64,000 nt of DNA from Chryseobacterium bernardetii (GTDB lineage Bacteria > Bacteroidota > Bacteroidia > Flavobacteriales > Weeksellaceae), in assembly GCF_003815975.1 (NCBI RefSeq), contig NZ_CP033932.1:186001-250000 (forward strand), given 5' to 3'. Positions 1-64,000 of this stretch are shown one piece after another. The notes beneath the pieces are model-generated. The model did not search any database. It had not been told where the DNA came from and was given only the letters and a program-made list of their open reading frames with translations. Numbering within the stretch: the stretch's first letter is position 1; every line of letters begins with the position of its first letter. The translations under genes were made by a program, and so were the position numbers.

Positions 1-1520
1 ATAGCTCCAGCCTTATCAAGTCCGATTCCCGAAACATTATAAGCAAATCCTTTATCATTGGTACCAGATCCTCCGGTTACTAACAAATAATACCAGAAGT
101 TAAGCACTCCAGAGTTGGTATGTACCCCACAATAATCATTAGATTGGCTAGGAGTTACACAACCTGAAGTTGTAGTTGTTTTCCAGTAAGTTCCCATATA
201 AGTATCAGGTTGGCTGTAAGCATTAGGATTCGCCATATTTCTGATCACATAATTGAAATCTTCTCCAAGTGTCCAGCTTGCCTGCGTAGGTCTTGCCCAA
301 CGCTCAATTGTATTTCCGAAAATATCTGAGAAACCTTCATTTAAAGCTCCTGATTCTCTCTGATAAGCCAGGTTAGCTGTTTTGGAAGTTAAGCCGTGTG
401 TGATTTCATGACCGCACACATCTATTGCTGTTAAAGGTTTTCCACCGTTTGTTGTAGAACTTCCGTCACCATAAGTCATTCTGGAACCATCCCAAAATGC
501 ATTAAAATAGTTGGTAGAATAATGCACATAAGATTTAATAGCGAAATTATTATTATCAATACTCTTACGGCCGTATTTTGTATAAAAATAATCTACTGTC
601 ATTTCTGCTCCCCAATGAGCATCTGTAGCGTATTGATCTTTATTGGTATTAACATTATTCCAGTTATTATCTGTGTCTGTAAAGTCTACTGCAGAAGCAT
701 AGTTGGTTCCTTTTTTCAGGTTATATGTTTCCACCGCTGTTCCTGCATTTCTTCCTGTTTCTCTTAAACGATAGCTTCCGTTATAAGAATCTGTAGTTAT
801 ACTACGGGTTCCGCTGTATCCTGTAACGGCTGTTCCCGGGCTGTTCACTTCATGGATAATAGCATCTACTCCAAGTACTTTCCCGTTTTTAGCATCTACG
901 AAAACATATTGTCTGCTTAATGGTTTTTCAGCATAGATATCAAATTTATAAGCCAGCCTTAAATCATTCAGTTTGTCATCATCAGGGTCTGAATAATAGA
1001 CTAACTCTCCTTTAGGGGCAAAGCTTGCATTAGGATCTCCTGTTTCTTTTTTAAGAAAATCTTCCTCTTCTTTGTTTTTCCACTTATAGGATTCTGCCCC
1101 TACAAATGATAAAGCACTTTGCAATGCTTCATTTTCAGTAAGGTTGGCACTTTTGTCAAGTTCCTTAGAAACTTTAACAACCCATTTCCCTGATTGCCCT
1201 ACAATTTTACCGTTTTTAGTCTGTACTGCCATCATTCCGTATTCTACAGGAATATCATTAACAGTTTGCTGAAATCTTTGAGTTTCAAAACCTAATGCAT
1301 CTTTTTCTGAGCCTAATTTGCGAGCCTGTCCCGGAGAAAGTCTTTGAGTGGCTTCATCAAATAAAACGGGACTTCCCTGGAAGGCCGGAGCGTTTTTGTC
1401 AAATCTGAGAAACTCTGCGTGTAATCCATTTTTACCGGAGATTACTTTTGATGGAGTATTTTGCCCAAAAACGAAAGAGCAGGCTGCAACGCTCGCTGCT
1501 AAAATAAATTTTGCTTTCAT
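1..1520 (-). CDS. M4 family (thermolysin-like) metallopeptidase, C-terminus cut by window edge
   Basis: Secreted zinc endopeptidase. The reading frame is open from an ATG at 1520 to the left edge, so at least 506 residues are present and the C-terminus is missing. An N-terminal signal peptide ends near AQ/GQ at residue 20. A long FTP/PepSY-like propeptide region follows. The zinc motif HEITH lies at residues 371-375, and the third ligand is E395 in NEGFSDIFG, the spacing expected for thermolysin. Many M4 enzymes of this group carry a T9SS sorting domain at the C-terminus, but that part lies outside the window. A TAacTTCG near-consensus -7 box is seen upstream of the start. The family assignment is firm; the substrate is unknown. 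Confidence 0.95.
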   Translation of the reverse strand, partial: MKAKFILAASVAACSFVFGQNTPSKVISGKNGLHAEFLRFDKNAPAFQGSPVLFDEATQRLSPGQARKLGSEKDALGFETQRFQQTVNDIPVEYGMMAVQTKNGKIVGQSGKWVVKVSKELDKSANLTENEALQSALSFVGAESYKWKNKEEEDFLKKETGDPNASFAPKGELVYYSDPDDDKLNDLRLAYKFDIYAEKPLSRQYVFVDAKNGKVLGVDAIIHEVNSPGTAVTGYSGTRSITTDSYNGSYRLRETGRNAGTAVETYNLKKGTNYASAVDFTDTDNNWNNVNTNKDQYATDAHWGAEMTVDYFYTKYGRKSIDNNNFAIKSYVHYSTNYFNAFWDGSRMTYGDGSSTTNGGKPLTAIDVCGHEITHGLTSKTANLAYQRESGALNEGFSDIFGNTIERWARPTQASWTLGEDFNYVIRNMANPNAYSQPDTYMGTYWKTTTTSGCVTPSQSNDYCGVHTNSGVLNFWYYLLVTGGSGTNDKGFAYNVSGIGLDKAGA

Positions 1521-1796
1521 AAATAATATTTGTTTAACGTGAAAACGAAGTTATAAACTTTTCACAATAAAACACTATATGTGTTGATAAAAATTCAATA
1601 GAAAATATAAATCAATAAATAAACCATAATTATAATTTTAAAACAAAGAGAAATAATTAAAAATAATTTTATTATTATGGAAATTTTTCATGAATTTAAT
1701 TAATAGAAATCTATATTTTGTGAATTATTTTTTTCATTATGCTGTGCATTTTATTGGATATATTTTATTAAAATCTGTTAGATTTATAAAAAAATA
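1521..1796. other. AT-rich intergenic region upstream of the M4 peptidase
   Basis: Very AT-rich spacer between the start of the M4 peptidase and the terminator of the next minus-strand gene. It holds the presumed promoter of the peptidase close to the start codon. I see no further gene or repeat in it. Confidence 0.5.
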
Positions 1797-1821
1797 AGGC
1801 TTCCTCTAGAGAGAAAGCCTT
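1797..1821 (-). terminator. Intrinsic terminator of the T9SS plug gene
   Basis: The arms AGGCTT and AAGCCT, extended by an AGAG/CTCT pairing, form a hairpin directly after the 1845-3059 stop codon. On the minus strand it is followed by a T-rich run. Confidence 0.7.
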
Positions 1822-1844
1822 TATATATCCTAAAAATATGCTTC

Positions 1845-3059
1845 TTATTTTCTAACAGGAGTCCTGAATTCCCCATACCCTATCAGCCCATCATAATTCC
1901 GCCCGAAAGGAGCATAGTAAAGAAATGCCTGATAAAGGTTTTCTGTCTGCCAGAAGTTACCGTTCACTTCACCAAAATCTAAGGGGCCATCACCTTGCTT
2001 TGTAGCAAGAACATAGTTATAAAATCCTTGTTTCAGAAATAACCTGGCAACATATTGTTTTGTTGCCGCATCATACTGCATCTGGTTTTCCTTACTTGGT
2101 TTAAAACCATTGAATCCACCCAGAATATAGATGTCTTTATCTACCGGATCCGATTCAAGATAAAAATAGACCCATGAATAATCTGCTTCTCTTTCGGCAT
2201 CCCTTTCTCTTCCCAGATCATTTCTTCTGTAATACCAGGCTCCGTTTACATCAGGCTGATATTGATAATTTAAAGGAAATGCCCATACGGGATGCAGATA
2301 TGTATGATTGATATCATCTTTCACTTCTACTGCCCGAACCATATCTGCAGCAATCGTCATATTCTTATTATCGAAATAATAAAACTCGTTGTCTCCGGGA
2401 AAAGCTAGATTCATCTGCTGAAAAAGTAACTGATTGCCTAAAACAGTACTTGGCTTCAGATTAGAAATCACCATATTGGGGTTGTTATTCTGCATCACAT
2501 TCAAACTCATAGAGTTTACGTTGGAAGAAAGATCACCCGCTTTCGGTGAGGCTTTTATTTCTACTCTTTGATTGATATTAGGATTCTTAGCATCTGCAAT
2601 CCTTGAAACATTTACTCCCAGAGAGGCTGCATCTTCTACCAGATAGAAACGTCTTTTAAACAGAGGTTTATCTGCAGAATCTTTATAAACAATCAGCTCA
2701 AAGTTTCCTGATATTTTCGGCTGGATTTTATCATTGGGAAAAGTCAGTTTATAATGGGTATAAGCTTGTAAGGTATTGAATGAATACTGAAATTTATCCA
2801 ATAACCCATTCATACTTCCGGTAGCTATTTCTGTAAAAAACAGATTATCATCGTTCCAGTTTCTGTCATAGTGCTTAATGGTATACCGATAGATCTCGCT
2901 GCCATTGGTAAGATCATCAAAACTCAACACCAATTGTTCACCGAACCTGATGACCGGTGTTTCATCATTCGTCTGAGGGTTAAACAGCTGGATGCTTTGG
3001 ATATTTTGTCCATACATCAGTCCACCCAGGGAAAGTAAGAGTATTCGCAAAGTTTTCAT
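1845..3059 (-). CDS. Type IX secretion system plug protein (DUF5103 family)
   Basis: A 404-residue secreted protein with a signal peptide ending near residue 17 (MYGQ). The overall sequence and length, including the segment NETPVIRFGEQLVLSFDDL and a C-terminal region rich in YFYLESD and GGFNGF motifs, resemble the DUF5103 family. That family is now known as the T9SS plug, which closes the lateral pore of the SprA translocon. It would act at the periplasmic face of the outer membrane. It is monocistronic, with its own terminator, and diverges from the MBL hydrolase gene with only 70 bp between the starts. A near-consensus TAttTTTC box precedes the ATG. The assignment rests on family recall and has not been searched. 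Confidence 0.75.
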   Translation of the reverse strand: MKTLRILLLSLGGLMYGQNIQSIQLFNPQTNDETPVIRFGEQLVLSFDDLTNGSEIYRYTIKHYDRNWNDDNLFFTEIATGSMNGLLDKFQYSFNTLQAYTHYKLTFPNDKIQPKISGNFELIVYKDSADKPLFKRRFYLVEDAASLGVNVSRIADAKNPNINQRVEIKASPKAGDLSSNVNSMSLNVMQNNNPNMVISNLKPSTVLGNQLLFQQMNLAFPGDNEFYYFDNKNMTIAADMVRAVEVKDDINHTYLHPVWAFPLNYQYQPDVNGAWYYRRNDLGRERDAEREADYSWVYFYLESDPVDKDIYILGGFNGFKPSKENQMQYDAATKQYVARLFLKQGFYNYVLATKQGDGPLDFGEVNGNFWQTENLYQAFLYYAPFGRNYDGLIGYGEFRTPVRK

Positions 3060-3103
3060 TATGACGAAGATAACGAAAAATAGCCATTTTCTTAATAATA
3101 TCG

Positions 3104-3111
3104 TATTTTTG
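3104..3111 (+). promoter_or_regulatory. TAnnTTTG -7 box for the MBL hydrolase
   Basis: TATTTTTG matches the Bacteroidota -7 consensus exactly and lies 18 bp before the ATG at 3130. The -33 element is not clear. Confidence 0.6.
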
Positions 3112-3129
3112 AATAAAAATATTCAGATC

Positions 3130-3768
3130 ATGCTTCAGATTCAAGGCTTCGTATGCAACTTTGCAAGTGAAAACACCTATATACTTTATAATGAAAACAA
3201 AAATGCCTGGTTAATAGATCCGGGAAATATGAATGAACAGGAAACTAAAGCTATTGATAACTTCATTAAAGAAAAAGGGCTGAACATTCAGAAAATTCTT
3301 TTAACCCATGCTCATATTGACCATGTTTTAGGGCTTCAGTGGGCATTTGATACATTCAAAGTTCCGGTACATATGCATCAGGAAGATCAGGAAGTTCTTG
3401 ATATGCTTCAGGCGAGTGGAATGAGATTCGGATTCCCAGTTGATCCTGTAAAAGTAGATATCGTATACGTTAAGGAAGGGGAAGAACTTGAACTAGATGG
3501 AGAGAAGTTTAAAATCTATCATGTTCCAGGGCATTCTCCGGGAAGTGTTGTATATCACAACGAAAATCAGAAATTCATGATCTCCGGGGATGTCCTTTTT
3601 GAAGGCAGCATTGGAAGAACAGATCTCTATAAAGGAAATTACGAACAATTAATTGATGGCATTAAAACAAAGCTTTTCGTATTGGATCCTGAAACAAAAG
3701 TTTTCTCAGGCCATGGAAATCCTACATCAATTGGATTTGAAAAGCAATATAATCCGTTTTTTAAATAA
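3130..3768 (+). CDS. MBL-fold metallo-hydrolase (glyoxalase II-like)
   Basis: A 212-residue cytoplasmic metallo-beta-lactamase-fold hydrolase. The metal motif LTHAHIDH lies around residues 59-66. Later ligands sit in HVPGHSPGS and SGDVLFEGSIGRTD, and the final SGHGNPT contributes the last histidine. The short single-domain length fits small YcbL/GloB-like thioester or hydroxyacyl-glutathione hydrolases. The frame is open upstream to 2992, but that extension overlaps the divergent gene and its promoter. I therefore chose the ATG at 3130, which lies just downstream of a good -7 box. The substrate cannot be deduced. Confidence 0.9.
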   Translation: MLQIQGFVCNFASENTYILYNENKNAWLIDPGNMNEQETKAIDNFIKEKGLNIQKILLTHAHIDHVLGLQWAFDTFKVPVHMHQEDQEVLDMLQASGMRFGFPVDPVKVDIVYVKEGEELELDGEKFKIYHVPGHSPGSVVYHNENQKFMISGDVLFEGSIGRTDLYKGNYEQLIDGIKTKLFVLDPETKVFSGHGNPTSIGFEKQYNPFFK

Positions 3769-3850
3769 AATGAAAATTCCTACACTTATTTTCCAGTAAG
3801 TTTGGAAGCTTTAGTCATCATTATACTCAACCCATAAGTATTCAATTAAA

Positions 3851-4681
3851 ATGGCATCAAAAAAAATATCTACTTTATTTTTCATCTTGTTTTTTTTCAT
3901 CATAAAAGTAAATGCTCAGTTTGTAGGATATTATAAGTTGGACAACGAAGATTTAGATTCACCAAATCCTTCATTATTTATATTACCCAACAACGAATTT
4001 TATTTTTTCAAATATGGTAGCTGGAAAACCGGGAAATGGTCTAAAATTGATGAAGATAATATATTACTAACTGAAGTTAAAGCTGAAGATAATTCTTTTG
4101 ATGTTTATGGAAAATTTGATGAAAATAAAAAAGAGATTACCATTAATCTATTTGGTTATTTAAATGGAACCGTTAAGTCTTATGCTTTTATAAATTTTTC
4201 AAAGGATGTAGCAGCTTCTGAGAAAAAATTTCAGCCTATTTTTAACGATGATAAAAAGTTGTTTGAAAATAATTATGTGATCACTCAAAAAAACAATGAG
4301 TATAACTGGATTACAATCAGTATTCCCCGCAGCACCAATAAGGAAAAATATAAAATCAGTTATCCTTTAGATGCTTTGAGTTACAGATTCCCCATGAATA
4401 AAAAGTTTAATTACTACATTGTCATAAAAAACATTGATTCTATTCTACCGCCTGTAACCTTAAAACTTACAAAACAAAATAAAAATTATTACCTCGGTTT
4501 TGATAGATATATAAAACAGAAAGACCTAACAGCAGCTGAAACATTGAAAAAAATTCAAGATGCCAAAATATCAACGGGCAATGAAAGTTCTAAAAAGAAT
4601 TTAGGAACTAAAATTCCCTATCAATCTGTTGAAAAAATCATCATAAATCAAACTTCAGTTCTTAATTCGCAAAACGAATAA
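3851..4681 (+). CDS. Secreted protein of unknown function
   Basis: A 276-residue protein with a clear signal peptide: MASKK, a run of F/I, then NAQ at residue 23. The mature part is rich in K, N, Y and F and has no motif that I recognise. The early segment FKYGSWKTGKWSKIDEDNILLTEV resembles small beta-sheet stress or adhesion modules of Flavobacteria, but I do not assign a family. Base composition is more AT-rich than the flanking housekeeping genes, which may indicate an accessory gene. It stands alone between the MBL hydrolase and the convergent TBDR. Confidence 0.7.
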   Translation: MASKKISTLFFILFFFIIKVNAQFVGYYKLDNEDLDSPNPSLFILPNNEFYFFKYGSWKTGKWSKIDEDNILLTEVKAEDNSFDVYGKFDENKKEITINLFGYLNGTVKSYAFINFSKDVAASEKKFQPIFNDDKKLFENNYVITQKNNEYNWITISIPRSTNKEKYKISYPLDALSYRFPMNKKFNYYIVIKNIDSILPPVTLKLTKQNKNYYLGFDRYIKQKDLTAAETLKKIQDAKISTGNESSKKNLGTKIPYQSVEKIIINQTSVLNSQNE

Positions 4682-4778
4682 TAGATAATAATACGAATGA
4701 ATAAATTTAATATCCCACATATTGTGGTGACACAGAGTTTTGAAGTTTAAGATAAAAATCAGTTTAATCAACTAAGAA

Positions 4779-4820
4779 TATAAAAAATAAAAACCGTCAG
4801 GACCAAGCCCTGACGGTTTC
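4779..4820 (-). terminator. Intrinsic terminator of the trehalose locus
   Basis: AAACCGTCAGG and CCTGACGGTTT form a near-perfect 11-bp stem 20 bp after the TBDR stop. On the minus strand it is followed by TTTTTATTTTTT. Confidence 0.9.
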
Positions 4821-4840
4821 GTGTTATAAAGAAATAGAAT

Positions 4841-7294
4841 TTAGAAATCTAAAGTGATTGAAGCTCTGGCAGCTGCTCCCATGATAGGTCTAGCCATTCT
4901 GAGATTTCCTGCAGCCATCTGAGACCTTGGGTCTCCTTCTGTAATTCCAATCGTATTGAAGATATTGATTCCATCTACAGCAAAACGAATTTTACCCAGC
5001 TGATAAGACATTCCTGCTCCAAATTCAGTAAAGGAAGGTAAAATGTTATCATCTGTATTTCCTTCATCCTGGAAACGCTTTCCATAATAATTCATGCTTA
5101 CATACGCTCTCCAATCTTTGGTAATATTCACTGCGGGAGAAATATTGAAATAAAACTTAGGAATTCTTCTTACAACATTACCACTATAATCGAAGGTAGT
5201 ACCATTGGCATTTCTTCCGGTAAAGTCTTTATATTTCGGATTTTGAATAGTACCGTTGAAAGTAACTTCAAAGATATTATTGAATAATCTTGCATATCCT
5301 TCAATTTCAACCCCGAAATTGGTAGTGTTGGCAAATTTATTTTCTGAAGTTCCATCTGAATAAACATCCGTAAACGAAAGGTTTTTAAGCGCAGAATAAA
5401 AAGGAATCACCGCAATATCGAAAGTACGGGAATAATATTTATATCCCACTTCCAATTGGTTTGTCAGTACAGGCTTTACAGCATTCAGGTTACCTATATT
5501 ATTGTAGTAAGCTTCTTCATTAGGCGATCTGAAACCATGAGAGAAACGGGCATATACCGCATTTTCACGATTGATCTTATAGTTGGAAGCCAGTGTATAA
5601 GATACCTTGTTAATATCATAATACCAATACGTAAACTGATTTCCCAGAACATTCATATTATCATCTGCTGTAGTGGTATTAAAACCATGAGTTCCATCAA
5701 CCGTTAGACCTGAATTATCAAGATTGGCAGTAGTGGTATTTACTTTATATCCTCTGTAATAATCACGGCTGTAACGGATTCCTCCATTAAAGCTTAACGC
5801 ATCAGTTATATTATAATCCAGATTTAAATAAAGATCGTTCAGACTTCCCTGAATCTGCGAATCTCTAAGCAAACTGGACATATTGAGAACTCCATTATAG
5901 GTTTTAGAATATCCTGTACTGCTTGGGGTAAGGGAAGGATCAACCAGATTTAACAGTTCAGGTCGGTCAGTAGCAGTGGCCAGAATATTACTCCAGTTCC
6001 AGTATTGATGGGATTTCCAGTTTGATTTATAAAATCCGGCCGTTACATTCCCTTTATCGAATTTGTAGTTGAACTGCAGGTCATTCACAAAATTATTCAT
6101 CTGCTTATCTATAGCCCAGAACCCCAATTTCTGAACAAACTGAGGTGATACCACCGCTCCGCTGCTTACCAGGGAATATTGATAATTAGTCATTCCCAGT
6201 CCTCCTTTATCAATTGGTTTTGTAGCGAAATCTGCCCCGGTTTGAGGTGCTCCTGCCGGGAAAATCCCTGTATAGTTCATATCAATATTGGTATATCTGG
6301 TTTTATTGATAACGCTGAAGTTTCCACCCAGATCATATTTAAACTCAGCTCCTAAAACATCTACTTTCGGATGAATTCCATCTTCAAGATTTCTGCTGAA
6401 AAAACCACCACCCGCCTGCGGAATATTTAACTGACTGATAGCTCTGTAACTATACGTTCCATAATTTGGGTCAAAACCAGAAAACCCTTTCAGTTTATCC
6501 CCATCCTGCGTTAATGGAATCGGAAGGAAGAATGTATTTCTGTCATCCAGTTTTTTATAGTAAATTTTAGCATAACCTTTATCAAAGACATACTTCAGGT
6601 TCATTCTGATCTGGCCTCCATTATTGGCTTTAAAACCTGTTTTTCTGATTCCGTCATCAGATCTGTAGAAACCGCCAATATTGAAAAATAATTTATCTTT
6701 TACCAAAGCACCTCCTACATTAAGGTCTGTACGGATTAATCCATAGGTACTGGTTTCAAGCTTTGCACTCCCTTTAAAATCATTGGTTCCTTCTTTAGAA
6801 ATAAAGTTGATTAGTCCTCCCGGGGAATTGTTGGCATAGATAGATCCGGAACCTCCTCTTAAAGCTTCCAGACGGCTTACCGTATTATCTACACGAAAAA
6901 AATTATCAGCATTGGCAAACTGAAGTGCTCCATCTTCAAAAACGGGTAAACCATCCTCCTGAATCTGTACAAACTCATAAGCTCCGGCAGATGGAATTCC
7001 TCTTGCAAAAAGGTTATTTCCTACTTCGCCTCCTGAGGTTTCTACAGCAAATCCTGGCACTCTTTGAAGCAAGGCAGCAGCACTGATTGGATTCTGCTTT
7101 TGAATTTCCTTAGCACTGAATGTTGAAATAGCGGTACTGGATTCTATTTTTTTCTTAGGATTGGAATTCCCTGTAATGACCACCTGATCAATAGAAGAAA
7201 CTTTCACGGAATCTTGTGGAGTTTCCTGTGCATATGCTTTATTGAAATACAATACAGCAGTTGCGGCAATTAAAAAGATTGATTTTTTTTTCAT
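4841..7294 (-). CDS. TonB-dependent outer-membrane receptor of the trehalose locus
   Basis: An 817-residue TonB-dependent receptor with a signal peptide ending at YAQ near residue 22. It then has a TonB-box-like VSSIDQVVITG and a plug domain including LLQRVPGFAVETSGG, FARGIPSAG and LRGGSGSIYANNSPGGLINFISK. The beta-barrel ends in RASITLDF, with a terminal aromatic residue as usual for outer-membrane barrels. I placed the start at the ATG at 7294; the frame runs 63 nt further upstream into the trehalase gene. Only 23 nt separate it from the trehalase stop, so it is probably the last gene of an MFS-trehalase-TBDR operon. There is no SusD partner. Uptake of trehalose or a related glycoside is inferred from context only; FecA-like receptors look similar. 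Confidence 0.93.
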   Translation of the reverse strand: MKKKSIFLIAATAVLYFNKAYAQETPQDSVKVSSIDQVVITGNSNPKKKIESSTAISTFSAKEIQKQNPISAAALLQRVPGFAVETSGGEVGNNLFARGIPSAGAYEFVQIQEDGLPVFEDGALQFANADNFFRVDNTVSRLEALRGGSGSIYANNSPGGLINFISKEGTNDFKGSAKLETSTYGLIRTDLNVGGALVKDKLFFNIGGFYRSDDGIRKTGFKANNGGQIRMNLKYVFDKGYAKIYYKKLDDRNTFFLPIPLTQDGDKLKGFSGFDPNYGTYSYRAISQLNIPQAGGGFFSRNLEDGIHPKVDVLGAEFKYDLGGNFSVINKTRYTNIDMNYTGIFPAGAPQTGADFATKPIDKGGLGMTNYQYSLVSSGAVVSPQFVQKLGFWAIDKQMNNFVNDLQFNYKFDKGNVTAGFYKSNWKSHQYWNWSNILATATDRPELLNLVDPSLTPSSTGYSKTYNGVLNMSSLLRDSQIQGSLNDLYLNLDYNITDALSFNGGIRYSRDYYRGYKVNTTTANLDNSGLTVDGTHGFNTTTADDNMNVLGNQFTYWYYDINKVSYTLASNYKINRENAVYARFSHGFRSPNEEAYYNNIGNLNAVKPVLTNQLEVGYKYYSRTFDIAVIPFYSALKNLSFTDVYSDGTSENKFANTTNFGVEIEGYARLFNNIFEVTFNGTIQNPKYKDFTGRNANGTTFDYSGNVVRRIPKFYFNISPAVNITKDWRAYVSMNYYGKRFQDEGNTDDNILPSFTEFGAGMSYQLGKIRFAVDGINIFNTIGITEGDPRSQMAAGNLRMARPIMGAAARASITLDF

Positions 7295-7317
7295 AGCCCT
7301 ATTTTTTATTGTTAGTT

Positions 7318-8799
7318 TCAGTTTTGTTGTAGTTTTAAATACACACCATTCGTCCACCCAAATCCATCCTGGTTGGGATATTCCCCGCCGCCTGCAATTG
7401 TTTCCGTATCTAATGCATTATATTTTTCCATCAGTTTTCCAGTGTTTTTATAAACTCTTTCTACATTGGAACTCCAGTTGTTTTTTATTTTTTCTGCCAG
7501 CTCAACAAAGCCGTAATTTTTCATTGCTTTAAAGCCCAGCCATTGATAGGGTGCCCACGCATTGGGTAAATCCCATTGCTGCCCAGATTTCTTTGTAGTA
7601 GTAACCAACCCTCCCGGATATAAAAATTTTTCAGAAATGGTTTCAGCTACTGCCTGACTCTGTTCCTGATCTGCAATTCCTAAGAATAAAGGGTAAAGAG
7701 CAGCAATATGTTCAGACGGTGTTTTTGTGTTTTTTTTGATATGATAGTCTCTGTAAATCTTCGTCTTTTCATCCCAGAAGTATTTATTAATCATATGTCT
7801 TCGCTTTGCTGCTCTTTCAGTAAAATAATTTTCTTTGTCACTCAGATTCTGAAGTCCTGATGATTTTGCCAATGTATTTTCCAAATGCCATAAAAGACAA
7901 TTTAAGTCTACCTCAGCAAGATTCAGGGTTTCTATCGTCTGGATATGCTCGCCGTCTGCAAACCATCTGCTGGAAAAATCCCAGCCGGATTCGCAGGCGC
8001 TTCTTATATTTCTGTAAAATTCTTCTCCAGAAGCATTTTCCTGATCTTCAATATCGATCAGATAGCTTTCAGGCCGAGGTTCATTTTCTGTATCATAATA
8101 TCTGTTCAATATGTCTCCATCCTGGGTTTTCACTACCCTTCTTATACCTGAACCTCTTTCTGTTTCTTCTTCCCCACTCATCCAGAAAGCATATTCTTTT
8201 TCTAAAATATCATGGTATTTTGTATAAATAGTTTCATCATCTTTTGTCTCAGAAAGAAGTTCCAGCATCAGTGAAAAATACGGGGGCTGTGAACGGCTTA
8301 AAAAATGAGTTCTGCTTGCATTGGGAACAAAGCCTGTATTCTGAATCAGATAAGCACAGTTCTCCACAATATTCTCCATCATTTCCACTCTTCCGGAAAC
8401 CTGAAGCCCAAGCATAATAAAATAGCTATCCCAATAAAAAAACTCATTGAAACGCCCTCCCGGAACAATATAAGGCTTTGGTAATTTTAATAATGTTCCC
8501 TTTTCTTCATAAGCTGTACGTGTCAGCTCATCCCAAAGCTTTTCAATATGCTGCCCAATCGGAAAGTGATCTTCTCTCTGAACAGATACCCTGGCGCCTA
8601 AAAAATCAAAATGAGCCATCACAAAATCTTTAAGGTCAAAACCGGGAGAATCTTTTTCCTGTTCATATTTTCCATTAATCTCCGCAATCGGAAATAAAGG
8701 AACAGCATCTGTCATCATTTTCTGATCTTCAAAAATCTTTGACTTCTGTACTGCATCGAAAAGGATTTGGATTTCATTAATATAAAGCTGATTACTCAT
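7318..8799 (-). CDS. treF: Alpha,alpha-trehalase (GH37)
   Basis: A 493-residue glycoside hydrolase family 37 enzyme that splits trehalose into two glucose molecules. Signature 1, PGGRFNEFFYWDSY, is at residues 113-126. Signature 2, QWDLPNAWAP, and the glycine-rich GGGEYPNQDGFGWTNG near the C-terminus are both intact. There is no signal peptide, so the enzyme is cytoplasmic (TreF-like) and depends on import of intact trehalose. Its start is 2 nt from the MFS stop and its stop is 23 nt from the TBDR start, which implies one transcript. The divergent AraC regulator beyond the MFS gene is the likely controller. Confidence 0.96.
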   Translation of the reverse strand: MSNQLYINEIQILFDAVQKSKIFEDQKMMTDAVPLFPIAEINGKYEQEKDSPGFDLKDFVMAHFDFLGARVSVQREDHFPIGQHIEKLWDELTRTAYEEKGTLLKLPKPYIVPGGRFNEFFYWDSYFIMLGLQVSGRVEMMENIVENCAYLIQNTGFVPNASRTHFLSRSQPPYFSLMLELLSETKDDETIYTKYHDILEKEYAFWMSGEEETERGSGIRRVVKTQDGDILNRYYDTENEPRPESYLIDIEDQENASGEEFYRNIRSACESGWDFSSRWFADGEHIQTIETLNLAEVDLNCLLWHLENTLAKSSGLQNLSDKENYFTERAAKRRHMINKYFWDEKTKIYRDYHIKKNTKTPSEHIAALYPLFLGIADQEQSQAVAETISEKFLYPGGLVTTTKKSGQQWDLPNAWAPYQWLGFKAMKNYGFVELAEKIKNNWSSNVERVYKNTGKLMEKYNALDTETIAGGGEYPNQDGFGWTNGVYLKLQQN

Positions 8800-8801
8800 A
8801 G

Positions 8802-10031
8802 TTATTTTTTAGGATTAATTTTTAATTTATTCATGAAAATGGCTGAAGTGATTAACAGCGAAAGAGGAATCAGGGATAGATAAAATGCTTGTTGCCCACT
8901 GAATTCCTGAAACACAAAACCTGTAATGATAGAACCTATTGTTCCTCCAATCGCGGAAAAAACTACAATTAAACCGGACATTGCACTGTGTAAATATTTA
9001 GGAATTGAAGCCAGAATCACAGAGTTGATACTCGGATAGATAGGAGCCAGCAAACCGCCCATTAATGGAAATAAATACACAACAAGTGGAGCATTCAGCC
9101 AGTTTGTGCCTGCATCAATATGGATATTATGAGTTAAGGGAAGCACTAAAAGTAAACTTACAGCAAAACCAATAACACAGAATGAGACCACATAAACCCA
9201 ACTGATCTTCCTGGAAAAGAAGCCGGACAAAAATCTTCCCAGTGCAAAGGCTCCGGCTAAAACAGCTCCCGCCTGAATACTCATGGAAGTAGGAACTTTT
9301 AAAATTTCTTTATAAAATGTAGGGGTCCATGTCTGGAAACTCTGCTCTACCAATACAAAAAGGAAAGCACATAATAAAAAACACAATACTTTTTTATAAC
9401 TGAATAAACTTGCACTGTTTTTCAGATCCCCTAACCAGTCGGTTTTTTCACTTTTTGCCTCTTTTTCATTTAATTCTGAAAAGAATAAGAAAAGGAATGA
9501 CAGCAAAGAAAGACCTCCCAGAACCCAGTATACATTCAGCCAATGAGTCGATTTCGGGTTATGATCGTCAATGTATAAACTGAACAAGACATTTCCCGCC
9601 AATACTCCAATCATGAAAAAACCTTCCAAAAAGCCCATAAAGCTTGAATGTTCTTTATCTGTTTCCGTTACCAAACCAATAGAGGTAAAAACAGAAATTT
9701 TAATTAATGCAAAAGAGACTCCTACAATAGCAAATAATAACTTAAAGAACCAAAAATCATCCGTAAATGGCATTACAAAGCACATTCCGCTAACAAGGAA
9801 CAGCGCAATCAGCATTGAATTTCTGATTCCTATCTTAGGAAGAAACGATGCGAGAATGAAGGAACAGATTGCAATCGGAAGATCTTTAAACCCTTCCAAT
9901 ACGCTGGCTGATGATTTTGAAATTCCAAAGTTCTGCTGAACCTGCAAAATAACAGTTCCCACAGAATTCAGAAGAATTGCGAAAACAAAATAGTTCAAAA
10001 ATAGAACCGCCTTGATATTGAAATTTTTCAT
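8802..10031 (-). CDS. MFS transporter, probably sugar (trehalose) carrier
   Basis: A 409-residue major facilitator superfamily protein with about 12 hydrophobic segments in two halves. The TM2-TM3 region includes PKIGIRNSMLIALF, and the middle loop is charged (ELNEKEAKSEKTDWLGD). It is the first gene of the minus-strand operon and is joined to trehalase by 2 nt. The inferred job is inner-membrane import of trehalose for the cytoplasmic trehalase. Upstream, a TAtcTTAG near-consensus -7 box lies in the 123-bp gap shared with the AraC regulator. MFS membership is clear, while the substrate is inferred from neighbours. Confidence 0.9.
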   Translation of the reverse strand: MKNFNIKAVLFLNYFVFAILLNSVGTVILQVQQNFGISKSSASVLEGFKDLPIAICSFILASFLPKIGIRNSMLIALFLVSGMCFVMPFTDDFWFFKLLFAIVGVSFALIKISVFTSIGLVTETDKEHSSFMGFLEGFFMIGVLAGNVLFSLYIDDHNPKSTHWLNVYWVLGGLSLLSFLFLFFSELNEKEAKSEKTDWLGDLKNSASLFSYKKVLCFLLCAFLFVLVEQSFQTWTPTFYKEILKVPTSMSIQAGAVLAGAFALGRFLSGFFSRKISWVYVVSFCVIGFAVSLLLVLPLTHNIHIDAGTNWLNAPLVVYLFPLMGGLLAPIYPSINSVILASIPKYLHSAMSGLIVVFSAIGGTIGSIITGFVFQEFSGQQAFYLSLIPLSLLITSAIFMNKLKINPKK

Positions 10032-10154
10032 TCAGGTTATTTCTTTGCGGCTAAGATAGAAGCATTTCTGTTCACAATAATTTAACACAATAAACCATTA
10101 TTTGAACAATATTAATATAATTAGTATTTTTAGCGATCAAATATGATTAATTAA

Positions 10155-11018
10155 ATGAAAGTTACTTTTGAAAGAGTAATTCCTAATGAGAAAAGCTCAT
10201 TTCGTACAATTCATAATAACTCTCCTATTTCGGAATTTAAATGGGAGTATCATTATCATCCCGAAATTGAGTTGGTATGTGTCATTTCCGGGACCGGAAC
10301 CCGCCATGTTGGTTATCATAAAAGCAATTATACCCATGGAGATCTCGTTCTGATAGGTTCTAATATTCCACACTCAGGATTTGGGCTGAATTCTATTGAT
10401 CCGCATGAGGAAATTGTTCTTCAGTTCAAGGAGGAAATCCTTCAGTTTCCCCAGCAGGAGGTAGAAGCCCGATCCATTAAAAACTTGCTGGAACTTTCAA
10501 AATACGGGATTCATTTTCATCATAAAGTAAAAAAAAGCCTGCTTCCAAAATTAAGGCTCATGCCCGAATCGGAAGGTTATAAGAGATACCTGCTGCTGCT
10601 GGAGATTCTTTTCGAATTGTCAAAATGTAAAGACTATGATCTTTTGAACAGGGAGATTATGCCCTATACCATTATTTCAAAGAACAAAACCCGTCTTGAG
10701 AATATTTTCACCTATGTTGAACATCAATATGATAAAGAAATCAATATTGAAGAGGTAGCTAAACTGGCCAATCTTACTTTGCCGGCCTTTTGTAATTTCT
10801 TTAAAAAAGCAACCCAAATTACCTTTACGGAATTTGTAAACCGATACCGCATTAATAAAGCCTGCCTGATGATGATTCAGGACAAGAGTATTTCAGAATG
10901 CTGCTACAACTGTGGCTTCAATAATGTAACTTATTTTAACAGGATGTTTAAGAAATATACGGGGAAAACCCCCTCTGAATTCATTAAGAATCATTCTCAC
11001 GATAATCTTGCTATCTGA
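10155..11018 (+). CDS. AraC family transcriptional regulator with cupin sensor domain
   Basis: A 287-residue regulator. The N-terminal cupin-like domain (residues about 20-95) contains YHYHPEIELVCVISGTGTRHVG and HGDLVLIGSNIPHS, typical of sugar-sensing AraC proteins. The C-terminal double helix-turn-helix (about 185-280) contains INIEEVAKLANLTLPAFCNFFKK and the signature ECCYNCGFNNVTYFNRMFKKYTGKTPSEF. It is transcribed away from the MFS-trehalase-TBDR genes and shares a 123-bp control region with them. It is therefore the probable activator of trehalose use. Confidence 0.95.
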   Translation: MKVTFERVIPNEKSSFRTIHNNSPISEFKWEYHYHPEIELVCVISGTGTRHVGYHKSNYTHGDLVLIGSNIPHSGFGLNSIDPHEEIVLQFKEEILQFPQQEVEARSIKNLLELSKYGIHFHHKVKKSLLPKLRLMPESEGYKRYLLLLEILFELSKCKDYDLLNREIMPYTIISKNKTRLENIFTYVEHQYDKEINIEEVAKLANLTLPAFCNFFKKATQITFTEFVNRYRINKACLMMIQDKSISECCYNCGFNNVTYFNRMFKKYTGKTPSEFIKNHSHDNLAI

Positions 11019-11385
11019 AAGACAATAAGAATATATTTTTTACTGTTTTCAGATATATATATCACTTTTTTCAGATAAAACCAATACATTTCATCAAATG
11101 TAAAAAGGCTTTTCTTATGTATTCATAAGCATTCGGACCAGCTTGTTTATCACCATGTAATGACTTAAAAATCAATGAATTAAAATTTTTATTTTATAAT
11201 TTTTTTTATATATTTGTTTTATAAAAACATAAAAAAAAATTATACTAATCCTTCACTCCAGCATCATGCCCAAGTAGGTGTATATACTGATTCTTTTTAA
11301 GAATTGGTCAATACCCATTTTAAACAGTCAGCATTACAAATGCCTGAATGCGGGATTACTATATTTAATCCTTAAAATAATCACA
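11019..11385 (+). other. Intergenic region and long leader before the surface protein gene
   Basis: A 367-bp AT-rich stretch. The repeated TTTTTCAGATA-like words at 11046-11080 follow the AraC stop. A -7 box lies at 11209-11216, giving an apparent 5' leader of about 165 nt. The only ORFs in the leader are very short. I see no RNA family that I recognise. Confidence 0.4.
11209..11216 (+). promoter_or_regulatory. TAnnTTTG -7 box upstream of the 11386 gene
   Basis: TATATTTG matches the Bacteroidota -7 consensus exactly. It lies in an extremely AT-rich stretch, so a chance match is possible. Confidence 0.45.
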
Positions 11386-12237
11386 ATGAGAAAAATTATT
11401 ATTTCAACAATGGTTCTATTGTCCTGCGCTACTGTATCAGGGCAAATCGGAATAAACACAAGTACTCCTTCTGCAGGCCTGGATATTGTAGGTAAAGGCA
11501 ATACAAGCGCTACGAAGGCCCTGGAAGTTAATAATTCAAGTGCGAAAGAGATGGTAACAGTATTAAACAATGGAAATGTAGGAATTGGAGAAACAGCTCC
11601 AACCGCTACACTACAAGTTACCAATACCACTAGTACAGCATTGAGAGTTGTAGATGGAACACAGGGAACAGGAAAAGTTCTTACATCGGATGCTTCAGGT
11701 AATGCATCGTGGGTAAATCCTTCTTTGATAGCAATATCAGGAAATTTACCCAGTTCACCCTTGAGTTTTACGTCGTATGGTACTGGGAACCCGCCCAATG
11801 TTTCGCTCTATTCGGGAGGAACAATCACATTACCTGCAGGAAAATGGTTGGTTTCTTTCGGATCGATAGCTTCGTTAGGATTAAATGACAGAATTAATAC
11901 CAGCGATGCACAATTATGGTGTACTGCTTATTTATCAGACTCTTCCACTAACAGTAATACTACGGCAGATTATATTTCTGCGTATACCGGACAAAGAGGT
12001 TCGGGCGGTACAATCGGAAGAGGGATGAACCGGACTATGGTAACCGGATCTATAGCCATAAATAATACAACTGGAGCAAATAAGACATATTATCTTTGGG
12101 CTAATCAGGAACTTGAAAGATATTCAGGAGGCCCAACTTTTATCAATGTAAATGCAACCGGTACCTCCGGATATTGGATCAATGTCTTTGGTGTGGGAAA
12201 CTGGGAAAGATATTTCTATGCAATTCCGATCCAGTAA
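11386..12237 (+). CDS. Secreted repeat-containing surface protein of unknown function
   Basis: A 283-residue protein with a signal peptide ending at SGQ (residue 19). The N-terminal half has repeated short motifs (IGINTSTPSAGLDIVGKG, NNGNVGIGETAPTATLQV) typical of Bacteroidota proteins with tail-fibre or adhesin-like beta-helical repeats. It then has TGKVLTSDASGNASW, a common linker before a variable C-terminal domain. The C-terminal half is a predicted beta-rich domain, G/S/T-rich, ending in a hydrophobic strand. I chose the ATG at 11386; the upstream in-frame extension lacks any signal sequence. It is terminated by a bidirectional hairpin shared with the convergent gene. A role in surface adhesion is a guess. 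Confidence 0.75.
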   Translation: MRKIIISTMVLLSCATVSGQIGINTSTPSAGLDIVGKGNTSATKALEVNNSSAKEMVTVLNNGNVGIGETAPTATLQVTNTTSTALRVVDGTQGTGKVLTSDASGNASWVNPSLIAISGNLPSSPLSFTSYGTGNPPNVSLYSGGTITLPAGKWLVSFGSIASLGLNDRINTSDAQLWCTAYLSDSSTNSNTTADYISAYTGQRGSGGTIGRGMNRTMVTGSIAINNTTGANKTYYLWANQELERYSGGPTFINVNATGTSGYWINVFGVGNWERYFYAIPIQ

Positions 12238-12253
12238 AATTAAAAAATGAACA

Positions 12254-12290
12254 TAAAAAAAGCTGTCTGAAGGGTAGACAGCTTTTTTAT
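12254..12290. terminator. Bidirectional terminator between convergent genes
   Basis: AGCTGTCT and AGACAGCT form an 8-bp stem flanked by A6 and T6, just after the stop at 12237 and just before the stop of the minus-strand gene at 12291. It can serve both genes. Confidence 0.92.
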
Positions 12291-12845
12291 TTATTTCCAT
12301 TTAATATTACATCCCATACTTGGCCTCTGAATTTCTTCCTGTGGCTCACCCGCTAAAAGATTTTCAAAAGCAATGATCAGATCTTCACCAGTAACATCTT
12401 TATTGTTTCCAGGTCTTGAATCATCCATCTGGCCTCTGTATATAAGATCCAATTTATCATCAAAGAAATAGAAATCAGGAGTACATGCTGCATCGTAAGC
12501 TTTTGCAATAGCCTGGCTCTCATCAAATAGATAAGGAAAATCAAATCTTCTTTCGATCTGGAATTCAATCATTTTCTCAGGAGAATCTGCCGGATATTTT
12601 TCAATATCATTAGAATTGATTGCAATGAATTCAATTCCTTTCTCATTATAGTCTTCGTACAATTCATTGATCTTATCAATGACGTGAAGAACAAACGGAC
12701 AGTGGTTGCACATGAAGATCACCAGTGTTCCTTTTTCTCCTTTCAGTTCTTCCAAAGACTGAAGTTCATTCGTTTTTGATGGATTTGGAAGCTCAAAAAA
12801 CGGAGCTTTTGTACCTAATGCCAACATATTGGAGGGAGTATTCAT
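12291..12845 (-). CDS. Thioredoxin-fold (AhpC/TSA-type redoxin) protein
   Basis: A 184-residue cytoplasmic thioredoxin-fold protein. The active-site motif is CNHC within FMCNHCPFVLH near residue 51, followed by the cis-proline-type segment CTPDFYFFD. The N-terminal APFFELPNPSKTNELQSLEELKG is the usual redoxin entry strand. Members of this group reduce peroxides or disulfides, and no partner is visible next to the gene. An exact TATCTTTG -7 box lies on the minus strand at 12865-12872. Confidence 0.9.
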   Translation of the reverse strand: MNTPSNMLALGTKAPFFELPNPSKTNELQSLEELKGEKGTLVIFMCNHCPFVLHVIDKINELYEDYNEKGIEFIAINSNDIEKYPADSPEKMIEFQIERRFDFPYLFDESQAIAKAYDAACTPDFYFFDDKLDLIYRGQMDDSRPGNNKDVTGEDLIIAFENLLAGEPQEEIQRPSMGCNIKWK

Positions 12846-12864
12846 ACCTTTTTCTTTAGTTTCA

Positions 12865-12872
12865 CAAAGATA
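12865..12872 (-). promoter_or_regulatory. TAnnTTTG -7 box for the redoxin gene
   Basis: Reads TATCTTTG on the minus strand, 19 bp before the ATG at 12845. Confidence 0.6.
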
Positions 12873-13082
12873 AAAATTTCTTTGGTTATATGGTAAGGAT
12901 GATGGAGACTGGAAAATGGAAGTTTATTAAGTATAGAATACCCATCATAAACTTATTTATCGATCCAGACTATTTTTCCTATTCATTTTTACAATAATTT
13001 AAAAATTATATACTTAAGCTCGCATTCTCCCAGGTTCCTTAGAATTCTCGTATCTTCTTTTTTCATAAAAATCAAAATAACG

Positions 13083-13115
13083 TTTGGAAGATATCTTCAA
13101 AAGTTTGTAGTTTTG
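13083..13115 (+). promoter_or_regulatory. Promoter of the tetR-type regulator
   Basis: TTTG at 13083-13086, a 21-bp spacer, then TAGTTTTG at 13108-13115 match the Bacteroidota -33/-7 consensus. The palindrome at 13116 begins on the next base, so a bound regulator would block transcription from this promoter. Confidence 0.75.
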
Positions 13116-13128
13116 CTAACACTGTTAG
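13116..13128 (+). promoter_or_regulatory. Operator palindrome O1 at the tetR promoter
   Basis: CTAAC-ACT-GTTAG is a perfect inverted repeat with a 3-nt centre. It abuts the -7 box and ends 12 bp before the tetR ATG. Three near-copies lie in front of the efflux genes. The sequence and position suggest autorepression by the adjacent TetR-type protein (inference). Confidence 0.75.
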
Positions 13129-13140
13129 AAAAGAAATATC

Positions 13141-13737
13141 ATGGGCTTACATGAACGCCGTCAAAGAGAAAAAGAATCCATCCGTGCAAGTATTTTGCAG
13201 GCTGCATTCACTTTGGCTAAATCTGAAGGCTGGGCATCACTTTCCATGCGTAAAATAGCAGATGCTATTGAATACAGCGCACCGGTGGTGTATGATTATT
13301 TTGAAAACAAGGATGCTATTCTATTTGAAATTTCATTAGATGGTTTCCACAAATTACACATAGAATTATTAAAGGCACAACAACAATACAGCACTCCTGA
13401 AGAGCAACTTGTTGCTGTTGTAGACGCTTACTGGAGTTTTGCTTTTAATAATAAGGAATATTATCAACTTATGTTTGGTTTGGGAATGCAGTGTTGTGGA
13501 AAAGGACAGATGAAAAAGGAGTTCTCCTCATTCCAGGAGCTGATTTATGAATGTACCTACAACATTATTGAAAAAAACGGTTCAAATACAGATAATGCTT
13601 GCCATATGTCCCATGCCTTATTTTCGGCGGTACATGGAATGATTTCCATTATGATGATGCGTACCGGAGATATTCCGTCTACAATGAATAAGTCGACTTT
13701 GGATGAGACAGTTTCATCTTTTATTAAGTCTTTATAA
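13141..13737 (+). CDS. TetR/AcrR family transcriptional repressor of the RND efflux operon
   Basis: A 198-residue TetR-type regulator. The N-terminal helix-turn-helix (residues about 12-60) includes ILQAAFTLAKSEGWASLSMRKIADAIEYSAPVVYDYFENKDAIL, split here by family convention into helices 1-4. The C-terminal ligand domain contains YYQLMFGLGMQCCG and HGMISIMMMRTGD, which fit WHG-type C-terminal domains. It lies directly upstream of, and in the same direction as, an adaptor-RND-outer-membrane-factor set. The same palindrome occurs at its own promoter and three times before the efflux genes. It therefore probably represses both, and a pump substrate would release it. Confidence 0.95.
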   Translation: MGLHERRQREKESIRASILQAAFTLAKSEGWASLSMRKIADAIEYSAPVVYDYFENKDAILFEISLDGFHKLHIELLKAQQQYSTPEEQLVAVVDAYWSFAFNNKEYYQLMFGLGMQCCGKGQMKKEFSSFQELIYECTYNIIEKNGSNTDNACHMSHALFSAVHGMISIMMMRTGDIPSTMNKSTLDETVSSFIKSL

Positions 13738-13757
13738 TATATTTTTTTGAACAATAA

Positions 13758-13770
13758 TTAACACCGTTAG
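13758..13770 (+). promoter_or_regulatory. Operator-like palindrome O2
   Basis: TTAACACCGTTAG differs from the perfect palindrome at 13116 in one arm base and one centre base. It lies 21 bp after the tetR stop. A second partial half-site, TTAACACTG, follows at 13776. Confidence 0.65.
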
Positions 13771-13834
13771 GAAAATTAACACTGAATTAATATTATTAAG
13801 CAGTTGATTCCTGATATAAAAACAAAAATTATCT

Positions 13835-13864
13835 ATGCAAAACTCTACTTTATTTAATGGTTAA
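13835..13864 (+). CDS. Possible 9-codon leader ORF, unit 1
   Basis: Encodes MQNSTLFNG and stops. It starts 77 bp after operator O2. Its geometry repeats in unit 2, which is why it is listed. It could equally be the relic of a duplicated gene start. Translation is not proven. Confidence 0.25.
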   Translation: MQNSTLFNG

Positions 13865-13887
13865 AGGTACTCTTTTTCCTTTTAAAA

Positions 13888-13900
13888 TTAACACCGTTAG
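13888..13900 (+). promoter_or_regulatory. Operator-like palindrome O3
   Basis: TTAACACCGTTAG, identical to O2 over 13 bases and followed by an A-run, AAAAAATAAC. Confidence 0.65.
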
Positions 13901-13962
13901 AAAAAATAACATTATTTACACCTCACATCTTCATATACTTAAACATTAAAAAATTATCAATT

Positions 13963-13992
13963 ATGGAAACAACCGATCTGACCGGACATTAA
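13963..13992 (+). CDS. Possible 9-codon leader ORF, unit 2
   Basis: Encodes METTDLTGH and stops. The ATG is 75 bp after operator O3 and 128 bp after the ATG of the unit 1 ORF. The same length and geometry as unit 1 suggest a leader or a duplicated start. Translation is unproven. Confidence 0.25.
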   Translation: METTDLTGH

Positions 13993-14021
13993 AAATTCTG
14001 TAATTTTTTTTAAACTAACCA

Positions 14022-14034
14022 TTAACACTGTTAG
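14022..14034 (+). promoter_or_regulatory. Operator-like palindrome O4
   Basis: TTAACACTGTTAG lies 84 bp before the adaptor ATG. TAATTTTT, one base off the -7 consensus, lies at 14001-14008, so this is a candidate promoter/operator for the efflux genes. Confidence 0.65.
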
Positions 14035-14105
14035 GAAAAAAAACAGCATTTATTAAAAAGAAACATTACTTACTCTAACACTTCATTAAAAAAATTAAAT
14101 TAACA

Positions 14106-15266
14106 ATGAACATACCTGGAAAAACAAGGTTTATTGTACTTATTTCAAGTATAATTCTTTTACAGAGCTGCACCAAAGCTGCAGAAGGATCTCATAATGC
14201 ACCGCCAGCTCCTGAACTTCCGGTTTATACCGTTATCACCTCTCCTGCTACCACATACCAAGAATTCCCGACTGCTTTGGAAGGTAAAAACAATGTGGAA
14301 ATCAGATCTCAGGTTGATGGATATCTTGATAGAATTTATGTAGAGGAGGGCGCTTATGTAAGAGCCGGACAGCCTTTATTTAAAATTGACTCAAGAAGTT
14401 ATGGCGAACAGATGAATATGGCTCAGGCTAATCTTCAGGCCGCCAATGCCAATATACAGAAAGCTAAAGTGGAAGTTGACAGACTTCAGCCTTTGGTAGC
14501 TGCAAAAGTAGTTTCTGATGTACAGCTTAAAACCGCAAAAGCCAATTATGAAGCTGCTGTAGCAGCTGCTGCACAGGCCAGAGCATCTGTAGGAAGTGCC
14601 AGAATCAATGTAGGATTCACCACCATTACAGCTCCTGTAAGCGGATATATAGGAAGAATTCCTTTCAAAAAGGGAAGTCTGATCTCAAGAACAGATCCGA
14701 ATCCACTAACCTTATTATCAGATATTAGTGAGATTTATGCATATTTCTCTTTAAGTGAACTTGATTTTATTGCTTTCCAGAATAAATACCCGGGAACTAC
14801 ATTAGAGGAAAAACTGAAAAATATGCCAATGGTAGATCTGGTAATTGCTGACAACAGTACTTATCCTGAAAAAGGAAGACTGAGTATTGTAGACGGCCAG
14901 TTTGACAAAACAACAGGTGCCATCAGCGTACGCGCTGTTTTCCCAAATGCTAACGGGGCTTTAAGAACCGGAAATACCGGAAGAATCCGTATGCCGCAAC
15001 TGATCTCCAATGCTGTGGTTATTCCACAGGAATCTACTTTCGAAATTCAGGATAAAACCTATGTCTATGTAATGGATAAGAATAAGAAAGTAACCGGAAA
15101 ACCCATTAAAATCTCGGGAAAAACAGACAGTTATTACTTTATCTCTGAAGGACTTTCACCAGGTGATAAAATTGTCTATACCGGAATCGGGAACTTAAAA
15201 GATGGAGCATCTATCAGACCTAAAGTTATTTCTTCGGATAGCTTATTGAGAGCAAAACCTTTGTAA
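14106..15266 (+). CDS. RND efflux periplasmic adaptor (membrane fusion lipoprotein)
   Basis: A 386-residue AcrA/MexA-type adaptor that links the inner-membrane RND pump to the outer-membrane channel. The N-terminus has a lipoprotein signal with the lipobox LLQSC, giving lipidated C22. The lipoyl half-motifs EIRSQVDGYLDRIYVEEGAYVRAGQPLFKID and TTITAPVSGYIGRIPFKKGSLI (split by family convention) flank an alpha-helical hairpin rich in A, Q, K and V. The beta-barrel and membrane-proximal domains follow. It is the first gene of the efflux set, 38 bp before the RND gene and downstream of four operator-like palindromes. Confidence 0.96.
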   Translation: MNIPGKTRFIVLISSIILLQSCTKAAEGSHNAPPAPELPVYTVITSPATTYQEFPTALEGKNNVEIRSQVDGYLDRIYVEEGAYVRAGQPLFKIDSRSYGEQMNMAQANLQAANANIQKAKVEVDRLQPLVAAKVVSDVQLKTAKANYEAAVAAAAQARASVGSARINVGFTTITAPVSGYIGRIPFKKGSLISRTDPNPLTLLSDISEIYAYFSLSELDFIAFQNKYPGTTLEEKLKNMPMVDLVIADNSTYPEKGRLSIVDGQFDKTTGAISVRAVFPNANGALRTGNTGRIRMPQLISNAVVIPQESTFEIQDKTYVYVMDKNKKVTGKPIKISGKTDSYYFISEGLSPGDKIVYTGIGNLKDGASIRPKVISSDSLLRAKPL

Positions 15267-15304
15267 ATATTCTGAAACGGAAGACTTAAAAAAATAAACT
15301 TCTT

Positions 15305-18300
15305 ATGTTAAAACAATTTATAGAAAGACCGGTACTTTCAACGGTCATCTCCATCATACTCTTATTATTGGGAGCTTTGTCTCTCTTTAATTTGCCTATC
15401 GCACTCTTTCCGGATATTGCTCCGCCAAGTGTTCAGGTAACAGCTTTTTATCCGGGAGCGAATGCTGAAGTAGTAGCTCGTTCTGTGGCAAACCCTATTG
15501 AAGAAGCAGTGAACGGAGTGGAAAATATGACCTACATGACTTCCAACTCCAGTAATGACGGTACCATGACCCTGAGCGTTTTCTTTAAACAGGGATCTGA
15601 TCCGGATAATGCTGCAGTAAACGTACAAAACCGTGTATCAAAAGCAATGAGCCAGCTTCCTCAGGAAGTGGTACAAGCTGGAATTTCAACACAGAAAGTT
15701 CAGAACAGTATGATTATGTTCATGGGATTAACGAGTGATGATCCTAAACAATACGACGAACTTTTCTTACAAAACTACCTGAAGATCAACATTATTCCTC
15801 AGATACAGCGTATTCCGGGTGTTGCTCAGGCACAGGTATTCGGAACAAGAGATTATTCCATGAGAATCTGGCTGAAACCGGACCGATTAGCGGTAAACAA
15901 TCTTTCTCCACAGGAAGTATTAGGTGCTATTAAAGACCACAATCTTGAAGCTGCTCCAGGACGTCTTGGGCAGGGAAGTAAGGAAACTTACGAATATATC
16001 CTTAAATATAAAGGAAAACTGAACAAAAATGAAGATTATGAAAATATCGCCATCAAAGCGAACAGCGACGGTTCTTTCTTAAGATTAAAAGATGTTGCCA
16101 GAGTAGAATTTGGATCTTATACTTATACAGCTGCTAACAGAGTGGATGGAAAACCGGTTTCAGGATTTGCCATTTTACAGACTGCAGGTTCCAATGCCAA
16201 TGAGATTCTTACTGAGATTGAAAAACAGGTAGACCAGTTCAGTACTACCCTGCCGAAAGGAGTGAAACCGATTATCATGTATAATTCTAAGGATTTCCTT
16301 GATGCTTCTATCCACCAGGTAGTAGAAACTTTGGTTATCGCATTCATTTTAGTATTTATTGTAGTATTTATTTTCCTTCAGGATTTCAGATCTACTCTAA
16401 TTCCTGCCATTGCGGTGCCAGTAGCTATTATTGGTACATTCTTCTTCCTGCAGCTATTTGGTTTCAGTATTAACATGCTTACTTTATTTGCATTGGTACT
16501 GGCCATTGGTATTGTGGTGGATGATGCTATTGTTGTAGTAGAAGCAGTCCATTCTAAAATGGAACAGACAGGAATGCCTGTAGAGCATGCAACAATGAAT
16601 TCTATGAGTGAAATCTCAGGTGCAATTATTTCAATTACGTTGGTGATGTGTGCCGTATTTATTCCGGTTGGGTTTATGCAAGGACCTGCAGGAGTTTTCT
16701 ACAGACAGTTTGCCTTCACACTGGCGATTGCCATTATGATTTCTGCAGTTAATGCATTAACATTAAGTCCTGCATTATGTGCCCTTTTCCTGAATGATCC
16801 TCAGGGAGAGCACGGAGAACATGGTCACAAAAAAGGCTTTGGAGCAAGATTTTTCAATGCATTTAATGCCAGCTTCAACAATATGACCAAGAAATATATC
16901 TACAGTCTTAAGTTTTTAATCAAAAATAAATGGGTAGCCATTGGTGGTCTTGTAGTAATTACAGCAGCTAGTGTCTTCATGATTAAAAAGGCTCCTTCAG
17001 GGTTTATTCCTACAGAAGACCAGGGGTTTGTTTTATATGCAGTAAATACCCCTCCCGGAAGCTCGCTGGAAAGAACCCACAGAGCAACTGAACAGATTGA
17101 TAAAATCATTAATGGGGAAAAAGCAACCAATCACCTTTGGGTAGCTGATGGGATGAACTTTATCAGTAATGCCAATGCTTCTCCATATTCTGCAGGTTTT
17201 ATTAAGCTTAAAGATTATGACCAGCGTGGGGAAATGAAAGATCCTGATCAGATTGCCGCTACCTTAACAGGAAAAGTAAGCCAGGTAAAAGATGCCAATG
17301 CTTTCTTCTTCAATTTCCCTACCATTCAGGGATTTGGTAACGTTTCCGGTTTTGAATTTATGTTACAGGATAAAACTAACGGTTCTTTTGAACAATTAGG
17401 AACAACCACTCAGCAATTTATTGGCGAACTGATGAAGAGACCGGAAATTGCATTTGCTTTTACCACTTATGCCGCCGGAAACCCACAATACACCATTGAT
17501 GTAGATACAGATAAAGCCAATCAGTTAGGAGTTTCTGTAACCGAGTTAATGCAGACCATGCAGATCTATTACGGAAGTAGCTTCGTTTCGGATTTCAACA
17601 GATTCGGGAAGTACTACAGGGTAATGGCCCAGGCAGATATTCCTTACCGTACGGATATTAACTCTCTGGAAGGAATTTATGTAAAAAATAAATCAGGAGA
17701 AATGGTTCCTGCCAAGACGTTGGTAACCTTAAAAAGAACCTTCGGACCGGAAACTGTAACACGAAATAACCTTTTCAATGCTGTAACCATTAATGGTACA
17801 CCAAAACCGGGATACAGCACCGGAGATGCCATCAAAGCTGTTGAAGAAGTTGCCAAACAATCACTTCCAAGAGGCTATGGTTATGAATGGACAGGAATTA
17901 CGCGTGAGGAGATCAAAACTGGTGGACAAACTACTTTCATATTCCTTTTAAGTATCCTATTTGTTTACTTCCTTTTATCTGCTCAATATGAAAGTTACAT
18001 TCTGCCATTTGCTATCATCTTAACCATTCCAACCGGAATATTCGGGGTATTTGCCTTCACTGGACTGGCAGGAATTGATAATAATATCTATGTACAGGTA
18101 GGATTAATCATGTTAGTTGGATTACTGGCCAAAAATGCCATTCTGATTGTAGAATTTGCTGTACAGCGAAGAAAAGCGGGAAGATCATTAATTGAATCTG
18201 CTCTTCAGGCATCAAGGTTACGTTTAAGACCAATCCTGATGACTTCTTTTGCCTTCATTGTAGGGATGCTTCCATTGGTCTGGACGCAAGGAGCTTCTGC

Positions 18301-18490
18301 AAAAGGGAACCATTCTATTGGTTACAGTACTGTAGGAGGAATGCTTACAGGAGTCGTATTTGGTATTTTCATTATTCCGGTGATGTATGTTGTTTTCCAG
18401 TATCTGCATGAGAAAATGCCAAGCAAAAAAAAGAAAAGACAACTAAAGAAGCAAATGGAAGAAGAGCTTTTAGCTTCTACTATTAATTAA
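15305..18490 (+). CDS. RND efflux inner-membrane pump (HAE1, AcrB/MexB-like)
   Basis: A 1061-residue proton-driven drug exporter of full family length. It starts MLKQFIERPVLSTVISIILLLLG, typical of HAE1 pumps, and has the usual TM1, porter, TM2-6, repeated porter and TM7-12 order. The proton-relay aspartates D406-D407 lie in GIVVDDAIVVVEAVH and align with the AcrB pair. The TM10 lysine region reads VGLLAKNAILIVEFA. The C-terminal tail is strongly basic (KKKKRQLKKQ). With the adaptor and the outer-membrane factor it forms a tripartite multidrug pump. Substrates are unknown. Confidence 0.97.
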   Translation: MLKQFIERPVLSTVISIILLLLGALSLFNLPIALFPDIAPPSVQVTAFYPGANAEVVARSVANPIEEAVNGVENMTYMTSNSSNDGTMTLSVFFKQGSDPDNAAVNVQNRVSKAMSQLPQEVVQAGISTQKVQNSMIMFMGLTSDDPKQYDELFLQNYLKINIIPQIQRIPGVAQAQVFGTRDYSMRIWLKPDRLAVNNLSPQEVLGAIKDHNLEAAPGRLGQGSKETYEYILKYKGKLNKNEDYENIAIKANSDGSFLRLKDVARVEFGSYTYTAANRVDGKPVSGFAILQTAGSNANEILTEIEKQVDQFSTTLPKGVKPIIMYNSKDFLDASIHQVVETLVIAFILVFIVVFIFLQDFRSTLIPAIAVPVAIIGTFFFLQLFGFSINMLTLFALVLAIGIVVDDAIVVVEAVHSKMEQTGMPVEHATMNSMSEISGAIISITLVMCAVFIPVGFMQGPAGVFYRQFAFTLAIAIMISAVNALTLSPALCALFLNDPQGEHGEHGHKKGFGARFFNAFNASFNNMTKKYIYSLKFLIKNKWVAIGGLVVITAASVFMIKKAPSGFIPTEDQGFVLYAVNTPPGSSLERTHRATEQIDKIINGEKATNHLWVADGMNFISNANASPYSAGFIKLKDYDQRGEMKDPDQIAATLTGKVSQVKDANAFFFNFPTIQGFGNVSGFEFMLQDKTNGSFEQLGTTTQQFIGELMKRPEIAFAFTTYAAGNPQYTIDVDTDKANQLGVSVTELMQTMQIYYGSSFVSDFNRFGKYYRVMAQADIPYRTDINSLEGIYVKNKSGEMVPAKTLVTLKRTFGPETVTRNNLFNAVTINGTPKPGYSTGDAIKAVEEVAKQSLPRGYGYEWTGITREEIKTGGQTTFIFLLSILFVYFLLSAQYESYILPFAIILTIPTGIFGVFAFTGLAGIDNNIYVQVGLIMLVGLLAKNAILIVEFAVQRRKAGRSLIESALQASRLRLRPILMTSFAFIVGMLPLVWTQGASAKGNHSIGYSTVGGMLTGVVFGIFIIPVMYVVFQYLHEKMPSKKKKRQLKKQMEEELLASTIN

Positions 18491-18705
18491 ATGATACAAA
18501 AGAGAAGTTTATAAGCCACAAAAGATTTAGAATAACACTTAAGTAGTTTTTAAAGTTAAAAGCATTACGCATAAAAAGGATATATAAGTTTTTGAAGATC
18601 TCTGATTTTCTTATCCATTAAACATCTGTATAAATCTGTGTAATCTGTGGGAAAATAATAAACCTCAGCATTGTTCAATTCATTAAAGTCTATTAAACCA
18701 AAACT
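18491..18705 (+). other. Spacer between RND pump and outer-membrane factor, with dispersed repeat
   Basis: A 215-bp spacer. It holds one copy of an ATCTGTG-rich repeat (18607-18657) that recurs after the outer-membrane factor gene. There is no ORF or clear terminator. The outer-membrane factor gene may be read through from the pump gene or may have its own weak promoter. Confidence 0.5.
18607..18657 (+). repeat. ATCTGTG-rich dispersed repeat, copy 1
   Basis: Contains TTCTTATCCATTAAACATC followed by TGTATAAATCTGTG and TAATCTGTGGGAA. It aligns along about 50 bp with 20203-20253, sharing the first block, CATCTGTG and AATCTGTGGGAA with small changes. Confidence 0.7.
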
Positions 18706-20118
18706 ATGAAAAGACTAAAAAATATTATATTAACATTCGCCATAGCTTTAGGATCTGTTTCGTGCGTGTCAAAACTGGCATACACAGAGCCGGATCTGCC
18801 GCTGCCGGAAAAATTCCAGTACACAGCCACTGCTGATACGGCAAGCATTGCCAACCTGGAATGGAAACAATTTTTCAATGATCCAATTCTACAGGGATTA
18901 ATTGAAAAAGGAATTAAAAATAATTATGACCTTCAAATTGCATTAAAGCAGGTAGCTTCTTCACAGGAAAAGCTGAAACAGGCAAAATATATGCAATATC
19001 CTGATGTTGGCTTCGGAGTAGCAGCTCAGATTTCAAAACCTTCCAAGAACAGCATGAACGGGCAAAGCTTAAATCTGTTTTTAGGTCAAAGCCATGTTGA
19101 AGATTATAATGCAGCTTTCAATTTATCATGGGAAGCAGATATCTGGGGGAAAATCAAAAACCAACAGGAGGTTTCCAGAATGCAGTACCTACAGACTTAT
19201 GAAGGTTCTAAAGCCATTCAGACCCAGGTTGTAGCTGCTATTGCCCAGGGATATTATAATCTTTTAATGCTTGATAAGCAGCTAGCAATTGCAAAATCTA
19301 ATCTTGAGCTCAGCAACAATACCCTGATGATCACACAAAAAATGTGGGAAAGTGGAGATGCTACTTCTTTGGGAGTACAGCAGGCAAATGCTCAGAAACA
19401 GGCTACTGAACTTTTGATTTCCCAATTGGAACAGAACATTGCCATTCAGGAAAATGCTTTAAGTATTCTGGTTGGAGAGACACCCAGTAAAATCAACAGA
19501 ACTATTGAAATGTCTGATACTTCTTTACCCCAGAATATCATTGCAGGCCTTCCCGCAGCTATGGTAAGCCGCAGACCGGATGTACGCCAGCAGGAATTGG
19601 TTTTACTGGAATCCAATGCTATGGTAGGAATTGCCCAGGCTAATATGTATCCTGCTTTAAAGATTACAGCCAATGGCGGAGTTAACTCATTCAAGTTTGA
19701 TAACTGGTTCCAGATTCCTGCCTCTTTATTCGGATCTGTTTTAGGAGGAATTACCCAACCTATTTTTCAGAAAAGACAGCTGAAAACAGATTTTGAAGTG
19801 GCTAAAATTCAAAGAGAGAAAAATGTATTGGCATTCCGTCAATCCGTTTTGAATGCCGTAGGTGAGGTTGCTGATGCTTTGGTGTCTAATGAAAACCTGA
19901 AAATCCAGGAGCAGAAAGCAACTGAGCAGTCTGCTACATTAAAAGATGGAATTAAAAGTGCACAACTTCTTTACAGAGGAGGTTCAGCCAATTATCTTGA
20001 AGTGATTACCGCACAGGGAAACTCACTTCAGGCCGAGTTGAATCTTGCTTCCATTAAAAGACAGAGACTAAGCAGCATTGTAGATTTATACAGAGCGCTG
20101 GGCGGCGGTTGGAAGTAG
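18706..20118 (+). CDS. RND efflux outer-membrane factor lipoprotein (TolC/OprM/NodT-like)
   Basis: A 470-residue outer-membrane efflux protein. The lipobox GSVSC gives lipidated C20. Two OEP repeats are visible: the first includes YDLQIALKQVASSQEKLKQAKY and the second includes VSRRPDVRQQELVLLESNAMVGIAQANMYPALK (both split by family convention). The late motif YRGGSANYLEVITAQGNSLQAEL is typical. It completes the adaptor-pump-channel set, and a hairpin terminator follows 23 bp after the stop. Confidence 0.96.
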   Translation: MKRLKNIILTFAIALGSVSCVSKLAYTEPDLPLPEKFQYTATADTASIANLEWKQFFNDPILQGLIEKGIKNNYDLQIALKQVASSQEKLKQAKYMQYPDVGFGVAAQISKPSKNSMNGQSLNLFLGQSHVEDYNAAFNLSWEADIWGKIKNQQEVSRMQYLQTYEGSKAIQTQVVAAIAQGYYNLLMLDKQLAIAKSNLELSNNTLMITQKMWESGDATSLGVQQANAQKQATELLISQLEQNIAIQENALSILVGETPSKINRTIEMSDTSLPQNIIAGLPAAMVSRRPDVRQQELVLLESNAMVGIAQANMYPALKITANGGVNSFKFDNWFQIPASLFGSVLGGITQPIFQKRQLKTDFEVAKIQREKNVLAFRQSVLNAVGEVADALVSNENLKIQEQKATEQSATLKDGIKSAQLLYRGGSANYLEVITAQGNSLQAELNLASIKRQRLSSIVDLYRALGGGWK

Positions 20119-20140
20119 TAAATTAAATTATATTGTTGAG

Positions 20141-20170
20141 ATGCGGTTCTTTATAGAGCCGCATTTTTTG
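20141..20170 (+). terminator. Terminator of the efflux operon
   Basis: ATGCGG and CCGCAT, extended by UUCU/AGAG pairing, form a stem of about 10 bp followed by T6. Confidence 0.9.
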
Positions 20171-20202
20171 TTATTAATTGCCGGCCAATCATGATAAATA
20201 GA

Positions 20203-20253
20203 TTTCTTATCCATAAACATCTGTGCAAGTCCGTAAAATCTGTGGGAATATAA
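20203..20253 (+). repeat. ATCTGTG-rich dispersed repeat, copy 2
   Basis: Reads TTTCTTATCCATAAACATC, then TGTGCAAGTCCGTAAAATC and TGTGGGAATA. It is a diverged copy of 18607-18657. A further related phrase, TGCGTAATCTGCGAAAT, lies at about 20286-20302. Confidence 0.7.
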
Positions 20254-20350
20254 ATTATACAAAGCACTTGTTTAGCACAACCATGTGCGTAATCTGCGAA
20301 ATTCACTTGATCTGCATGAGATTATAATTAGGAAAATTATCTTGAAAAAA

Positions 20351-21265
20351 TTATTTCTGAAATTGCTCAGTAATCCAAGTAATCAGGTTATCGTAATCCT
20401 CCTGAGAATATCCTAGCTGTAAATAATGAATATCATCCGCCTTCCTATACCAAGTCAGCTGGCGTTTTGCATACCTGCGGCTGTTCTTTTTAATTTCAGA
20501 AACAGCAAAATCCAGGTCCCATTCCCCATCAAAATATTTGAATAATTCAGCATAACCAACTGTATTCAGCGCGGTAAGTCCTCTGAACTTTTCCAACCCT
20601 TTTACCTCATCCAAAAGCCCTTTTTCCATCATGATATCAACCCTGCGATTGATTCTGTCATACAATTCTTCCCTTGGAGCTTCAATTCCGATTCTGATAA
20701 CCTTAAAATCTCTGGAATCCTGAGAAATAGCAATCTGCTCAGAATATTTTTTATCCGTTTGCCAAATCACGTCAATAGCTCGTAAAAGCCTTCGGTGGTT
20801 ATGAATATCAACTACTTCAAAATATTCAGGATCAACTTCTTTTAAAATTTCCTGAAGTTTTTCTATTCCTTCTTCATCCATTATTTTCTGAAGCTTTTCC
20901 TGGTTCTCAACATTCGCTTCAGGAAGATCATTCAAACCCTCTATTACTGCTTTTTCATACATCATGCTCCCACCAACAAGTATTACAGTGTTATGATTTT
21001 GAAAAAGTTCATTGAGCTTTTTTAAGGCATCCTCTTCGTATTGCCCGATAGAATAGTATTCTTCTACAGAAAGATTTCCAATAAAATGATGAGGTGCTTC
21101 ACTCAGTTCTTCTTCGGACGGTGCCGCAGTTCCGATTTTCATTTCTCTAAAAAACTGTCGGGAATCACAGGAAATAATTTCGGTATTGAAATGTTTTGCC
21201 AGATCAATTGCCAGTTTTGTCTTCCCTATTCCGGTGGGTCCTACTACAGAAATCAGATTTTTCAT
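20351..21265 (-). CDS. miaA: tRNA dimethylallyltransferase
   Basis: A 304-residue MiaA that adds a dimethylallyl group to A37 of tRNAs reading UNN codons. The P-loop GPTGIGKTKLA is at residues 9-19. The DMAPP/tRNA-binding motif SCDSRQFFREMKIGTAAP follows, then HHFIGNLSVEEYYSIGQYE. The C-terminal part ends in YAKRQLTWYRK, the usual tRNA-binding helix. Length is normal. It stands alone on the minus strand and diverges from yicC with 95 bp between starts. Confidence 0.97.
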   Translation of the reverse strand: MKNLISVVGPTGIGKTKLAIDLAKHFNTEIISCDSRQFFREMKIGTAAPSEEELSEAPHHFIGNLSVEEYYSIGQYEEDALKKLNELFQNHNTVILVGGSMMYEKAVIEGLNDLPEANVENQEKLQKIMDEEGIEKLQEILKEVDPEYFEVVDIHNHRRLLRAIDVIWQTDKKYSEQIAISQDSRDFKVIRIGIEAPREELYDRINRRVDIMMEKGLLDEVKGLEKFRGLTALNTVGYAELFKYFDGEWDLDFAVSEIKKNSRRYAKRQLTWYRKADDIHYLQLGYSQEDYDNLITWITEQFQK

Positions 21266-21335
21266 CGGTGCACATTCATTATTTTATCCGTAAAATAGAA
21301 TCTCTTACAGATTTCACTGTGCTAATTTAAATGTT

Positions 21336-21343
21336 TATCTTTG
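21336..21343 (+). promoter_or_regulatory. TAnnTTTG -7 box for yicC
   Basis: TATCTTTG matches the consensus exactly, 17 bp before the ATG at 21361. Confidence 0.65.
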
Positions 21344-21360
21344 TAGAACAATAAAAAACT

Positions 21361-22218
21361 ATGATTTTATCAATGACTGGCTTCGGTAGAGCCGAAGATG
21401 TTTTTGAAGGAAAAAAAATAACAATAGATATTAAATCACTGAACAGCAAGAGCTTTGATTTGAATATCAAAATTCCTTTGCGTTATAAAGAGAAAGAATT
21501 TGAGATCAGAAAAATTCTTAACGATAGAATTATCCGTGGAAAAGTTGATTGCTATGTCAACATTGAAAACCTTGAAGAATCTAATGATGTAAAAATCAAT
21601 AAAGGGTTAATTGATTCCTACATCAATGAACTTAAAAATATTGCATCAGATGGTCCTGATTTCGAATACCTGAAAATGGCAGTACGTCTTCCTGATGCCA
21701 TCACCTCAAGACCTGATGAACTTACAGAAGGCGAATGGGACGCATTAGCAAAAATTGTTAATGCAGCTATTGACCGTTTTGAAGAGTTCAGAAAAACTGA
21801 AGGCAGTAATTTACATGAAGAACTTAACCGAAATATTCAAAACATTGATAAATATCTGAGCGAAGTAATCCCTTTCGAAGAAGAAAGAATTGTGAGTGTA
21901 AAAGAACGCTACCAAAAGACTTTGAAAGAATTTGAAAATGTGGACGAAACCCGTTTCTATCAGGAAATGGCTTATTTCACAGAAAAACTGGATATTTCAG
22001 AAGAAAAGGTAAGACTTGCCCAACATTTAAAGTATTACAAGGAAGTAATGGACAATGAATCTTTCAACGGTAAAAAACTGGGCTTCATTTCTCAGGAAAT
22101 CGGAAGAGAGATCAACACATTAGGATCTAAAGCCAATCATGCAGAAATTCAGAAACTAGTAGTGAAGATGAAGGATGATCTGGAAAAAATTAAAGAACAA
22201 ACATTAAACGTGTTGTAG
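21361..22218 (+). CDS. yicC: YicC family endoribonuclease
   Basis: A 285-residue YicC-like protein. The N-terminal start MILSMTGFGRAE is the family hallmark and the C-terminal DUF1732 part ends NTLGSKANHAEIQKLVVKMKDDLEKIKEQ. YicC proteins are RNA endonucleases implicated in small-RNA turnover and stationary-phase survival. The link to gmk (80 bp downstream, same strand) is conserved in many bacteria and supports the call. Confidence 0.95.
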   Translation: MILSMTGFGRAEDVFEGKKITIDIKSLNSKSFDLNIKIPLRYKEKEFEIRKILNDRIIRGKVDCYVNIENLEESNDVKINKGLIDSYINELKNIASDGPDFEYLKMAVRLPDAITSRPDELTEGEWDALAKIVNAAIDRFEEFRKTEGSNLHEELNRNIQNIDKYLSEVIPFEEERIVSVKERYQKTLKEFENVDETRFYQEMAYFTEKLDISEEKVRLAQHLKYYKEVMDNESFNGKKLGFISQEIGREINTLGSKANHAEIQKLVVKMKDDLEKIKEQTLNVL

Positions 22219-22298
22219 TGACCAGGTACGAGATGCGCAATCTTCATTATTACTGATGAGGTTAGCAACTCCAAGCCCGGAACTCGAAACTCAAAAAT

Positions 22299-22862
22299 AT
22301 GAATAAAGTAATTATATTTTCAGCACCATCTGGAAGTGGAAAAACTACATTGGTAAAGCATTCCCTGGAAACTTTCCCTGAACTGGAATTTTCAATATCA
22401 TGTACTACAAGACAGCCAAGAGGAAGTGAGGTACATGCCGTAGACTATCATTTTTTATCACCCGATGAATTCAGACAGAAAATTTCAGAAGATGCTTTTG
22501 TAGAATATGAAGAAGTATACACTGATAAATATTACGGAACTTTAAAATCTGAAGTGGAAAAGATCTGGAATCAGGGAAAAGTTGTTATTTTTGATGTAGA
22601 CGTAAAAGGAGGTATTTCTCTGAAAAAATACTTCGGAGAAAAGGCTTTGTCTATTTTTATAGAACCACCTTCCATTGAAGAACTGGAACGAAGATTGATT
22701 TCAAGAAACACGGATGATGCAGAAACCATTAAAACCCGTGTAGCAAAAGCAGAAGAAGAAATGTCTTATGCCGGCGAATTTGACAGGATCGTAATCAATT
22801 CCGATCTTGATGAAGCTAAAAAAGAAATAGAAAGTTTAATAAAAAATTTTATCAATAATTAA
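22299..22862 (+). CDS. gmk: Guanylate kinase
   Basis: A 187-residue enzyme that phosphorylates GMP to GDP. The P-loop FSAPSGSGKTTL is at residues 6-17. The GMP-binding signature includes SCTTRQPRGSEVHAVDYHFLS and FVEYEEVYTDKYYGT. Length and motifs are complete. It probably shares a transcript with yicC; the gap contains an AACTCGAAACTC-type filler sequence. Confidence 0.97.
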   Translation: MNKVIIFSAPSGSGKTTLVKHSLETFPELEFSISCTTRQPRGSEVHAVDYHFLSPDEFRQKISEDAFVEYEEVYTDKYYGTLKSEVEKIWNQGKVVIFDVDVKGGISLKKYFGEKALSIFIEPPSIEELERRLISRNTDDAETIKTRVAKAEEEMSYAGEFDRIVINSDLDEAKKEIESLIKNFINN

Positions 22863-22911
22863 TGGACTGAAGATGGAGGTCAGAAGATGGAAATATATAT
22901 TTTCGTCAAAA

Positions 22912-22939
22912 TCTAACTTCTAATTTCTAACCTCTAACT
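22912..22939 (+). repeat. TCTAACTT-type short tandem filler
   Basis: Four imperfect copies of an 8-7 bp word (TCTAACT, TCTAATT, TCTAACC, TCTAACT) sit directly upstream of nadA. Words like this are common intergenic filler in Flavobacteria (recalled, not searched). Confidence 0.5.
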
Positions 22940-22966
22940 TTGATAATAAAAAACATTAAGGTTGAT

Positions 22967-23986
22967 ATGAGTACCGAAACATTAGAAAAAGCCAAATCTG
23001 CAATTCCTGTAAAGGGATTTCTGGATATAAAAGATATAGCCATTCCTCAGGGAGAAGAATTGGTAAAAGCCATTCTTAAGCTTAAGGAAGAGAAAAATGC
23101 CGTAATCCTTGCCCATTATTACCAACCCGGAGAAATTCAGGATATTGCTGATTTCCTTGGAGATTCTTTACAATTGGCAAGACAGGCAAAGGAAACCAAT
23201 GCTGATATGATTGTATTCTGCGGGGTACATTTCATGGCAGAAGCTGCAAAAATCCTCAATCCAACTAAAAAAGTAGTTTTACCGGATACTATGGCCGGAT
23301 GCTCTCTGGCAGACGGATGTTCAGGAGAAGGACTGAGAAAAATGCGTGAACAGTATCCTGATGCTTTAATTGCCACTTACATCAACTGTAATGCAGAAAC
23401 CAAAGCAGAAAGTGATATTATCGTAACAAGTTCAAATGCAGAAACAGTTATTGAAGCCCTTCCAAAAGACAGACCTATCATTTTTGCACCGGACAAGAAC
23501 CTGGGAAGATACTTATCTAAAAAGACAGGTCGTGATATGATTCTTTGGGACGGAAGCTGTGTAGTACACGAAGCATTTTCAATGGAAAGAATCGCCAAGC
23601 AGCTTGCAGATAATCCAGATGCAAAATTAATTGCGCATCCCGAAAGTGAAGAAGCTGTTTTAAAACTAGCTCACTTCATCGGTTCTACTTCTGCTCTCTT
23701 GAATTATGTGGAAAAAGACGACTGTCAGAAATTCATTATTGCAACAGAAGAAGGAATTCTTCACGAAATGAGAAAACGTGCACCCCACAAAGAATTGATT
23801 CCTGCTTTGGTTTTCGATGAAAGCTGTAACTGCTCAGAATGTTTCTATATGAAGCGTAATACAATGGAAAAGCTGTATTTATGCATGAAATATGAACTTC
23901 CTGAAATCCTTATTGACGAAGAATTAAGATTAAAAGCGCTGAAACCGATTGAAGCTATGCTTGATCTTTCAAAAAGCATAAAATAA
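22967..23986 (+). CDS. nadA: Quinolinate synthase A
   Basis: A 339-residue [4Fe-4S] enzyme that condenses iminoaspartate with dihydroxyacetone phosphate to give quinolinate for NAD synthesis. The substrate motif AHYYQPGEIQDIADFLGDSL and the cluster cysteines in CGVHFMAE, the GCSLADGC region and CNCSECFYMKRNTMEKLY are visible. I chose the ATG at 22967. A TTG 27 nt upstream keeps the frame open but overlaps the TCTAACTT filler. nadB and nadC are not in the window. A hairpin terminator follows 4 bp after the stop. Confidence 0.96.
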   Translation: MSTETLEKAKSAIPVKGFLDIKDIAIPQGEELVKAILKLKEEKNAVILAHYYQPGEIQDIADFLGDSLQLARQAKETNADMIVFCGVHFMAEAAKILNPTKKVVLPDTMAGCSLADGCSGEGLRKMREQYPDALIATYINCNAETKAESDIIVTSSNAETVIEALPKDRPIIFAPDKNLGRYLSKKTGRDMILWDGSCVVHEAFSMERIAKQLADNPDAKLIAHPESEEAVLKLAHFIGSTSALLNYVEKDDCQKFIIATEEGILHEMRKRAPHKELIPALVFDESCNCSECFYMKRNTMEKLYLCMKYELPEILIDEELRLKALKPIEAMLDLSKSIK

Positions 23987-23990
23987 CAAA

Positions 23991-24017
23991 AAGCACTGTT
24001 TTACAGTGCTTTTTTAT
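23991..24017. terminator. Bidirectional terminator between nadA and the small-peptide cluster
   Basis: AAGCACTGT and ACAGTGCTT form a 9-bp stem followed by T6 on the plus strand, with A-rich sequence on the other side. The 15-nt word ACAAAAAGCACTGTT of its left arm recurs at about 24467-24481. Confidence 0.9.
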
Positions 24018-24040
24018 TTTTGATATTAATCAAATCGTAT

Positions 24041-24250
24041 TTAGTGCCCAAAATAATCAGAATAGTCTGGTCCGTAACAGTCTGCACTTACATCTACACA
24101 GTTTCTACAGGTAGGAGATAATGCCCAAAAGGCCATACAGCTGTTAGTATATTCGGGGCCGTCTCCATAATTTCCGGAAGTAGGGCAAAAATCGCAGCCA
24201 GATCCTTTACCATTAATATCTTTCAGTCTTGTTCTTGATAATTTTTTCAT
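24041..24250 (-). CDS. Bacteriocin-like small peptide 1 with GG-type leader
   Basis: A 69-residue peptide. The leader MKKLSRTRLKDINGKGSG matches the KLSR-x-x-LK-x-INGG leader type of Chryseobacterium 'bacteriocin-like' peptides, except that GG is replaced by GK-G. The core has cysteines in CDFC, SC, CRNC and DC and ends in YSDYFGH. It is the last of three such genes on the minus strand and starts 15 bp after the stop of the middle one. No peptidase, ABC exporter or maturation enzyme is adjacent. The function is unknown; an exported or modified peptide is inferred. Confidence 0.75.
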   Translation of the reverse strand: MKKLSRTRLKDINGKGSGCDFCPTSGNYGDGPEYTNSCMAFWALSPTCRNCVDVSADCYGPDYSDYFGH

Positions 24251-24265
24251 GTTTTAGTTTATTAG

Positions 24266-24442
24266 TTAAAGTTTAGGGGTATAGCAGGTTCCGCCCGGTT
24301 TTAATGAACATCCCCAGGCCCCGGATCCGCCTTTCATGAAGCATATAAATTGCTCTCCGCCACAAGCTTCAATCTGAAGCTCGGTAAAACCACCATTGAT
24401 ACTTTTCTTTTGATCTCTTGATAATTTTCTAAATGTTTTCAT
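24266..24442 (-). CDS. Bacteriocin-like small peptide 2 with GG leader
   Basis: A 58-residue peptide starting at the ATG at 24442. The leader MKTFRKLSRDQKKSINGG carries a true double glycine at residues 17-18. The core is glycine-rich, with cysteines in EACGGE, FICF, GWGC-like GAWGCS and GTCY. The gene lies between two similar genes and shares the leader pattern, which makes it credible despite its length. Cleavage after GG by a C39-type peptidase would release a core of about 40 residues. This is known for related families and is not shown here. Confidence 0.75.
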   Translation of the reverse strand: MKTFRKLSRDQKKSINGGFTELQIEACGGEQFICFMKGGSGAWGCSLKPGGTCYTPKL

Positions 24443-24509
24443 AGTATTTTAATTTTAAGATGATAAACAAAAAGCACTGTTATATAAAAATGCCATTTTA
24501 TTAAAGAAA

Positions 24510-24704
24510 TTAATACGGTCCAAAACAATCCATACTTACCAATACTCTTTTTTTGCAACACTCTGGCAAAGCTTCAAAATCTCCGCATGATTTTGCTTCA
24601 TTAGGCCCATAAGGACCTTCCGGACAATATTCATAGCAATTACCCACCCCACCATTAATAGATTTTAAATGTTCTCTTTTATTTTTTTCATTGCATTTAA
24701 TCAC
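24510..24704 (-). CDS. Bacteriocin-like small peptide 3, leader with one-base defect or GTG start
   Basis: A 64-residue frame opening with GTG at 24704 and containing KREHLKSINGG before a cysteine-rich core (NCYEYCPEGPYGP, KSCGDF, ECCKK, MDCFGPY). An ATG at 24691 is out of frame by one base. If the A7 run at 24682-24688 had eight bases, the product would start MKKNKREHLKSINGG, exactly the leader type of its two neighbours. So it is either a GTG-started variant, a recent frameshift, programmed slippage or a homopolymer read error. The core shares GPY/GP-rich and C-x3-C features with peptide 1. Confidence 0.65.
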   Translation of the reverse strand: MIKCNEKNKREHLKSINGGVGNCYEYCPEGPYGPNEAKSCGDFEALPECCKKRVLVSMDCFGPY

Positions 24705-24779
24705 ATAAATATAAGATTTATAATTAATTACACAAAATATTTCTCTTGAAAAAGATTTATTAATTTACTGGCTCAAAAA

Positions 24780-24809
24780 TTTGTTATTCCAAAATAATTT
24801 GTACATTTG
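24780..24809 (+). promoter_or_regulatory. Promoter of the threonine operon
   Basis: TTTG at 24780-24783, an 18-bp spacer and TACATTTG at 24802-24809 fit the Bacteroidota -33/-7 consensus. The leader-peptide ATG follows 10 bp later, so the mRNA leader before it would be very short. Confidence 0.75.
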
Positions 24810-24819
24810 TTCTGTTACA

Positions 24820-24921
24820 ATGAATTTTTTAAGAAACATATCTGATATTTCTATCCTGAAATCGCCTATTTCAGGAGTATCTTCCGTTTCTACATTCACA
24901 ACTACAACAACTACCCCATAA
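24820..24921 (+). CDS. thrL: Threonine operon leader peptide
   Basis: A 33-codon ORF. Residues 25-33 read TFTTTTTTP, giving seven Thr codons (ACA, ACT, ACC) in the last nine. Four Ile codons lie earlier, at residues 7, 10, 12 and 17. It starts 10 bp after a consensus promoter and ends about 35 bp before a hairpin that precedes thrA. Such regulatory-amino-acid runs are the hallmark of ribosome-mediated attenuation, as in E. coli thrL. The function is inferred from codon content and position; the peptide itself needs no other role. Confidence 0.8.
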   Translation: MNFLRNISDISILKSPISGVSSVSTFTTTTTTP

Positions 24922-24985
24922 AGGGGTAAATTTTCACATATTATTCCGGTACCCTGTACTCTTTTTTACAAAGAGTAGCTTTTCT
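24912..24985 (+). promoter_or_regulatory. Attenuator hairpins of the threonine operon
   Basis: TACCCC (24912-24917) can pair with GGGGTA (24923-24928). GGGTA can alternatively pair with TACCC (24950-24954). A separate stem TACTCTTT/AAAGAGTA (24957-24964 with 24970-24977) is followed by GCTTTTCTC, a weak T-tract. A ribosome stalled on the Thr codons would cover the first arm and favour the alternative pairing, which crowds the last stem. The switching order is inferred; the last stem is a plausible but not strong terminator. Confidence 0.6.
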
Positions 24986-25014
24986 CACTTTATCTAACCT
25001 TAAATAAACAACAG

Positions 25015-27465
25015 ATGAAAATCTTAAAATTCGGTGGAACATCCGTCGCCAGTCCCCAGAATATCCTACTGGTAGAAAATATTGTTAAAAAAGAATCTTC
25101 TAAAGACAATGTTGTAGTTATTGTATCAGCACTTCATGGAGTAACAGATCTTCTTATTAATGCGGCAGAATATGCTTCCGTTAAAAATGAAGATTATCTG
25201 CAGCTGCTTAAAAACGCAGAAGAAAAGCACTTGAATCTTGTGAAAGAGCTTATTCCCGTTTCAGAGCAGAGTTCTTTGCTGAGTTTTGTAAAAAAACACT
25301 TCAATGATCTGGAAGATCTATGCAACGGAATTTTTGTTCTCGGGGAACTTACTTCAAGAATCAAAGATAAAATTGCCTCATATGGAGAGTTCCTGTCATC
25401 CAGTATTATTGCAGCCAGACTTCAACATCAGGAACTGGACTGTTTATGGATGAATGCTGCAGAACTCATAAGAACCGACAGTAATTTCACCCACGCAAAA
25501 GTAGATTTCAATGTTACTGATGAAAACTTTAGAAATTATTTCAATAAACATCAGAGCCGTATCTTTATAGGTCCCGGGTTTATAGCAAATGACGAAAAAG
25601 GTCGTACTACTACATTAGGACGTGGCGGTTCAGATTACACTGCTGCCATTATTGCCGCTGCCATACAAGCTGAAGAACTTCAGATATGGACTGATGTAAG
25701 TGGAATGATGACTGCCGATCCACGTCTGGCTTCCCATGCAAAGCCTATTTCAGAAATTTCCTTTCACGAGGCTATGGAACTTTCCCATTTTGGAGCAAAA
25801 GTTATTTATCCACCCTCCATTCAACCAGTAATGGTAAAAAATATTAATCTTAAAATTAAAAACACTTTTGATCCTGAAGCACAGGGAACACTGGTTTCCC
25901 ACCACCTGAATGTTTCAGCAAATGAAAAACACCAGGTAGCCGTAGGTATTTCAAATATGGGCAATATTGCCCTCCTTACTTTGGAAGGAAGTGGAATGGT
26001 GGGAATTCCAGGGATTTCAGCAAAACTGTTTCAGTGCCTGAGCCAGGAAAAAATAAATATTATTCTGATTACCCAGGGGTCTTCGGAACATTCCATCACT
26101 ATTGCCATTCACGAAAAGGATATGTCAGCCGCCGAAAATGCAATTAATATTTCTTTCGCAGATGATATTGATTTAAAAAGAGTTGCTCCCGTCAAAATAG
26201 AAACAGGCCTTTCAATTGTAGCGCTGGTAGGGGAAAATATGAAAAGCAGAAGTGGTGTAAGTGCCAAAATGTTTGGATGTCTGGGAAATAACGGAATCAA
26301 TATCAGAACAATTGCACAGGGTTCTTCGGAAAGAAATATCAGTGTGGTTATTGCTGAAAAGGATGCCAGAAAAGCAGTTAATGTTCTCCATGAAGAGTTT
26401 TTTGAATCTGAAATTAAACAGATCCATCTTTATATCTGCGGAACTGGAAATGTAGGGACTAAACTTATCCGGCAGATCTATGACCAGAATCAATACCTGA
26501 GGGAAAACCACTTTATCAATTTAAGAATTGCCGGACTTTCCAACAGCCGAAAGATGATCTTTGCAGACAGAGGTATTTCCGAGCAAGCATACATCAACTG
26601 GAATGAAGACGGTATAGAAGCTTCCGCTCAAAAGTTTGCAGAAGAAATTATTGCCCGTAACCTAAGGAACTCTGTTTTTGTGGATATCACAGCAAGTGCT
26701 GAAATTCCGGAAGTATATGAAAGCCTGTTGAAAAGAAGCATCAATATTGTTGCCTGCAATAAAATTGCCGCTTCATCAGATTTTGAAAAATATACCCTGT
26801 TAAAGAATACTGCCAGAAATCATAACTGCAGTTTTCATTTTGAAACAAATGTAGGAGCCGGACTTCCTGTTATTGGAACAATCAATGATCTTATCAAAAG
26901 CGGTGATAAAATAACTTCCATTGAAGCAGTACTCAGCGGAACATTAAATTTTGTATTCAATACTTATGATGGCAGCAGAACATTTTCTGAAGTAGTAGCA
27001 CAGGCACAAAAAGAAGGCTATACAGAACCGGACCCAAGGTTGGATCTTTCAGGAACTGATGTTGCGAGAAAAATATTAATTCTTGCCAGGGAAGCAGGAT
27101 ATCCGCTTCAGTTTGAAGAAATTGAAAATATAGGCTTTCTGCCTGAAGCCTGTATGGAAGGAAGTGTAGAGCATTTCTATGAAAAGCTTACAGAATATGA
27201 AAGTCATTTTAAATCATTGTTCAGCAATGCAAAGAATGAAGGGAAAATATTGAAGTATACTGCAGAATTTAAAGATGGAAAAGCTAAGGTTGGCTTACAG
27301 CACATTGCTCCGGGCAGCGACCTGTTTCATCTTTATGGAAAAGATAATATTGTCATTTTTAAAACTTTAAGATACTCAGAGCAGCCATTAGTCATAAAAG
27401 GTGCCGGTGCGGGAGCCGAAGTAACTGCCAGTGGGATTTTCGCAGACATCATCCGTTCAGTTTAA
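25015..27465 (+). CDS. thrA: Bifunctional aspartate kinase / homoserine dehydrogenase I
   Basis: An 816-residue fusion. The N-terminal aspartate kinase has KFGGTSVASPQN at residues 4-15 and TLGRGGSDYTAA. Two ACT regulatory domains occupy about 310-460 (IPGISAKLFQCLSQEKINIILITQGSSE and RSGVSAKMFGCLGNNGINIRTIAQGSSE, split by family convention), the likely threonine feedback site. The C-terminal homoserine dehydrogenase starts with the Rossmann motif ICGTGNVGTKL near 474 and has a catalytic region around NVGAGLPVIGT and GTLNFVFNTYDG. It catalyses the first and third steps from aspartate toward threonine and methionine. It is the first structural gene after the attenuator. Confidence 0.97.
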   Translation: MKILKFGGTSVASPQNILLVENIVKKESSKDNVVVIVSALHGVTDLLINAAEYASVKNEDYLQLLKNAEEKHLNLVKELIPVSEQSSLLSFVKKHFNDLEDLCNGIFVLGELTSRIKDKIASYGEFLSSSIIAARLQHQELDCLWMNAAELIRTDSNFTHAKVDFNVTDENFRNYFNKHQSRIFIGPGFIANDEKGRTTTLGRGGSDYTAAIIAAAIQAEELQIWTDVSGMMTADPRLASHAKPISEISFHEAMELSHFGAKVIYPPSIQPVMVKNINLKIKNTFDPEAQGTLVSHHLNVSANEKHQVAVGISNMGNIALLTLEGSGMVGIPGISAKLFQCLSQEKINIILITQGSSEHSITIAIHEKDMSAAENAINISFADDIDLKRVAPVKIETGLSIVALVGENMKSRSGVSAKMFGCLGNNGINIRTIAQGSSERNISVVIAEKDARKAVNVLHEEFFESEIKQIHLYICGTGNVGTKLIRQIYDQNQYLRENHFINLRIAGLSNSRKMIFADRGISEQAYINWNEDGIEASAQKFAEEIIARNLRNSVFVDITASAEIPEVYESLLKRSINIVACNKIAASSDFEKYTLLKNTARNHNCSFHFETNVGAGLPVIGTINDLIKSGDKITSIEAVLSGTLNFVFNTYDGSRTFSEVVAQAQKEGYTEPDPRLDLSGTDVARKILILAREAGYPLQFEEIENIGFLPEACMEGSVEHFYEKLTEYESHFKSLFSNAKNEGKILKYTAEFKDGKAKVGLQHIAPGSDLFHLYGKDNIVIFKTLRYSEQPLVIKGAGAGAEVTASGIFADIIRSV

Positions 27466-27476
27466 AAACAAAAAAT

Positions 27477-28412
27477 ATGAAAAATGTAAAATTAAAAATT
27501 CCGGCTACTGTTGCCAACCTTGTATGTGGATTCGATATTCTGGGAATGGCCGTTAATGAACCTTATGATGAAATGGAAATCCGTTTACTGGAAACTCCTG
27601 AAATAATTATCAAACACAAAGATTCTTTTGGGCTTCCTGAAGAACCTGCTAAAAATGTAGCGGGAATGGTTCTTTTAAAAATTCAGGAACATTATCATCT
27701 AAAAAATGGTTTTGAGGTCATTATTCATAAACACATAAAACCTGGAAGCGGACTTGGCTCCAGCGCGGCTAGCGCCGCCGGAGCCGCCATGGGGGCCAAT
27801 ATTGTACTGGGAAATATCATGTCAAAGGATGAAATGGTTCATTTTGCCATGTTCGGGGAAGAGCTTGCTTCAGGAGTTCGCCACGCAGACAATATTGCAC
27901 CATGCATTTATGGAGGGATTACTTTGGTAAAATCTACAAATCCCATTGATATTATCCCATTGAATGCTCCTGATTTATTTGTTGCAGCAGTTCATCCCCA
28001 GGTTGAAGTTAAAACTTCAGATTCAAGACAGATTTTAAAGAAAAACATTACGTTGAAAAGTGCTGTTGAACAATGGGGGAATATTGCCGGATTGGTTGCC
28101 GGTATCCAGAAAAATGACTTTGCATTAATTGGCAGAAGCCTCAATGATGTCATTATAGAACCTGTAAGAAGTATTTTAATCCCAAGATTTGATGAAATTA
28201 AATCCAAAAGCCTTCAGCTTGGAGCTTTGGGCGGAGGAATTTCAGGATCAGGACCATCTATTTTCATGCTGACAGAAAAAAAAGAAACTGCAGAAAAGGT
28301 CGCCGGCCTCATGAAATCAATGTATAACGAAATCAATATAGACAACTTCGTCTATGTCTCCAAAATAAACCCGGCAGGAATTGAAATTATTGAAGAAACA
28401 GAATTAGATTAG
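27477..28412 (+). CDS. thrB: Homoserine kinase
   Basis: A 311-residue GHMP-family kinase that phosphorylates homoserine. The ATP motif PGSGLGSSAASAAG lies near residues 88-101 and the C-terminal GGGISGSGPSIFML completes the family pattern. It starts 11 bp after thrA and ends 5 bp before thrC, so the three genes form one operon under the Thr leader. Confidence 0.97.
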   Translation: MKNVKLKIPATVANLVCGFDILGMAVNEPYDEMEIRLLETPEIIIKHKDSFGLPEEPAKNVAGMVLLKIQEHYHLKNGFEVIIHKHIKPGSGLGSSAASAAGAAMGANIVLGNIMSKDEMVHFAMFGEELASGVRHADNIAPCIYGGITLVKSTNPIDIIPLNAPDLFVAAVHPQVEVKTSDSRQILKKNITLKSAVEQWGNIAGLVAGIQKNDFALIGRSLNDVIIEPVRSILIPRFDEIKSKSLQLGALGGGISGSGPSIFMLTEKKETAEKVAGLMKSMYNEINIDNFVYVSKINPAGIEIIEETELD

Positions 28413-28417
28413 AACAG

Positions 28418-29722
28418 ATGAAATATTATAACTTAAAACATAGTGAAGAAAAAGTAGATTTCAGAACTGCAGCCATAAAAGGACAGGGAAAAGACAAAGG
28501 ATTATTCTTTCCTGAAAATCTTCCGTTATTCAATGAAGAATTTATTCAAAACCTTCACCAATATTCTGATGAAGAAATTGCTTATCAATGTATGAAAGAT
28601 TTTGTGGGAGATGAAATTCCTTCGGAAGTTCTGAGAAAGATTGTTGCTGAAACCATCAGCTTTGAAATTCCTTTGATAAAGATTAATGATGAGATCTCTG
28701 TGCTGGAGCTTTTCCACGGCCCTACCCTTGCATTCAAAGATATTGGTGCTGGATTTATGAGCAGATGCCTGTCTTATTTTTTAGAAAATCAGCAGAAAAA
28801 AGTGACTGTTCTGGTAGCTACTTCCGGAGATACCGGCGGAGCAGTTGCGCACGGATTTTATAATCTTCCGGGAATTGATGTTGTTATTCTCTACCCTAAA
28901 AACAGGGTAAGCCCCGTTCAGGAAAAGCAGCTTACCGCACTCGGGAAAAATATTTATGCACTGGAAGTCAATGGCAGCTTCGATGATTGTCAAAGCCTCG
29001 TAAAACAAGCTTTTTCCAATGAAGAAATCAACAACACATTGTTTCTTACCTCGGCTAATTCAATCAATATTGCCAGATGGCTTCCACAACAGATCTATTA
29101 CTTACTGGCATTAAAACAGTGGCAGCAAAGAGAAAATAAGATTCCTGTCATCTGTGTTCCAAGTGGAAATTTCGGAAATATCTGTGCCGGAATTTTAGCC
29201 CATCTTCGTGGTCTTCCTGCAGAACATTTCATTGCAGCGTGTAATGCGAATGACGTAATTCCTGAATACCTGAAAACCCGGGCTTTTAACCCTAAAGATG
29301 CTGTACCTACCCTATCCAATGCCATGGATGTGGGAGATCCCAGCAATTTTGTCAGAATCCTTGAACTTTTCAATAATGAATTTGATTCTTTGAAGAATAC
29401 AATATCAGGTTATTCAACAGATGATCAAGAAACGATGCACACCATTACAAAAGTGTACAATAAATATCATTATATTCTGGATCCTCACAGTGCCGTAGCT
29501 TTTACTTCTCTTGAACAATATCTTAAAGAAAATCCGGGTAAAAAAGGGTTCATTCTGGGAACGGCACATCCAGTGAAGTTCCCTGATGCTGTGGAAAAAG
29601 CCATCAAAACAAAAATTGAAATTCCACAATCTCTGGAAGCCTTGATGAAAAAGGAGAAAAAAACTATAGAAATTAATTCAGATTTTGAAGAATTAAAGCG
29701 ATTTTTGCTTAATAAAAATTAA
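28418..29722 (+). CDS. thrC: Threonine synthase
   Basis: A 434-residue PLP enzyme that converts phosphohomoserine to threonine. The PLP lysine lies in HGPTLAFKDIGAGFM near residue 107. The phosphate-binding loop ATSGDTGGAVAHG and the later CVPSGNFGNICAG are intact. Length fits the short bacterial class. It overlaps nothing, and its stop lies 3 bp before folB, implying read-through. Confidence 0.97.
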   Translation: MKYYNLKHSEEKVDFRTAAIKGQGKDKGLFFPENLPLFNEEFIQNLHQYSDEEIAYQCMKDFVGDEIPSEVLRKIVAETISFEIPLIKINDEISVLELFHGPTLAFKDIGAGFMSRCLSYFLENQQKKVTVLVATSGDTGGAVAHGFYNLPGIDVVILYPKNRVSPVQEKQLTALGKNIYALEVNGSFDDCQSLVKQAFSNEEINNTLFLTSANSINIARWLPQQIYYLLALKQWQQRENKIPVICVPSGNFGNICAGILAHLRGLPAEHFIAACNANDVIPEYLKTRAFNPKDAVPTLSNAMDVGDPSNFVRILELFNNEFDSLKNTISGYSTDDQETMHTITKVYNKYHYILDPHSAVAFTSLEQYLKENPGKKGFILGTAHPVKFPDAVEKAIKTKIEIPQSLEALMKKEKKTIEINSDFEELKRFLLNKN

Positions 29723-29725
29723 GCA

Positions 29726-30094
29726 ATGAGTAAGATATATCTTGAAGATGTAAAAATATATGCCTACCATGGAGTTTTACCCGAGGAAAATATTATTGGT
29801 ACCTATTATATTTTAAATGCAGAACTTCATACCGATTTGTGGAAAGCAGCAGAATCTGATGATCTGAATGATACCATAAGCTATGCAGATATCAATGATA
29901 TTATCCATCAGGAGATGAAGATCAAATCTAAGCTTCTGGAACACGTTGCCGGGAGAATTATTTCAAAAATACATGACAGCTTTCCGCAAATCGACTATAT
30001 CAGGCTTAAGCTTACCAAAACAGCCCCACCTATGCAGGGTGAAATGAAAGGAGCAAGCGTTGAACTGGAAAAAAGCTTTAAGCCGGAGAATTAA
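29726..30094 (+). CDS. folB: Dihydroneopterin aldolase
   Basis: A 122-residue folate enzyme (dihydroneopterin to 6-hydroxymethyl-dihydropterin and glycolaldehyde). The motifs IYAYHGVLPEEN (residues 11-22), DTISYADI and LLEHVAGRI, plus the Lys in RLKLTKTAPP, are typical. It sits 3 bp after thrC, so it is probably co-transcribed with the threonine genes, an unrelated pathway joined by position. Confidence 0.93.
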   Translation: MSKIYLEDVKIYAYHGVLPEENIIGTYYILNAELHTDLWKAAESDDLNDTISYADINDIIHQEMKIKSKLLEHVAGRIISKIHDSFPQIDYIRLKLTKTAPPMQGEMKGASVELEKSFKPEN

Positions 30095-30129
30095 AATCCT
30101 TATTTTTATTTTATTAAAAAAATACAAAA

Positions 30130-31494
30130 TTGAAATTCGTTAAAATATTATTTTTAGTAGCATTCATCAATGCTTTCGGTCAGGCAGGTGCTGATAACCA
30201 GTTGGCGGGTTATAACTTTCCAAAGATTAAATCCAGCATTACTATGCCGGTAACCATTCCGCTTTCAGAACTCAGTAATATGGTCAATGCCTCTGTAAAA
30301 GATCTTATCTACCAGGATGACTCTTATACGGACAATAATAATGATCAGTTTAAGGTTAAAGTCTGGAAAACACGCCCCATCCGTTTGGTAGGCGGAACAA
30401 GCCAAAACCTGCTGATAGAAGTTCCATTAAAGATCTGGGCAGAAAAAGGAATTGGAACACTGGGAGTTTACTCTTACCAGAATACCACTTTTGAGACGGT
30501 AATGTCCTTTAATACAACTATTACTTTTAAAAATAACTGGACCGTTATTACCAATACCCGTCCCAATGGCTTCAGATGGGTAACAAAACCGGTTCTCGAT
30601 TATGGAAGAATACAAATTCCCATTACTCCTATCGTTGAAAAAAGTTTGAAGGAACAACAGGAAAAATTTTGTAAAACCATCGATCAGCAAATGTCTACCC
30701 AGCTGAATTTCCAGCAATATGCTATTATGGCCTGGAATACATTTGCACAGCCATTCAATATTTCGGAAGAATATAATACATGGCTGAAAGTAAGTCCGGT
30801 AAGCGTTAATATTACCCCTTTAAAATTTTACGGAAACCAGATCAATGCAACACTTGGGATTGATATTTTCTCAGAAACATTTACAGGAAATAAGCCTGCT
30901 GCATCTCCAGCTGTAACATCTGCAACCAACTTTAACTTTTCACCTACTGTTGCTGATAAATTTGTATTGCAGACTACGGCTAATATTCCTTTTACCGAAG
31001 CCAGTAATATGGCCCGAAAAACTTTTCTGAATAAAGAATTTGATATCAGGGATTCAAAAGTAAAAGTAACAGATATCAGAGTGTATGGTGTAGATAACAG
31101 GATTATCCTTGAAGCACAGACGGAAGGCTATATTAAAGGAACTGCCGTTATTTCAGGTATTCCGGTATATGATCAAGGCAAAAGAAAAATTGTTCTATCT
31201 GATACCAAGTTCAAGCTGAAAACAATGAATATTCTTCAAAAAACAGCTTCTCTCCTATTCCAAGGGAAAATTGTAAAGATGATTGAGGAAGAATACGGAA
31301 TTCCAACCCAGGAATTAGAAGAGACCTCAAGAAAAAGTATTGAAGATGCTTTCAATAAAGAATATTATAAAGGATTAAAGATGAGCGGAAGGGTATTTGA
31401 CCTAAAACCGAGTAAAATCCTTCTCAACAGTACAGGAATTACGGCCGTTATTGATACAAATGCTACCTTAAAACTTCTTGTGAATGGGTTCTAA
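30130..31494 (+). CDS. DUF4403 family secreted protein
   Basis: A 454-residue protein that I place in DUF4403 from its overall pattern: MPVTIPLSELSNMVNASVKDLIYQDD, the NTTITFKNNWTVITNTRPNGF block and a repeated beta-rich second half starting TTANIPFTEASNMARKTF. The start is TTG at 30130: the signal peptide MKFVKILFLVAFINAFGQ begins exactly there and there is no ATG option before it. It is secreted to the periplasm or anchored at the outer membrane. The function is unknown. It lies 35 bp after folB on the same strand. Confidence 0.8.
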   Translation: MKFVKILFLVAFINAFGQAGADNQLAGYNFPKIKSSITMPVTIPLSELSNMVNASVKDLIYQDDSYTDNNNDQFKVKVWKTRPIRLVGGTSQNLLIEVPLKIWAEKGIGTLGVYSYQNTTFETVMSFNTTITFKNNWTVITNTRPNGFRWVTKPVLDYGRIQIPITPIVEKSLKEQQEKFCKTIDQQMSTQLNFQQYAIMAWNTFAQPFNISEEYNTWLKVSPVSVNITPLKFYGNQINATLGIDIFSETFTGNKPAASPAVTSATNFNFSPTVADKFVLQTTANIPFTEASNMARKTFLNKEFDIRDSKVKVTDIRVYGVDNRIILEAQTEGYIKGTAVISGIPVYDQGKRKIVLSDTKFKLKTMNILQKTASLLFQGKIVKMIEEEYGIPTQELEETSRKSIEDAFNKEYYKGLKMSGRVFDLKPSKILLNSTGITAVIDTNATLKLLVNGF

Positions 31495-31665
31495 AACTAA
31501 AAAATTTTACTCAGCGTCTTCTTCTTGATATTACACACTTTTTCAGGCTCAATAAAGTCTTAATAATTTTTAAAAAAAGACCTATAAATGATGAAAATTA
31601 TGAGCCTGAAAAACAGACAAAAAGCAAAATTGAGAGTTTAAAAATGAAAGAAATTGCATAAAAAC
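31495..31665 (+). other. Spacer with a 13-bp inverted repeat before tRNA-Cys
   Basis: TTTTTCAGGCTCA (31539-31551) and TGAGCCTGAAAAA (31601-31613) are exact reverse complements with 49 nt between them. The loop itself can pair further through GTCTT and AAGAC. There is no T-tract after the second arm. It may be a structured end of the DUF4403 transcript or a remnant of a small mobile element. Confidence 0.5.
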
Positions 31666-31696
31666 TTTGGTTTGTAAAGAAATTTAGCTATATTTG
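31666..31696 (+). promoter_or_regulatory. Promoter of tRNA-Cys
   Basis: TTTG at 31666-31669, a 19-bp spacer and TATATTTG at 31689-31696 match the consensus exactly. The tRNA starts 24 bp later. Confidence 0.8.
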
Positions 31697-31720
31697 CACA
31701 CCTCAAAAATGGTAAGACAT

Positions 31721-31791
31721 GGTACTTTGGCCGAGCGGCTAGGCAGTGGTCTGCAACACCATCTACAGCGGTTCGAATCCGCTAGGTACCT
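31721..31791 (+). tRNA. tRNA-Cys (anticodon GCA)
   Basis: A 71-nt cloverleaf. The acceptor stem pairs GGTACTT with AGGTACC with one G-T pair. The D arm contains GCCGAGCGGCTAGGC. The anticodon arm GTGGTCTGCAACACCAT presents GCA. The T arm GCGGTTCGAATCCGC is perfect. The discriminator base is T, as is usual for tRNA-Cys, and the CCA end is not encoded. Confidence 0.97.
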
Positions 31792-31796
31792 CTTAA

Positions 31797-31827
31797 AACC
31801 TCTAAATTTTATTTAGAGGTTTTTTTA
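31797..31827 (+). terminator. Terminator of tRNA-Cys
   Basis: AACCTCTAAAT and ATTTAGAGGTT form an 11-bp stem with loop TTT, followed by T6 or more. Confidence 0.95.
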
Positions 31828-32036
31828 TGCAATTTCATTTCAACAATAAAGAGAATTGACAGGCAAAAGCTAACGGAGTTAATTTCATCTTTCTTTACCG
31901 CTTAAGAAACTATACAAGAAAAGACTGCCCTTTCTGTTAAATTAATTAAGGTAAACAATACCTGCACCTCAGTTTTTTACGGAAATCCATAACCCGAAAA
32001 TCTTTTTTTTCTACAATTTTGCATAAAGCCAATCCC

Positions 32037-32354
32037 ATGAAAAAAGCAAAATTACGTACCATAAGAAAGCAAAAAGGCTATTCGCAGCAACAGGTAGCAG
32101 ATGTCATTCCAACAGAAGTTTCCAATTACAGCAGAAAAGAAAACGGCTATATAAAAATTACAAAAAATGAATGGGAAAAAATTGCTCGATTCTTCAATGT
32201 TCCTGTAGAGGAAATTTACGAAGAAGATTATCCAGTTTATATTCCCAACGGGATATCCCGTGACAACATCCATGCTTATATTTCCCAATTAGAAAAAGAA
32301 AACATAGCATTACTGAAGAAAATTGAAATACTGAAGAACATTATTAACCATTAG
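32037..32354 (+). CDS. Small XRE/HTH-domain regulator
   Basis: A 105-residue protein with an N-terminal Cro/C1-type helix-turn-helix (LRTIRKQKGYSQQQVADVIPTEVSNYSRKENGY, split by family convention). A short acidic middle and a C-terminal coiled-coil-like tail (SQLEKENIALLKKIEILKNI) follow, probably for dimerisation. I chose the ATG at 32037; a TTG 18 nt upstream is also in frame. It is the first gene after tRNA-Cys in a gene-poor stretch with small ORFs. Its target is unknown. Confidence 0.85.
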   Translation: MKKAKLRTIRKQKGYSQQQVADVIPTEVSNYSRKENGYIKITKNEWEKIARFFNVPVEEIYEEDYPVYIPNGISRDNIHAYISQLEKENIALLKKIEILKNIINH

Positions 32355-32402
32355 TATAAATATCGAAATGGTTAGGATGAATGCAAAACCTTTTTAAATT
32401 AA

Positions 32403-32433
32403 AACAAGTTCTTCCATCCAGGAAGAACTTGTT
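32403..32433. terminator. 13-bp perfect hairpin downstream of the XRE gene
   Basis: AACAAGTTCTTCC and GGAAGAACTTGTT with loop ATCCA form a perfect stem. The following bases are AAAATAATG and not a T-tract. It is therefore either a weak terminator, an RNA-stability element, or another member of the hairpin-plus-ATG family seen downstream. Confidence 0.5.
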
Positions 32434-32535
32434 AAAATAATGCAAAAAGTGATGATGGATAGAAAATTATCTTAATCAAAGATAAATGAACCTGGATACT
32501 GCCCTTTATGAGTACCGTCATATAGAAACAAAAAA

Positions 32536-32556
32536 ATCCTCGGAAATTCCGAGGAT
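32536..32556 (+). promoter_or_regulatory. Hairpin before the micro-ORF at 32571
   Basis: ATCCTCGGAA and TTCCGAGGAT flank a single A, giving a stem of 8-10 bp. Its end is 14 nt before an ATG, with AAAAACTAATAACC in between. The hairpins at 33192-33207 and 33484-33500 have the same 14-nt distance. Confidence 0.55.
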
Positions 32557-32570
32557 AAAAACTAATAACC

Positions 32571-32684
32571 ATGAAAACTCAAATTAAACATGAGTTGCAT
32601 TGGTATATTGAAAAATCGTGCCAAGAATTACTTTTTTTGAAAAAAAAATATTTTTTTATTCATAAACAGAGAAAATATGATTAA
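32571..32684 (+). CDS. Possible 37-residue peptide after hairpin
   Basis: An ORF starting MKTQIKHELHWYIEKSC and continuing with a K/Y/F-rich tail of biased, AT-driven composition. It is listed because of the hairpin placed 14 nt before its ATG, a geometry repeated twice further on. It has no recognised family. The tail may be a decayed frame. Confidence 0.3.
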   Translation: MKTQIKHELHWYIEKSCQELLFLKKKYFFIHKQRKYD

Positions 32685-32928
32685 AAATTTAACACACAAA
32701 ACAGACTGAACATTAAATATATACAAATAATAACTCCACTAAACACTACAACCTTATACACGAACCTTATAATCATTAACAATTCAATAATTTTTAAAAA
32801 CAATAAAATAAAAATCATACATAGAAAAGGAATATTCCAAAAAATAATACTAAAGTCAAGAAAGGCAGAAAAAATTACAACTTGGCACAATTTATTCTGC
32901 TATTACCATAACATTTAAACCCGATGTC

Positions 32929-33156
32929 ATGTCACAAAAACAATTTAAAAAAATAGATTTTGTTCAAAACAATGAAGAGCAATATCAGATCGAATTTAAA
33001 ATAAGTGAAATAGGAGAAGGAATAAACCTTATTGTACAGAGACTGAATGAAAATGGTGAATATGAAATGATACAAGCTCCTATCAGAAGATTAAATGACC
33101 GTGTATTTGTTGTTTGGGATCATCCTTTTGACGGCAGACTCATTTTTGAAGCATAA
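32929..33156 (+). CDS. Small protein of unknown function
   Basis: A 75-residue soluble, acidic protein. It has a balanced amino-acid composition (MSQKQFKKIDFVQNNEEQ at the start, VFVVWDHPFDGRLIFEA at the end), unlike the random translations around it, so it is probably real. I recognise no family. It lies in the gene-poor stretch after tRNA-Cys, between two groups of hairpin-led micro-ORFs. Confidence 0.6.
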   Translation: MSQKQFKKIDFVQNNEEQYQIEFKISEIGEGINLIVQRLNENGEYEMIQAPIRRLNDRVFVVWDHPFDGRLIFEA

Positions 33157-33185
33157 GATACCTGTGAAAAAAATGTTCATGACTA

Positions 33186-33260
33186 AAAAAAGCCTCCGGA
33201 CGGAGGCCTCAAAAAACACAAATGATGAAAAAAAATTTTATATCAGAAATAAAAAATTAA
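33186..33260 (+). repeat. Hairpin-leader repeat, copy A, with 12-codon ORF
   Basis: The stem GCCTCCG/CGGAGGC (33192-33207) is followed 14 nt later by ATGATG opening a 12-codon ORF (MMKKNFISEIKN). About 45 nt are nearly identical to copy B at 33478-33530. Read on the minus strand, the element also looks like a terminator with T6 after the stem. Confidence 0.6.
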
Positions 33261-33360
33261 TCTTTTAATTCTAACCCAAAAATAAATCTAACTTTTTATT
33301 TATTTTATGAGCATAATCATAAAGCAGATAAATTTTAATTTCTTTCTTTTTGTAAAATAA

Positions 33361-33384
33361 AAAGTTCCTCAATTGAGGAACTTT
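33361..33384. promoter_or_regulatory. 10-bp stem-loop
   Basis: AAAGTTCCTC and GAGGAACTTT flank AATT. The next ATG, 16 nt later, is followed at once by GAA and a stop. It is a possible diverged member of the hairpin family or a small terminator. Confidence 0.4.
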
Positions 33385-33477
33385 ATAATCATAAGGATAT
33401 ATGGAATAGAAAATGATATTCAAAGATACTGTGTATGTTGTATAATCTATATGAGTATAATCATAATACAATAAAAA

Positions 33478-33586
33478 GAAAAGGCCTCCTGAATGGAGGC
33501 CTAAAAAAACACAAATGATGAAAAAAAATCTATTCAGAAAAAATCCAAACAGAATATGTATAAACTGCACCTGTACTGCTTCCTAA
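33478..33586 (+). repeat. Hairpin-leader repeat, copy B, with 23-codon ORF
   Basis: The stem AGGCCTCC/GGAGGCCT (33482-33502) precedes ATGATG at 33515. Its inner GGAGGC arm ends 14 nt before the ATG, as in copy A. The ORF starts MMKKNLFRKNPNRICINC and ends at 33586 with three cysteines. It matches copy A from the stem through the poly-A run after ATGATG. Confidence 0.6.
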
Positions 33587-33637
33587 AAGAAGCTATACTA
33601 CATCCCGCAGCTATTAATTACTGTATATTGATTAAAA

Positions 33638-33655
33638 AATCCTCATTCGAGGATT
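33638..33655. promoter_or_regulatory. 7-bp stem-loop near the end of the minus-strand gene
   Basis: AATCCTC and GAGGATT with loop ATTC. It lies 35 bp past the stop of the secreted protein at 33691-34137 and, on the minus strand, is followed by TTTTTTAAT. It is a plausible terminator for that gene. Confidence 0.5.
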
Positions 33656-33690
33656 GGTAAATGTAGATAAATATTTTGTCTTTCACAAAG

Positions 33691-34137
33691 TTATTCCTCC
33701 CATGTGATCGGAATATATATTGTAATATACCCGTCATCATCTATATTATCATCAGATACAGTAGCAATTACTGTTCCATAGCCTACCCAGCCACCCTGGC
33801 CCTGGATTCCTGAAACTTCATAAGTTCCCTCCGGAAGATCTTCTTCAGAATACTGGGGAAGCGCACGGTAATTATATTGACTGCTGAAATACTCTTCTCC
33901 TGTAGCAGTATTTTTAGCAACAAACCCTCCCAGGTCAAATCCTGAACCAGAAAGCATCTTTGTACCATTCAGGGAAATAAGACCATAACGAACCGGATAA
34001 GTTTTTGTTTTTGCGTCCTTAACAGAAACCTCTGTACGAGCTTTAGATGGAGTTTCTACAAGATCAGTAGAAGAAAACGAAGTTGTAACAGCCAGCAATC
34101 CTACTACAGCCGACACTGTAAAAATTGATTTTTTCAT
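33691..34137 (-). CDS. Secreted protein of unknown function
   Basis: A 148-residue protein with a signal peptide (MKKSIFTVSAVVGLLAVTTSFSS). The mature part is beta-rich, with YGLISLNGTKML, GYGTVIATVSDDNIDDDGYITIYIPITWEE at the end and a GQGGWVGYG stretch. No family is recognised. An exact TATTTTTG -7 box lies upstream on the minus strand. It may be a member of the small exported proteins common in this group. Confidence 0.75.
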   Translation of the reverse strand: MKKSIFTVSAVVGLLAVTTSFSSTDLVETPSKARTEVSVKDAKTKTYPVRYGLISLNGTKMLSGSGFDLGGFVAKNTATGEEYFSSQYNYRALPQYSEEDLPEGTYEVSGIQGQGGWVGYGTVIATVSDDNIDDDGYITIYIPITWEE

Positions 34138-34464
34138 ATTAAAAGTAATTTAGTTTCTCAAAAATAGGCATCATAAATTAATTCAACAAAAATTAAGGAT
34201 TAACTATATCTTACAAATTCCTTTTAGCAAATATTTACCCTGTATAACAAGGAGCTATAATGAATCTCGTTTTATTTTTAAATCTCAAAATTTTAATTTT
34301 CATTCACACTCTACATCCTATTTTTCATATATTTTATCAGTATTTAGAATTAATTTATCTTTTGATTATCAATTTTAACACTCTTTAACTGAATTTTGGC
34401 TTCATAATTGAAAATAAACTAAAATTAAAAGTCGTTTAGGCTTAAGCTTATTAAAATTTGAATT
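34138..34464. other. AT-rich divergent intergenic region
   Basis: A 327-bp AT-rich spacer between divergent secreted-protein genes. It holds the minus-strand -7 box at 34159-34166 and no gene or repeat that I can support. Confidence 0.5.
34159..34166 (-). promoter_or_regulatory. TAnnTTTG -7 box for the 33691-34137 gene
   Basis: Reads TATTTTTG on the minus strand, 21 bp before the ATG. Confidence 0.6.
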
Positions 34465-35019
34465 ATGAAAAAGATAGTATTAGCAGGATTTTTATCCGTT
34501 TTCTTACTAACGGCCTGCAAGAAAGATGACAGAACTGCTGAGAAATCACTGGAAGAACAAAAGCTTGAATTTCAGTCGAGACAACTTGAAATAGAGAGAC
34601 AAAAGCTGGCTATTGAAAAAGAAAAGCTGGTATATGAAGCTCAGAAAAAAGCAGACAGTATTTCTGAATCCAAAAAAGCGAAAGCAACTGCTGAAAATAA
34701 TTCAAGACCAAAAGTTATAAGAGAAACAAGAACGGTATACCGTGACAGAAGCTCCAATTCTAATTCCGGAGGAGGAAGCAATGGCGGATATGCAGATAAC
34801 GGAAGCAGTACGTCGCAGGGAACTACTCAGAAAAAAGGAATGAGTAAAGCAGCTAAAGGAACTATTATTGGTACCGTAGGTGGTGCTGCTGTTGGAGCAA
34901 TTGTTGCTAAGAAAAACAGAGGTCTTGGTGCGGTAATCGGAGGCGTGGTAGGTGGAGCTACCGGATATACCATCGGTAGATCCCAGGATAGAAAAGACGG
35001 AAGAGTGCAACCCAGATAA
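34465..35019 (+). CDS. Glycine-zipper lipoprotein with coiled coil
   Basis: A 184-residue lipoprotein; the lipobox LLTAC gives C18. A charged coiled-coil segment (EEQKLEFQSRQLEIERQKL onward, residues about 30-65) is followed by an S/N/G-rich linker. A glycine-zipper region resembling YMGG/Rick_17kDa_Anti domains comes next (GTIIGTVGGAAVGAIVAKKNRGLGAVIGGVVGGATGYTIG, split by family convention). The zipper probably inserts in or packs against a membrane. The function is unknown. It is terminated by a hairpin that abuts the next gene. Confidence 0.85.
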   Translation: MKKIVLAGFLSVFLLTACKKDDRTAEKSLEEQKLEFQSRQLEIERQKLAIEKEKLVYEAQKKADSISESKKAKATAENNSRPKVIRETRTVYRDRSSNSNSGGGSNGGYADNGSSTSQGTTQKKGMSKAAKGTIIGTVGGAAVGAIVAKKNRGLGAVIGGVVGGATGYTIGRSQDRKDGRVQPR

Positions 35020-35039
35020 TATTTTTTATCATAACATAT

Positions 35040-35071
35040 AAAGATTGCTTATTTTTAGGCAATCTTTTTTT
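35040..35071 (+). terminator. Terminator of the glycine-zipper gene
   Basis: AAAGATTGC and GCAATCTTT form a 9-bp stem followed by T7. The ATG of the next gene (35072) begins on the base after the T-tract. Confidence 0.9.
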
Positions 35072-36718
35072 ATGATACTAATCCTTTTTTCCACTATTTT
35101 ACTTATTCCGGTCTTATCAGGGCTTGGGAAGATTATGGAAAAAAACTGTGGAACTTTATTTCAGGGCTTTTCCGAAAAAATACTTTCCGGAATTATGGGA
35201 ATAAGCCTTTTATGGGCTGCTGTTTCTTTTTTTATTCCTTTAAACCTGTATGTGGAAATTCCAACTGTTTTCATCGGATTATTCTATTTCTTTAAAGAAA
35301 GGCTGTATCAGGAATTCTATCGGTTTTCAAAAAAAGATTTATTTTTAATTGCCTTCGTTTCATGTACCATATTATTTACCGGAACCTATTATCCTTATAT
35401 ACTGGACCATTTCGGATATTATGTTCCCACCATTAAGTGGCTAACCGAATATGGGCTCATTAAGGGGATTTCAAATCTGGATCTTACTTTAGGACAAATG
35501 TCGGTGTGGCACATTTTCCAGGCAGGATTTTCCAATTTTTCAGATCCTTTTTTAAGGTTCAATTCTATTCTGCTGGTCATCTATACCATTTATATTGTGG
35601 AAAGAAAAAGCTGGATTCAGCTGTGTTTTCTTCCAATTTTATTACTTTTTTCCCAGTCACCGAGCCCGGATCTTCCGGTCATAATTTTTTCTTTAATTAT
35701 TTTAAACGAAATAATATCCGGAAATAAAAACATCAGTTTACTTTTTGCCTTTTCTGTTTTTGTTTTTGCTATAAAGCCAACCATGATCTGGTTGCCGATA
35801 CTGGTTTTCCTTTGCAATATCTTCATTTTTAAATCCAGTATCAAAGGACTGTTTTTCGGAACCGGCATTTTATTTTTATTCTTTATTAAAAATATCTGGA
35901 CATTCGGATATCCTGTATTTCCTGTATCTGTTGGAGACTTTGGCTTCAGCTGGAAACCTAATCCTGAAATATTGAAAACTTCTTCCCAATATGCTATTCA
36001 GAAAACTTATGATATGCAGTATTCCTATGAAGAAATCCAAAAATTTTCCACATGGGATTATATAAAAAACTGGTTCTTTTTAAAAGGTATCAAATCAAAA
36101 ATCAATATTCTCTTCATAATAAGCTTATTCATCTTTTCTGTATTTACATGGATCCGAAAGAAAAAACTCATCACTCTGATCTGCATATCCTTATTGATAA
36201 AGAGCATATTTGTACTGGTTTTTTCTGCACAGTATAGATTTTTTATCGATGTATTTTTCGTTATTTTTTATGTTATTTTTTATGAATACTGGAATAAACG
36301 AAGATCTGTTGCTGTTTTCTCCATACTCAGTATATTTTTGATTTCACTATTATCTTTTCCAGCTCTTATTCAACAATATATTCCAAGTTTTCAATTGGGG
36401 AATTTTATGGCCGGATTTAAAAAAGAACAGCTTTACCAGCCATCCGTTTATGAATATCATCAGTACAGCCAATTTAATATTGGAGATTTAAAGTTCAACG
36501 TTTCCAAAAATTATCCTTATAATTTTGAAACACCTCTTCCAGCTATCTCTGAAAGCTTTATTTTTGATGATATAAAAGCCGGGATTTTCCCCCAACCTAT
36601 TGATAAAAATAATATCTCTAAAGGATTCATTTGGAAAACAATGACTTCCAAAGAAAAAAAAGAGGCCGCAACAACTATCAATACGATCGAAAATATTTAT
36701 AAACAGAACAAATACTGA
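35072..36718 (+). CDS. Polytopic membrane protein, possibly GT-C-type glycosyltransferase-like
   Basis: A 548-residue integral membrane protein with about 11-13 hydrophobic segments and a C-terminal soluble tail of around 100 residues. The first loop carries YPYILDHFGYYVPTIKWLTEYG, with an acidic residue in the position typical of GT-C enzymes. The layout resembles the LIC_10190-type membrane proteins of Flavobacteria, from memory only. The ATG at 35072 is preferred because upstream sequence is the previous gene's terminator; a TTG at 35045 would start inside that hairpin. The substrate is unknown. Confidence 0.7.
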   Translation: MILILFSTILLIPVLSGLGKIMEKNCGTLFQGFSEKILSGIMGISLLWAAVSFFIPLNLYVEIPTVFIGLFYFFKERLYQEFYRFSKKDLFLIAFVSCTILFTGTYYPYILDHFGYYVPTIKWLTEYGLIKGISNLDLTLGQMSVWHIFQAGFSNFSDPFLRFNSILLVIYTIYIVERKSWIQLCFLPILLLFSQSPSPDLPVIIFSLIILNEIISGNKNISLLFAFSVFVFAIKPTMIWLPILVFLCNIFIFKSSIKGLFFGTGILFLFFIKNIWTFGYPVFPVSVGDFGFSWKPNPEILKTSSQYAIQKTYDMQYSYEEIQKFSTWDYIKNWFFLKGIKSKINILFIISLFIFSVFTWIRKKKLITLICISLLIKSIFVLVFSAQYRFFIDVFFVIFYVIFYEYWNKRRSVAVFSILSIFLISLLSFPALIQQYIPSFQLGNFMAGFKKEQLYQPSVYEYHQYSQFNIGDLKFNVSKNYPYNFETPLPAISESFIFDDIKAGIFPQPIDKNNISKGFIWKTMTSKEKKEAATTINTIENIYKQNKY

Positions 36719-36744
36719 AACTTTATTATCTGAAGAAAAAAAGG

Positions 36745-36752
36745 TAATTTTG
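36745..36752 (+). promoter_or_regulatory. TAnnTTTG -7 box directly before aroC
   Basis: TAATTTTG ends 4 nt before the aroC ATG. Transcription would start at or next to the start codon, which points to a leaderless mRNA. Confidence 0.65.
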
Positions 36753-36756
36753 TATC

Positions 36757-37827
36757 ATGTTCAACACATTAGGTAATCTTCTTAGTCTTACAACATTTGG
36801 AGAAAGTCACGGAGTGGCTTACGGCGGTATCATTAATAATTTTCCGGCAGGTTTAACGGTAGATCTCGATAAGGTTCAATATGAACTGAACCGAAGAAAA
36901 CCCGGACAGTCTGCTATTGTTACTCAAAGAAAAGAAAGTGACACAGTGAAGTTTCTTTCCGGAATCTTTGATGGAAAAACAACAGGTACACCCATCGGCT
37001 TTATCATTGAAAACGAAAATCAGAAATCAAAGGATTATGACCATATTGCCGGAGCATATCGTCCGAGTCATGCCGACTTTACATATGACCAGAAATTTGG
37101 TTTCAGAGATCACCGTGGTGGTGGAAAATCTTCTGCAAGAGAAACGATGAACTGGGTTGTTGCCGGAGCATTAGCTAAACAGCTTCTACCAGAAATTGAG
37201 ATCAATGCTTACGTTTCATCTGTAGGTGATATTTTCTGTGAAAAGCCATACCAGGCTCTTGACTTCTCTCAAACAGAAAGCAATGATGTACGTTGTCCGG
37301 ATGCCGAGACAGCAGAAAAAATGATTGCCAGAATAAAAGAAATTAAAAAAGAAGGAAATACAATTGGAGGAACCATTACCTGCGTGATAAAAAACGTTCC
37401 TGTAGGAATTGGTGAACCTATTTTCTCAAAACTTCAGGCAGAACTGGCTAAAGCCATGCTGAATATCAATGCCTGCAAAGGTTTTGAATATGGAAGCGGA
37501 TTCTGTGGTGCAAAAATGACTGGTAAAGAACACAATGACCAGTTCAACACCGATTTTTCAACAAAATCTAACCTATCGGGAGGAATTCAAGGCGGAATTT
37601 CTAATGGAATGGATATTTATTTCCGTGTAGCCTTCAAACCTGTAGCTACTATTTTAAGACCTCAGGACAGTATTGATAAAGAAGGAAATCCTGTGATTGT
37701 GGAAGGAAAAGGACGTCACGACCCATGTGTGGTTCCAAGAGCAGTTCCTGTAGTGGAAAGCCTTGCCGCATTTGTTTTGGCAGACTTATTTTTGATTAAT
37801 AAAACAAGAAACATCAATAATTTTTAA
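36757..37827 (+). CDS. aroC: Chorismate synthase
   Basis: A 356-residue enzyme that makes chorismate from EPSP, with reduced FMN as cofactor. The motifs [14 protein letters not shown] (residues 10-23), [17 protein letters not shown] and [22 protein letters not shown] (split by family convention) are the three family signatures in order. Length is normal. Two thioredoxin-fold genes follow within 12 bp each, so the three are probably co-transcribed. Confidence 0.97.
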
Positions 37828-37837
37828 ATATTTGGTA

Positions 37838-38401
37838 ATGAAAAATTACTGGGATCAGGGAATTTCTTTTGAAGAGTACCTTCAAATTGCACAACAAAGA
37901 TTAAATAATCCTGCCAACGAACAGGAAGCTGAATATAAACAATACTATGAACTTGGACTTCAGAGAATGGACAGAACTGTAAAAAAGTATGTTCCGGATG
38001 AAGATCAGAGAAAAGAATTAGCTGCTAAAAATTTCGACGGAAATATTTTAATCATTTCAGAAGCCTGGTGCGGAGATGCCAGTGCAACAGTTCCTGCCTT
38101 ATTTAAATTCTTTGAAGGTCATAATGAAATCAGAGTTTTTTTAAGAGATAGTGATAAAAGCCTTATCAATCAATTTTTAACCAATGGTACAGAATCTATT
38201 CCTAAAGTATTAATTCTGGATAAAGATTTTAATGTTAAAAATTCATGGGGTCCTCGTCCAAAGTATGGCTACGAGTTACTGATGAAATATAAAGCAGATC
38301 CGGAAGGTTATCCCAAAGATGCTTTCTATAACGATCTGCAGATCTATTACGCTAAAAACAGAGGGAAGGATGCCGTTCAGGAAATCTTAGACCTGTTATA
38401 A
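37838..38401 (+). CDS. Thioredoxin-family protein with CGDA active site
   Basis: A 187-residue cytoplasmic protein with a helical N-terminal part and a thioredoxin-like fold. The active-site position reads SEAWCGDASATVP, so the second redox cysteine is replaced by alanine. This fits the Thioredoxin_9-type group. The later ESIPKVLILD supplies the cis-proline. I chose the ATG at 37838 over a TTG 6 nt upstream. With a single cysteine it would act by a monothiol mechanism or in binding. It lies 10 bp after aroC and 11 bp before a TlpA-type gene. Confidence 0.85.
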   Translation: MKNYWDQGISFEEYLQIAQQRLNNPANEQEAEYKQYYELGLQRMDRTVKKYVPDEDQRKELAAKNFDGNILIISEAWCGDASATVPALFKFFEGHNEIRVFLRDSDKSLINQFLTNGTESIPKVLILDKDFNVKNSWGPRPKYGYELLMKYKADPEGYPKDAFYNDLQIYYAKNRGKDAVQEILDLL

Positions 38402-38412
38402 AAAAATAGAAT

Positions 38413-38952
38413 ATGAAAAAAAGCATCATTTATATTGTAATCATTGCTATCATCGGTATTGTTCTATTTGTACCAGGAGTAAAGGACTTTCTGAAAAATC
38501 AGTTTTTCCCGATCGCTACCATTGAGAATGCCGTACATATCAATGAAGAAGATTATGACGTGGAGCTTAAAGGAATTAATGCTCCTAATACTAATCTTAA
38601 AAACTTTAAGAACAAAGCTGTTTTCCTGAACTTTTGGGGAACCTGGTGCCCGCCATGCAGAAAAGAATGGCCGTCTATTCAGAAACTATATGATTCCAGA
38701 AAAGATCATGTAGACTTTGTACTGGTTGCTATGAATGATAAGGAAGAAGATGTAAGAAAATTTCTGAAGGAAAATAATTATACAGTCCCGGTATATATTG
38801 CCCAAAGTCCTTTATCGGAAAAGATCCTTCCTAAAGTTTTTCCTACAACATTTCTTCTGGATAAAACCGGCAGAATCCTGATTAAGGAAGACGCTACAAA
38901 AGACTGGGATTCAGAGACTGTACACCAGTTCATTGACAATATTATCAAATAA
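38413..38952 (+). CDS. TlpA/ResA-type thiol-disulfide oxidoreductase
   Basis: A 179-residue membrane-anchored periplasmic thioredoxin. A single N-terminal transmembrane segment (residues about 5-22) is followed by a thioredoxin domain with GTWCPPCRKEWP near residue 80 and VFPTTFLLDKTGRI with the cis-proline. Such proteins reduce disulfides in envelope proteins, for example during cytochrome c maturation. It is the third gene of the aroC group. Confidence 0.93.
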   Translation: MKKSIIYIVIIAIIGIVLFVPGVKDFLKNQFFPIATIENAVHINEEDYDVELKGINAPNTNLKNFKNKAVFLNFWGTWCPPCRKEWPSIQKLYDSRKDHVDFVLVAMNDKEEDVRKFLKENNYTVPVYIAQSPLSEKILPKVFPTTFLLDKTGRILIKEDATKDWDSETVHQFIDNIIK

Positions 38953-39036
38953 GTTTTTAACTAAATTTTATAATTTGTTGGTACAGGATTTGTGAAATTT
39001 ACAATATTGAAAAATTTGTTTAAATCCAAACACAAA

Positions 39037-39378
39037 ATGAAATATTCAAAATTAAATCTTGCAAAAGAAGCTATCAGCCACAAGGGCTTTGTAAAAAAAA
39101 TCCCTGATATTTTCAGAATGGTAAAAATGTGGAGAAAAGGAATTTATCCTATAAAATCAATTGACATTATCCTTCCCCTGTTAGGAATTTTATATGTTAT
39201 CTCTCCTATTGATCTTCTTCCCGAGTTTGCCATCCCGGTACTTGGCGTAATGGATGATCTGGCAGTTTTGTCACTTACCATTCCAAAACTCATCAAAGAA
39301 GTAGACAAATTTTTACTTTGGGAGGCTGAACAAAAATATAAGGGTACTCAGATGATTGATGCCGAAATCGTAAAATAA
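39037..39378 (+). CDS. YkvA/DUF1232 family membrane protein
   Basis: A 113-residue protein with the DUF1232 motif ILYVISPIDLLPEFAIPVLGVMDDLAVL near residues 55-85 (split by family convention). It has one or two membrane segments around this motif and a basic N-terminus. The ATG at 39037 is preferred; a GTG at 38992 extends the frame by 15 residues. The function of the family is unknown. A strong hairpin terminator follows. Confidence 0.85.
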   Translation: MKYSKLNLAKEAISHKGFVKKIPDIFRMVKMWRKGIYPIKSIDIILPLLGILYVISPIDLLPEFAIPVLGVMDDLAVLSLTIPKLIKEVDKFLLWEAEQKYKGTQMIDAEIVK

Positions 39379-39396
39379 TAGTTTATTTATATTTTC

Positions 39397-39432
39397 AAAA
39401 CCATTCTGTAAAATTCCAGAATGGTTTTTTTA
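39397..39432 (+). terminator. Terminator of the DUF1232 gene
   Basis: AACCATTCTG and CAGAATGGTT form a 10-bp stem followed by T6. Confidence 0.92.
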
Positions 39433-39475
39433 TGAGCAAATGGGCGATAAATTTTTAAGCCTTATTTCAAATCCT

Positions 39476-39483
39476 TAAATTTG
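39476..39483 (+). promoter_or_regulatory. TAnnTTTG -7 box for the UMP synthase gene
   Basis: TAAATTTG matches the consensus, 19 bp before the ATG at 39503. Confidence 0.65.
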
Positions 39484-39502
39484 CAACATCTAATAAAAAA
39501 TA

Positions 39503-40882
39503 ATGGAAAGTAAAAAAGAATTCTTTTTGGAATGCTACAAGCTAGGCATCATTAAATTTGGAAGGTTTACCTTAAAAAGTGGTATCGAAAGCCCTTTTTA
39601 TGTAGATCTAAGACCTTTGGCTTCAGATCCTAAAATCTTAAAAAATCTGGCTAATTATTTATTGGAAATGCTTCCATTGGATAATTTTGATTTAATATGT
39701 GGAGTTCCTTATGCTGCTGTTCCTATGGCTACAGCGATGTCATTGGAAAGCTATATTCCATTAATTATTAAAAGAAAAGAAGCTAAAAGCTATGGTACCA
39801 AGAAACTGATTGAAGGAATTTACCAGAAAGGACAAAACTGCCTATTGGTGGAAGATGTTATCACTTCAGGAAAATCTTTGCTGGAAACCATTCCGGAAAT
39901 AGAACAGGAAGATCTTAAAGTTTCTGACATTGTAGTGGTGCTTGACAGAGAACAAGGTGGAAAACAATTGCTGGAAAGCAGAGGTTACAGAGTACACACT
40001 CTTTTTAACATTTCCGAAGTATGCGGTGTTCTTCAGGAAACTGGTGAGTTATCTGATGAGGAAGTGAAAAGAATTCAGGATTTCCTACAGGGTAATCACA
40101 TTCAGTTTGAAGAAGAAACCAGAGCTTCTTATGAGCAGAAACTAAGCAATACCCAGCATTCTGTTTCAAAAAAATTATTGGAAACAGCAATAGCTAAAAA
40201 ATCTAACCTGATTGCTTCTGCAGACGTTACAACTACACAGGAATTATTGGCCTTTGCAGAAAAAGTAGGGCCTCATATCATTGCCTTAAAGACCCATATC
40301 GATATTATCTCTGACTTTGAGTACGAAAAAACGATCACTCCTTTAAAAGAGATTGCTGCAAAACATCAGTTCCTGCTAATGGAAGACAGAAAATTTGCAG
40401 ACATCGGAAACACTCAGGAATTACAGTTTACAAGCGGTGTTTTCAAAATTACAGACTGGGCAGATTTTGTAACATCCCAGGTTATTGGTGGCTTTGAATC
40501 TTTAGACTGCTTCAAAAATGTAGGCGTAGTAGCGATTGTTGGAATGTCTTCAAAAGGTACGTTAACTACAGCTAACTACCGTGAAGAGGCATTAAAAATT
40601 GCTGTATCTCACCCTAATGTCATTGGGGGAGTTTCCCAGAATAAAATCCCTGAAGACCTTTTACTGTTCACCCCGGGAGTAAACCTTGCTGACTCTGGTG
40701 ATGGAAAAGGACAGCAGTACAATACTCCGGAACATGTTTTCAGAACTTTACATACAGATTTCATCATTGTAGGAAGGGGAATCTATAAGTCTGAAGATCC
40801 CGAAGCAGCTGCAGTTACTTATAAAAATGAAGGTTGGAATGCCTATATTAAATCTTTGGAAAAAAAAGCAATTCAGAATTAA
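39503..40882 (+). CDS. pyrEF: Bifunctional UMP synthase (OPRT-OMP decarboxylase fusion)
   Basis: A 459-residue fusion performing the last two steps of UMP synthesis. The N-terminal orotate phosphoribosyltransferase (about 1-205) has CGVPYAAVPMATAMS and the PRPP loop CLLVEDVITSGKSL. The C-terminal OMP decarboxylase (about 220-455) has LKTHIDII and the catalytic LMEDRKFADIGNT, the variant typical of eukaryotic and related enzymes. Bacterial PyrF usually has a different arrangement around the catalytic Lys. Domain order matches animal and plant UMPS. It is monocistronic, with its own promoter. Confidence 0.95.
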   Translation: MESKKEFFLECYKLGIIKFGRFTLKSGIESPFYVDLRPLASDPKILKNLANYLLEMLPLDNFDLICGVPYAAVPMATAMSLESYIPLIIKRKEAKSYGTKKLIEGIYQKGQNCLLVEDVITSGKSLLETIPEIEQEDLKVSDIVVVLDREQGGKQLLESRGYRVHTLFNISEVCGVLQETGELSDEEVKRIQDFLQGNHIQFEEETRASYEQKLSNTQHSVSKKLLETAIAKKSNLIASADVTTTQELLAFAEKVGPHIIALKTHIDIISDFEYEKTITPLKEIAAKHQFLLMEDRKFADIGNTQELQFTSGVFKITDWADFVTSQVIGGFESLDCFKNVGVVAIVGMSSKGTLTTANYREEALKIAVSHPNVIGGVSQNKIPEDLLLFTPGVNLADSGDGKGQQYNTPEHVFRTLHTDFIIVGRGIYKSEDPEAAAVTYKNEGWNAYIKSLEKKAIQN

Positions 40883-40910
40883 AATCCTATAAAGTATACA
40901 CAAAATAAGC

Positions 40911-40918
40911 TATATTTG
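40911..40918 (+). promoter_or_regulatory. TAnnTTTG -7 box for the M1-like gene
   Basis: TATATTTG matches exactly and lies 17 bp before the TTG start codon at 40936. Confidence 0.65.
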
Positions 40919-40935
40919 AGCTTTATCACGGATAT

Positions 40936-43758
40936 TTGAAAAAGATCAGCATTTGCCTTATTTTGTTTTGTGGAGTTATACACATTTCTGCACAGAAAGA
41001 CAGTATATACATTGGAGCAAAACTCTCTCCTGACAGAAAAACCCTTGAGGTGAATCAGGAGATTGTTTATTACAATCATTCAGACAAAGACCTGCAAACG
41101 GTAAAACTTCTGAATTGGATTTCCGCTTATAACAAACGCGGAACATCTTTAGTCTACAGAAAACTGGAAGACAGAAACAGTGATCTGCATTTTGCAAAAA
41201 ACCATGAACTGGGAAAATTGCTGGAACTTACTATTAAAGATTCAGAAAACCAGGAAATACCAGTCAATACAATTTCGGATGAAAATCTTTTTCTTCCTCT
41301 GAAAAAAGCATTAAAACCAGGCGAAAGCATCACCCTGCAGCTCAACTACCGTATGCAGCTTCCCGATAAAAAATTTACGGGATATGGAACATCCGGTCAG
41401 AATACTGCTTTAAAATATTTCTTTATTGTTCCGGATCGTTTTGATCCGGACAATATTTCTCCAAGAAAATACCACGATATTGAAGAGCCTGTAAGTTTTA
41501 ATACTTTTTGGACGGTAAATTTTGATATTCCGGTGAATAGCTTCATCGAAAGTAATCTGCCGCAAATCCAGATGAATTCTTTTCAGGGATACCTGGATTC
41601 AGACCCTGAATTTTCAGTTTCCTTCGCTACTTATCCTATTTTAAAAACCAATATTGATGGTATTGATACCGAAATAAAGTTTGGTTATAACCTTAAGCCT
41701 GAAGAAAAGCAAAACCTGGAGTTTTATTTACCTCTTCACTTAAAATTCCTTCAAGAAAGAATAGGCTCTCTTCCAAAAAGTATTTTCATTTCAGATAAAT
41801 TCAGAGCCAAGGAAGATTTCTTTGGAAATGATGATATTACATTCTGGAAATTTAGATTCCCATTGTTTACAGAAGCTGAAAAAACAGATCTTGACTATTT
41901 CGGAATCATTACCAAAAAAGTTCTGGACGAAAAGATCATTGCTGACAAGCAAAAAGATCATTGGTTTAAAAATGGACTAAAATCCTATCTTGAAATCCAA
42001 TATCTGAAAAAGTTCTACAAAGACACTAAACTTTTAGGAAGCTTACCGGAATCCAAGATATTTGGGATCAAGCCTTTAAAACTATTCCACGCATCTAAGG
42101 TAAAGCTTTTGGACCGTTACGGGCTGGCTTATCAATATATTATGCTCCAGAATCTGGATCAGAAAATTGGTGAGGATTTTACCAGTTTAAGTAATTTCAA
42201 TGATATGGCTGTCAGCAGCTTTGAGACAGGAAGCCTTTTCAATTATTCTGCTGATAAAATGGGAGATCAGTCTTTCAATGATCTTGTAAAAGAATACCTT
42301 TCAAAAAATTCGGGAAATAAGATTATTCCGGATGATTTTTTAAAACAGCTATCAGGAAAAGAAAAGTCGGCCCAATATCTTGAAAGTTTTTTTAAGCAGA
42401 AAAACAGGGTTAATTTCAAGCTGAAACATATTAATAAAGAAAACGATTCTTTACAGATCAAGATTGCAAAAAATACAGAAACCTCTATTCCGGTAAAACT
42501 TGAAACCGAAACCAGAGAGGGCGAAAAAAAGTCTTACTGGATAGAAACAGAAGAGAATGAGAAAATAAAAGAAATTTCTCTTCCTGTATCGGATAACATT
42601 TATAAAGTAACCTTAAACAATGGATACATTTTCCCGGAATCAAGTTACCGGGATAATTTCCTGTATGCCAAAGGATTATTTTTAAATACAAAAAAAATCA
42701 AGTTTAAACTCATCAAGGATATTCCAAATCCTGAATACAACGAAATTTATGTAAGTCCAAGGGCCAGGTTCAACAATACCTATGATAAGTTTTTATTAGG
42801 GGCCAACTTTAAAAACCAGTCATTTTTTGACCAGAAATTCCTCTATTCATTTACTCCAACCTACAGTACCGGAACAGGGAAACTAACAGGTTCGGGAGCT
42901 GTATCTTACTCTTTTCTGCCTGCTGAAAGTATGTTCAGAAGTATTACATTTGGAGTTTCCGGATCTTATTTCCATTATGATTATGACTTAGCATACAGAA
43001 AAGGTTCTGTATTTTCAACTCTAAACTTCAGAAAAAACCCAAGAAGTACGGTAAGCAGAAGTATTGGTGTTTCCTATAACTATTTTGAAAGAGATCTAAG
43101 CCCACTCATGATTGCCAACGATGACTATAAAAAATATAATCTTTGGGGATTGGGATATAGCTATAGTGACAGCCAGATGATCCATGAAAAAAGTCTCAGT
43201 CTGAGTGCCCAGGGAATGGAAGATTTTAATAAAATTACAGCTGAAGGATTTTACAGATGGGAGTTCGCTCCAAGGCAGAAATTAAGTGTCCGTTTATTTG
43301 CCGGATATTTCCTTAGAAATGACACCCGCAATGATTTATTCAACTATGGAATTTCAAGAGTATCTAACTATACATTCTCTTATAACCTTTTAGGGGAAAG
43401 TGCCAGCAGCGGTCTTCTTTCTCAGCAGTTCATTTTAGCTGACGGTGGATTTAAATCTTTTCTTCCTGGAACGGTTAATCAGTGGATCACTTCGGTGAAT
43501 GTAGACAGCAGCATTTGGAAAATATTCCATGTATATGCTGATGCCGGAATGTATAAGAATAAGGATCATTCTGCAAAATTCATCTGGGACAGTGGGATTA
43601 AAGTAAGGATTATTCCGGATTTTCTGGAAGTTTATTTCCCCGTACAATCTTCATTGGGATTTGAACCTGGATTTAAAGATTATGCAAAACGTATCCGTTA
43701 TACATTGGTTCTTAATCTTGGATCCATCATCAATGCTGCAAGAAGAGGCTGGTATTAA
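40936..43758 (+). CDS. M1-aminopeptidase-like protein fused to an outer-membrane beta-barrel-like domain
   Basis: A 940-residue exported protein. The start is TTG: the signal peptide MKKISICLILFCGVIHISAQ begins at that codon, 17 bp after a -7 box. Residues about 20-480 resemble the N-terminal and catalytic fold of M1 aminopeptidases (NHSDKDLQTVKLLNW; KDHWFKNGLKSYLEIQYL at the place of the second zinc-ligand helix). The HEXXH motif is missing, so peptidase activity is doubtful. From about 590 the sequence is rich in alternating Y/F strands and ends in GWY, like an outer-membrane barrel. No partner is visible. Confidence 0.75.
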   Translation: MKKISICLILFCGVIHISAQKDSIYIGAKLSPDRKTLEVNQEIVYYNHSDKDLQTVKLLNWISAYNKRGTSLVYRKLEDRNSDLHFAKNHELGKLLELTIKDSENQEIPVNTISDENLFLPLKKALKPGESITLQLNYRMQLPDKKFTGYGTSGQNTALKYFFIVPDRFDPDNISPRKYHDIEEPVSFNTFWTVNFDIPVNSFIESNLPQIQMNSFQGYLDSDPEFSVSFATYPILKTNIDGIDTEIKFGYNLKPEEKQNLEFYLPLHLKFLQERIGSLPKSIFISDKFRAKEDFFGNDDITFWKFRFPLFTEAEKTDLDYFGIITKKVLDEKIIADKQKDHWFKNGLKSYLEIQYLKKFYKDTKLLGSLPESKIFGIKPLKLFHASKVKLLDRYGLAYQYIMLQNLDQKIGEDFTSLSNFNDMAVSSFETGSLFNYSADKMGDQSFNDLVKEYLSKNSGNKIIPDDFLKQLSGKEKSAQYLESFFKQKNRVNFKLKHINKENDSLQIKIAKNTETSIPVKLETETREGEKKSYWIETEENEKIKEISLPVSDNIYKVTLNNGYIFPESSYRDNFLYAKGLFLNTKKIKFKLIKDIPNPEYNEIYVSPRARFNNTYDKFLLGANFKNQSFFDQKFLYSFTPTYSTGTGKLTGSGAVSYSFLPAESMFRSITFGVSGSYFHYDYDLAYRKGSVFSTLNFRKNPRSTVSRSIGVSYNYFERDLSPLMIANDDYKKYNLWGLGYSYSDSQMIHEKSLSLSAQGMEDFNKITAEGFYRWEFAPRQKLSVRLFAGYFLRNDTRNDLFNYGISRVSNYTFSYNLLGESASSGLLSQQFILADGGFKSFLPGTVNQWITSVNVDSSIWKIFHVYADAGMYKNKDHSAKFIWDSGIKVRIIPDFLEVYFPVQSSLGFEPGFKDYAKRIRYTLVLNLGSIINAARRGWY

Positions 43759-43762
43759 AATA

Positions 43763-43795
43763 AAGGAACAGCTTATAAGTAAGCTGCTCCTTATC
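43763..43795. terminator. Hairpin between convergent genes
   Basis: AAGGAACAGCTTA and TAAGCTGCTCCTT pair over 13 bases with one mismatch. The T-tract is weak. It lies between the stops at 43758 and 43811. Confidence 0.7.
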
Positions 43796-43810
43796 AAAAA
43801 TATTGAAAAA

Positions 43811-44620
43811 CTAATCTTTTACAATCTTTTGTGAGACCGGAGCATTGTTAACAGTACCTGTTACAAAATAAGTTCCCTTCGGGAGTTCAGTGATATCTAT
43901 ATTCCAGGCAAATTTTGTAGGAGATTTTTTCACTATCTGCCTGAAGGTATCATAGATCTTTACATCTTTAATCTGCATTCCAAAAAGCACTTTACCATCC
44001 TTTACAAAAGGATTCTGAACAAAGCCTGCTTTTGCGGCTCCTTCAGCAGAAAAATCTGCCATATTATCACTACTATTCTCTAAAGTCCTTCTAATAGCTG
44101 TTGAGGCTGTAGGAGAAGGCGCAGGACCATCTCCTTTAAACTGGTCTGCATTGGCGCCATATCCTACGAAATCTAACACATTGGAAGATGAAGGACTCAA
44201 TACCTGTACAATATTTCCAGCTAATGCCAACTTCCCTGATGTTCCTGAAATTCTTATTCCAACAGATTTATTGGGGGTACCATCAAAATTTGTAACTGTT
44301 GTCGCTATAAAATCCGGTGTTGGTAAAGCTTCTACTCCTCCATCCACTGCAGCTTCCTGAATCAAATAAGTTTCCTCCGGACCCAAAGTAAAATCAGGCA
44401 ATGTATGATATTCTGTAAAAGCCCCTATTGCAGGTGCATACTGTATACTTGCCCCTGTTAAAGAAACCAGAGTAGTTCCTATATTTTTCAGGACAATATA
44501 ATTATTTTTGAAAACAGCTCCTGAATTGCCATTTCCTCCATAGATCTCGTTGATCACAATCTGGGCATTTGTGGAAGCAGTTATTAAAGTTAGGCCAGCA
44601 AGAATAAAGATTTTTTTCAT
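43811..44620 (-). CDS. T9SS-exported lamin-tail-domain protein
   Basis: A 269-residue secreted protein. The signal peptide is MKKIFILAGLTLITASTNAQ. A lamin-tail-like domain (IVINEIYGGNGNSGAVFKNNYIVLKN, later VLDFVGYGANADQFKGDGPA; both split by family convention) covers residues about 20-190. The C-terminal 70 residues form a type A T9SS sorting domain that ends PKGTYFVTGTVNNAPVSQKIVKD. It is exported across the outer membrane and probably surface-attached or released. The ATG at 44620 is preferred over a longer frame from 44665 because the signal peptide starts there. Confidence 0.9.
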   Translation of the reverse strand: MKKIFILAGLTLITASTNAQIVINEIYGGNGNSGAVFKNNYIVLKNIGTTLVSLTGASIQYAPAIGAFTEYHTLPDFTLGPEETYLIQEAAVDGGVEALPTPDFIATTVTNFDGTPNKSVGIRISGTSGKLALAGNIVQVLSPSSSNVLDFVGYGANADQFKGDGPAPSPTASTAIRRTLENSSDNMADFSAEGAAKAGFVQNPFVKDGKVLFGMQIKDVKIYDTFRQIVKKSPTKFAWNIDITELPKGTYFVTGTVNNAPVSQKIVKD

Positions 44621-44751
44621 TAAAATAATTTTAGAAACGGATTGTAATAAAAACATCAAAAACAATACCTTTTAATTGGAAATTTACAAAAAAACATCAA
44701 TACATCTTTTAAATTACAATTTATAAATTTTTAATAAATATGCATAAAAAA

Positions 44752-44783
44752 AATCCGGCCATTTCTTCGAAATGGCCGGATTC
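44752..44783 (-). terminator. Terminator of the second T9SS substrate gene
   Basis: ATCCGGCCATTT and AAATGGCCGGAT form a 12-bp stem followed on the minus strand by T8. Confidence 0.95.
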
Positions 44784-44801
44784 TATTTTAATCTAAAACT
44801 A

Positions 44802-45749
44802 TTAGTCTTTTAAGATCTTCTGAGATACTGCCTGATTGTTTACAGTACCTGTTACGATATAGTTTCCTTTTGTTAATTCAGCAACGTTTACAGTTCCGTT
44901 TGCTTTTACAGAAGCTTCTTTTACAAGCTGTCCGAACATATTGAAAACTTTTACATCTTTAACATCAGCTCCGAAAGTGATTTCGTTGTTTTTAACGAAA
45001 GTGTTTTTTACTAAATCTGCTCTTTTCAATGATTTAAAATCAGAAACAGCTAACGTTTGTTCATAAACTTTTACAACTAAATTACTAATAGCAACATTTC
45101 CCGTTCCTGAAGATGCAGAACCACTTTGTCTTATAGCAATACCTCCAAGTGTTGCCGGAGCTGCTCCTGTACCTGCTGTATTTGTAATTAATGCTTGAGA
45201 ATCAATTTGTAAAGTAGCAGTATTTGTACTTGTACTTCCTGAATTATCAACAATGTAAGCTACTGTAATATTAGCAGGAGTTCCAAATGGAATTTCAGAT
45301 CCGTACGTTGGTGTTGCTCCAGTTCCCGCACCATTATTTAAAATCCCCAAAGTATATCCTGTTGTTGACTTTTTAATAAAAAGTCTTGCATTAAAAACCC
45401 CTGGACTAGTTCCTGAAGCTACTGTAAACATTAAAAAGTAGTCACCTGCTGTGCTTAGACCTGTTCCATTTGCAACATTAATAGTGGCTGAATATTCAGC
45501 CTTACTAATTCCTGTAGTACTGATATTAAATACTGATGATAAGGCTTTATTTACATCTTCTGAATTTCCTGCAATTAACTGAGCTGCACTACCGTTGGAC
45601 GCCAACTGACCAGCTGTTCCGCTATGAGTAGTCCATCCATTTGCATTAAGAGCCCCCGTAAAACTAAAATTTTCCGTCAGAACAGTGGTTTGAGCACTCA
45701 TAAAACTAATAGCAGAAGCTATCCCTAAAATAGTAAAGATTTTTTTCAT
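44802..45749 (-). CDS. T9SS-exported protein of unknown function
   Basis: A 315-residue secreted protein. It has a signal peptide (MKKIFTILGIASAISFMSAQ) and a beta-rich, G/S/T-rich domain of about 210 residues (VLTENFSFTGALNANGWTTHSG at its start) that resembles carbohydrate-binding-like jelly-roll domains. A C-terminal type A sorting domain ends TKGNYIVTGTVNNQAVSQKILKD. The C-terminus is closely similar to that of the genes on both sides. Specific function is unknown. Confidence 0.85.
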   Translation of the reverse strand: MKKIFTILGIASAISFMSAQTTVLTENFSFTGALNANGWTTHSGTAGQLASNGSAAQLIAGNSEDVNKALSSVFNISTTGISKAEYSATINVANGTGLSTAGDYFLMFTVASGTSPGVFNARLFIKKSTTGYTLGILNNGAGTGATPTYGSEIPFGTPANITVAYIVDNSGSTSTNTATLQIDSQALITNTAGTGAAPATLGGIAIRQSGSASSGTGNVAISNLVVKVYEQTLAVSDFKSLKRADLVKNTFVKNNEITFGADVKDVKVFNMFGQLVKEASVKANGTVNVAELTKGNYIVTGTVNNQAVSQKILKD

Positions 45750-45790
45750 AAAATAATTTTTTTAAAGTTTATGTCGTAAAAATACAAAAA

Positions 45791-45815
45791 AACCGCTATT
45801 CATTTGAAATAGCGA
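45791..45815 (-). terminator. Terminator of the third T9SS substrate gene
   Basis: CGCTATTT and AATAGCG pair with a short loop. On the minus strand a GGTTTTTTTG tract follows. Confidence 0.85.
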
Positions 45816-45839
45816 TATATATTTAACAATTAATTAAAA

Positions 45840-46574
45840 TTACTTTTTAATAATCTTCTCGGAAACGCTTATACCATTGGCGATTCCGGTTACAAAATAA
45901 ATCCCGCTCTGTAGATTTTCTACATTAACAGATCCATTTTCAGAAACAGAAGCTGTTCTTACTATTTGCCCATTTACATTGAAAATCTTAATATCAGATT
46001 TTGTTCCGAAATAAATCTCCTTGTCTACAGAAGTATTCTTAACAAAAATGTGTTTTTTCTCTTTAACTTCTACGGTTCCTAGACTTCCTGCTGCAGTCCA
46101 AGAAACATCATCCAAAACAATTTGTCTGCTCCCTGTAGATCTAAATTCTATTACAACATCTCCGGAAATGTTTGCTGCTACAGTTCTGGTATAATTTGTT
46201 CCCATAGCATCTAATGCATATGAGTCAAGCATAGTTCCGTTAACATATACCTGAATAATTCTATTAGCAGCTGTACCACCAGTAAAATATGATCTAACTG
46301 TATATGTAATCTCTCCTACCCCAGCTGCTCCGGAATTTGCTTTTACATATCTGGAACCACTGCTATCAAAACCAACGGATGTTCCTGTAACATTATCTCC
46401 AGATGTCACTTTTCTTGCTCCACTATAGCTCCATGCCACACTATTATCTCCTACAAAATTACCTGCTGTATAACCACCAACTGTGGCACTCAAATTATTA
46501 AATGATTCTGAGCCTTGTGCAGATAATGAAGAGGCAAGAAATGCAACAGCAAATAACGAATAAAGTTTTTTCAT
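45840..46574 (-). CDS. T9SS-exported protein of unknown function
   Basis: A 244-residue secreted protein with signal peptide MKKLYSLFAVAFLASSLSAQ. A single beta-rich domain contains SYSGARKVTSGDNVTGTSVGFDSSGSRYV (split by family convention) and QIVLDDVSW, a motif common in CBM/MAM-like jelly rolls. The T9SS type A sorting domain (VKNTSVDKEIYFGTKSDIKIFN) ends GISVSEKIIKK. It is the first of three tandem T9SS cargo genes, each with its own terminator, so they are probably separate transcripts. Confidence 0.85.
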   Translation of the reverse strand: MKKLYSLFAVAFLASSLSAQGSESFNNLSATVGGYTAGNFVGDNSVAWSYSGARKVTSGDNVTGTSVGFDSSGSRYVKANSGAAGVGEITYTVRSYFTGGTAANRIIQVYVNGTMLDSYALDAMGTNYTRTVAANISGDVVIEFRSTGSRQIVLDDVSWTAAGSLGTVEVKEKKHIFVKNTSVDKEIYFGTKSDIKIFNVNGQIVRTASVSENGSVNVENLQSGIYFVTGIANGISVSEKIIKK

Positions 46575-46724
46575 GATTCTAATTTTATATTATTTATAAT
46601 TTTCACGGCTAAATTACTCCTAAATTTAAAGGTATCACAATATTTAGATTAATTTTCTGTTAATAATAGTTAGTCTACTGCCATTAACATTTTTTAATTA
46701 TTTTTACGAATTATTTTTCAGGAG

Positions 46725-49700
46725 TTGCGGAATATTTTTATCCTATTCGTTGTATTTCTCTTTGGCATATTTTCAGGAAATGCTCAGGTATTTTCATGGA
46801 AAAATCCCAACGTTCCAGAAGACAGCATTAAAAAGGACAGTATTCTCGCTGCCAAGCTTGAACAGGACATTTTTGTAAAAGATACTTTAGACTTTATCCG
46901 AACTCACAACAGAATTGTTGTTGATGAAGCTGTACTGGCAAAAAATGATAAAAAAAGATTTTTAGGTGAACTTAATTCCAAAGGTTCCATTATCCGCGGA
47001 ATTACTTTTGGTAATAATCAGGGCCAGTCTGTACAAAGTTCCATGGATCTGCAGATTTCCGGGCGCCTTTCCAAAGATGTTACTATTTTGGCGAGTATTT
47101 CCGACCATAACCTGCCCATTCAGGCAGATGGATATACCCAAACTTTAGAAGAGTTTGACAAAATATACATGCAGCTGAATATTAAGGACAAGTCTATTCT
47201 CAGAGCCGGGCATCTTGATCTTGTGGAATCTAAAAATTACTTTGCCAAGTACCAGAGACGAAGCATGGGAATTCAGTTTCAGACAGAATTTGGGAAAGAC
47301 AATAAAACATTTGTGGATATTTCCGCTGGTGTGGCACGAAGTGAATTTCACAGAATCCGTTTCCAGGGGGTTGAAGGAAACCAGGGACCTTACCGTTTGA
47401 CAGGGAAAAACGGAGAACAGTTTATTACTCTGATCTCTGGTTCTGAACAGGTATTTATTGATGGTATCCTAATGAAACGTGGGGAAAACCAGGACTATGT
47501 TATCAATTATAATACCGGTGAAGTTACCTTTACCAGTTTCCGTCCTATCTTCCAACAGAATTTCATTACGATTTCCTACAATTATGCCAACAGGAACTAT
47601 TCAAGATATTTATTTACCGGTAAACTGGAACATCAAAGAGAGAAATTCAAGGTTGGGCTGAACTGGTTTATGGAGAATGACAACAAAAATGCACCTCTTG
47701 CTCTAAGCCTGTCTAAAGAAGATGAACAGATCCTTGCCAATGCAGGAAATGATCCTAATCTGATGTATGCTCCATCAGGCGTTGTTACGGAATATGATGT
47801 TAATAAAATTCTATACCGCTTAAATCCTGCCGGAAACTTCTATGAACTTTCCGCTGACCCCAATGAAACACTCTATCAGGTATCTTTCACCTATTTTGGT
47901 GCTAATCAGGGAGATTATAAAACTGCACAAACTACCAATAACGGGCGTGTTTTCGAATATGTAGGCCCTAATGCAGGAGATTACAGAGCTGTAAGAAAAC
48001 TTCCTTCACCACAAAAATCCCAGGTATTCTCGCTTAATTCTGAATACTTATTGGAAGACGGGAAAATAGGAGCTGATATTTCCCTGAGTAATTATGATGT
48101 TAATTTGTTTTCCTCTAAAGATTCTGACCAGAATACGGGGTATGCTTACCGTGTCTTTGGAAATAAAACTTTTACGAAAAGCTCATGGAAAGGAACACCA
48201 AGCTTTGAATACCAGTATATAGACAAACAGTTTCATATCCTGGACCGTATCAATGATGTGGAATTCTCCAGAGATTTCAACTTAACACAGGAATTCAATA
48301 AAAAGACGCAGAACCGCTTTATCTTCAGCTTTTTAAATAAGTGGAATAATAAATCTACTCTAAATTACCGCATCAATTATTTAAATGAAAAGGATTCTTA
48401 CAAGGGTATTAAAAATGATCTTGATTTTGGCTGGATTACCGGCCGTTTCTTTACAAAAGGAAATCTATCCTACCTGAGTACCAATGCCACACTTCAGGAT
48501 ACTAAGTTCGTCCGTGGTGGAATTTCAACAGAATTTACAGGAAAGAAAGGAAGCTGGGCTATAGGAGGAAGCATGGAACATAACGAGAAGAAGTATAACG
48601 ATACTCAGCTTATGGATGTCACAAGTTTCAGCTGGAAAGAAATCTTCGTGCAAAAGAAAATTGGAGACAGTACCCGTACAAAACTACTTGCTAAACTATA
48701 TATGAGGGATAATGACTCTGTTCGTGATAACAGACTTCAGAATATGAACAAAATTCTGGGAGTTATGGCTGAAAGTCAGATTATTAAAACCGAGAGAACA
48801 ACTTTAAATGCCTTAATTCACTACAGAAAATTCTTTTATTCAGGAATAGAGGGTGATGTCACCAGAAATAATGACTTTGTAGTAGGTAATATTCTTTATA
48901 ACCAACAGCTTTTCAGAAACGGAATGCGTTTACAGGCGTTTTATGAATTGGGGAACGGGCAGGAAGCTCAAAGAGAGTTTCAATATATTAAAGTAACAGA
49001 CGGACAGGGAGTTTATAAATGGACCGATTACAACGGTGATGGCATTCAGCAGCTTGACGAATTTGAAATTGCCGAATATTCCGATTTGGCACAATACATC
49101 AGGGTTTACACCAATTCTGTACGATATATTCCGTCCAATAAAAACAAATTACAGTTGGCTTTATTTGTAAATCCAGCCATTGTTTTTAATTCTGAAAATG
49201 CTTTCTTAAAACGCTGGAATTTCAATATTTCCTTAAATTCCCAAAACTCTTTCTATAAAAAAGATAAGGTACTGGTATTGAATCCTTTTGAGAAAAACAG
49301 CGATCAGATCCTTAAAAATCAAAATATTTTAACTTCTGTACAATTCAATCCAACGGATAAATCCGGATGGAACGGAAACTACCGATTCATTACTAATGAT
49401 AACCTTATCAACGCTAATTTCAGTAACGAAGAACGTGAACAAACTTCTCATTTCCTGAATATCGGATATTGGTTCAATAAAGAATTCAGAATTGACTGGG
49501 AAAATTCCGTTCATGATATTAAAAACTCTTCACAATTATTTGCAACAAGGGATTACCGCTTAAATAACTTTGAAACCAAACCGAAGGCCACTTACAAGTT
49601 TACAGATGCCCTTCAGGCTGAACTTTCTTCTGCTTACCGCCAGAAAAAAAGAATAGATGGCGAAGAATTATTAAAAGCGTTTGATGTTACCGGAACCGTT

Positions 49701-49952
49701 CAATGGGAGTTCAGGAAGACTTCCATCCGTGGGAATTTTTCTTTCATCAATAATAATTTCAATGGCAACAATTTCAGCATTGTCGGAAATCAGATGCTTG
49801 ATGGTCTGAAGCCCGGAAAAAACCAGGTATGGAGTGTATTCATCCAACAGGCCCTCAATTCATTCATTCAATTGAACTTAAACTATGAAGGAAGAAATTC
49901 TGGGGAAAGAACTATTCATATCGGAAGTATGCAGGTAAAAGCGAGTTTCTAG
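46725..49952 (+). CDS. Large exported outer-membrane protein of unknown function
   Basis: A 1075-residue exported protein. TTG at 46725 is taken as start because a signal peptide (MRNIFILFVVFLFGIFSGNAQ) follows at once. The adjacent AGGAG is too close to be a normal Shine-Dalgarno. The N-terminal part contains GSIIRGITFGNNQGQSVQSSMDLQISGRLS. The C-terminal two thirds show barrel-like alternating strands and end in MQVKASF with a terminal F. An EF-hand-like loop DYNGDGIQQLDE lies near residue 768. No family is recognised; an outer-membrane barrel is inferred. Confidence 0.75.
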   Translation: MRNIFILFVVFLFGIFSGNAQVFSWKNPNVPEDSIKKDSILAAKLEQDIFVKDTLDFIRTHNRIVVDEAVLAKNDKKRFLGELNSKGSIIRGITFGNNQGQSVQSSMDLQISGRLSKDVTILASISDHNLPIQADGYTQTLEEFDKIYMQLNIKDKSILRAGHLDLVESKNYFAKYQRRSMGIQFQTEFGKDNKTFVDISAGVARSEFHRIRFQGVEGNQGPYRLTGKNGEQFITLISGSEQVFIDGILMKRGENQDYVINYNTGEVTFTSFRPIFQQNFITISYNYANRNYSRYLFTGKLEHQREKFKVGLNWFMENDNKNAPLALSLSKEDEQILANAGNDPNLMYAPSGVVTEYDVNKILYRLNPAGNFYELSADPNETLYQVSFTYFGANQGDYKTAQTTNNGRVFEYVGPNAGDYRAVRKLPSPQKSQVFSLNSEYLLEDGKIGADISLSNYDVNLFSSKDSDQNTGYAYRVFGNKTFTKSSWKGTPSFEYQYIDKQFHILDRINDVEFSRDFNLTQEFNKKTQNRFIFSFLNKWNNKSTLNYRINYLNEKDSYKGIKNDLDFGWITGRFFTKGNLSYLSTNATLQDTKFVRGGISTEFTGKKGSWAIGGSMEHNEKKYNDTQLMDVTSFSWKEIFVQKKIGDSTRTKLLAKLYMRDNDSVRDNRLQNMNKILGVMAESQIIKTERTTLNALIHYRKFFYSGIEGDVTRNNDFVVGNILYNQQLFRNGMRLQAFYELGNGQEAQREFQYIKVTDGQGVYKWTDYNGDGIQQLDEFEIAEYSDLAQYIRVYTNSVRYIPSNKNKLQLALFVNPAIVFNSENAFLKRWNFNISLNSQNSFYKKDKVLVLNPFEKNSDQILKNQNILTSVQFNPTDKSGWNGNYRFITNDNLINANFSNEEREQTSHFLNIGYWFNKEFRIDWENSVHDIKNSSQLFATRDYRLNNFETKPKATYKFTDALQAELSSAYRQKKRIDGEELLKAFDVTGTVQWEFRKTSIRGNFSFINNNFNGNNFSIVGNQMLDGLKPGKNQVWSVFIQQALNSFIQLNLNYEGRNSGERTIHIGSMQVKASF

Positions 49953-50088
49953 AGGTGTAAGCTGCCAAGTTTGCCATTCCCAATAATCCTGTTTTTTTCT
50001 CACTGTGATTATAACACCCTCTGATTCATTTCATTCTCATCATTCACAGTAATAGATAATATCATATTTCCTAGTATTCAGAATTTTG

Positions 50089-50096
50089 TAAATTTG
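50089..50096 (+). promoter_or_regulatory. TAnnTTTG -7 box directly before dusB
   Basis: TAAATTTG ends 4 nt before the dusB ATG, the same geometry as at aroC. It implies a leaderless or near-leaderless mRNA. Confidence 0.65.
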
Positions 50097-50100
50097 CACC

Positions 50101-51096
50101 ATGATAAAAATAGGCAATATAGAACTGCCGGAATTTCCACTTTTGCTGGCTCCAATGGAAGACGTAAGTGATCCTCCGTTCAGACGTTTATGTAAAATGC
50201 ACGGTGCAGATTTAATGTATTCGGAATTTATTTCTTCCGAAGGGTTAATTCGTGATGCCATCAAGAGCCGTAAAAAACTGGATATCTTCGATTATGAAAG
50301 ACCAGTCGGAATACAGATCTTCGGTGGTGATGAAGAAGCGATGGCCATGTCTGCGAGAATTGTAGAAACAGTAAACCCTGACCTGGTAGACATTAATTTT
50401 GGCTGCCCTGTAAAAAAAGTGGTATGTAAAGGAGCCGGAGCCGGAGTTTTAAAAGATATTGACCTTATGGTTCGTCTTACAAAAGCTGTAGTAAATTCTA
50501 CTCATCTTCCCGTAACAGTTAAAACCCGCCTGGGATGGGACAGTACCTGCATTAATATTGACGAAGTGGCAGAGCGTCTTCAGGAAACAGGAATCAAAGC
50601 GCTTACCATACATGCAAGAACCCGTGCACAAATGTACAAGGGAGAAGCAGATTGGGAGCATATTTCAAGAATTAAGCAAAATCCCAATATTGAAATTCCG
50701 ATTTTCGGAAATGGTGATATAGATTCACCGGAAAAGGCACTTGAGTATAAACAGAAGTATGCTTGTGACGGAATTATGATAGGACGTGCAGCTATTGGAT
50801 ATCCCTGGATATTCAATGAGATCAAGCATTTCTTTAAAACAGGTGAGCATTTGCCAGCTCCTACTATTTCAGACCGATTATTAGCAGTTCGTCAGCATGC
50901 TGAATGGAGTGCTGAATGGAAAGGGGAAAGATTAGGATTGGTAGAAATGAGACAACATTACAGCAACTATTTCAGAGGTATCCCTCACTTCAAGGACTTC
51001 AGAAAAAGATTCCTGGAAGTTTTCACCTTAGAAGAAATGGATGCCCTGATTAAGGAAACCCAGCAATTCTACGAAGAATATCAGGCTCAGGCATAA
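50101..51096 (+). CDS. dusB: tRNA-dihydrouridine synthase
   Basis: A 331-residue flavoenzyme that reduces uridine to dihydrouridine in the tRNA D-loop. The motifs LLAPMEDVSDPPFRRLC (residues 14-30), DINFGCPVKKVVCKGAGAG with the catalytic cysteine, and FGNGDIDSPEKALEY with CDGIMIGRAAIGYPWIF are complete. Length is normal. It is monocistronic: a promoter overlaps the start and a hairpin terminator follows the stop. Confidence 0.96.
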   Translation: MIKIGNIELPEFPLLLAPMEDVSDPPFRRLCKMHGADLMYSEFISSEGLIRDAIKSRKKLDIFDYERPVGIQIFGGDEEAMAMSARIVETVNPDLVDINFGCPVKKVVCKGAGAGVLKDIDLMVRLTKAVVNSTHLPVTVKTRLGWDSTCINIDEVAERLQETGIKALTIHARTRAQMYKGEADWEHISRIKQNPNIEIPIFGNGDIDSPEKALEYKQKYACDGIMIGRAAIGYPWIFNEIKHFFKTGEHLPAPTISDRLLAVRQHAEWSAEWKGERLGLVEMRQHYSNYFRGIPHFKDFRKRFLEVFTLEEMDALIKETQQFYEEYQAQA

Positions 51097-51101
51097 AAAT
51101 A

Positions 51102-51133
51102 AAAACCATCAAATTAAATTGATGGTTTTTTTA
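51102..51133. terminator. Bidirectional terminator between dusB and deoC
   Basis: AAACCATCAA and TTGATGGTTT form a 10-bp stem flanked by A5 and T7. It lies between converging stops. Confidence 0.92.
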
Positions 51134-51152
51134 TTGTTATTAAATATCAAAC

Positions 51153-51896
51153 TTAATATCCGCCAGATGAAGATTCATTTTTAATGAGTGCCAATGCTGA
51201 AGAAGTTCCGATTCTTTTTACTCCCATGCTAATCATTTTTTCAGCATCTTCAGGAGTTCTTACTCCTCCTGCCGCTTTTACAGGAAGTTTCCCAGCGTTA
51301 TCCAACATAATTTTTATTCCTTCAAATGTTGCCCCATTAGGTTTCCCCTCTTGAGTTACATAAAAACCGGTTGATGATTTAACAAAAATATGAGGTAAAT
51401 CATCGGCTGAGAAATTCTCTTCCGCCCAGTTTGAAATATTTTTGGTAAGATCTGCTATCTGTTCATCTGCTAAAGCTGCAATCTCAATAATCCACTTTGC
51501 AATTTTATGGTTTTGCAATGCAAGCTTTGTACATTTTACAAACTCTTCTTTTACCAAATCAATATTTCCCTGAAGGTAAGCATTATAATTAATTACAAAA
51601 TCCAATTCATCAGCACCATCCTCAATAGCTTTTGAAGCTTCTGCAAGTTTCTCTTCTATTGAGTAAGTTCCTTCATGGAATCCTATTACAGTTCCTACTA
51701 CAACATTTGAATTTTTCTCCTGAATATATTTTTTAATCTCTGCTACATAATCCGGTCTGATCATTACCGCAAAAATACCATTATCAATGGCTTCCTGTGT
51801 AAGTTTCTTATCAAGCTGAAGAGTTTCTTCATGAGAAATTCCTGATTGTTCCGGTGTCTTCAAGTAGGTTGAATCCAAATATTGGGCTATGTTCAT
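51153..51896 (-). CDS. deoC: Deoxyribose-phosphate aldolase
   Basis: A 247-residue class I aldolase that splits deoxyribose 5-phosphate to glyceraldehyde 3-phosphate and acetaldehyde. The Schiff-base lysine lies in FVKSSTGF, and the proton-relay lysine is in LPVKAAGGVRTPEDA. The motif DFVINYNAYLQGN is typical. It starts 4 bp after the stop of the Lrp-type regulator, so the two genes form an operon and the regulator may control nucleoside catabolism (inference). Confidence 0.96.
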   Translation of the reverse strand: MNIAQYLDSTYLKTPEQSGISHEETLQLDKKLTQEAIDNGIFAVMIRPDYVAEIKKYIQEKNSNVVVGTVIGFHEGTYSIEEKLAEASKAIEDGADELDFVINYNAYLQGNIDLVKEEFVKCTKLALQNHKIAKWIIEIAALADEQIADLTKNISNWAEENFSADDLPHIFVKSSTGFYVTQEGKPNGATFEGIKIMLDNAGKLPVKAAGGVRTPEDAEKMISMGVKRIGTSSALALIKNESSSGGY

Positions 51897-51900
51897 ATCG

Positions 51901-52371
51901 TTATACTTTCAATTGTCTATAAATACCTTGTTCCAAAGATATAAAAGTTTCTGTTCTTGTAACTCCTTTCAGCTTTTGAAGTTTGCTGAGAATTTGCATC
52001 AAATGATCATTATCTTTGCAAAGAACTTTAAGGAATATTGTATAATTTCCTGTTGTATAGTGAGCTTCTACTACTTCATTGATATCATGCAAAGATTTTA
52101 CCACTTCAGGATAATGACTTGGCTGATCCAAAAATACTCCTATATAAGAAATCACTTTATACCCGATTTTTTTAGGGTTAAGGAATGAAATTGAGTTTTC
52201 AATAACACCTGCGTGTTCCAGCTTTTTAATTCTTTGATGTACTGCGGTTGTAGAGATCCCAACATTCTTTGATATGTGCGCTAAAGAAGTTTTAGCGTTA
52301 TCCATCAACATATAGATTATTTCTTTGTCAATGGAGTCTAAATGATAGCTTGTGTTGCTCGAATTTTTCAT
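51901..52371 (-). CDS. Lrp/AsnC family transcriptional regulator
   Basis: A 156-residue regulator. The N-terminal winged helix-turn-helix has LDSIDKEIIYMLMDNAKTSLAHISKNVGISTTAVHQRIKKLE (split by family convention), and a RAM ligand-binding domain follows with YIGVFLDQPSHYPEV and GNYTIFLKVLCKD. It starts 27 bp after the EEP nuclease stop and ends 4 bp before deoC on the same strand. The target and ligand are unknown; leucine or other amino acids are usual in the family. Confidence 0.95.
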   Translation of the reverse strand: MKNSSNTSYHLDSIDKEIIYMLMDNAKTSLAHISKNVGISTTAVHQRIKKLEHAGVIENSISFLNPKKIGYKVISYIGVFLDQPSHYPEVVKSLHDINEVVEAHYTTGNYTIFLKVLCKDNDHLMQILSKLQKLKGVTRTETFISLEQGIYRQLKV

Positions 52372-52398
52372 TTTCTACTTTTTTATTATTTATGTTTT

Positions 52399-53334
52399 TT
52401 ATGATAAGCTTTTAAACTTTACAAAAACCGGGAAATGATCGCTGTATCCGCCTAAATACCGGGTACCGGCATACGTTCGGAAAGGTCGTCCTTCAAAATT
52501 CCTGGTCCTGCTGCTGAGTTTTTCAGAATTAAACACACGGGCTTCCTGAAAAGCCAGCGTGGTATTGTCAAGTAGGGATCTCGACATCATAATCTGATCA
52601 TACAGCAATCCAGACTTATAATGAAAAGTAGAATAATTTCTTGTAGAAAACAACTCTTGAAAAGGGTTCATCAAAACCCTCTCATGATTATTGTCATAGA
52701 GAATTTGTACTAAATTTTCATCATCCGGGTTTTCATTAAAATCACCACACAATATTACATGTTCCTTATCAGTATGTACAATTTTCATAATCCGCTGCCG
52801 GATCTCATTTAATATAAAGGTTCTTTTAGGTTTATTGATATCTTTCTCACGCTTAGAGGGAAGATGGGCGGTAAAGACATTAATAATTTCACCTTTATAC
52901 TTAATTTTCGAAAAAAGTACGTCTCTGGTTGTGTCGTAATTTCCAGTGTTTTTATAGGTTATTTCAAAAAAGAAGGTAATGGTTTCAGAATCTATAACCT
53001 CTACTTTATTTTTATCATATAACATGGCTACATCCACCTTTCTTTCATCCATAGAATTATAATGTACAATTCCATATTCAGAATTAAAAGGTTCCATTTT
53101 TATAAGATCTTCCAATACTTTCCTTCCGGAAACTTCAGATAATCCTATAACAAATGGCAATACTCCATTTTCCTCCTTCATCAATTGAAATACATGAGAG
53201 ATTTTAAAAAGTTTATTTTTATATCTCTTCTCATCCCAGTTTCTTAAACCTGACTTTGTAGGATCTAATTTATGGACAGGTTTCGGATCTGGTAAAAATA
53301 AATTTTCTACATTATAAAAAGAGAACAGTTCCAT
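52399..53334 (-). CDS. Endonuclease/exonuclease/phosphatase (EEP) family protein
   Basis: A 311-residue protein of the DNase I-like EEP fold. Motifs include MELFSFYNVENLF at the start, IGLSEVSGRKVLEDL with the metal-binding Glu, VNVFTAHLPSKREKD with a catalytic His, ILCGDFNENPDD, and the final GGYSDHFPVFVKFK. No signal peptide is seen. The ATG at 53334 is preferred; GTG at 53340 is also possible. The likely role is phosphoesterase or nuclease; the substrate is unclear. It is probably the first gene of an EEP-lrp-deoC transcript. Confidence 0.92.
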   Translation of the reverse strand: MELFSFYNVENLFLPDPKPVHKLDPTKSGLRNWDEKRYKNKLFKISHVFQLMKEENGVLPFVIGLSEVSGRKVLEDLIKMEPFNSEYGIVHYNSMDERKVDVAMLYDKNKVEVIDSETITFFFEITYKNTGNYDTTRDVLFSKIKYKGEIINVFTAHLPSKREKDINKPKRTFILNEIRQRIMKIVHTDKEHVILCGDFNENPDDENLVQILYDNNHERVLMNPFQELFSTRNYSTFHYKSGLLYDQIMMSRSLLDNTTLAFQEARVFNSEKLSSRTRNFEGRPFRTYAGTRYLGGYSDHFPVFVKFKSLS

Positions 53335-53708
53335 CAACACGAATTTCTATACTTAAATTAATATGCTCTTTTTCTAATTGTAAATTTATTATTTTTTTTC
53401 AAATCACATTGATTCATCACTATGGAAACAAATCAATTTATAATAAGAAATGCTCCAAATGTAGTAAAAAAAATCAATAAAACTATCAATAGTGAATTAC
53501 ATTTTCAACTATCCTTATTTTTTCTTCAATATATCGGAATTAAATTAATAAATAAAAATTTAAATAACGAAAACAAAAAAGCCAAATAAAGAACCAAAGT
53601 TGCTAATATTTTCCTTCTTACTTACAAAAATAACAAATATTATTCCATTTAATTTGTAGACAAATAGAATAAATAAAAAATAGGATTTAAATCACCTGCA
53701 ACATGGTA
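53335..53708. other. AT-rich intergenic region with one small ORF
   Basis: A 374-bp stretch, very AT-rich. It contains the 55-residue ORF at 53422-53589 and, at about 53642-53676, an imperfect inverted repeat (ATTCCATTTAATTTG against CAAATAGAATAAAT) that may terminate trmD. Nothing else is supported. Confidence 0.45.
53422..53589 (+). CDS. Possible small protein of unknown function
   Basis: A 55-residue ORF starting METNQFIIRNAPNVVKKINK, with a hydrophobic middle (FQLSLFFLQYIGIKL) and a basic N-rich end. It has no recognised family and no clear promoter. It could be a small membrane peptide or a chance frame in AT-rich DNA. Confidence 0.3.
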   Translation: METNQFIIRNAPNVVKKINKTINSELHFQLSLFFLQYIGIKLINKNLNNENKKAK

Positions 53709-54380
53709 TTAAAGGAGATCAGGGCGTTTTTCCTTGGTAATTCTTACCGCTTCATCATGACGCCATTCTTCAATTTTACCAAAATTTCCACTTAATAAAA
53801 CTTTAGGGACCTCTAATCCTTTATACACTTCAGGCCGTGTATAGATTGGTGGTGATAAAAGATCATCCTGAAAACTATCCGTTAAAGCACTTTGCTCATC
53901 ATTTAAAACTCCCGGAAGAAGTCTTATAATAGAATCTGCCAATACACATGCTGCAAGTTCTCCGCCGGTAAGCACATAATCGCCAATGGATATTTCTTTG
54001 GTAATATGCAAGTCTCTTACTCTCTGGTCTATTCCTTTATAGTGACCGCAAAGAAAGATCAGATTATCTTTTATTGAAAGAGAATTGGCTATTTTCTGGT
54101 TCAGAGTTACTCCGTCCGGTGTAAGGTAGATAACCTCATCGTATTCTCTTTGAGACTTTAGTTCTGAGATGCATTTATCCAATGGCTCTACCATCATCAC
54201 CATCCCTGCACCACCTCCATAAGGTTCATCATCAATTTGTCTGTGTTTATTGACTGCCCAGTCTCTCAGGTGATGAAAATGTACTTCTGCCAGCCCTTTA
54301 TCCATTGCCCTTTTTAAAATAGAGGTTTTAAATGGACTTTCCATCAATTCTGGAAGTACGCTTATGATATCAATTCTCAT
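53709..54380 (-). CDS. trmD: tRNA (guanine37-N1)-methyltransferase
   Basis: A 223-residue SPOUT-family enzyme that methylates G37 with S-adenosylmethionine. [25 protein letters not shown] at the start, [18 protein letters not shown], the AdoMet knot region [12 protein letters not shown] and [22 protein letters not shown] are typical (split by family convention). Its ATG overlaps the end of the NDH-2 gene by 4 nt, so the two are co-transcribed. It is not next to rpsP/rimM/rplS, as it is in many bacteria. Confidence 0.97.
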
Positions 54381-55639
54381 TGTAATGTTCCGTTTTTCTT
54401 AGTAGGTATAATAATTAATCTTAAGGAAGAATCTTTGTTGATATAGCTCCACATCCAGTTAAAGAATATGGCCAGCTTATTTCGAACGCTCAAAATTAAC
54501 ATTAAATGAAGAAACATCCAGAAATACCATGCTAAAAATCCTTGAAATTTTATAAATGGCAAGTCTACAACCGCCCGATGCTTTCCTATGGTGGCTAAAG
54601 AACCTTTGTCATCATATTCATATTCCTTCCATTCGGCCAGATTTTTCTTCAGGAGGTTTTTCCCTAAGTTTTTGGCCTGGTTAATGGCTACATTGGCCAC
54701 CTGTGGATGCCCCTGTGGGTATTTAGGAGTTTCCATATAGGCAATATCCCCAATGGCATATACATTATCATACCCTTTTATTTTGTTGTATCGGTCTACG
54801 ATATACCTGTTTCTTATTAATTTTTCTTCAGGGAAACCGTCAATTACATTTCCTGTAACACCTGCGGCCCAGATTACATTATTAGACGGTATTTGCTTCC
54901 CGCTTCTCAAATGCACTTTGTCTCCGTCATATTCTGTAACAACCTCTCCACTCATAAAGGTTACTCCAAGGTCTTTAAGGTACTTTTCAGATTTCTCCTG
55001 GGCTTCACTGCTCATTACGGCAAGGGGTTTTTCTGTAGAGCTTACCAGAATGATTTTCAGATGATCGAAATTCATATAAGGATAGTCCCTCGGAAGAATA
55101 TCTTTCTTCATTTCTGCAAAGGCACCGGCCAGCTCCACGCCGGTAGGCCCGCTTCCTACAATCACGATATTCCAGTTACCGTCATCACTTCGGCTTTTTT
55201 CAATAATCAGCTTTTCAAACGTCATCAGAACGTGATTTCTGATGCTGATAGCCTCCTGGGTATTCTTCATCCCGAACGCTTTGCCCTCAAGCTCTTTATT
55301 ACCGAAAAAGTTGGTTTTACAGCCTGTGGCAATAATCAGTTTATCGTAAGTAAATTCTGCTTCATCAGTAATAACCTTATTGTTAGCAGCATCAATTTCC
55401 TTTACATCGGTCATTCTGAACTGAGTGTTCCTGGATTGCTGAAAAATCTTTCTGAAAGGGAAAGAAATGTTGGAAGGTTCTATCCTTCCTGAGGCTACCT
55501 GATAAAAAAGCGGCTGAAACATATGGTGATTCATCCGATCCAGAACAATAACCTTTTTGTTCTTGTTATTCAATGTTTTTGCAAGCTGCAGCCCCGCAAA
55601 TCCTCCTCCTATAATGATGATTTTTTCGCGTGTTTCCAT
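54377..55639 (-). CDS. NAD(P)/FAD-dependent oxidoreductase, NDH-2 type
   Basis: A 420-residue flavoprotein. The FAD-binding [13 protein letters not shown] is near residues 10-22 and the NAD-binding [23 protein letters not shown] near 157-175. The third FAD contact is YAIGDIAYM. The C-terminal 80 residues carry two hydrophobic helices ([17 protein letters not shown] and following) that fit membrane attachment. It would oxidise NADH and reduce menaquinone without pumping protons. The ATG at 55639 was chosen; a -7 box TAAATTTG lies 6 nt upstream. Confidence 0.93.
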
Positions 55640-55645
55640 AATACA

Positions 55646-55653
55646 CAAATTTA
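55646..55653 (-). promoter_or_regulatory. TAnnTTTG -7 box for ndh-trmD
   Basis: TAAATTTG on the minus strand ends 6 nt before the ATG at 55639. The 5' leader would be 0-2 nt. Confidence 0.6.
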
Positions 55654-55687
55654 CTGATTTTATTTAGCATTTAGCAGTGAAAAAAGT

Positions 55688-55695
55688 TAGTTTTG
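55688..55695 (+). promoter_or_regulatory. TAnnTTTG -7 box for the GH25 gene
   Basis: TAGTTTTG ends 9 nt before the ATG at 55705. It lies divergently beside the ndh promoter. Confidence 0.6.
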
Positions 55696-55704
55696 CAAAA
55701 CTTT

Positions 55705-56568
55705 ATGACACCGAGAAAGTACACCAAAAAAACTGCCAAACGAGTCCACAAATCCCGTCGGAAGAAGTATTTTTTCCGGAGGTGGGTGATATTGGCAATA
55801 TTAATTATAGCATTGATAGGAACCGGTTTTTATTTAAAACAGACCGTTACTTATTATTATGCCCTGTACTTTAATAAGTTTAAGCATAAAAAACTTCATA
55901 ACAGTGAAAAGGAAGCAGCCAGAATCCAGAGAATTTTAGCCAGTAACCTTGATAAAACCTATGGTTTTGATGTTTCCCACTATCAGAATAAGGAAGATAT
56001 CAGATGGGATAGTCTCAGCATCGGTAACAAAACTATTCCCCTGGAGTTTGTAGTAATGCGGGCAACCATGGGAAATAAAAGTGCGGATAAGCATTTTGAC
56101 GAGTTTTGGGAAATGGCAAAAAAACATGATATGATTCGTGGAGCCTATCATTTTTACAGGGCTGATGAGGATCCGGTGATCCAGGCGAATAATTTCTTAG
56201 CGAATGTAAAACTGGAAAGTGGTGATCTGCCTCCTATTCTGGATATAGAAAAAATTCCGAAACGGAAGACCAATAAAAAATTAGTGGAAGATCTGAAGGT
56301 ATGGTGTAAAATTGTAGAAGAAGCCTACGGTGAGAAACCTATTATTTATACATACTACCATTATTATAAAGATTTTCTGAAAGGCGAATTTGAAGGCTAT
56401 CCTTTATGGCTGGCCAACTATAATGATGTTCCTATTCCATCTCCTGATGATCAGTGGGATTTCTGGCAATTTACAGAAAACGGGATTGTTCACGGAATTA
56501 ACACTAAGGTAGACCTTGATATTTACAATGGTAATTCCTGGTCTCTGAAAAGACTCACTTTAGATTAG
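55705..56568 (+). CDS. Membrane-anchored GH25 lysozyme-like muramidase
   Basis: A 287-residue protein. A very basic cytoplasmic N-terminus (TPRKYTKKTAKRVHKSRRKK) is followed by one transmembrane helix (residues about 29-45) and a GH25 domain. Catalytic-type motifs are YGFDVSHYQNKEDIRWD, VVMRATMGN, GAYHFYRADEDPVIQANNFL, PPILDIEK with the DxE pair, and PLWLANYND. It would cleave the N-acetylmuramic acid-GlcNAc bond of peptidoglycan from the periplasmic side. The ATG at 55705 was chosen; TTG at 55693 lies inside the -7 box. Confidence 0.92.
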   Translation: MTPRKYTKKTAKRVHKSRRKKYFFRRWVILAILIIALIGTGFYLKQTVTYYYALYFNKFKHKKLHNSEKEAARIQRILASNLDKTYGFDVSHYQNKEDIRWDSLSIGNKTIPLEFVVMRATMGNKSADKHFDEFWEMAKKHDMIRGAYHFYRADEDPVIQANNFLANVKLESGDLPPILDIEKIPKRKTNKKLVEDLKVWCKIVEEAYGEKPIIYTYYHYYKDFLKGEFEGYPLWLANYNDVPIPSPDDQWDFWQFTENGIVHGINTKVDLDIYNGNSWSLKRLTLD

Positions 56569-56646
56569 TAAGGCCGGAATGCAGATACCGGAGATTTCCT
56601 TCACTCCAAGTATCAGTTTTAAGCTTATTTTCTAATGATTCAAAAA

Positions 56647-56691
56647 AACTCCTTTTAATCTTCCATGTTGAAATTAAAAGGAGCTTTTTAA
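56647..56691. terminator. Bidirectional terminator
   Basis: AGCTCCTTTTAAT-type arms (CTCCTTTTAAT and ATTAAAAGGAG) form an 11-bp stem between converging genes, flanked by A7 and T5. Confidence 0.88.
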
Positions 56692-56726
56692 ACTTACTGC
56701 CTCTGTCTTCCAGCTTCCTGTTTTTC

Positions 56727-58382
56727 CTACTTCTTACTAAGGAAACTTAGAATATCGGCATTAAGCTGATCCGGTTGTTCATAAGGAACCATATGGGTTG
56801 TATCCTTATAAATTTTCTTTTCAGCGTTTGGAATTTGTTTGGAAATAAATTCTGTATGATCCGGTTTAATTACATCTCTGTCACCAGCAATAACAAGAAC
56901 CTTACTTTTTATTTTATTTAAATCATCTTTACTGATACCTGGCTCTGTCAGCATGATCTTTAGAAGTCTGCGTTCATTAAACGTTTCTCCAGAAGCCATA
57001 TCATTCAGCTGTTTTATCTGGCTGGTAAACCTTTCAATAAGCTTATCTTCTACTCCTTCAGGAAAAGCATTAGCTCCAATAGTTACCAATTTATTAAGAC
57101 GTTCCGGATATTTCAATGCAAATTCAAGGCCTGTATTTCCACCATCACTCCAACCCACGATATTAACTTTATCGAGCTTTAGCTCATCAGCTAATGCTTT
57201 TACATCATCTGCAAATAATTTATATGTAAAATCTTTTTTGGAGGTATCTTTACTTTTCCCCTGTCCTCTTGTATCTACTGCAATTATTTTATACTGCTTG
57301 GACAGCACCGGAATTTGCTGATAATAATCTTTGATACTGCCTGAATTACCGTGAAGCAATACCAGAGGTTCTCCTGTGCCATACACTTCATAATAGAGAT
57401 CGGTATCTTTAAGTTTTAAATATTTTCCGGCAGAATCATTTTTACCATATATGGATTTATCTGCTTCCGCTATATTTTTCGAGTTATCAGCCAACCATGC
57501 CTGGGAGACATCATCGTCTGCATAACCTCCATCATCATCTTTGGTATCTTTTCCGCTTTTATCCATTTTTACATCAATATTAATAGCGGGAGCAGCAATA
57601 GTCATCTTTTTCCAGTCTCCATAGAACTCACGGATAAATCCTGTTTTAAACAATGCCGCACTAATTTTAATATTTCCGTTAAAGGCTTTTAGGAAATTAA
57701 TCCCCACAAAAAATTTACCTTTCACCCAAATGTTATGATCATTAACATCAAGCGTAAATGTTCCGTCTTTAATCATATCTTCAGTAAGCTGTACAGTAAT
57801 CTCTTCATCCAGGATATTTTTATCAGGGTAACCGTCCTTTTCACTGTAAATACTGTATCGCATCAAAACCGGTTCTGTAGAAACATAGCGGGCAATATTC
57901 AAATTAATATTTTTGATTTTAGATCTTTTCTTAGCATTAAATTCCAAGGCTGTTTCACCAAGGAAGCCTGCTTTATCACCTACCGGATTAACGAAATATA
58001 AAATACTTTTGGTTTTTGTTGTTACTCCCCAGTTTTTATCAACCAGCTTTTTAGGTTTAATAGCAATCTCTTTGATTGTTTTGGTTTTCTCATTCAGAAC
58101 TACCTTCTGCTGGTCATGCTTTTTGAACTCCCGTACCGCTTCCTCATACAGTTCATATCCCGGAACCTCTATTTTTACTTTCTGGTCCGGATCCAATCCG
58201 GTAAGATCAATTGAAAAATTTCCTTTGTTATCAGAAATAGTACCGGTAGTTCTCTTTTCTATCCCAATCTTTACATAAGGAACAGGCTGATTTTCATTTT
58301 TAGAAATAATGGTTCCTGAAATTACCTGTGCATTGAAAACCGAAACCGTAAGGATAAAAGATAAAATACTGAGTTTTTCCAT
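56727..58382 (-). CDS. Secreted carboxypeptidase-regulatory / alpha-beta hydrolase fusion
   Basis: A 551-residue exported protein with signal peptide MEKLSILSFILTVSVFNAQ. Residues about 20-100 form a CarboxypepD-regulatory-like module (VISGTIISKNENQPVPYVKIGI, split by family convention). The middle (100-310) is a beta-rich region of unknown family and the C-terminal 240 residues are an alpha/beta hydrolase. Catalytic features are the oxyanion loop LLHGNSGS, the nucleophile elbow GWSDGGNTG, Asp in AGDRDVIKPDH and His in DTTHMVPYEQP. The substrate is unknown. A -7 box TAAGTTTG lies upstream. Confidence 0.88.
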   Translation of the reverse strand: MEKLSILSFILTVSVFNAQVISGTIISKNENQPVPYVKIGIEKRTTGTISDNKGNFSIDLTGLDPDQKVKIEVPGYELYEEAVREFKKHDQQKVVLNEKTKTIKEIAIKPKKLVDKNWGVTTKTKSILYFVNPVGDKAGFLGETALEFNAKKRSKIKNINLNIARYVSTEPVLMRYSIYSEKDGYPDKNILDEEITVQLTEDMIKDGTFTLDVNDHNIWVKGKFFVGINFLKAFNGNIKISAALFKTGFIREFYGDWKKMTIAAPAINIDVKMDKSGKDTKDDDGGYADDDVSQAWLADNSKNIAEADKSIYGKNDSAGKYLKLKDTDLYYEVYGTGEPLVLLHGNSGSIKDYYQQIPVLSKQYKIIAVDTRGQGKSKDTSKKDFTYKLFADDVKALADELKLDKVNIVGWSDGGNTGLEFALKYPERLNKLVTIGANAFPEGVEDKLIERFTSQIKQLNDMASGETFNERRLLKIMLTEPGISKDDLNKIKSKVLVIAGDRDVIKPDHTEFISKQIPNAEKKIYKDTTHMVPYEQPDQLNADILSFLSKK

Positions 58383-58397
58383 GTTAAAAGTTTGATG

Positions 58398-58405
58398 CAA
58401 ACTTA
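58398..58405 (-). promoter_or_regulatory. TAnnTTTG -7 box for the hydrolase fusion
   Basis: TAAGTTTG on the minus strand, 15 bp before the ATG at 58382. Confidence 0.6.
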
Positions 58406-58674
58406 TCTATTTTATCACCATCACTACTCATAAGGCATTATTAAATTTAATCTTCCATTAGTTAAATTTATTCTAAAAAACCTGAACTTCAACCTATGAA
58501 TCCTAAAAACTTTAAATGTTGCCGCCTTTTTACAAATCGCCATGATTTCCTCCCATAAATTATTAAGAAATCATAAATATTCATTTTTATAAGGCCAATT
58601 CCGGAAAATTTTATGGTTACATTTTCGTATTTTTGCGGTTCAGTTCAAAATTAAAATCAAACTATTAATTCCCA
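58406..58674. other. Divergent intergenic region before uup
   Basis: AT-rich spacer with the uup promoter near its right end. No ORF, repeat or RNA is recognised. Confidence 0.5.
58628..58635 (+). promoter_or_regulatory. TAnnTTTG -7 box for uup
   Basis: TATTTTTG lies 39 bp before the ATG at 58675. Confidence 0.6.
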
Positions 58675-60570
58675 ATGAATTACGTTTCTGCAGAAAATCT
58701 TACCAAATCTTATGGCATCAAAGTTTTGTTTGAAAACATTTCCTTTCACATCAATGAAGGAGATAAAATTGCTATTGTTGCCAAAAACGGAAGTGGAAAA
58801 TCTACTCTTCTTAAAATTTTAATGGGTAAAGAAATTGCAGACAGCGGTACTGCGATCATTAATAAAGATATCCAGGTTGTTTTATTCGATCAGGAAATTG
58901 ATTTTGATTCCAATTTAAGCATTGAAGAATTCATGATGACACTGGATTCTGAACCTATCCTTGCTTTAAAGAACTACCACCAGTCCCTTCATTCCACAGA
59001 TCACGCCTTTATTGAAAAGGCACTTGCAGATATGGAGGCCCACAAAGCATGGGATCTTGAAAATGAAATGAAACAGATCCTTTCACAGCTTAAGATTACT
59101 GATCTCGAGGCTAAAATGGGAACGCTTTCCGGAGGACAAATTAAACGTGTTGCCCTTGCAAAATTATTAACAGAAACCAGAGCAGAACATAAACACACTC
59201 TTCTAATCATGGATGAGCCTACCAACCACCTGGATGTGGATATGGTAGAATGGCTGGAAAATTATCTTAACAAGGCAAAAATCACACTACTGCTTGTTAC
59301 CCACGACCGATATTTCCTTGACAGTGTTTGTGATATCATCTGGGAAATGGAAGACAGGAACCTTTACGTTCACAATGGTTCTTATGCAACGTATCTTGAA
59401 AATAAAATGATCCGTGAAGAGAATCTTAATGCTACCATTGATAAAGCCAATAACCTTTACAGAAAGGAACTGGAATGGATGCGCAGACAGCCAAAGGCCA
59501 GAACCACAAAATCCAAAAGCAGAATAGATGCTTTCTACGAAACAGAAAAGGTAGCCAAAACAGATACCAGAAAACAGGGTCTGGAACTGGATTTTGAAAT
59601 GAAACGCTTAGGAAATAAAATCCTGGAACTGAAACATATTGACAAAAGTTTTGGAAATAAAGTCCTGCTAAAAGATTTCAGCTACCAATTCCAGCGTGGT
59701 GAAAAAGTAGGAATTATAGGAAAGAACGGAGCCGGAAAATCTACATTATTAAATATTATCCAGGGATTGGAGAAAATAGACAAGGGAGAAATTGAAACCG
59801 GGGAAACTATTTCTTTCGGATATTTTGCCCAGAAGGGTCTTACTTATAAAGAGGATGAGCGTGTAATTGACTTTATTAAGGAAATTGCGGAATTCTATCC
59901 TTTAGCGAATGGAAAAAGCCTTTCCGCATCACAGTTCCTGAGATTATTTTTATTTGACGACCAGACGCAGTACTCTCCTATTTCAAAATTATCGGGAGGT
60001 GAAAAGAGAAGATTACACCTGATGTATATTTTGTATCAGAATCCTAACTTCCTGATTTTTGACGAACCTACGAATGATCTGGATCTTCCTACATTAACGG
60101 TTCTTGAAAATTTCCTGCAGCAATTCCAGGGATCTTTAATCATTGTTTCTCACGACAGATATTTCATGGACAGAATTGTAGACCACGTCCTTGCTTTTGA
60201 AGGAGACGGAAAAATCAGGGATTTTGTTGGAAATTTCTCAGAATACCGTGAAGCCAGAAGTCGTGAAGAGGCTTTAGAAAAAAATACGGCTGTAAAATCT
60301 GAACCTGTAAAAGAAACGCCTGCTGTTACAGAAAACACCTCATCATCTAATTCTCAAAAAAGAAAATTAACCTTCAAAGAACAAAGGGAGTTGGAAACCA
60401 TTGAAAAAGAAATGCCTGAGCTTGAAGAACAACGTACAAAAATCTTAGATCAGCTTAATAATGAAACTGAGTATGAAAAAATAGCCAAGCTTTCTTCAGA
60501 ACTGGAAACAGTTTCTGAAAAACTGGAAAACCATGAAATGAGATGGCTTGAACTTCAGGAAATCATGTAA
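58675..60570 (+). CDS. uup: ABC-F family ATPase, Uup type
   Basis: A 631-residue soluble ATPase with two ABC domains. Walker A motifs are AKNGSGKSTLLK (near 37) and GKNGAGKSTLLN (near 352). The signatures are LSGGQIKRVALAK and LSGGEKRRLHLMY, and the Walker B motifs are LLIMDEPTNHLD and FLIFDEPTNDLDLPTL. The linker between the domains (NLYRKELEWMRRQPKARTTKSKSRIDAF, split by family convention) and a C-terminal coiled coil of about 70 residues fit Uup. ABC-F proteins act on the ribosome, and Uup has also been tied to DNA structure and transposon excision. Antibiotic resistance cannot be claimed. Confidence 0.92.
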   Translation: MNYVSAENLTKSYGIKVLFENISFHINEGDKIAIVAKNGSGKSTLLKILMGKEIADSGTAIINKDIQVVLFDQEIDFDSNLSIEEFMMTLDSEPILALKNYHQSLHSTDHAFIEKALADMEAHKAWDLENEMKQILSQLKITDLEAKMGTLSGGQIKRVALAKLLTETRAEHKHTLLIMDEPTNHLDVDMVEWLENYLNKAKITLLLVTHDRYFLDSVCDIIWEMEDRNLYVHNGSYATYLENKMIREENLNATIDKANNLYRKELEWMRRQPKARTTKSKSRIDAFYETEKVAKTDTRKQGLELDFEMKRLGNKILELKHIDKSFGNKVLLKDFSYQFQRGEKVGIIGKNGAGKSTLLNIIQGLEKIDKGEIETGETISFGYFAQKGLTYKEDERVIDFIKEIAEFYPLANGKSLSASQFLRLFLFDDQTQYSPISKLSGGEKRRLHLMYILYQNPNFLIFDEPTNDLDLPTLTVLENFLQQFQGSLIIVSHDRYFMDRIVDHVLAFEGDGKIRDFVGNFSEYREARSREEALEKNTAVKSEPVKETPAVTENTSSSNSQKRKLTFKEQRELETIEKEMPELEEQRTKILDQLNNETEYEKIAKLSSELETVSEKLENHEMRWLELQEIM

Positions 60571-60577
60571 AACATAG

Positions 60578-60640
60578 GTTATAAATGAGTTCAGAGAGCT
60601 TGAGAATTTTACTTTAGCTAACTTTGAACTCATTTATAAC
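60578..60640. repeat. 16-bp perfect inverted repeat between uup and a convergent gene
   Basis: GTTATAAATGAGTTCA (60578-60593) and its exact reverse complement (60625-60640) enclose 31 nt. Partial pairing continues inward (AGAGAGCT against AGCTAACTTT). There is no T-tract. It lies between the converging stops, so it can act as a bidirectional processing or termination structure. Confidence 0.8.
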
Positions 60641-60649
60641 ACTCACCCC

Positions 60650-61705
60650 TTACAATACAGTTACTTTACCGTCTTTTACACTTTCCAGTGATGCATCAAT
60701 GATCTTCATATTCTGAATGACTTCTTTTCCCGGTGATGGTAAAGGATATCCGAAAACAATATGTTCATAAATCTGCTGGTAATAATCCATATAATTTCCA
60801 GCTTCGCTTGAAGTAAATATTCTTTCTGTTTCAGAATTTTCATTCAGATAATTTAAAATTCCATCTGCTTCTTTCAAAGGCTGCATCCATTCTTTTCCAT
60901 AAACAGGAATTGCTCCTGCAACCAATTCAGTTTCCTGATTATCGGTTCTTTCCTGCAGAAAGCTTCCTCTGTCTCCATGGATTTTATAAGCATAGTGATC
61001 TTCTTTGGTAAAAACTGAGGATTTTAACCGTACCCTCAGATCATTTTTATAGAATAGCACAATTTCAAAATAATCATTGGCGAACTCTGATCCCTTCATA
61101 GAAAATACATCTGCAAAAAGCTTTTCAGGATATCCGAAACACTGTACTGCCTGGTCTACAAGATGAGCTCCAAGATCATGTAATGAACCTGAACCTGTCT
61201 GATCAGGATTTTCTTTATGCTGCTTTCCGCTAGGCGTAGTACGGAACCTGTCAAAACGGATCTCCGCTTCTTTAATATTTCCTAATTTTCCTTCGCTTAA
61301 AATTTTTTGTACCTGCTGAAAATCTCGGTCGAATCTTCTGTTTTGATAGACACTTAAAAATAATCCTTTCTCTTCCGCGAGCTTTACCAATTCTTCAGCT
61401 TCTTCTACATTTACGGTGAAAGGCTTTTCAACAATAATATTTTTTCCTGCTTCCAATGCTTTTCTGGCATATTCATAATGCGTCTGCACCGGAGTATTGA
61501 TAATAACCAGTTCTACATCTGCATTCTGAAGCATTTCTTCTACCGAACGGTAAATAGTGGCTTCAGGATATTTTTCCTTAGACTCTTCTTTACTTCTTTC
61601 TACTACTGCAGAAATGAAGAACCCCGGATGGTCTTTTAAAAAGGGAGCGTGAAAGACTTTTCCACTCATTCCAAAGGCACAAAGGCCTGCTTTTACCAGT
61701 TGCAT
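60650..61705 (-). CDS. Gfo/Idh/MocA family oxidoreductase
   Basis: A 351-residue NAD(P)-dependent dehydrogenase. The Rossmann motif GLCAFGMSGKVFHAPFL is near residues 7-23, the motif EKPFTVNVEEAEELV contains the catalytic-type Lys, and DLGAHLVDQAVQCFG is the substrate-site helix. It most resembles YdgJ-type members acting on sugars or inositols. No sugar pathway gene is adjacent, so the substrate is open. A -7 box TATATTTG lies on the minus strand at 61720-61727. Confidence 0.93.
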   Translation of the reverse strand: MQLVKAGLCAFGMSGKVFHAPFLKDHPGFFISAVVERSKEESKEKYPEATIYRSVEEMLQNADVELVIINTPVQTHYEYARKALEAGKNIIVEKPFTVNVEEAEELVKLAEEKGLFLSVYQNRRFDRDFQQVQKILSEGKLGNIKEAEIRFDRFRTTPSGKQHKENPDQTGSGSLHDLGAHLVDQAVQCFGYPEKLFADVFSMKGSEFANDYFEIVLFYKNDLRVRLKSSVFTKEDHYAYKIHGDRGSFLQERTDNQETELVAGAIPVYGKEWMQPLKEADGILNYLNENSETERIFTSSEAGNYMDYYQQIYEHIVFGYPLPSPGKEVIQNMKIIDASLESVKDGKVTVL

Positions 61706-61719
61706 ATTTTAATTTTTCA

Positions 61720-61727
61720 ACAAATAT
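61720..61727 (-). promoter_or_regulatory. TAnnTTTG -7 box for the oxidoreductase gene
   Basis: TATATTTG on the minus strand ends 14 nt before the ATG at 61705. Confidence 0.6.
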
Positions 61728-61846
61728 ATTCATAAAAAGTGCTGGATACTGTCTCAACAATAAGGATAGAAAGAATCCATCTATTTCACCTTTAAAAGAT
61801 ATGATAAAAATCATGAAATTATTTTTATCTATTCTAAACAAATACT

Positions 61847-61854
61847 TACATTTG
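61847..61854 (+). promoter_or_regulatory. TAnnTTTG -7 box for the siderophore-type receptor
   Basis: TACATTTG ends 34 nt before the ATG at 61889. Upstream at about 61820-61842 lies TTATTTTTATC followed by TATTCTAAACAAA, which only loosely resembles a Fur-type palindrome. Confidence 0.6.
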
Positions 61855-61888
61855 CGCCTTATTTAAAACTGTTCTACATAAAAATAAA

Positions 61889-64000
61889 ATGAAAAGACAA
61901 TTACTATCACTAGGTCTTCTATTTATCGCTGTTTCAGCCAGTGCACAGCTGAAAAACGTTGAAGCAGACACCATCAGAACTCAAACCATTGAAGATATTA
62001 ATCTTCATAAAACAGGAAATCCTAATCAGGCAAGGCCATTATCTACAAAGTCTAATCTGACGATGATGGAAACTCCTCAGCCAATTGCTATTGTTACTCA
62101 CGAAATCATTGAGCAGCAACAGTCTAAACAGCTGAGTGATGTTCTTCAGAATGTAAACGGGATGTATATCACTTCATCCAGAGGAAATTCTCAGGATAGT
62201 TTTGGTGGGCGCGGTTTTATTTTAGGAAATGATAATATTTTCAAGAATGGATCAAGAGTAAATAGCGGAGTTTTTCCTGAAGTAAGCGGTCTTGAAAGAG
62301 TTGAAGTTTTAAAAGGATCCAACGCAATGCTTTATGGAAATACTGCTGCGGGAGGTATTATCAACATGATAACCAAAAAGCCTAAATTCAATTTTGGCGG
62401 AAGCATAGGATTAAACGGCGGAAGCTGGAATTCTTACAAACCAACAATTGATGTTTACGGCCCATTGTCTAAAAATATTGCTTTCAGAGTAAATGGGGCT
62501 TATGAATATGCTGAAAGCTTCAGAGATGTGGTACAATCTGAAAAATATTATTTCAACCCTTCATTCTTATTTAATTTAAGTGATAAATCCCAATTAATTG
62601 TTGAGGCAGATTATCTTAAAAATAACTTTACTCCGGATTTTGGTCTTGGATCTATTACTGAAAAAGACCAAAGCTACAGATTGAATGATGGACTTTCCAG
62701 AAATGTTTTCTTTGGGACTGACTGGCAATATCAAAATGTACAGCAAGCTTCTACGAATGTAACTTTTAATCATCAATTCAACGAAAGATGGTCTTTAAAT
62801 GCTACGGCTTCTTACCAAAACTACACGAAAGATTATTTTTCTTCTGAAAGAGTACAATGGATCTATGAAACTAAAGACAAAACTGTAGATCCCAACAGAT
62901 TATCCTGGAAAAGACCTTTTGGTAGAACATACAACGAGCAAAATTATACTTCTGCACAAGTAAACATCAACGGTGAATTCAATACCGGGAAAATCAACCA
63001 TAAGGTATTAATTGGTTCGGATGCAGATTACAGCCAGGCAGATGCTTATGCCTATAATGTTACAGATCCAAAAAACCTTCTCTATTTAGATGATCCTTCA
63101 ACATGGGGAAATATTGACATGCCTACTTCTACTCTTACTACAAGAAACAGAATCAATACAAGAAGAATTGGGATCTATGCACAAGATTTTATCAGCTTAA
63201 CAAAGCAATTAAAAGTAATTGCTGGATTAAGATGGTCTTATGTAGAAAATATGCCAACACTAACAACCCGTTTTGCATCAAATGAGAAATTTGAAGTAGC
63301 AAATTCTTCAACTTCGGATAATGCATTCTCCCCAAAAGTAGGATTGGTTTATGCTCCGAATGAAAATCTTTCGGTATTTGCAACGTATACAAATTCATTT
63401 GCTTCAAATGCAGGATATACTTCAGATCAGTTTGGTACTGTAAACACCAATCAATCTGTTACGCAAATTCAAAATCAACTAGCCGGGCTATCAAAACAAA
63501 GCATAAAACCATCAACAGTTGATCAGTATGAAATTGGTGTTAAAAAGAATTTCTGGAACAATGCTTTAGCAGTTAACTTAACGGCTTACCAGATCACGTA
63601 CAACAATTATTATCAAACCTATTGGTTCATTCCTACAACTACGCCTAATGCAGCACCAGTAAATTCAACCGATACCAACCTTAAAGAATTTGCAGGAAAC
63701 ATGAGAAGCCGTGGTGTAGAATTAGATATTACGGGAAATCCAACAGAAAACTTATCAATCATCGGAGGGTTTTCTTATAACAATTCTGTTTATCTTGACA
63801 CTCCTGAAAAAGGATATATTGAAAAACAGAGATTGGTGAGAACACCAGCAACAACGGCAAATGCCTCGGTTTTCTATAAATTTACAAACTATGTAAAAGG
63901 GTTGAAAATTGGAGCTGGAATTTATTACATTGGAGACAGAATTGCCGGATGGAATGATACTAAATCAACAAATACAAGCAGAAATAATGTAAGCAGAATG
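61889..64000 (+). CDS. TonB-dependent siderophore receptor, cut by window edge
   Basis: The frame is open from the ATG at 61889 to the right edge, giving 704 codons without a stop. The signal peptide is MKRQLLSLGLLFIAVSASAQ. The plug contains METPQPIAIVTHEIIEQQ, DVLQNVNGMYITSSRG, FGGRGF and LKGSNAMLYGNTAAGGIINMITKKP, the pattern of ferrichrome/siderophore-type receptors (FhuA/FpvA class). The barrel follows and its C-terminal strands lie outside the window. It would import ferric siderophores by TonB-ExbBD energy. Iron control is expected for the family, but no convincing Fur box is visible. Confidence 0.93.
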   Translation, partial: MKRQLLSLGLLFIAVSASAQLKNVEADTIRTQTIEDINLHKTGNPNQARPLSTKSNLTMMETPQPIAIVTHEIIEQQQSKQLSDVLQNVNGMYITSSRGNSQDSFGGRGFILGNDNIFKNGSRVNSGVFPEVSGLERVEVLKGSNAMLYGNTAAGGIINMITKKPKFNFGGSIGLNGGSWNSYKPTIDVYGPLSKNIAFRVNGAYEYAESFRDVVQSEKYYFNPSFLFNLSDKSQLIVEADYLKNNFTPDFGLGSITEKDQSYRLNDGLSRNVFFGTDWQYQNVQQASTNVTFNHQFNERWSLNATASYQNYTKDYFSSERVQWIYETKDKTVDPNRLSWKRPFGRTYNEQNYTSAQVNINGEFNTGKINHKVLIGSDADYSQADAYAYNVTDPKNLLYLDDPSTWGNIDMPTSTLTTRNRINTRRIGIYAQDFISLTKQLKVIAGLRWSYVENMPTLTTRFASNEKFEVANSSTSDNAFSPKVGLVYAPNENLSVFATYTNSFASNAGYTSDQFGTVNTNQSVTQIQNQLAGLSKQSIKPSTVDQYEIGVKKNFWNNALAVNLTAYQITYNNYYQTYWFIPTTTPNAAPVNSTDTNLKEFAGNMRSRGVELDITGNPTENLSIIGGFSYNNSVYLDTPEKGYIEKQRLVRTPATTANASVFYKFTNYVKGLKIGAGIYYIGDRIAGWNDTKSTNTSRNNVSRM

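Follow-up and report, generated by a model that had tools for sequence, protein, structure and literature searches.

In the window, by which we mean the whole stretch of 64,000 nucleotides analysed here (G000:C1:186001-250000), a short threonine-rich ORF stands directly before the genes thrA, thrB, thrC and folB (Table 1). An earlier sequence-only reading of this DNA had named the same four genes, and each scores above the cut-off of its NCBIfam models. The genome is Chryseobacterium-like, and the closest ThrA found in a protein search of named genomes is that of C. jejuense (93% identical).

The sequence-only reading had also described a promoter 10 bp before the leader ATG and a 33-codon ORF with seven Thr codons among its last nine and four Ile codons earlier, and we found both in place. 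The promoter is of the Bacteroidota type, in which TAnnTTTG is the reported sigma-A -7 consensus of Flavobacterium psychrophilum (PMC9723704). From the -7 box to the leader ATG the distance is 10 nt in the window; over 65 loci that include the window it ranges from 8 to 12 nt (10-11 nt in 59 of them), so the very short mRNA 5' end predicted from this spacing is part of the conserved leader design.

The segment 24815-25014 folds better than expected from its composition, as none of 200 dinucleotide shuffles folded as well (z -3.5). Its downstream part, 24919-25014, which holds the proposed GGGTA/TACCC stem and the hairpin H2, is no more stable than its shuffles, 50 of 200 of which fold as well (z -0.56). 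NCBIfam models gave no match to the leader peptide. At threshold, Rfam matches the window once, at a tRNA (31721-31791), with no leader family, riboswitch or T-box, and all four Rfam matches over 24780-25020 fall below their gathering scores.

Table 1. Features of the thr locus, in positions of the window.
Feature	Sequence	Coordinates	Strand	Basis or remark
Promoter, Bacteroidota type	TTTG-N18-TACATTTG	24780..24809	+	sequence; -7 box type as in F. psychrophilum
Leader peptide ORF, 33 codons	MNFLRNISDISILKSPISGVSSVSTFTTTTTTP	24820..24921	+	Thr at codons 25 and 27-32, then Pro; TAA stop 24919-24921
5' copy of the ACAUAU element	AACATATC	24835..24842	+	codons 6-8; nucleotide-level conservation
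P0 hairpin, inside the leader ORF	TCCTGAAAT/ATTTCAGGA	24854..24876	+	folding
P1 hairpin	TACCCC-ATAAA-GGGGTA	24912..24928 (arms 24912-24917/24923-24928)	+	leader stop 24919-24921 in the loop
3' copy of the ACAUAU element	ATTTTCACATATTAT	24930..24944	+	near-invariant, directly after P1; alignment
H2 hairpin	TACTCTTT-TTTAC-AAAGAGTA	24957..24977 (arms 24957-24964/24970-24977)	+	covariation; no U-tract
thrA, bifunctional aspartate kinase/homoserine dehydrogenase I		25015..27465	+	NF006959, 983.8 bits, cut-off 726
thrB, homoserine kinase		27477..28412	+	TIGR00191 and NF002288, above cut-off
thrC, threonine synthase		28418..29722	+	TIGR00260, above cut-off
folB, dihydroneopterin aldolase		29726..30094	+	TIGR00525, above cut-off

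Conservation of the leader ORF and its stop-codon hairpin

We compared 68 related thrA loci, comprising 66 from the protein search of named genomes (nearly all Chryseobacterium), the window and locus L106. These loci are phylogenetically dependent, and counts over them are not counts of independent events. A Thr-rich leader ORF is present in 67 of the 68, and 66 also carry the P1 hairpin around the leader stop codon. The exceptions are L005, which keeps the leader but has its stem shortened to CCCC/GGGG, and L045, which lies at a contig edge. In 197 genomes sampled at family level, every one of the 35 from the same genus that have ThrA (E <= 1e-100) shows a covariance-model match directly upstream of the gene (E <= 8.2e-5), and the best leader-element match among the 15 listed same-genus genomes without ThrA has an E value of 0.37. 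Inspection of 18 places with weaker model matches revealed eight intact leaders before thrA (L103-L109, L114), one degenerate leader (L112) and nine chance matches (L110, L111, L113, L115-L120).

Because the leader ORF and P1 are kept in nearly all of these loci, ribosome-mediated control that depends on threonine, and probably on isoleucine, is well supported by comparison as the predicted function of the Thr-codon leader, and slow translation of the Thr codons would very likely be its sensing half. The sequence-only reading had raised isoleucine sensing on account of the four Ile codons early in the ORF. The idea is plausible, and isoleucine is probably sensed as well as threonine, although the better evidence comes from Ile codons that lie within the Thr run of several relatives (e.g., L012, L069, L104 and L107).

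Similar leaders occur outside the genus. With a second covariance model (R2), 77 of 395 genomes of the order were matched at E <= 0.05: 36 from the window's own family (f1), 30 from a second Flavobacteriales family (f3, genera g35, g54 and g116) and 11 from other families. We inspected seven of these 11 together with three second matches in f3 genomes, and all ten were due to chance. By script, 27 of the 30 f3 genomes have a Thr-rich leader with P1 (all but L161, L176 and L184); at L161 (G352) an unrelated ORF separates the thr leader element from a thrA-like start 720 nt further downstream. The other genera of f1 are more varied, their 40 thrA loci comprising six P1-type leaders by script (and L122 by eye), 19 terminator-type leaders and 14 loci at which no leader was found, L112 among them. 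A class-level sample of 295 genomes contained 67 with ThrA at E <= 1e-150, and we took the upstream regions of 40. By script, nineteen of the 40 contain Thr-rich leaders, of which 12, from six families beyond f1 and f3, have a hairpin with at least three G-C pairs at the leader stop. The other seven have no stop hairpin, and four of these have terminators.

Two hairpins recur within or at the end of the leader ORF. P0 was missed by the sequence-only reading, as were the stop codon in the P1 loop, the ATTTTCACATATTAT segment and the absence of a U-tract after H2. Compared with 60 dinucleotide shuffles per leader, which do not preserve the peptide, the P0 region has a mean folding z of -2.5 in 61 distinct related leaders, -2.3 in six leaders of other f1 genera, -2.0 in 26 f3 leaders and -1.5 in nine class-level leaders, and the letters of its stem differ from taxon to taxon. 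For P1, a stop-spanning hairpin with at least four G-C pairs is found in 109 of 140 thr leaders versus none of 623 stop codons of long ORFs in Chryseobacterium loci, many of which are orthologous to each other. When only three or more G-C pairs are required, 14 of these 623 ordinary stops are also spanned. Two leaders for which the script had taken a wrong ORF (L137 and L138) were assigned by hand to the non-hairpin group, which lowers the number of hairpin leaders from 113 to 111 and that of leaders with at least four G-C pairs from 111 to 109. Between families the P1 stem is compensated (ACCCC/GGGGT, CAACCC/GGGTTG, ACGGG/CCCGT and CCCGG/CCGGG), and it is from this comparison that the covariation comes, as P1 is nearly constant within f1 and f3 (except in L005, L163 and L175).

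At locus L112 (G063) the leader ORF and the P1 5' arm are gone, but H2 and a ThrA match without internal stop remain; this natural deletion suggests that the leader side can be lost while the gene stays. On the minus strand, P1 and the complement of the Thr codons (24929-24911) make up the only terminator-like site in 24400-25400 (0.3 expected), which is probably a by-product of the Thr codons.

Terminator scores and two designs of thr leader

In all 140 leaders, we scored each hairpin that lies after the leader stop and before thrA with the published d-score for E. coli terminators. This energy-weighted score supersedes an earlier, simple terminator scan, which flagged four stop-codon-hairpin leaders (L163, L191, L192 and L232) and missed many real terminators because their stems ran into the T-tract. 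A score above 0 was obtained for one of the 111 stop-codon-hairpin leaders (L175, +1.3); the median is -38.6, and the best score in the window's thr leader is -46.2. Among the 29 other thr leaders, 23 score between +16.6 and +57. The remaining six (L005, L122, L184, L207, L211 and L215) score below 0, and five of them look like stop-codon-hairpin leaders by eye, L207 being ambiguous. The thr leaders examined fall almost cleanly into two designs, with either a stop-codon hairpin or a U-tract terminator. The "canonical" labels used in the partner test, a terminator scoring of 38 chosen leaders, the element counts and the C-minus-G comparison were set by eye, and the d-score split of all 140 is independent of them except for L137 and L138. 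We are confident that the thr leader of the window has no intrinsic terminator.

Ordinary terminators are in use in this genome. In the window, 11 of 33 gene ends examined have a best hairpin followed by 6-7 T in 8. The hisG leader of the same genome (MKPIFLALHHYHHHLC, G000:C1:3831399, L246) is His-rich and has a U-tract terminator (d +17.1), and 11 of 12 hisG loci, this one included, score above 0 (L242-L253, with L244 the exception). A second, monofunctional aspartokinase (G000:C1:3449035, L003) is preceded by an ORF for a Lys-rich leader, MILSNLKKGKKQYLRPAS, with what looks by eye like a terminator, GAGCTTGTC-ATCAC-GACAAGCTC-T8, for which GTCGTGA/TCACGAC is the likely antiterminator; the L003 leader is a candidate lysine attenuator. 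Since terminators are present both at hisG and, by eye, at this aspartokinase, the lack of a U-tract is a trait of the thr leader and not of the organism. Upstream of ilvD in Chryseobacterium relatives, a terminator was found in none of seven scored loci (L257-L263; L255, L264 and L265 are outside this count).

These scores bear on the possibility that P1 and its A/U-rich tail are themselves a weak, non-standard intrinsic terminator. A ribosome on the Thr codons would then block P1, and neither Rho nor a competing stem would be needed. Of the 22 stop-codon-hairpin leaders listed, 17 have P1, whole or in part, as their best-scoring hairpin. The UUUU in the conserved element is placed where the RNA-DNA hybrid is expected, and the two leaders L175, in which P1 is followed by TTTTTC, and L108 reach +1.3 and -14.2, respectively. 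However, 110 of the 111 scores are below 0, the UUUU of the window begins 2-3 nt past the stem, and the same genome makes use of ordinary terminators, with 6-7 T in 8 at the window gene ends counted above. We therefore regard a weak terminator as rather unlikely.

The ACAUAU element and pairing downstream of P1

The ACAUAU element occurs twice in the leader, early in the ORF and directly after P1. Even counting third codon positions, 60 of 65 loci have AACATATCT or AACATATCA as the 5' copy. Among stop-codon-hairpin leaders, a looser pattern applied to the first 45 nt finds it in 64 of 66 of the Chryseobacterium type and 23 of 27 from f3, where letter shuffles predict about 8 and 3. It is present in none of the six leaders of other f1 genera, two of the 12 class-level leaders and none of the 19 terminator-type f1 leaders. 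For the 3' copy, we counted CATAT-type cores within 24 nt after P1 and found them in 65 of 66 Chryseobacterium-type, 27 of 27 f3, four of six other f1 and four of 12 class-level leaders, against expectations of about 5.2, 2.6, 0.6 and 0.6, respectively. The f3 leaders were picked by a model that contains the element, and their counts are not independent of it. Most f3 leaders have the form ATTTT(C/T)ACATATAATCC at this place, and the element is conserved after P1 in both Flavobacteriales families studied (f1 and f3).

An RNA-binding factor, or the polymerase itself, might read the repeated element and set the outcome instead of Rho. Both copies are near-invariant at the nucleotide level, even at third codon positions, and the 5' copy is missing from every terminator-type f1 leader, as would fit such a reader. 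The element is weaker beyond the genus and f3, however, with the 3' copy in 4/12 and the 5' copy in 2/12 class-level leaders and the 5' copy in 0/6 leaders of other f1 genera, and we consider this explanation unlikely.

We rejected the possibility that the element is shared with other operons, as the pattern of P1 plus element, with up to three mismatches, is found only at thrA. The sequence TTTTCACATATNAT occurs at two places in the genome, the same number as its reversed control, and the second is at G000:C1:1979171. A boxA-like reading of TGCTCTTTA, found in some H2 arms, was given up since the f3 leaders do not have this sequence. Many Flavobacterium-type leaders (f3, L165-L193) carry a downstream GGAUACAUA, a candidate for pairing either with the H2 base or with AUAUAAUCC of the element.

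H2 shows compensatory change in six of its eight pairs over 29 sequences, and none of 500 shuffles matches its covariation score in an alignment that was fitted to the model. In a MAFFT alignment of 41 close relatives, three pairs of P1 and H2 together have changed on both sides, which 3 of 500 shuffles also reach. The sequence-only reading was thus right to place a hairpin here, but H2 is not a terminator: it has no U-tract, and the best score in the window is -46. The same reading had proposed two mutually exclusive stems. TACCCC/GGGGTA, our P1, is conserved, together with the leader and its Thr run, in relatives. The second stem, GGGTA/TACCC, with its TACCC at 24950-24954, fared otherwise: 47.7% of cells are paired over 41 sequences in a part of the alignment that is shaky, as a one-column slide gives 77.9%. 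An alignment-free test for partners of the P1 3' arm in the downstream stretch revealed no enrichment over shuffles (window z -1.3; mean z -0.16 in 66 loci, +0.43 in six leaders of other f1 genera, -0.44 in 27 f3 leaders and +0.24 in 12 class-level leaders). The proposed likeness to the layout of E. coli thrL is not supported, since the antiterminator pair is not conserved and there is no U-tract terminator.

Attenuation in the manner of E. coli could still operate through another pair, in which a stalled ribosome lets GGGGUA, the 3' arm of P1, pair with UACUCU in the 5' arm of H2, and H2 otherwise terminates transcription. This pair is formed in 98.0% of cells over the 41 sequences, above every slid version; H2 is conserved with compensation, and sister genera have terminator-type attenuators. 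Yet GGGGUA/UACUCU shows neither covariation, with no pair changed on both sides and all shuffles reaching its score, nor enrichment. The 5' arm of H2 is different in L105, L108 and f3, and no U-tract follows H2 (A-rich tails stand there in L106, L107 and L114, and f3 is likewise without one), which makes this model quite improbable.

Translational attenuation, which would have AUUUUCACAU sequester the start of thrA (AUGAAA(A/G)U) until a ribosome stalls and the leader refolds, is very improbable. The pairing is attractive in the folds of several relatives, and over 75 loci the mean energy of the duplex between the linker and its own thrA start is -7.65, compared with -7.02 for species-swapped starts (0/300 as low), -4.6 for shuffled linkers and an average of -4.84 for the starts of other genes at the same loci, 115 of 599 of which are at least as strong. 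In the window, however, the duplex is ordinary (-4.5 versus an other-gene mean of -4.45, with 19 of 42 at least as strong), and it is weak in L107, L109 and L121. The flanking pair is complementary in 36 of 65 loci versus 32.4 expected (L017 and L045 were dropped for pattern mismatch), and L162 and L164 start with ATGAATGT and keep ACAUAUAAUCCC without a complement. Sequestration of the start codon by a conserved leader segment was rejected, being ordinary in the window and lost in L162 and L164.

A proposed mechanism and its relation to known leaders

We propose that this leader is a ribosome-mediated thr attenuator with one stop-codon hairpin instead of competing hairpins, and we put the probability of the whole chain of events, release by Rho included, at about 0.4. 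Comparison of sequences supports its components: the leader ORF, P0, P1, the ACAUAU element after P1, H2 without a U-tract, the lack of a scoring terminator and the lack of an enriched partner for the P1 3' arm. Threonine, and probably isoleucine, would be sensed as the ribosome translates the run of Thr codons slowly. RNA polymerase may pause at P0, and at P1 together with the A/U-rich ACAUAU segment. When a hairpin such as P1 is just out of the exit channel, the polymerase would sit over the adjacent A/U-rich stretch with its ACAUAU element, and a pause or release site there is therefore a natural guess. With Thr-tRNA scarce, a ribosome slowed on the Thr run would cover the C-rich, G-poor segment 24859-24918, and often the 5' side of P1, and transcription would continue into thrA. 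With threonine plentiful, the ribosome would finish the ORF and leave at the stop codon in P1, exposing C-rich RNA, and Rho would then release the polymerase held after P1.

Rho is the first candidate for this last step because the leader has a stretch with more C than G and rho is present in the genome (606.8 bits, cut-off 509.45). C-minus-G peaks at 14 in the 60 nt from 24859 to 24918, a value reached by 0.41% of 60-nt stretches on both strands of the window, although Thr codons themselves impose C. The mean is 12.8 in the 111 stop-codon-hairpin leaders versus 6.4 in 21 terminator-type leaders. Because Thr codons make the run rich in C and base composition varies between taxa, the excess of C over G is at most suggestive as a sign of Rho loading. 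The footprint of a ribosome extends about 12 nt beyond the codon that it reads (PMC4833913), so one stalled at the first Thr codons (25 and 27) would fall short of P1's 5' arm. Release by Rho also leaves the conservation of the ACAUAU element, its duplication and the retention of H2 without an explanation.

More broadly, and tentatively, the distribution of these leaders may reflect a separate, old design of thr attenuator in the Bacteroidia. In this design the stop-codon hairpin and the twice-repeated ACAUAU would replace antiterminator and terminator, polymerase would be released by Rho or by a factor that reads the element, and the arrangement would alternate in evolution with terminator attenuators at the same gene.

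The E. coli thrL leader, for which Rfam has a Thr leader family, likewise has a short ORF with Thr and Ile codons directly before thrABC and senses by ribosome stalling, as the Chryseobacterium leader is predicted to do. In contrast, the Chryseobacterium leader has no Rfam match at threshold, conserved antiterminator or U-tract terminator, and its stop codon lies inside a hairpin. The terminator-type leaders of sister genera (L134, L136 and L139, with the peptide pattern MNF..TTTTT..RK.CL) serve the same gene by the same Thr-rich logic, but CAGAAAGG at the leader end can pair by eye with CCTTTCTG of a strong terminator followed by at least five T, and the 5' ACAUAU copy is absent (0/19). Leader peptides that control Rho include TnaC of E. 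coli and similar systems, which also lack an intrinsic terminator and in which, as proposed here, the position of the ribosome near the leader stop would decide the access of Rho. There the ribosome is arrested by a ligand, whereas for the thr leader we propose codon starvation and a putative dependence on Rho.

In F. psychrophilum, clues to leader-peptide attenuation have been described at amino acid operons, with pheA and hisG among the conserved 5' elements; the main text of that report does not contain the word threonine (PMC9723704). Leader-peptide-like short ORFs are reported in 5' UTRs of B. thetaiotaomicron (PMC7366714). A tylosin resistance system of B. subtilis is described as combining a NusG-dependent polymerase pause with ribosome stalling on a leader peptide (PMC6851288), similar to the pause that we infer at the thr element, but it senses an antibiotic. 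In Actinobacteria, amino acid leader peptides without obvious terminators (cys) and a LEU element that pairs with the Shine-Dalgarno box are reported (PMC1262725); these share with the thr leader the missing components of a classical attenuator, whereas no pairing of the LEU kind is supported for the thr leader. As of 2010, leader peptide systems were, to the knowledge of the authors of one report, unshown outside Proteobacteria and Actinobacteria (ermC apart) before their own find in bacilli (PMC2965389). Broad attenuator searches, such as that of Naville and Gautheret in 2010, looked for terminators (PMC2965389), and a terminator-less class would therefore be missed. Among the matches listed from the open-access literature on threonine and amino acid attenuation, no title or beginning of an abstract concerns a thr leader in Bacteroidota, which counts as weak evidence.

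Both designs occur at the same gene within one bacterial class, and a single genome holds both at different operons. This makes possible a direct test of how a leader peptide could control transcription with no intrinsic terminator; regulation of this kind is little studied in the phylum. Just upstream of the thr leader, on the minus strand at 24041-24704, lie three small ORFs of 69, 58 and 64 aa. Their starts are leader-like and of the GG type (DINGKG, SINGG), their ends are rich in Cys and Gly, and together they resemble a cluster for small bacteriocin-like peptides.
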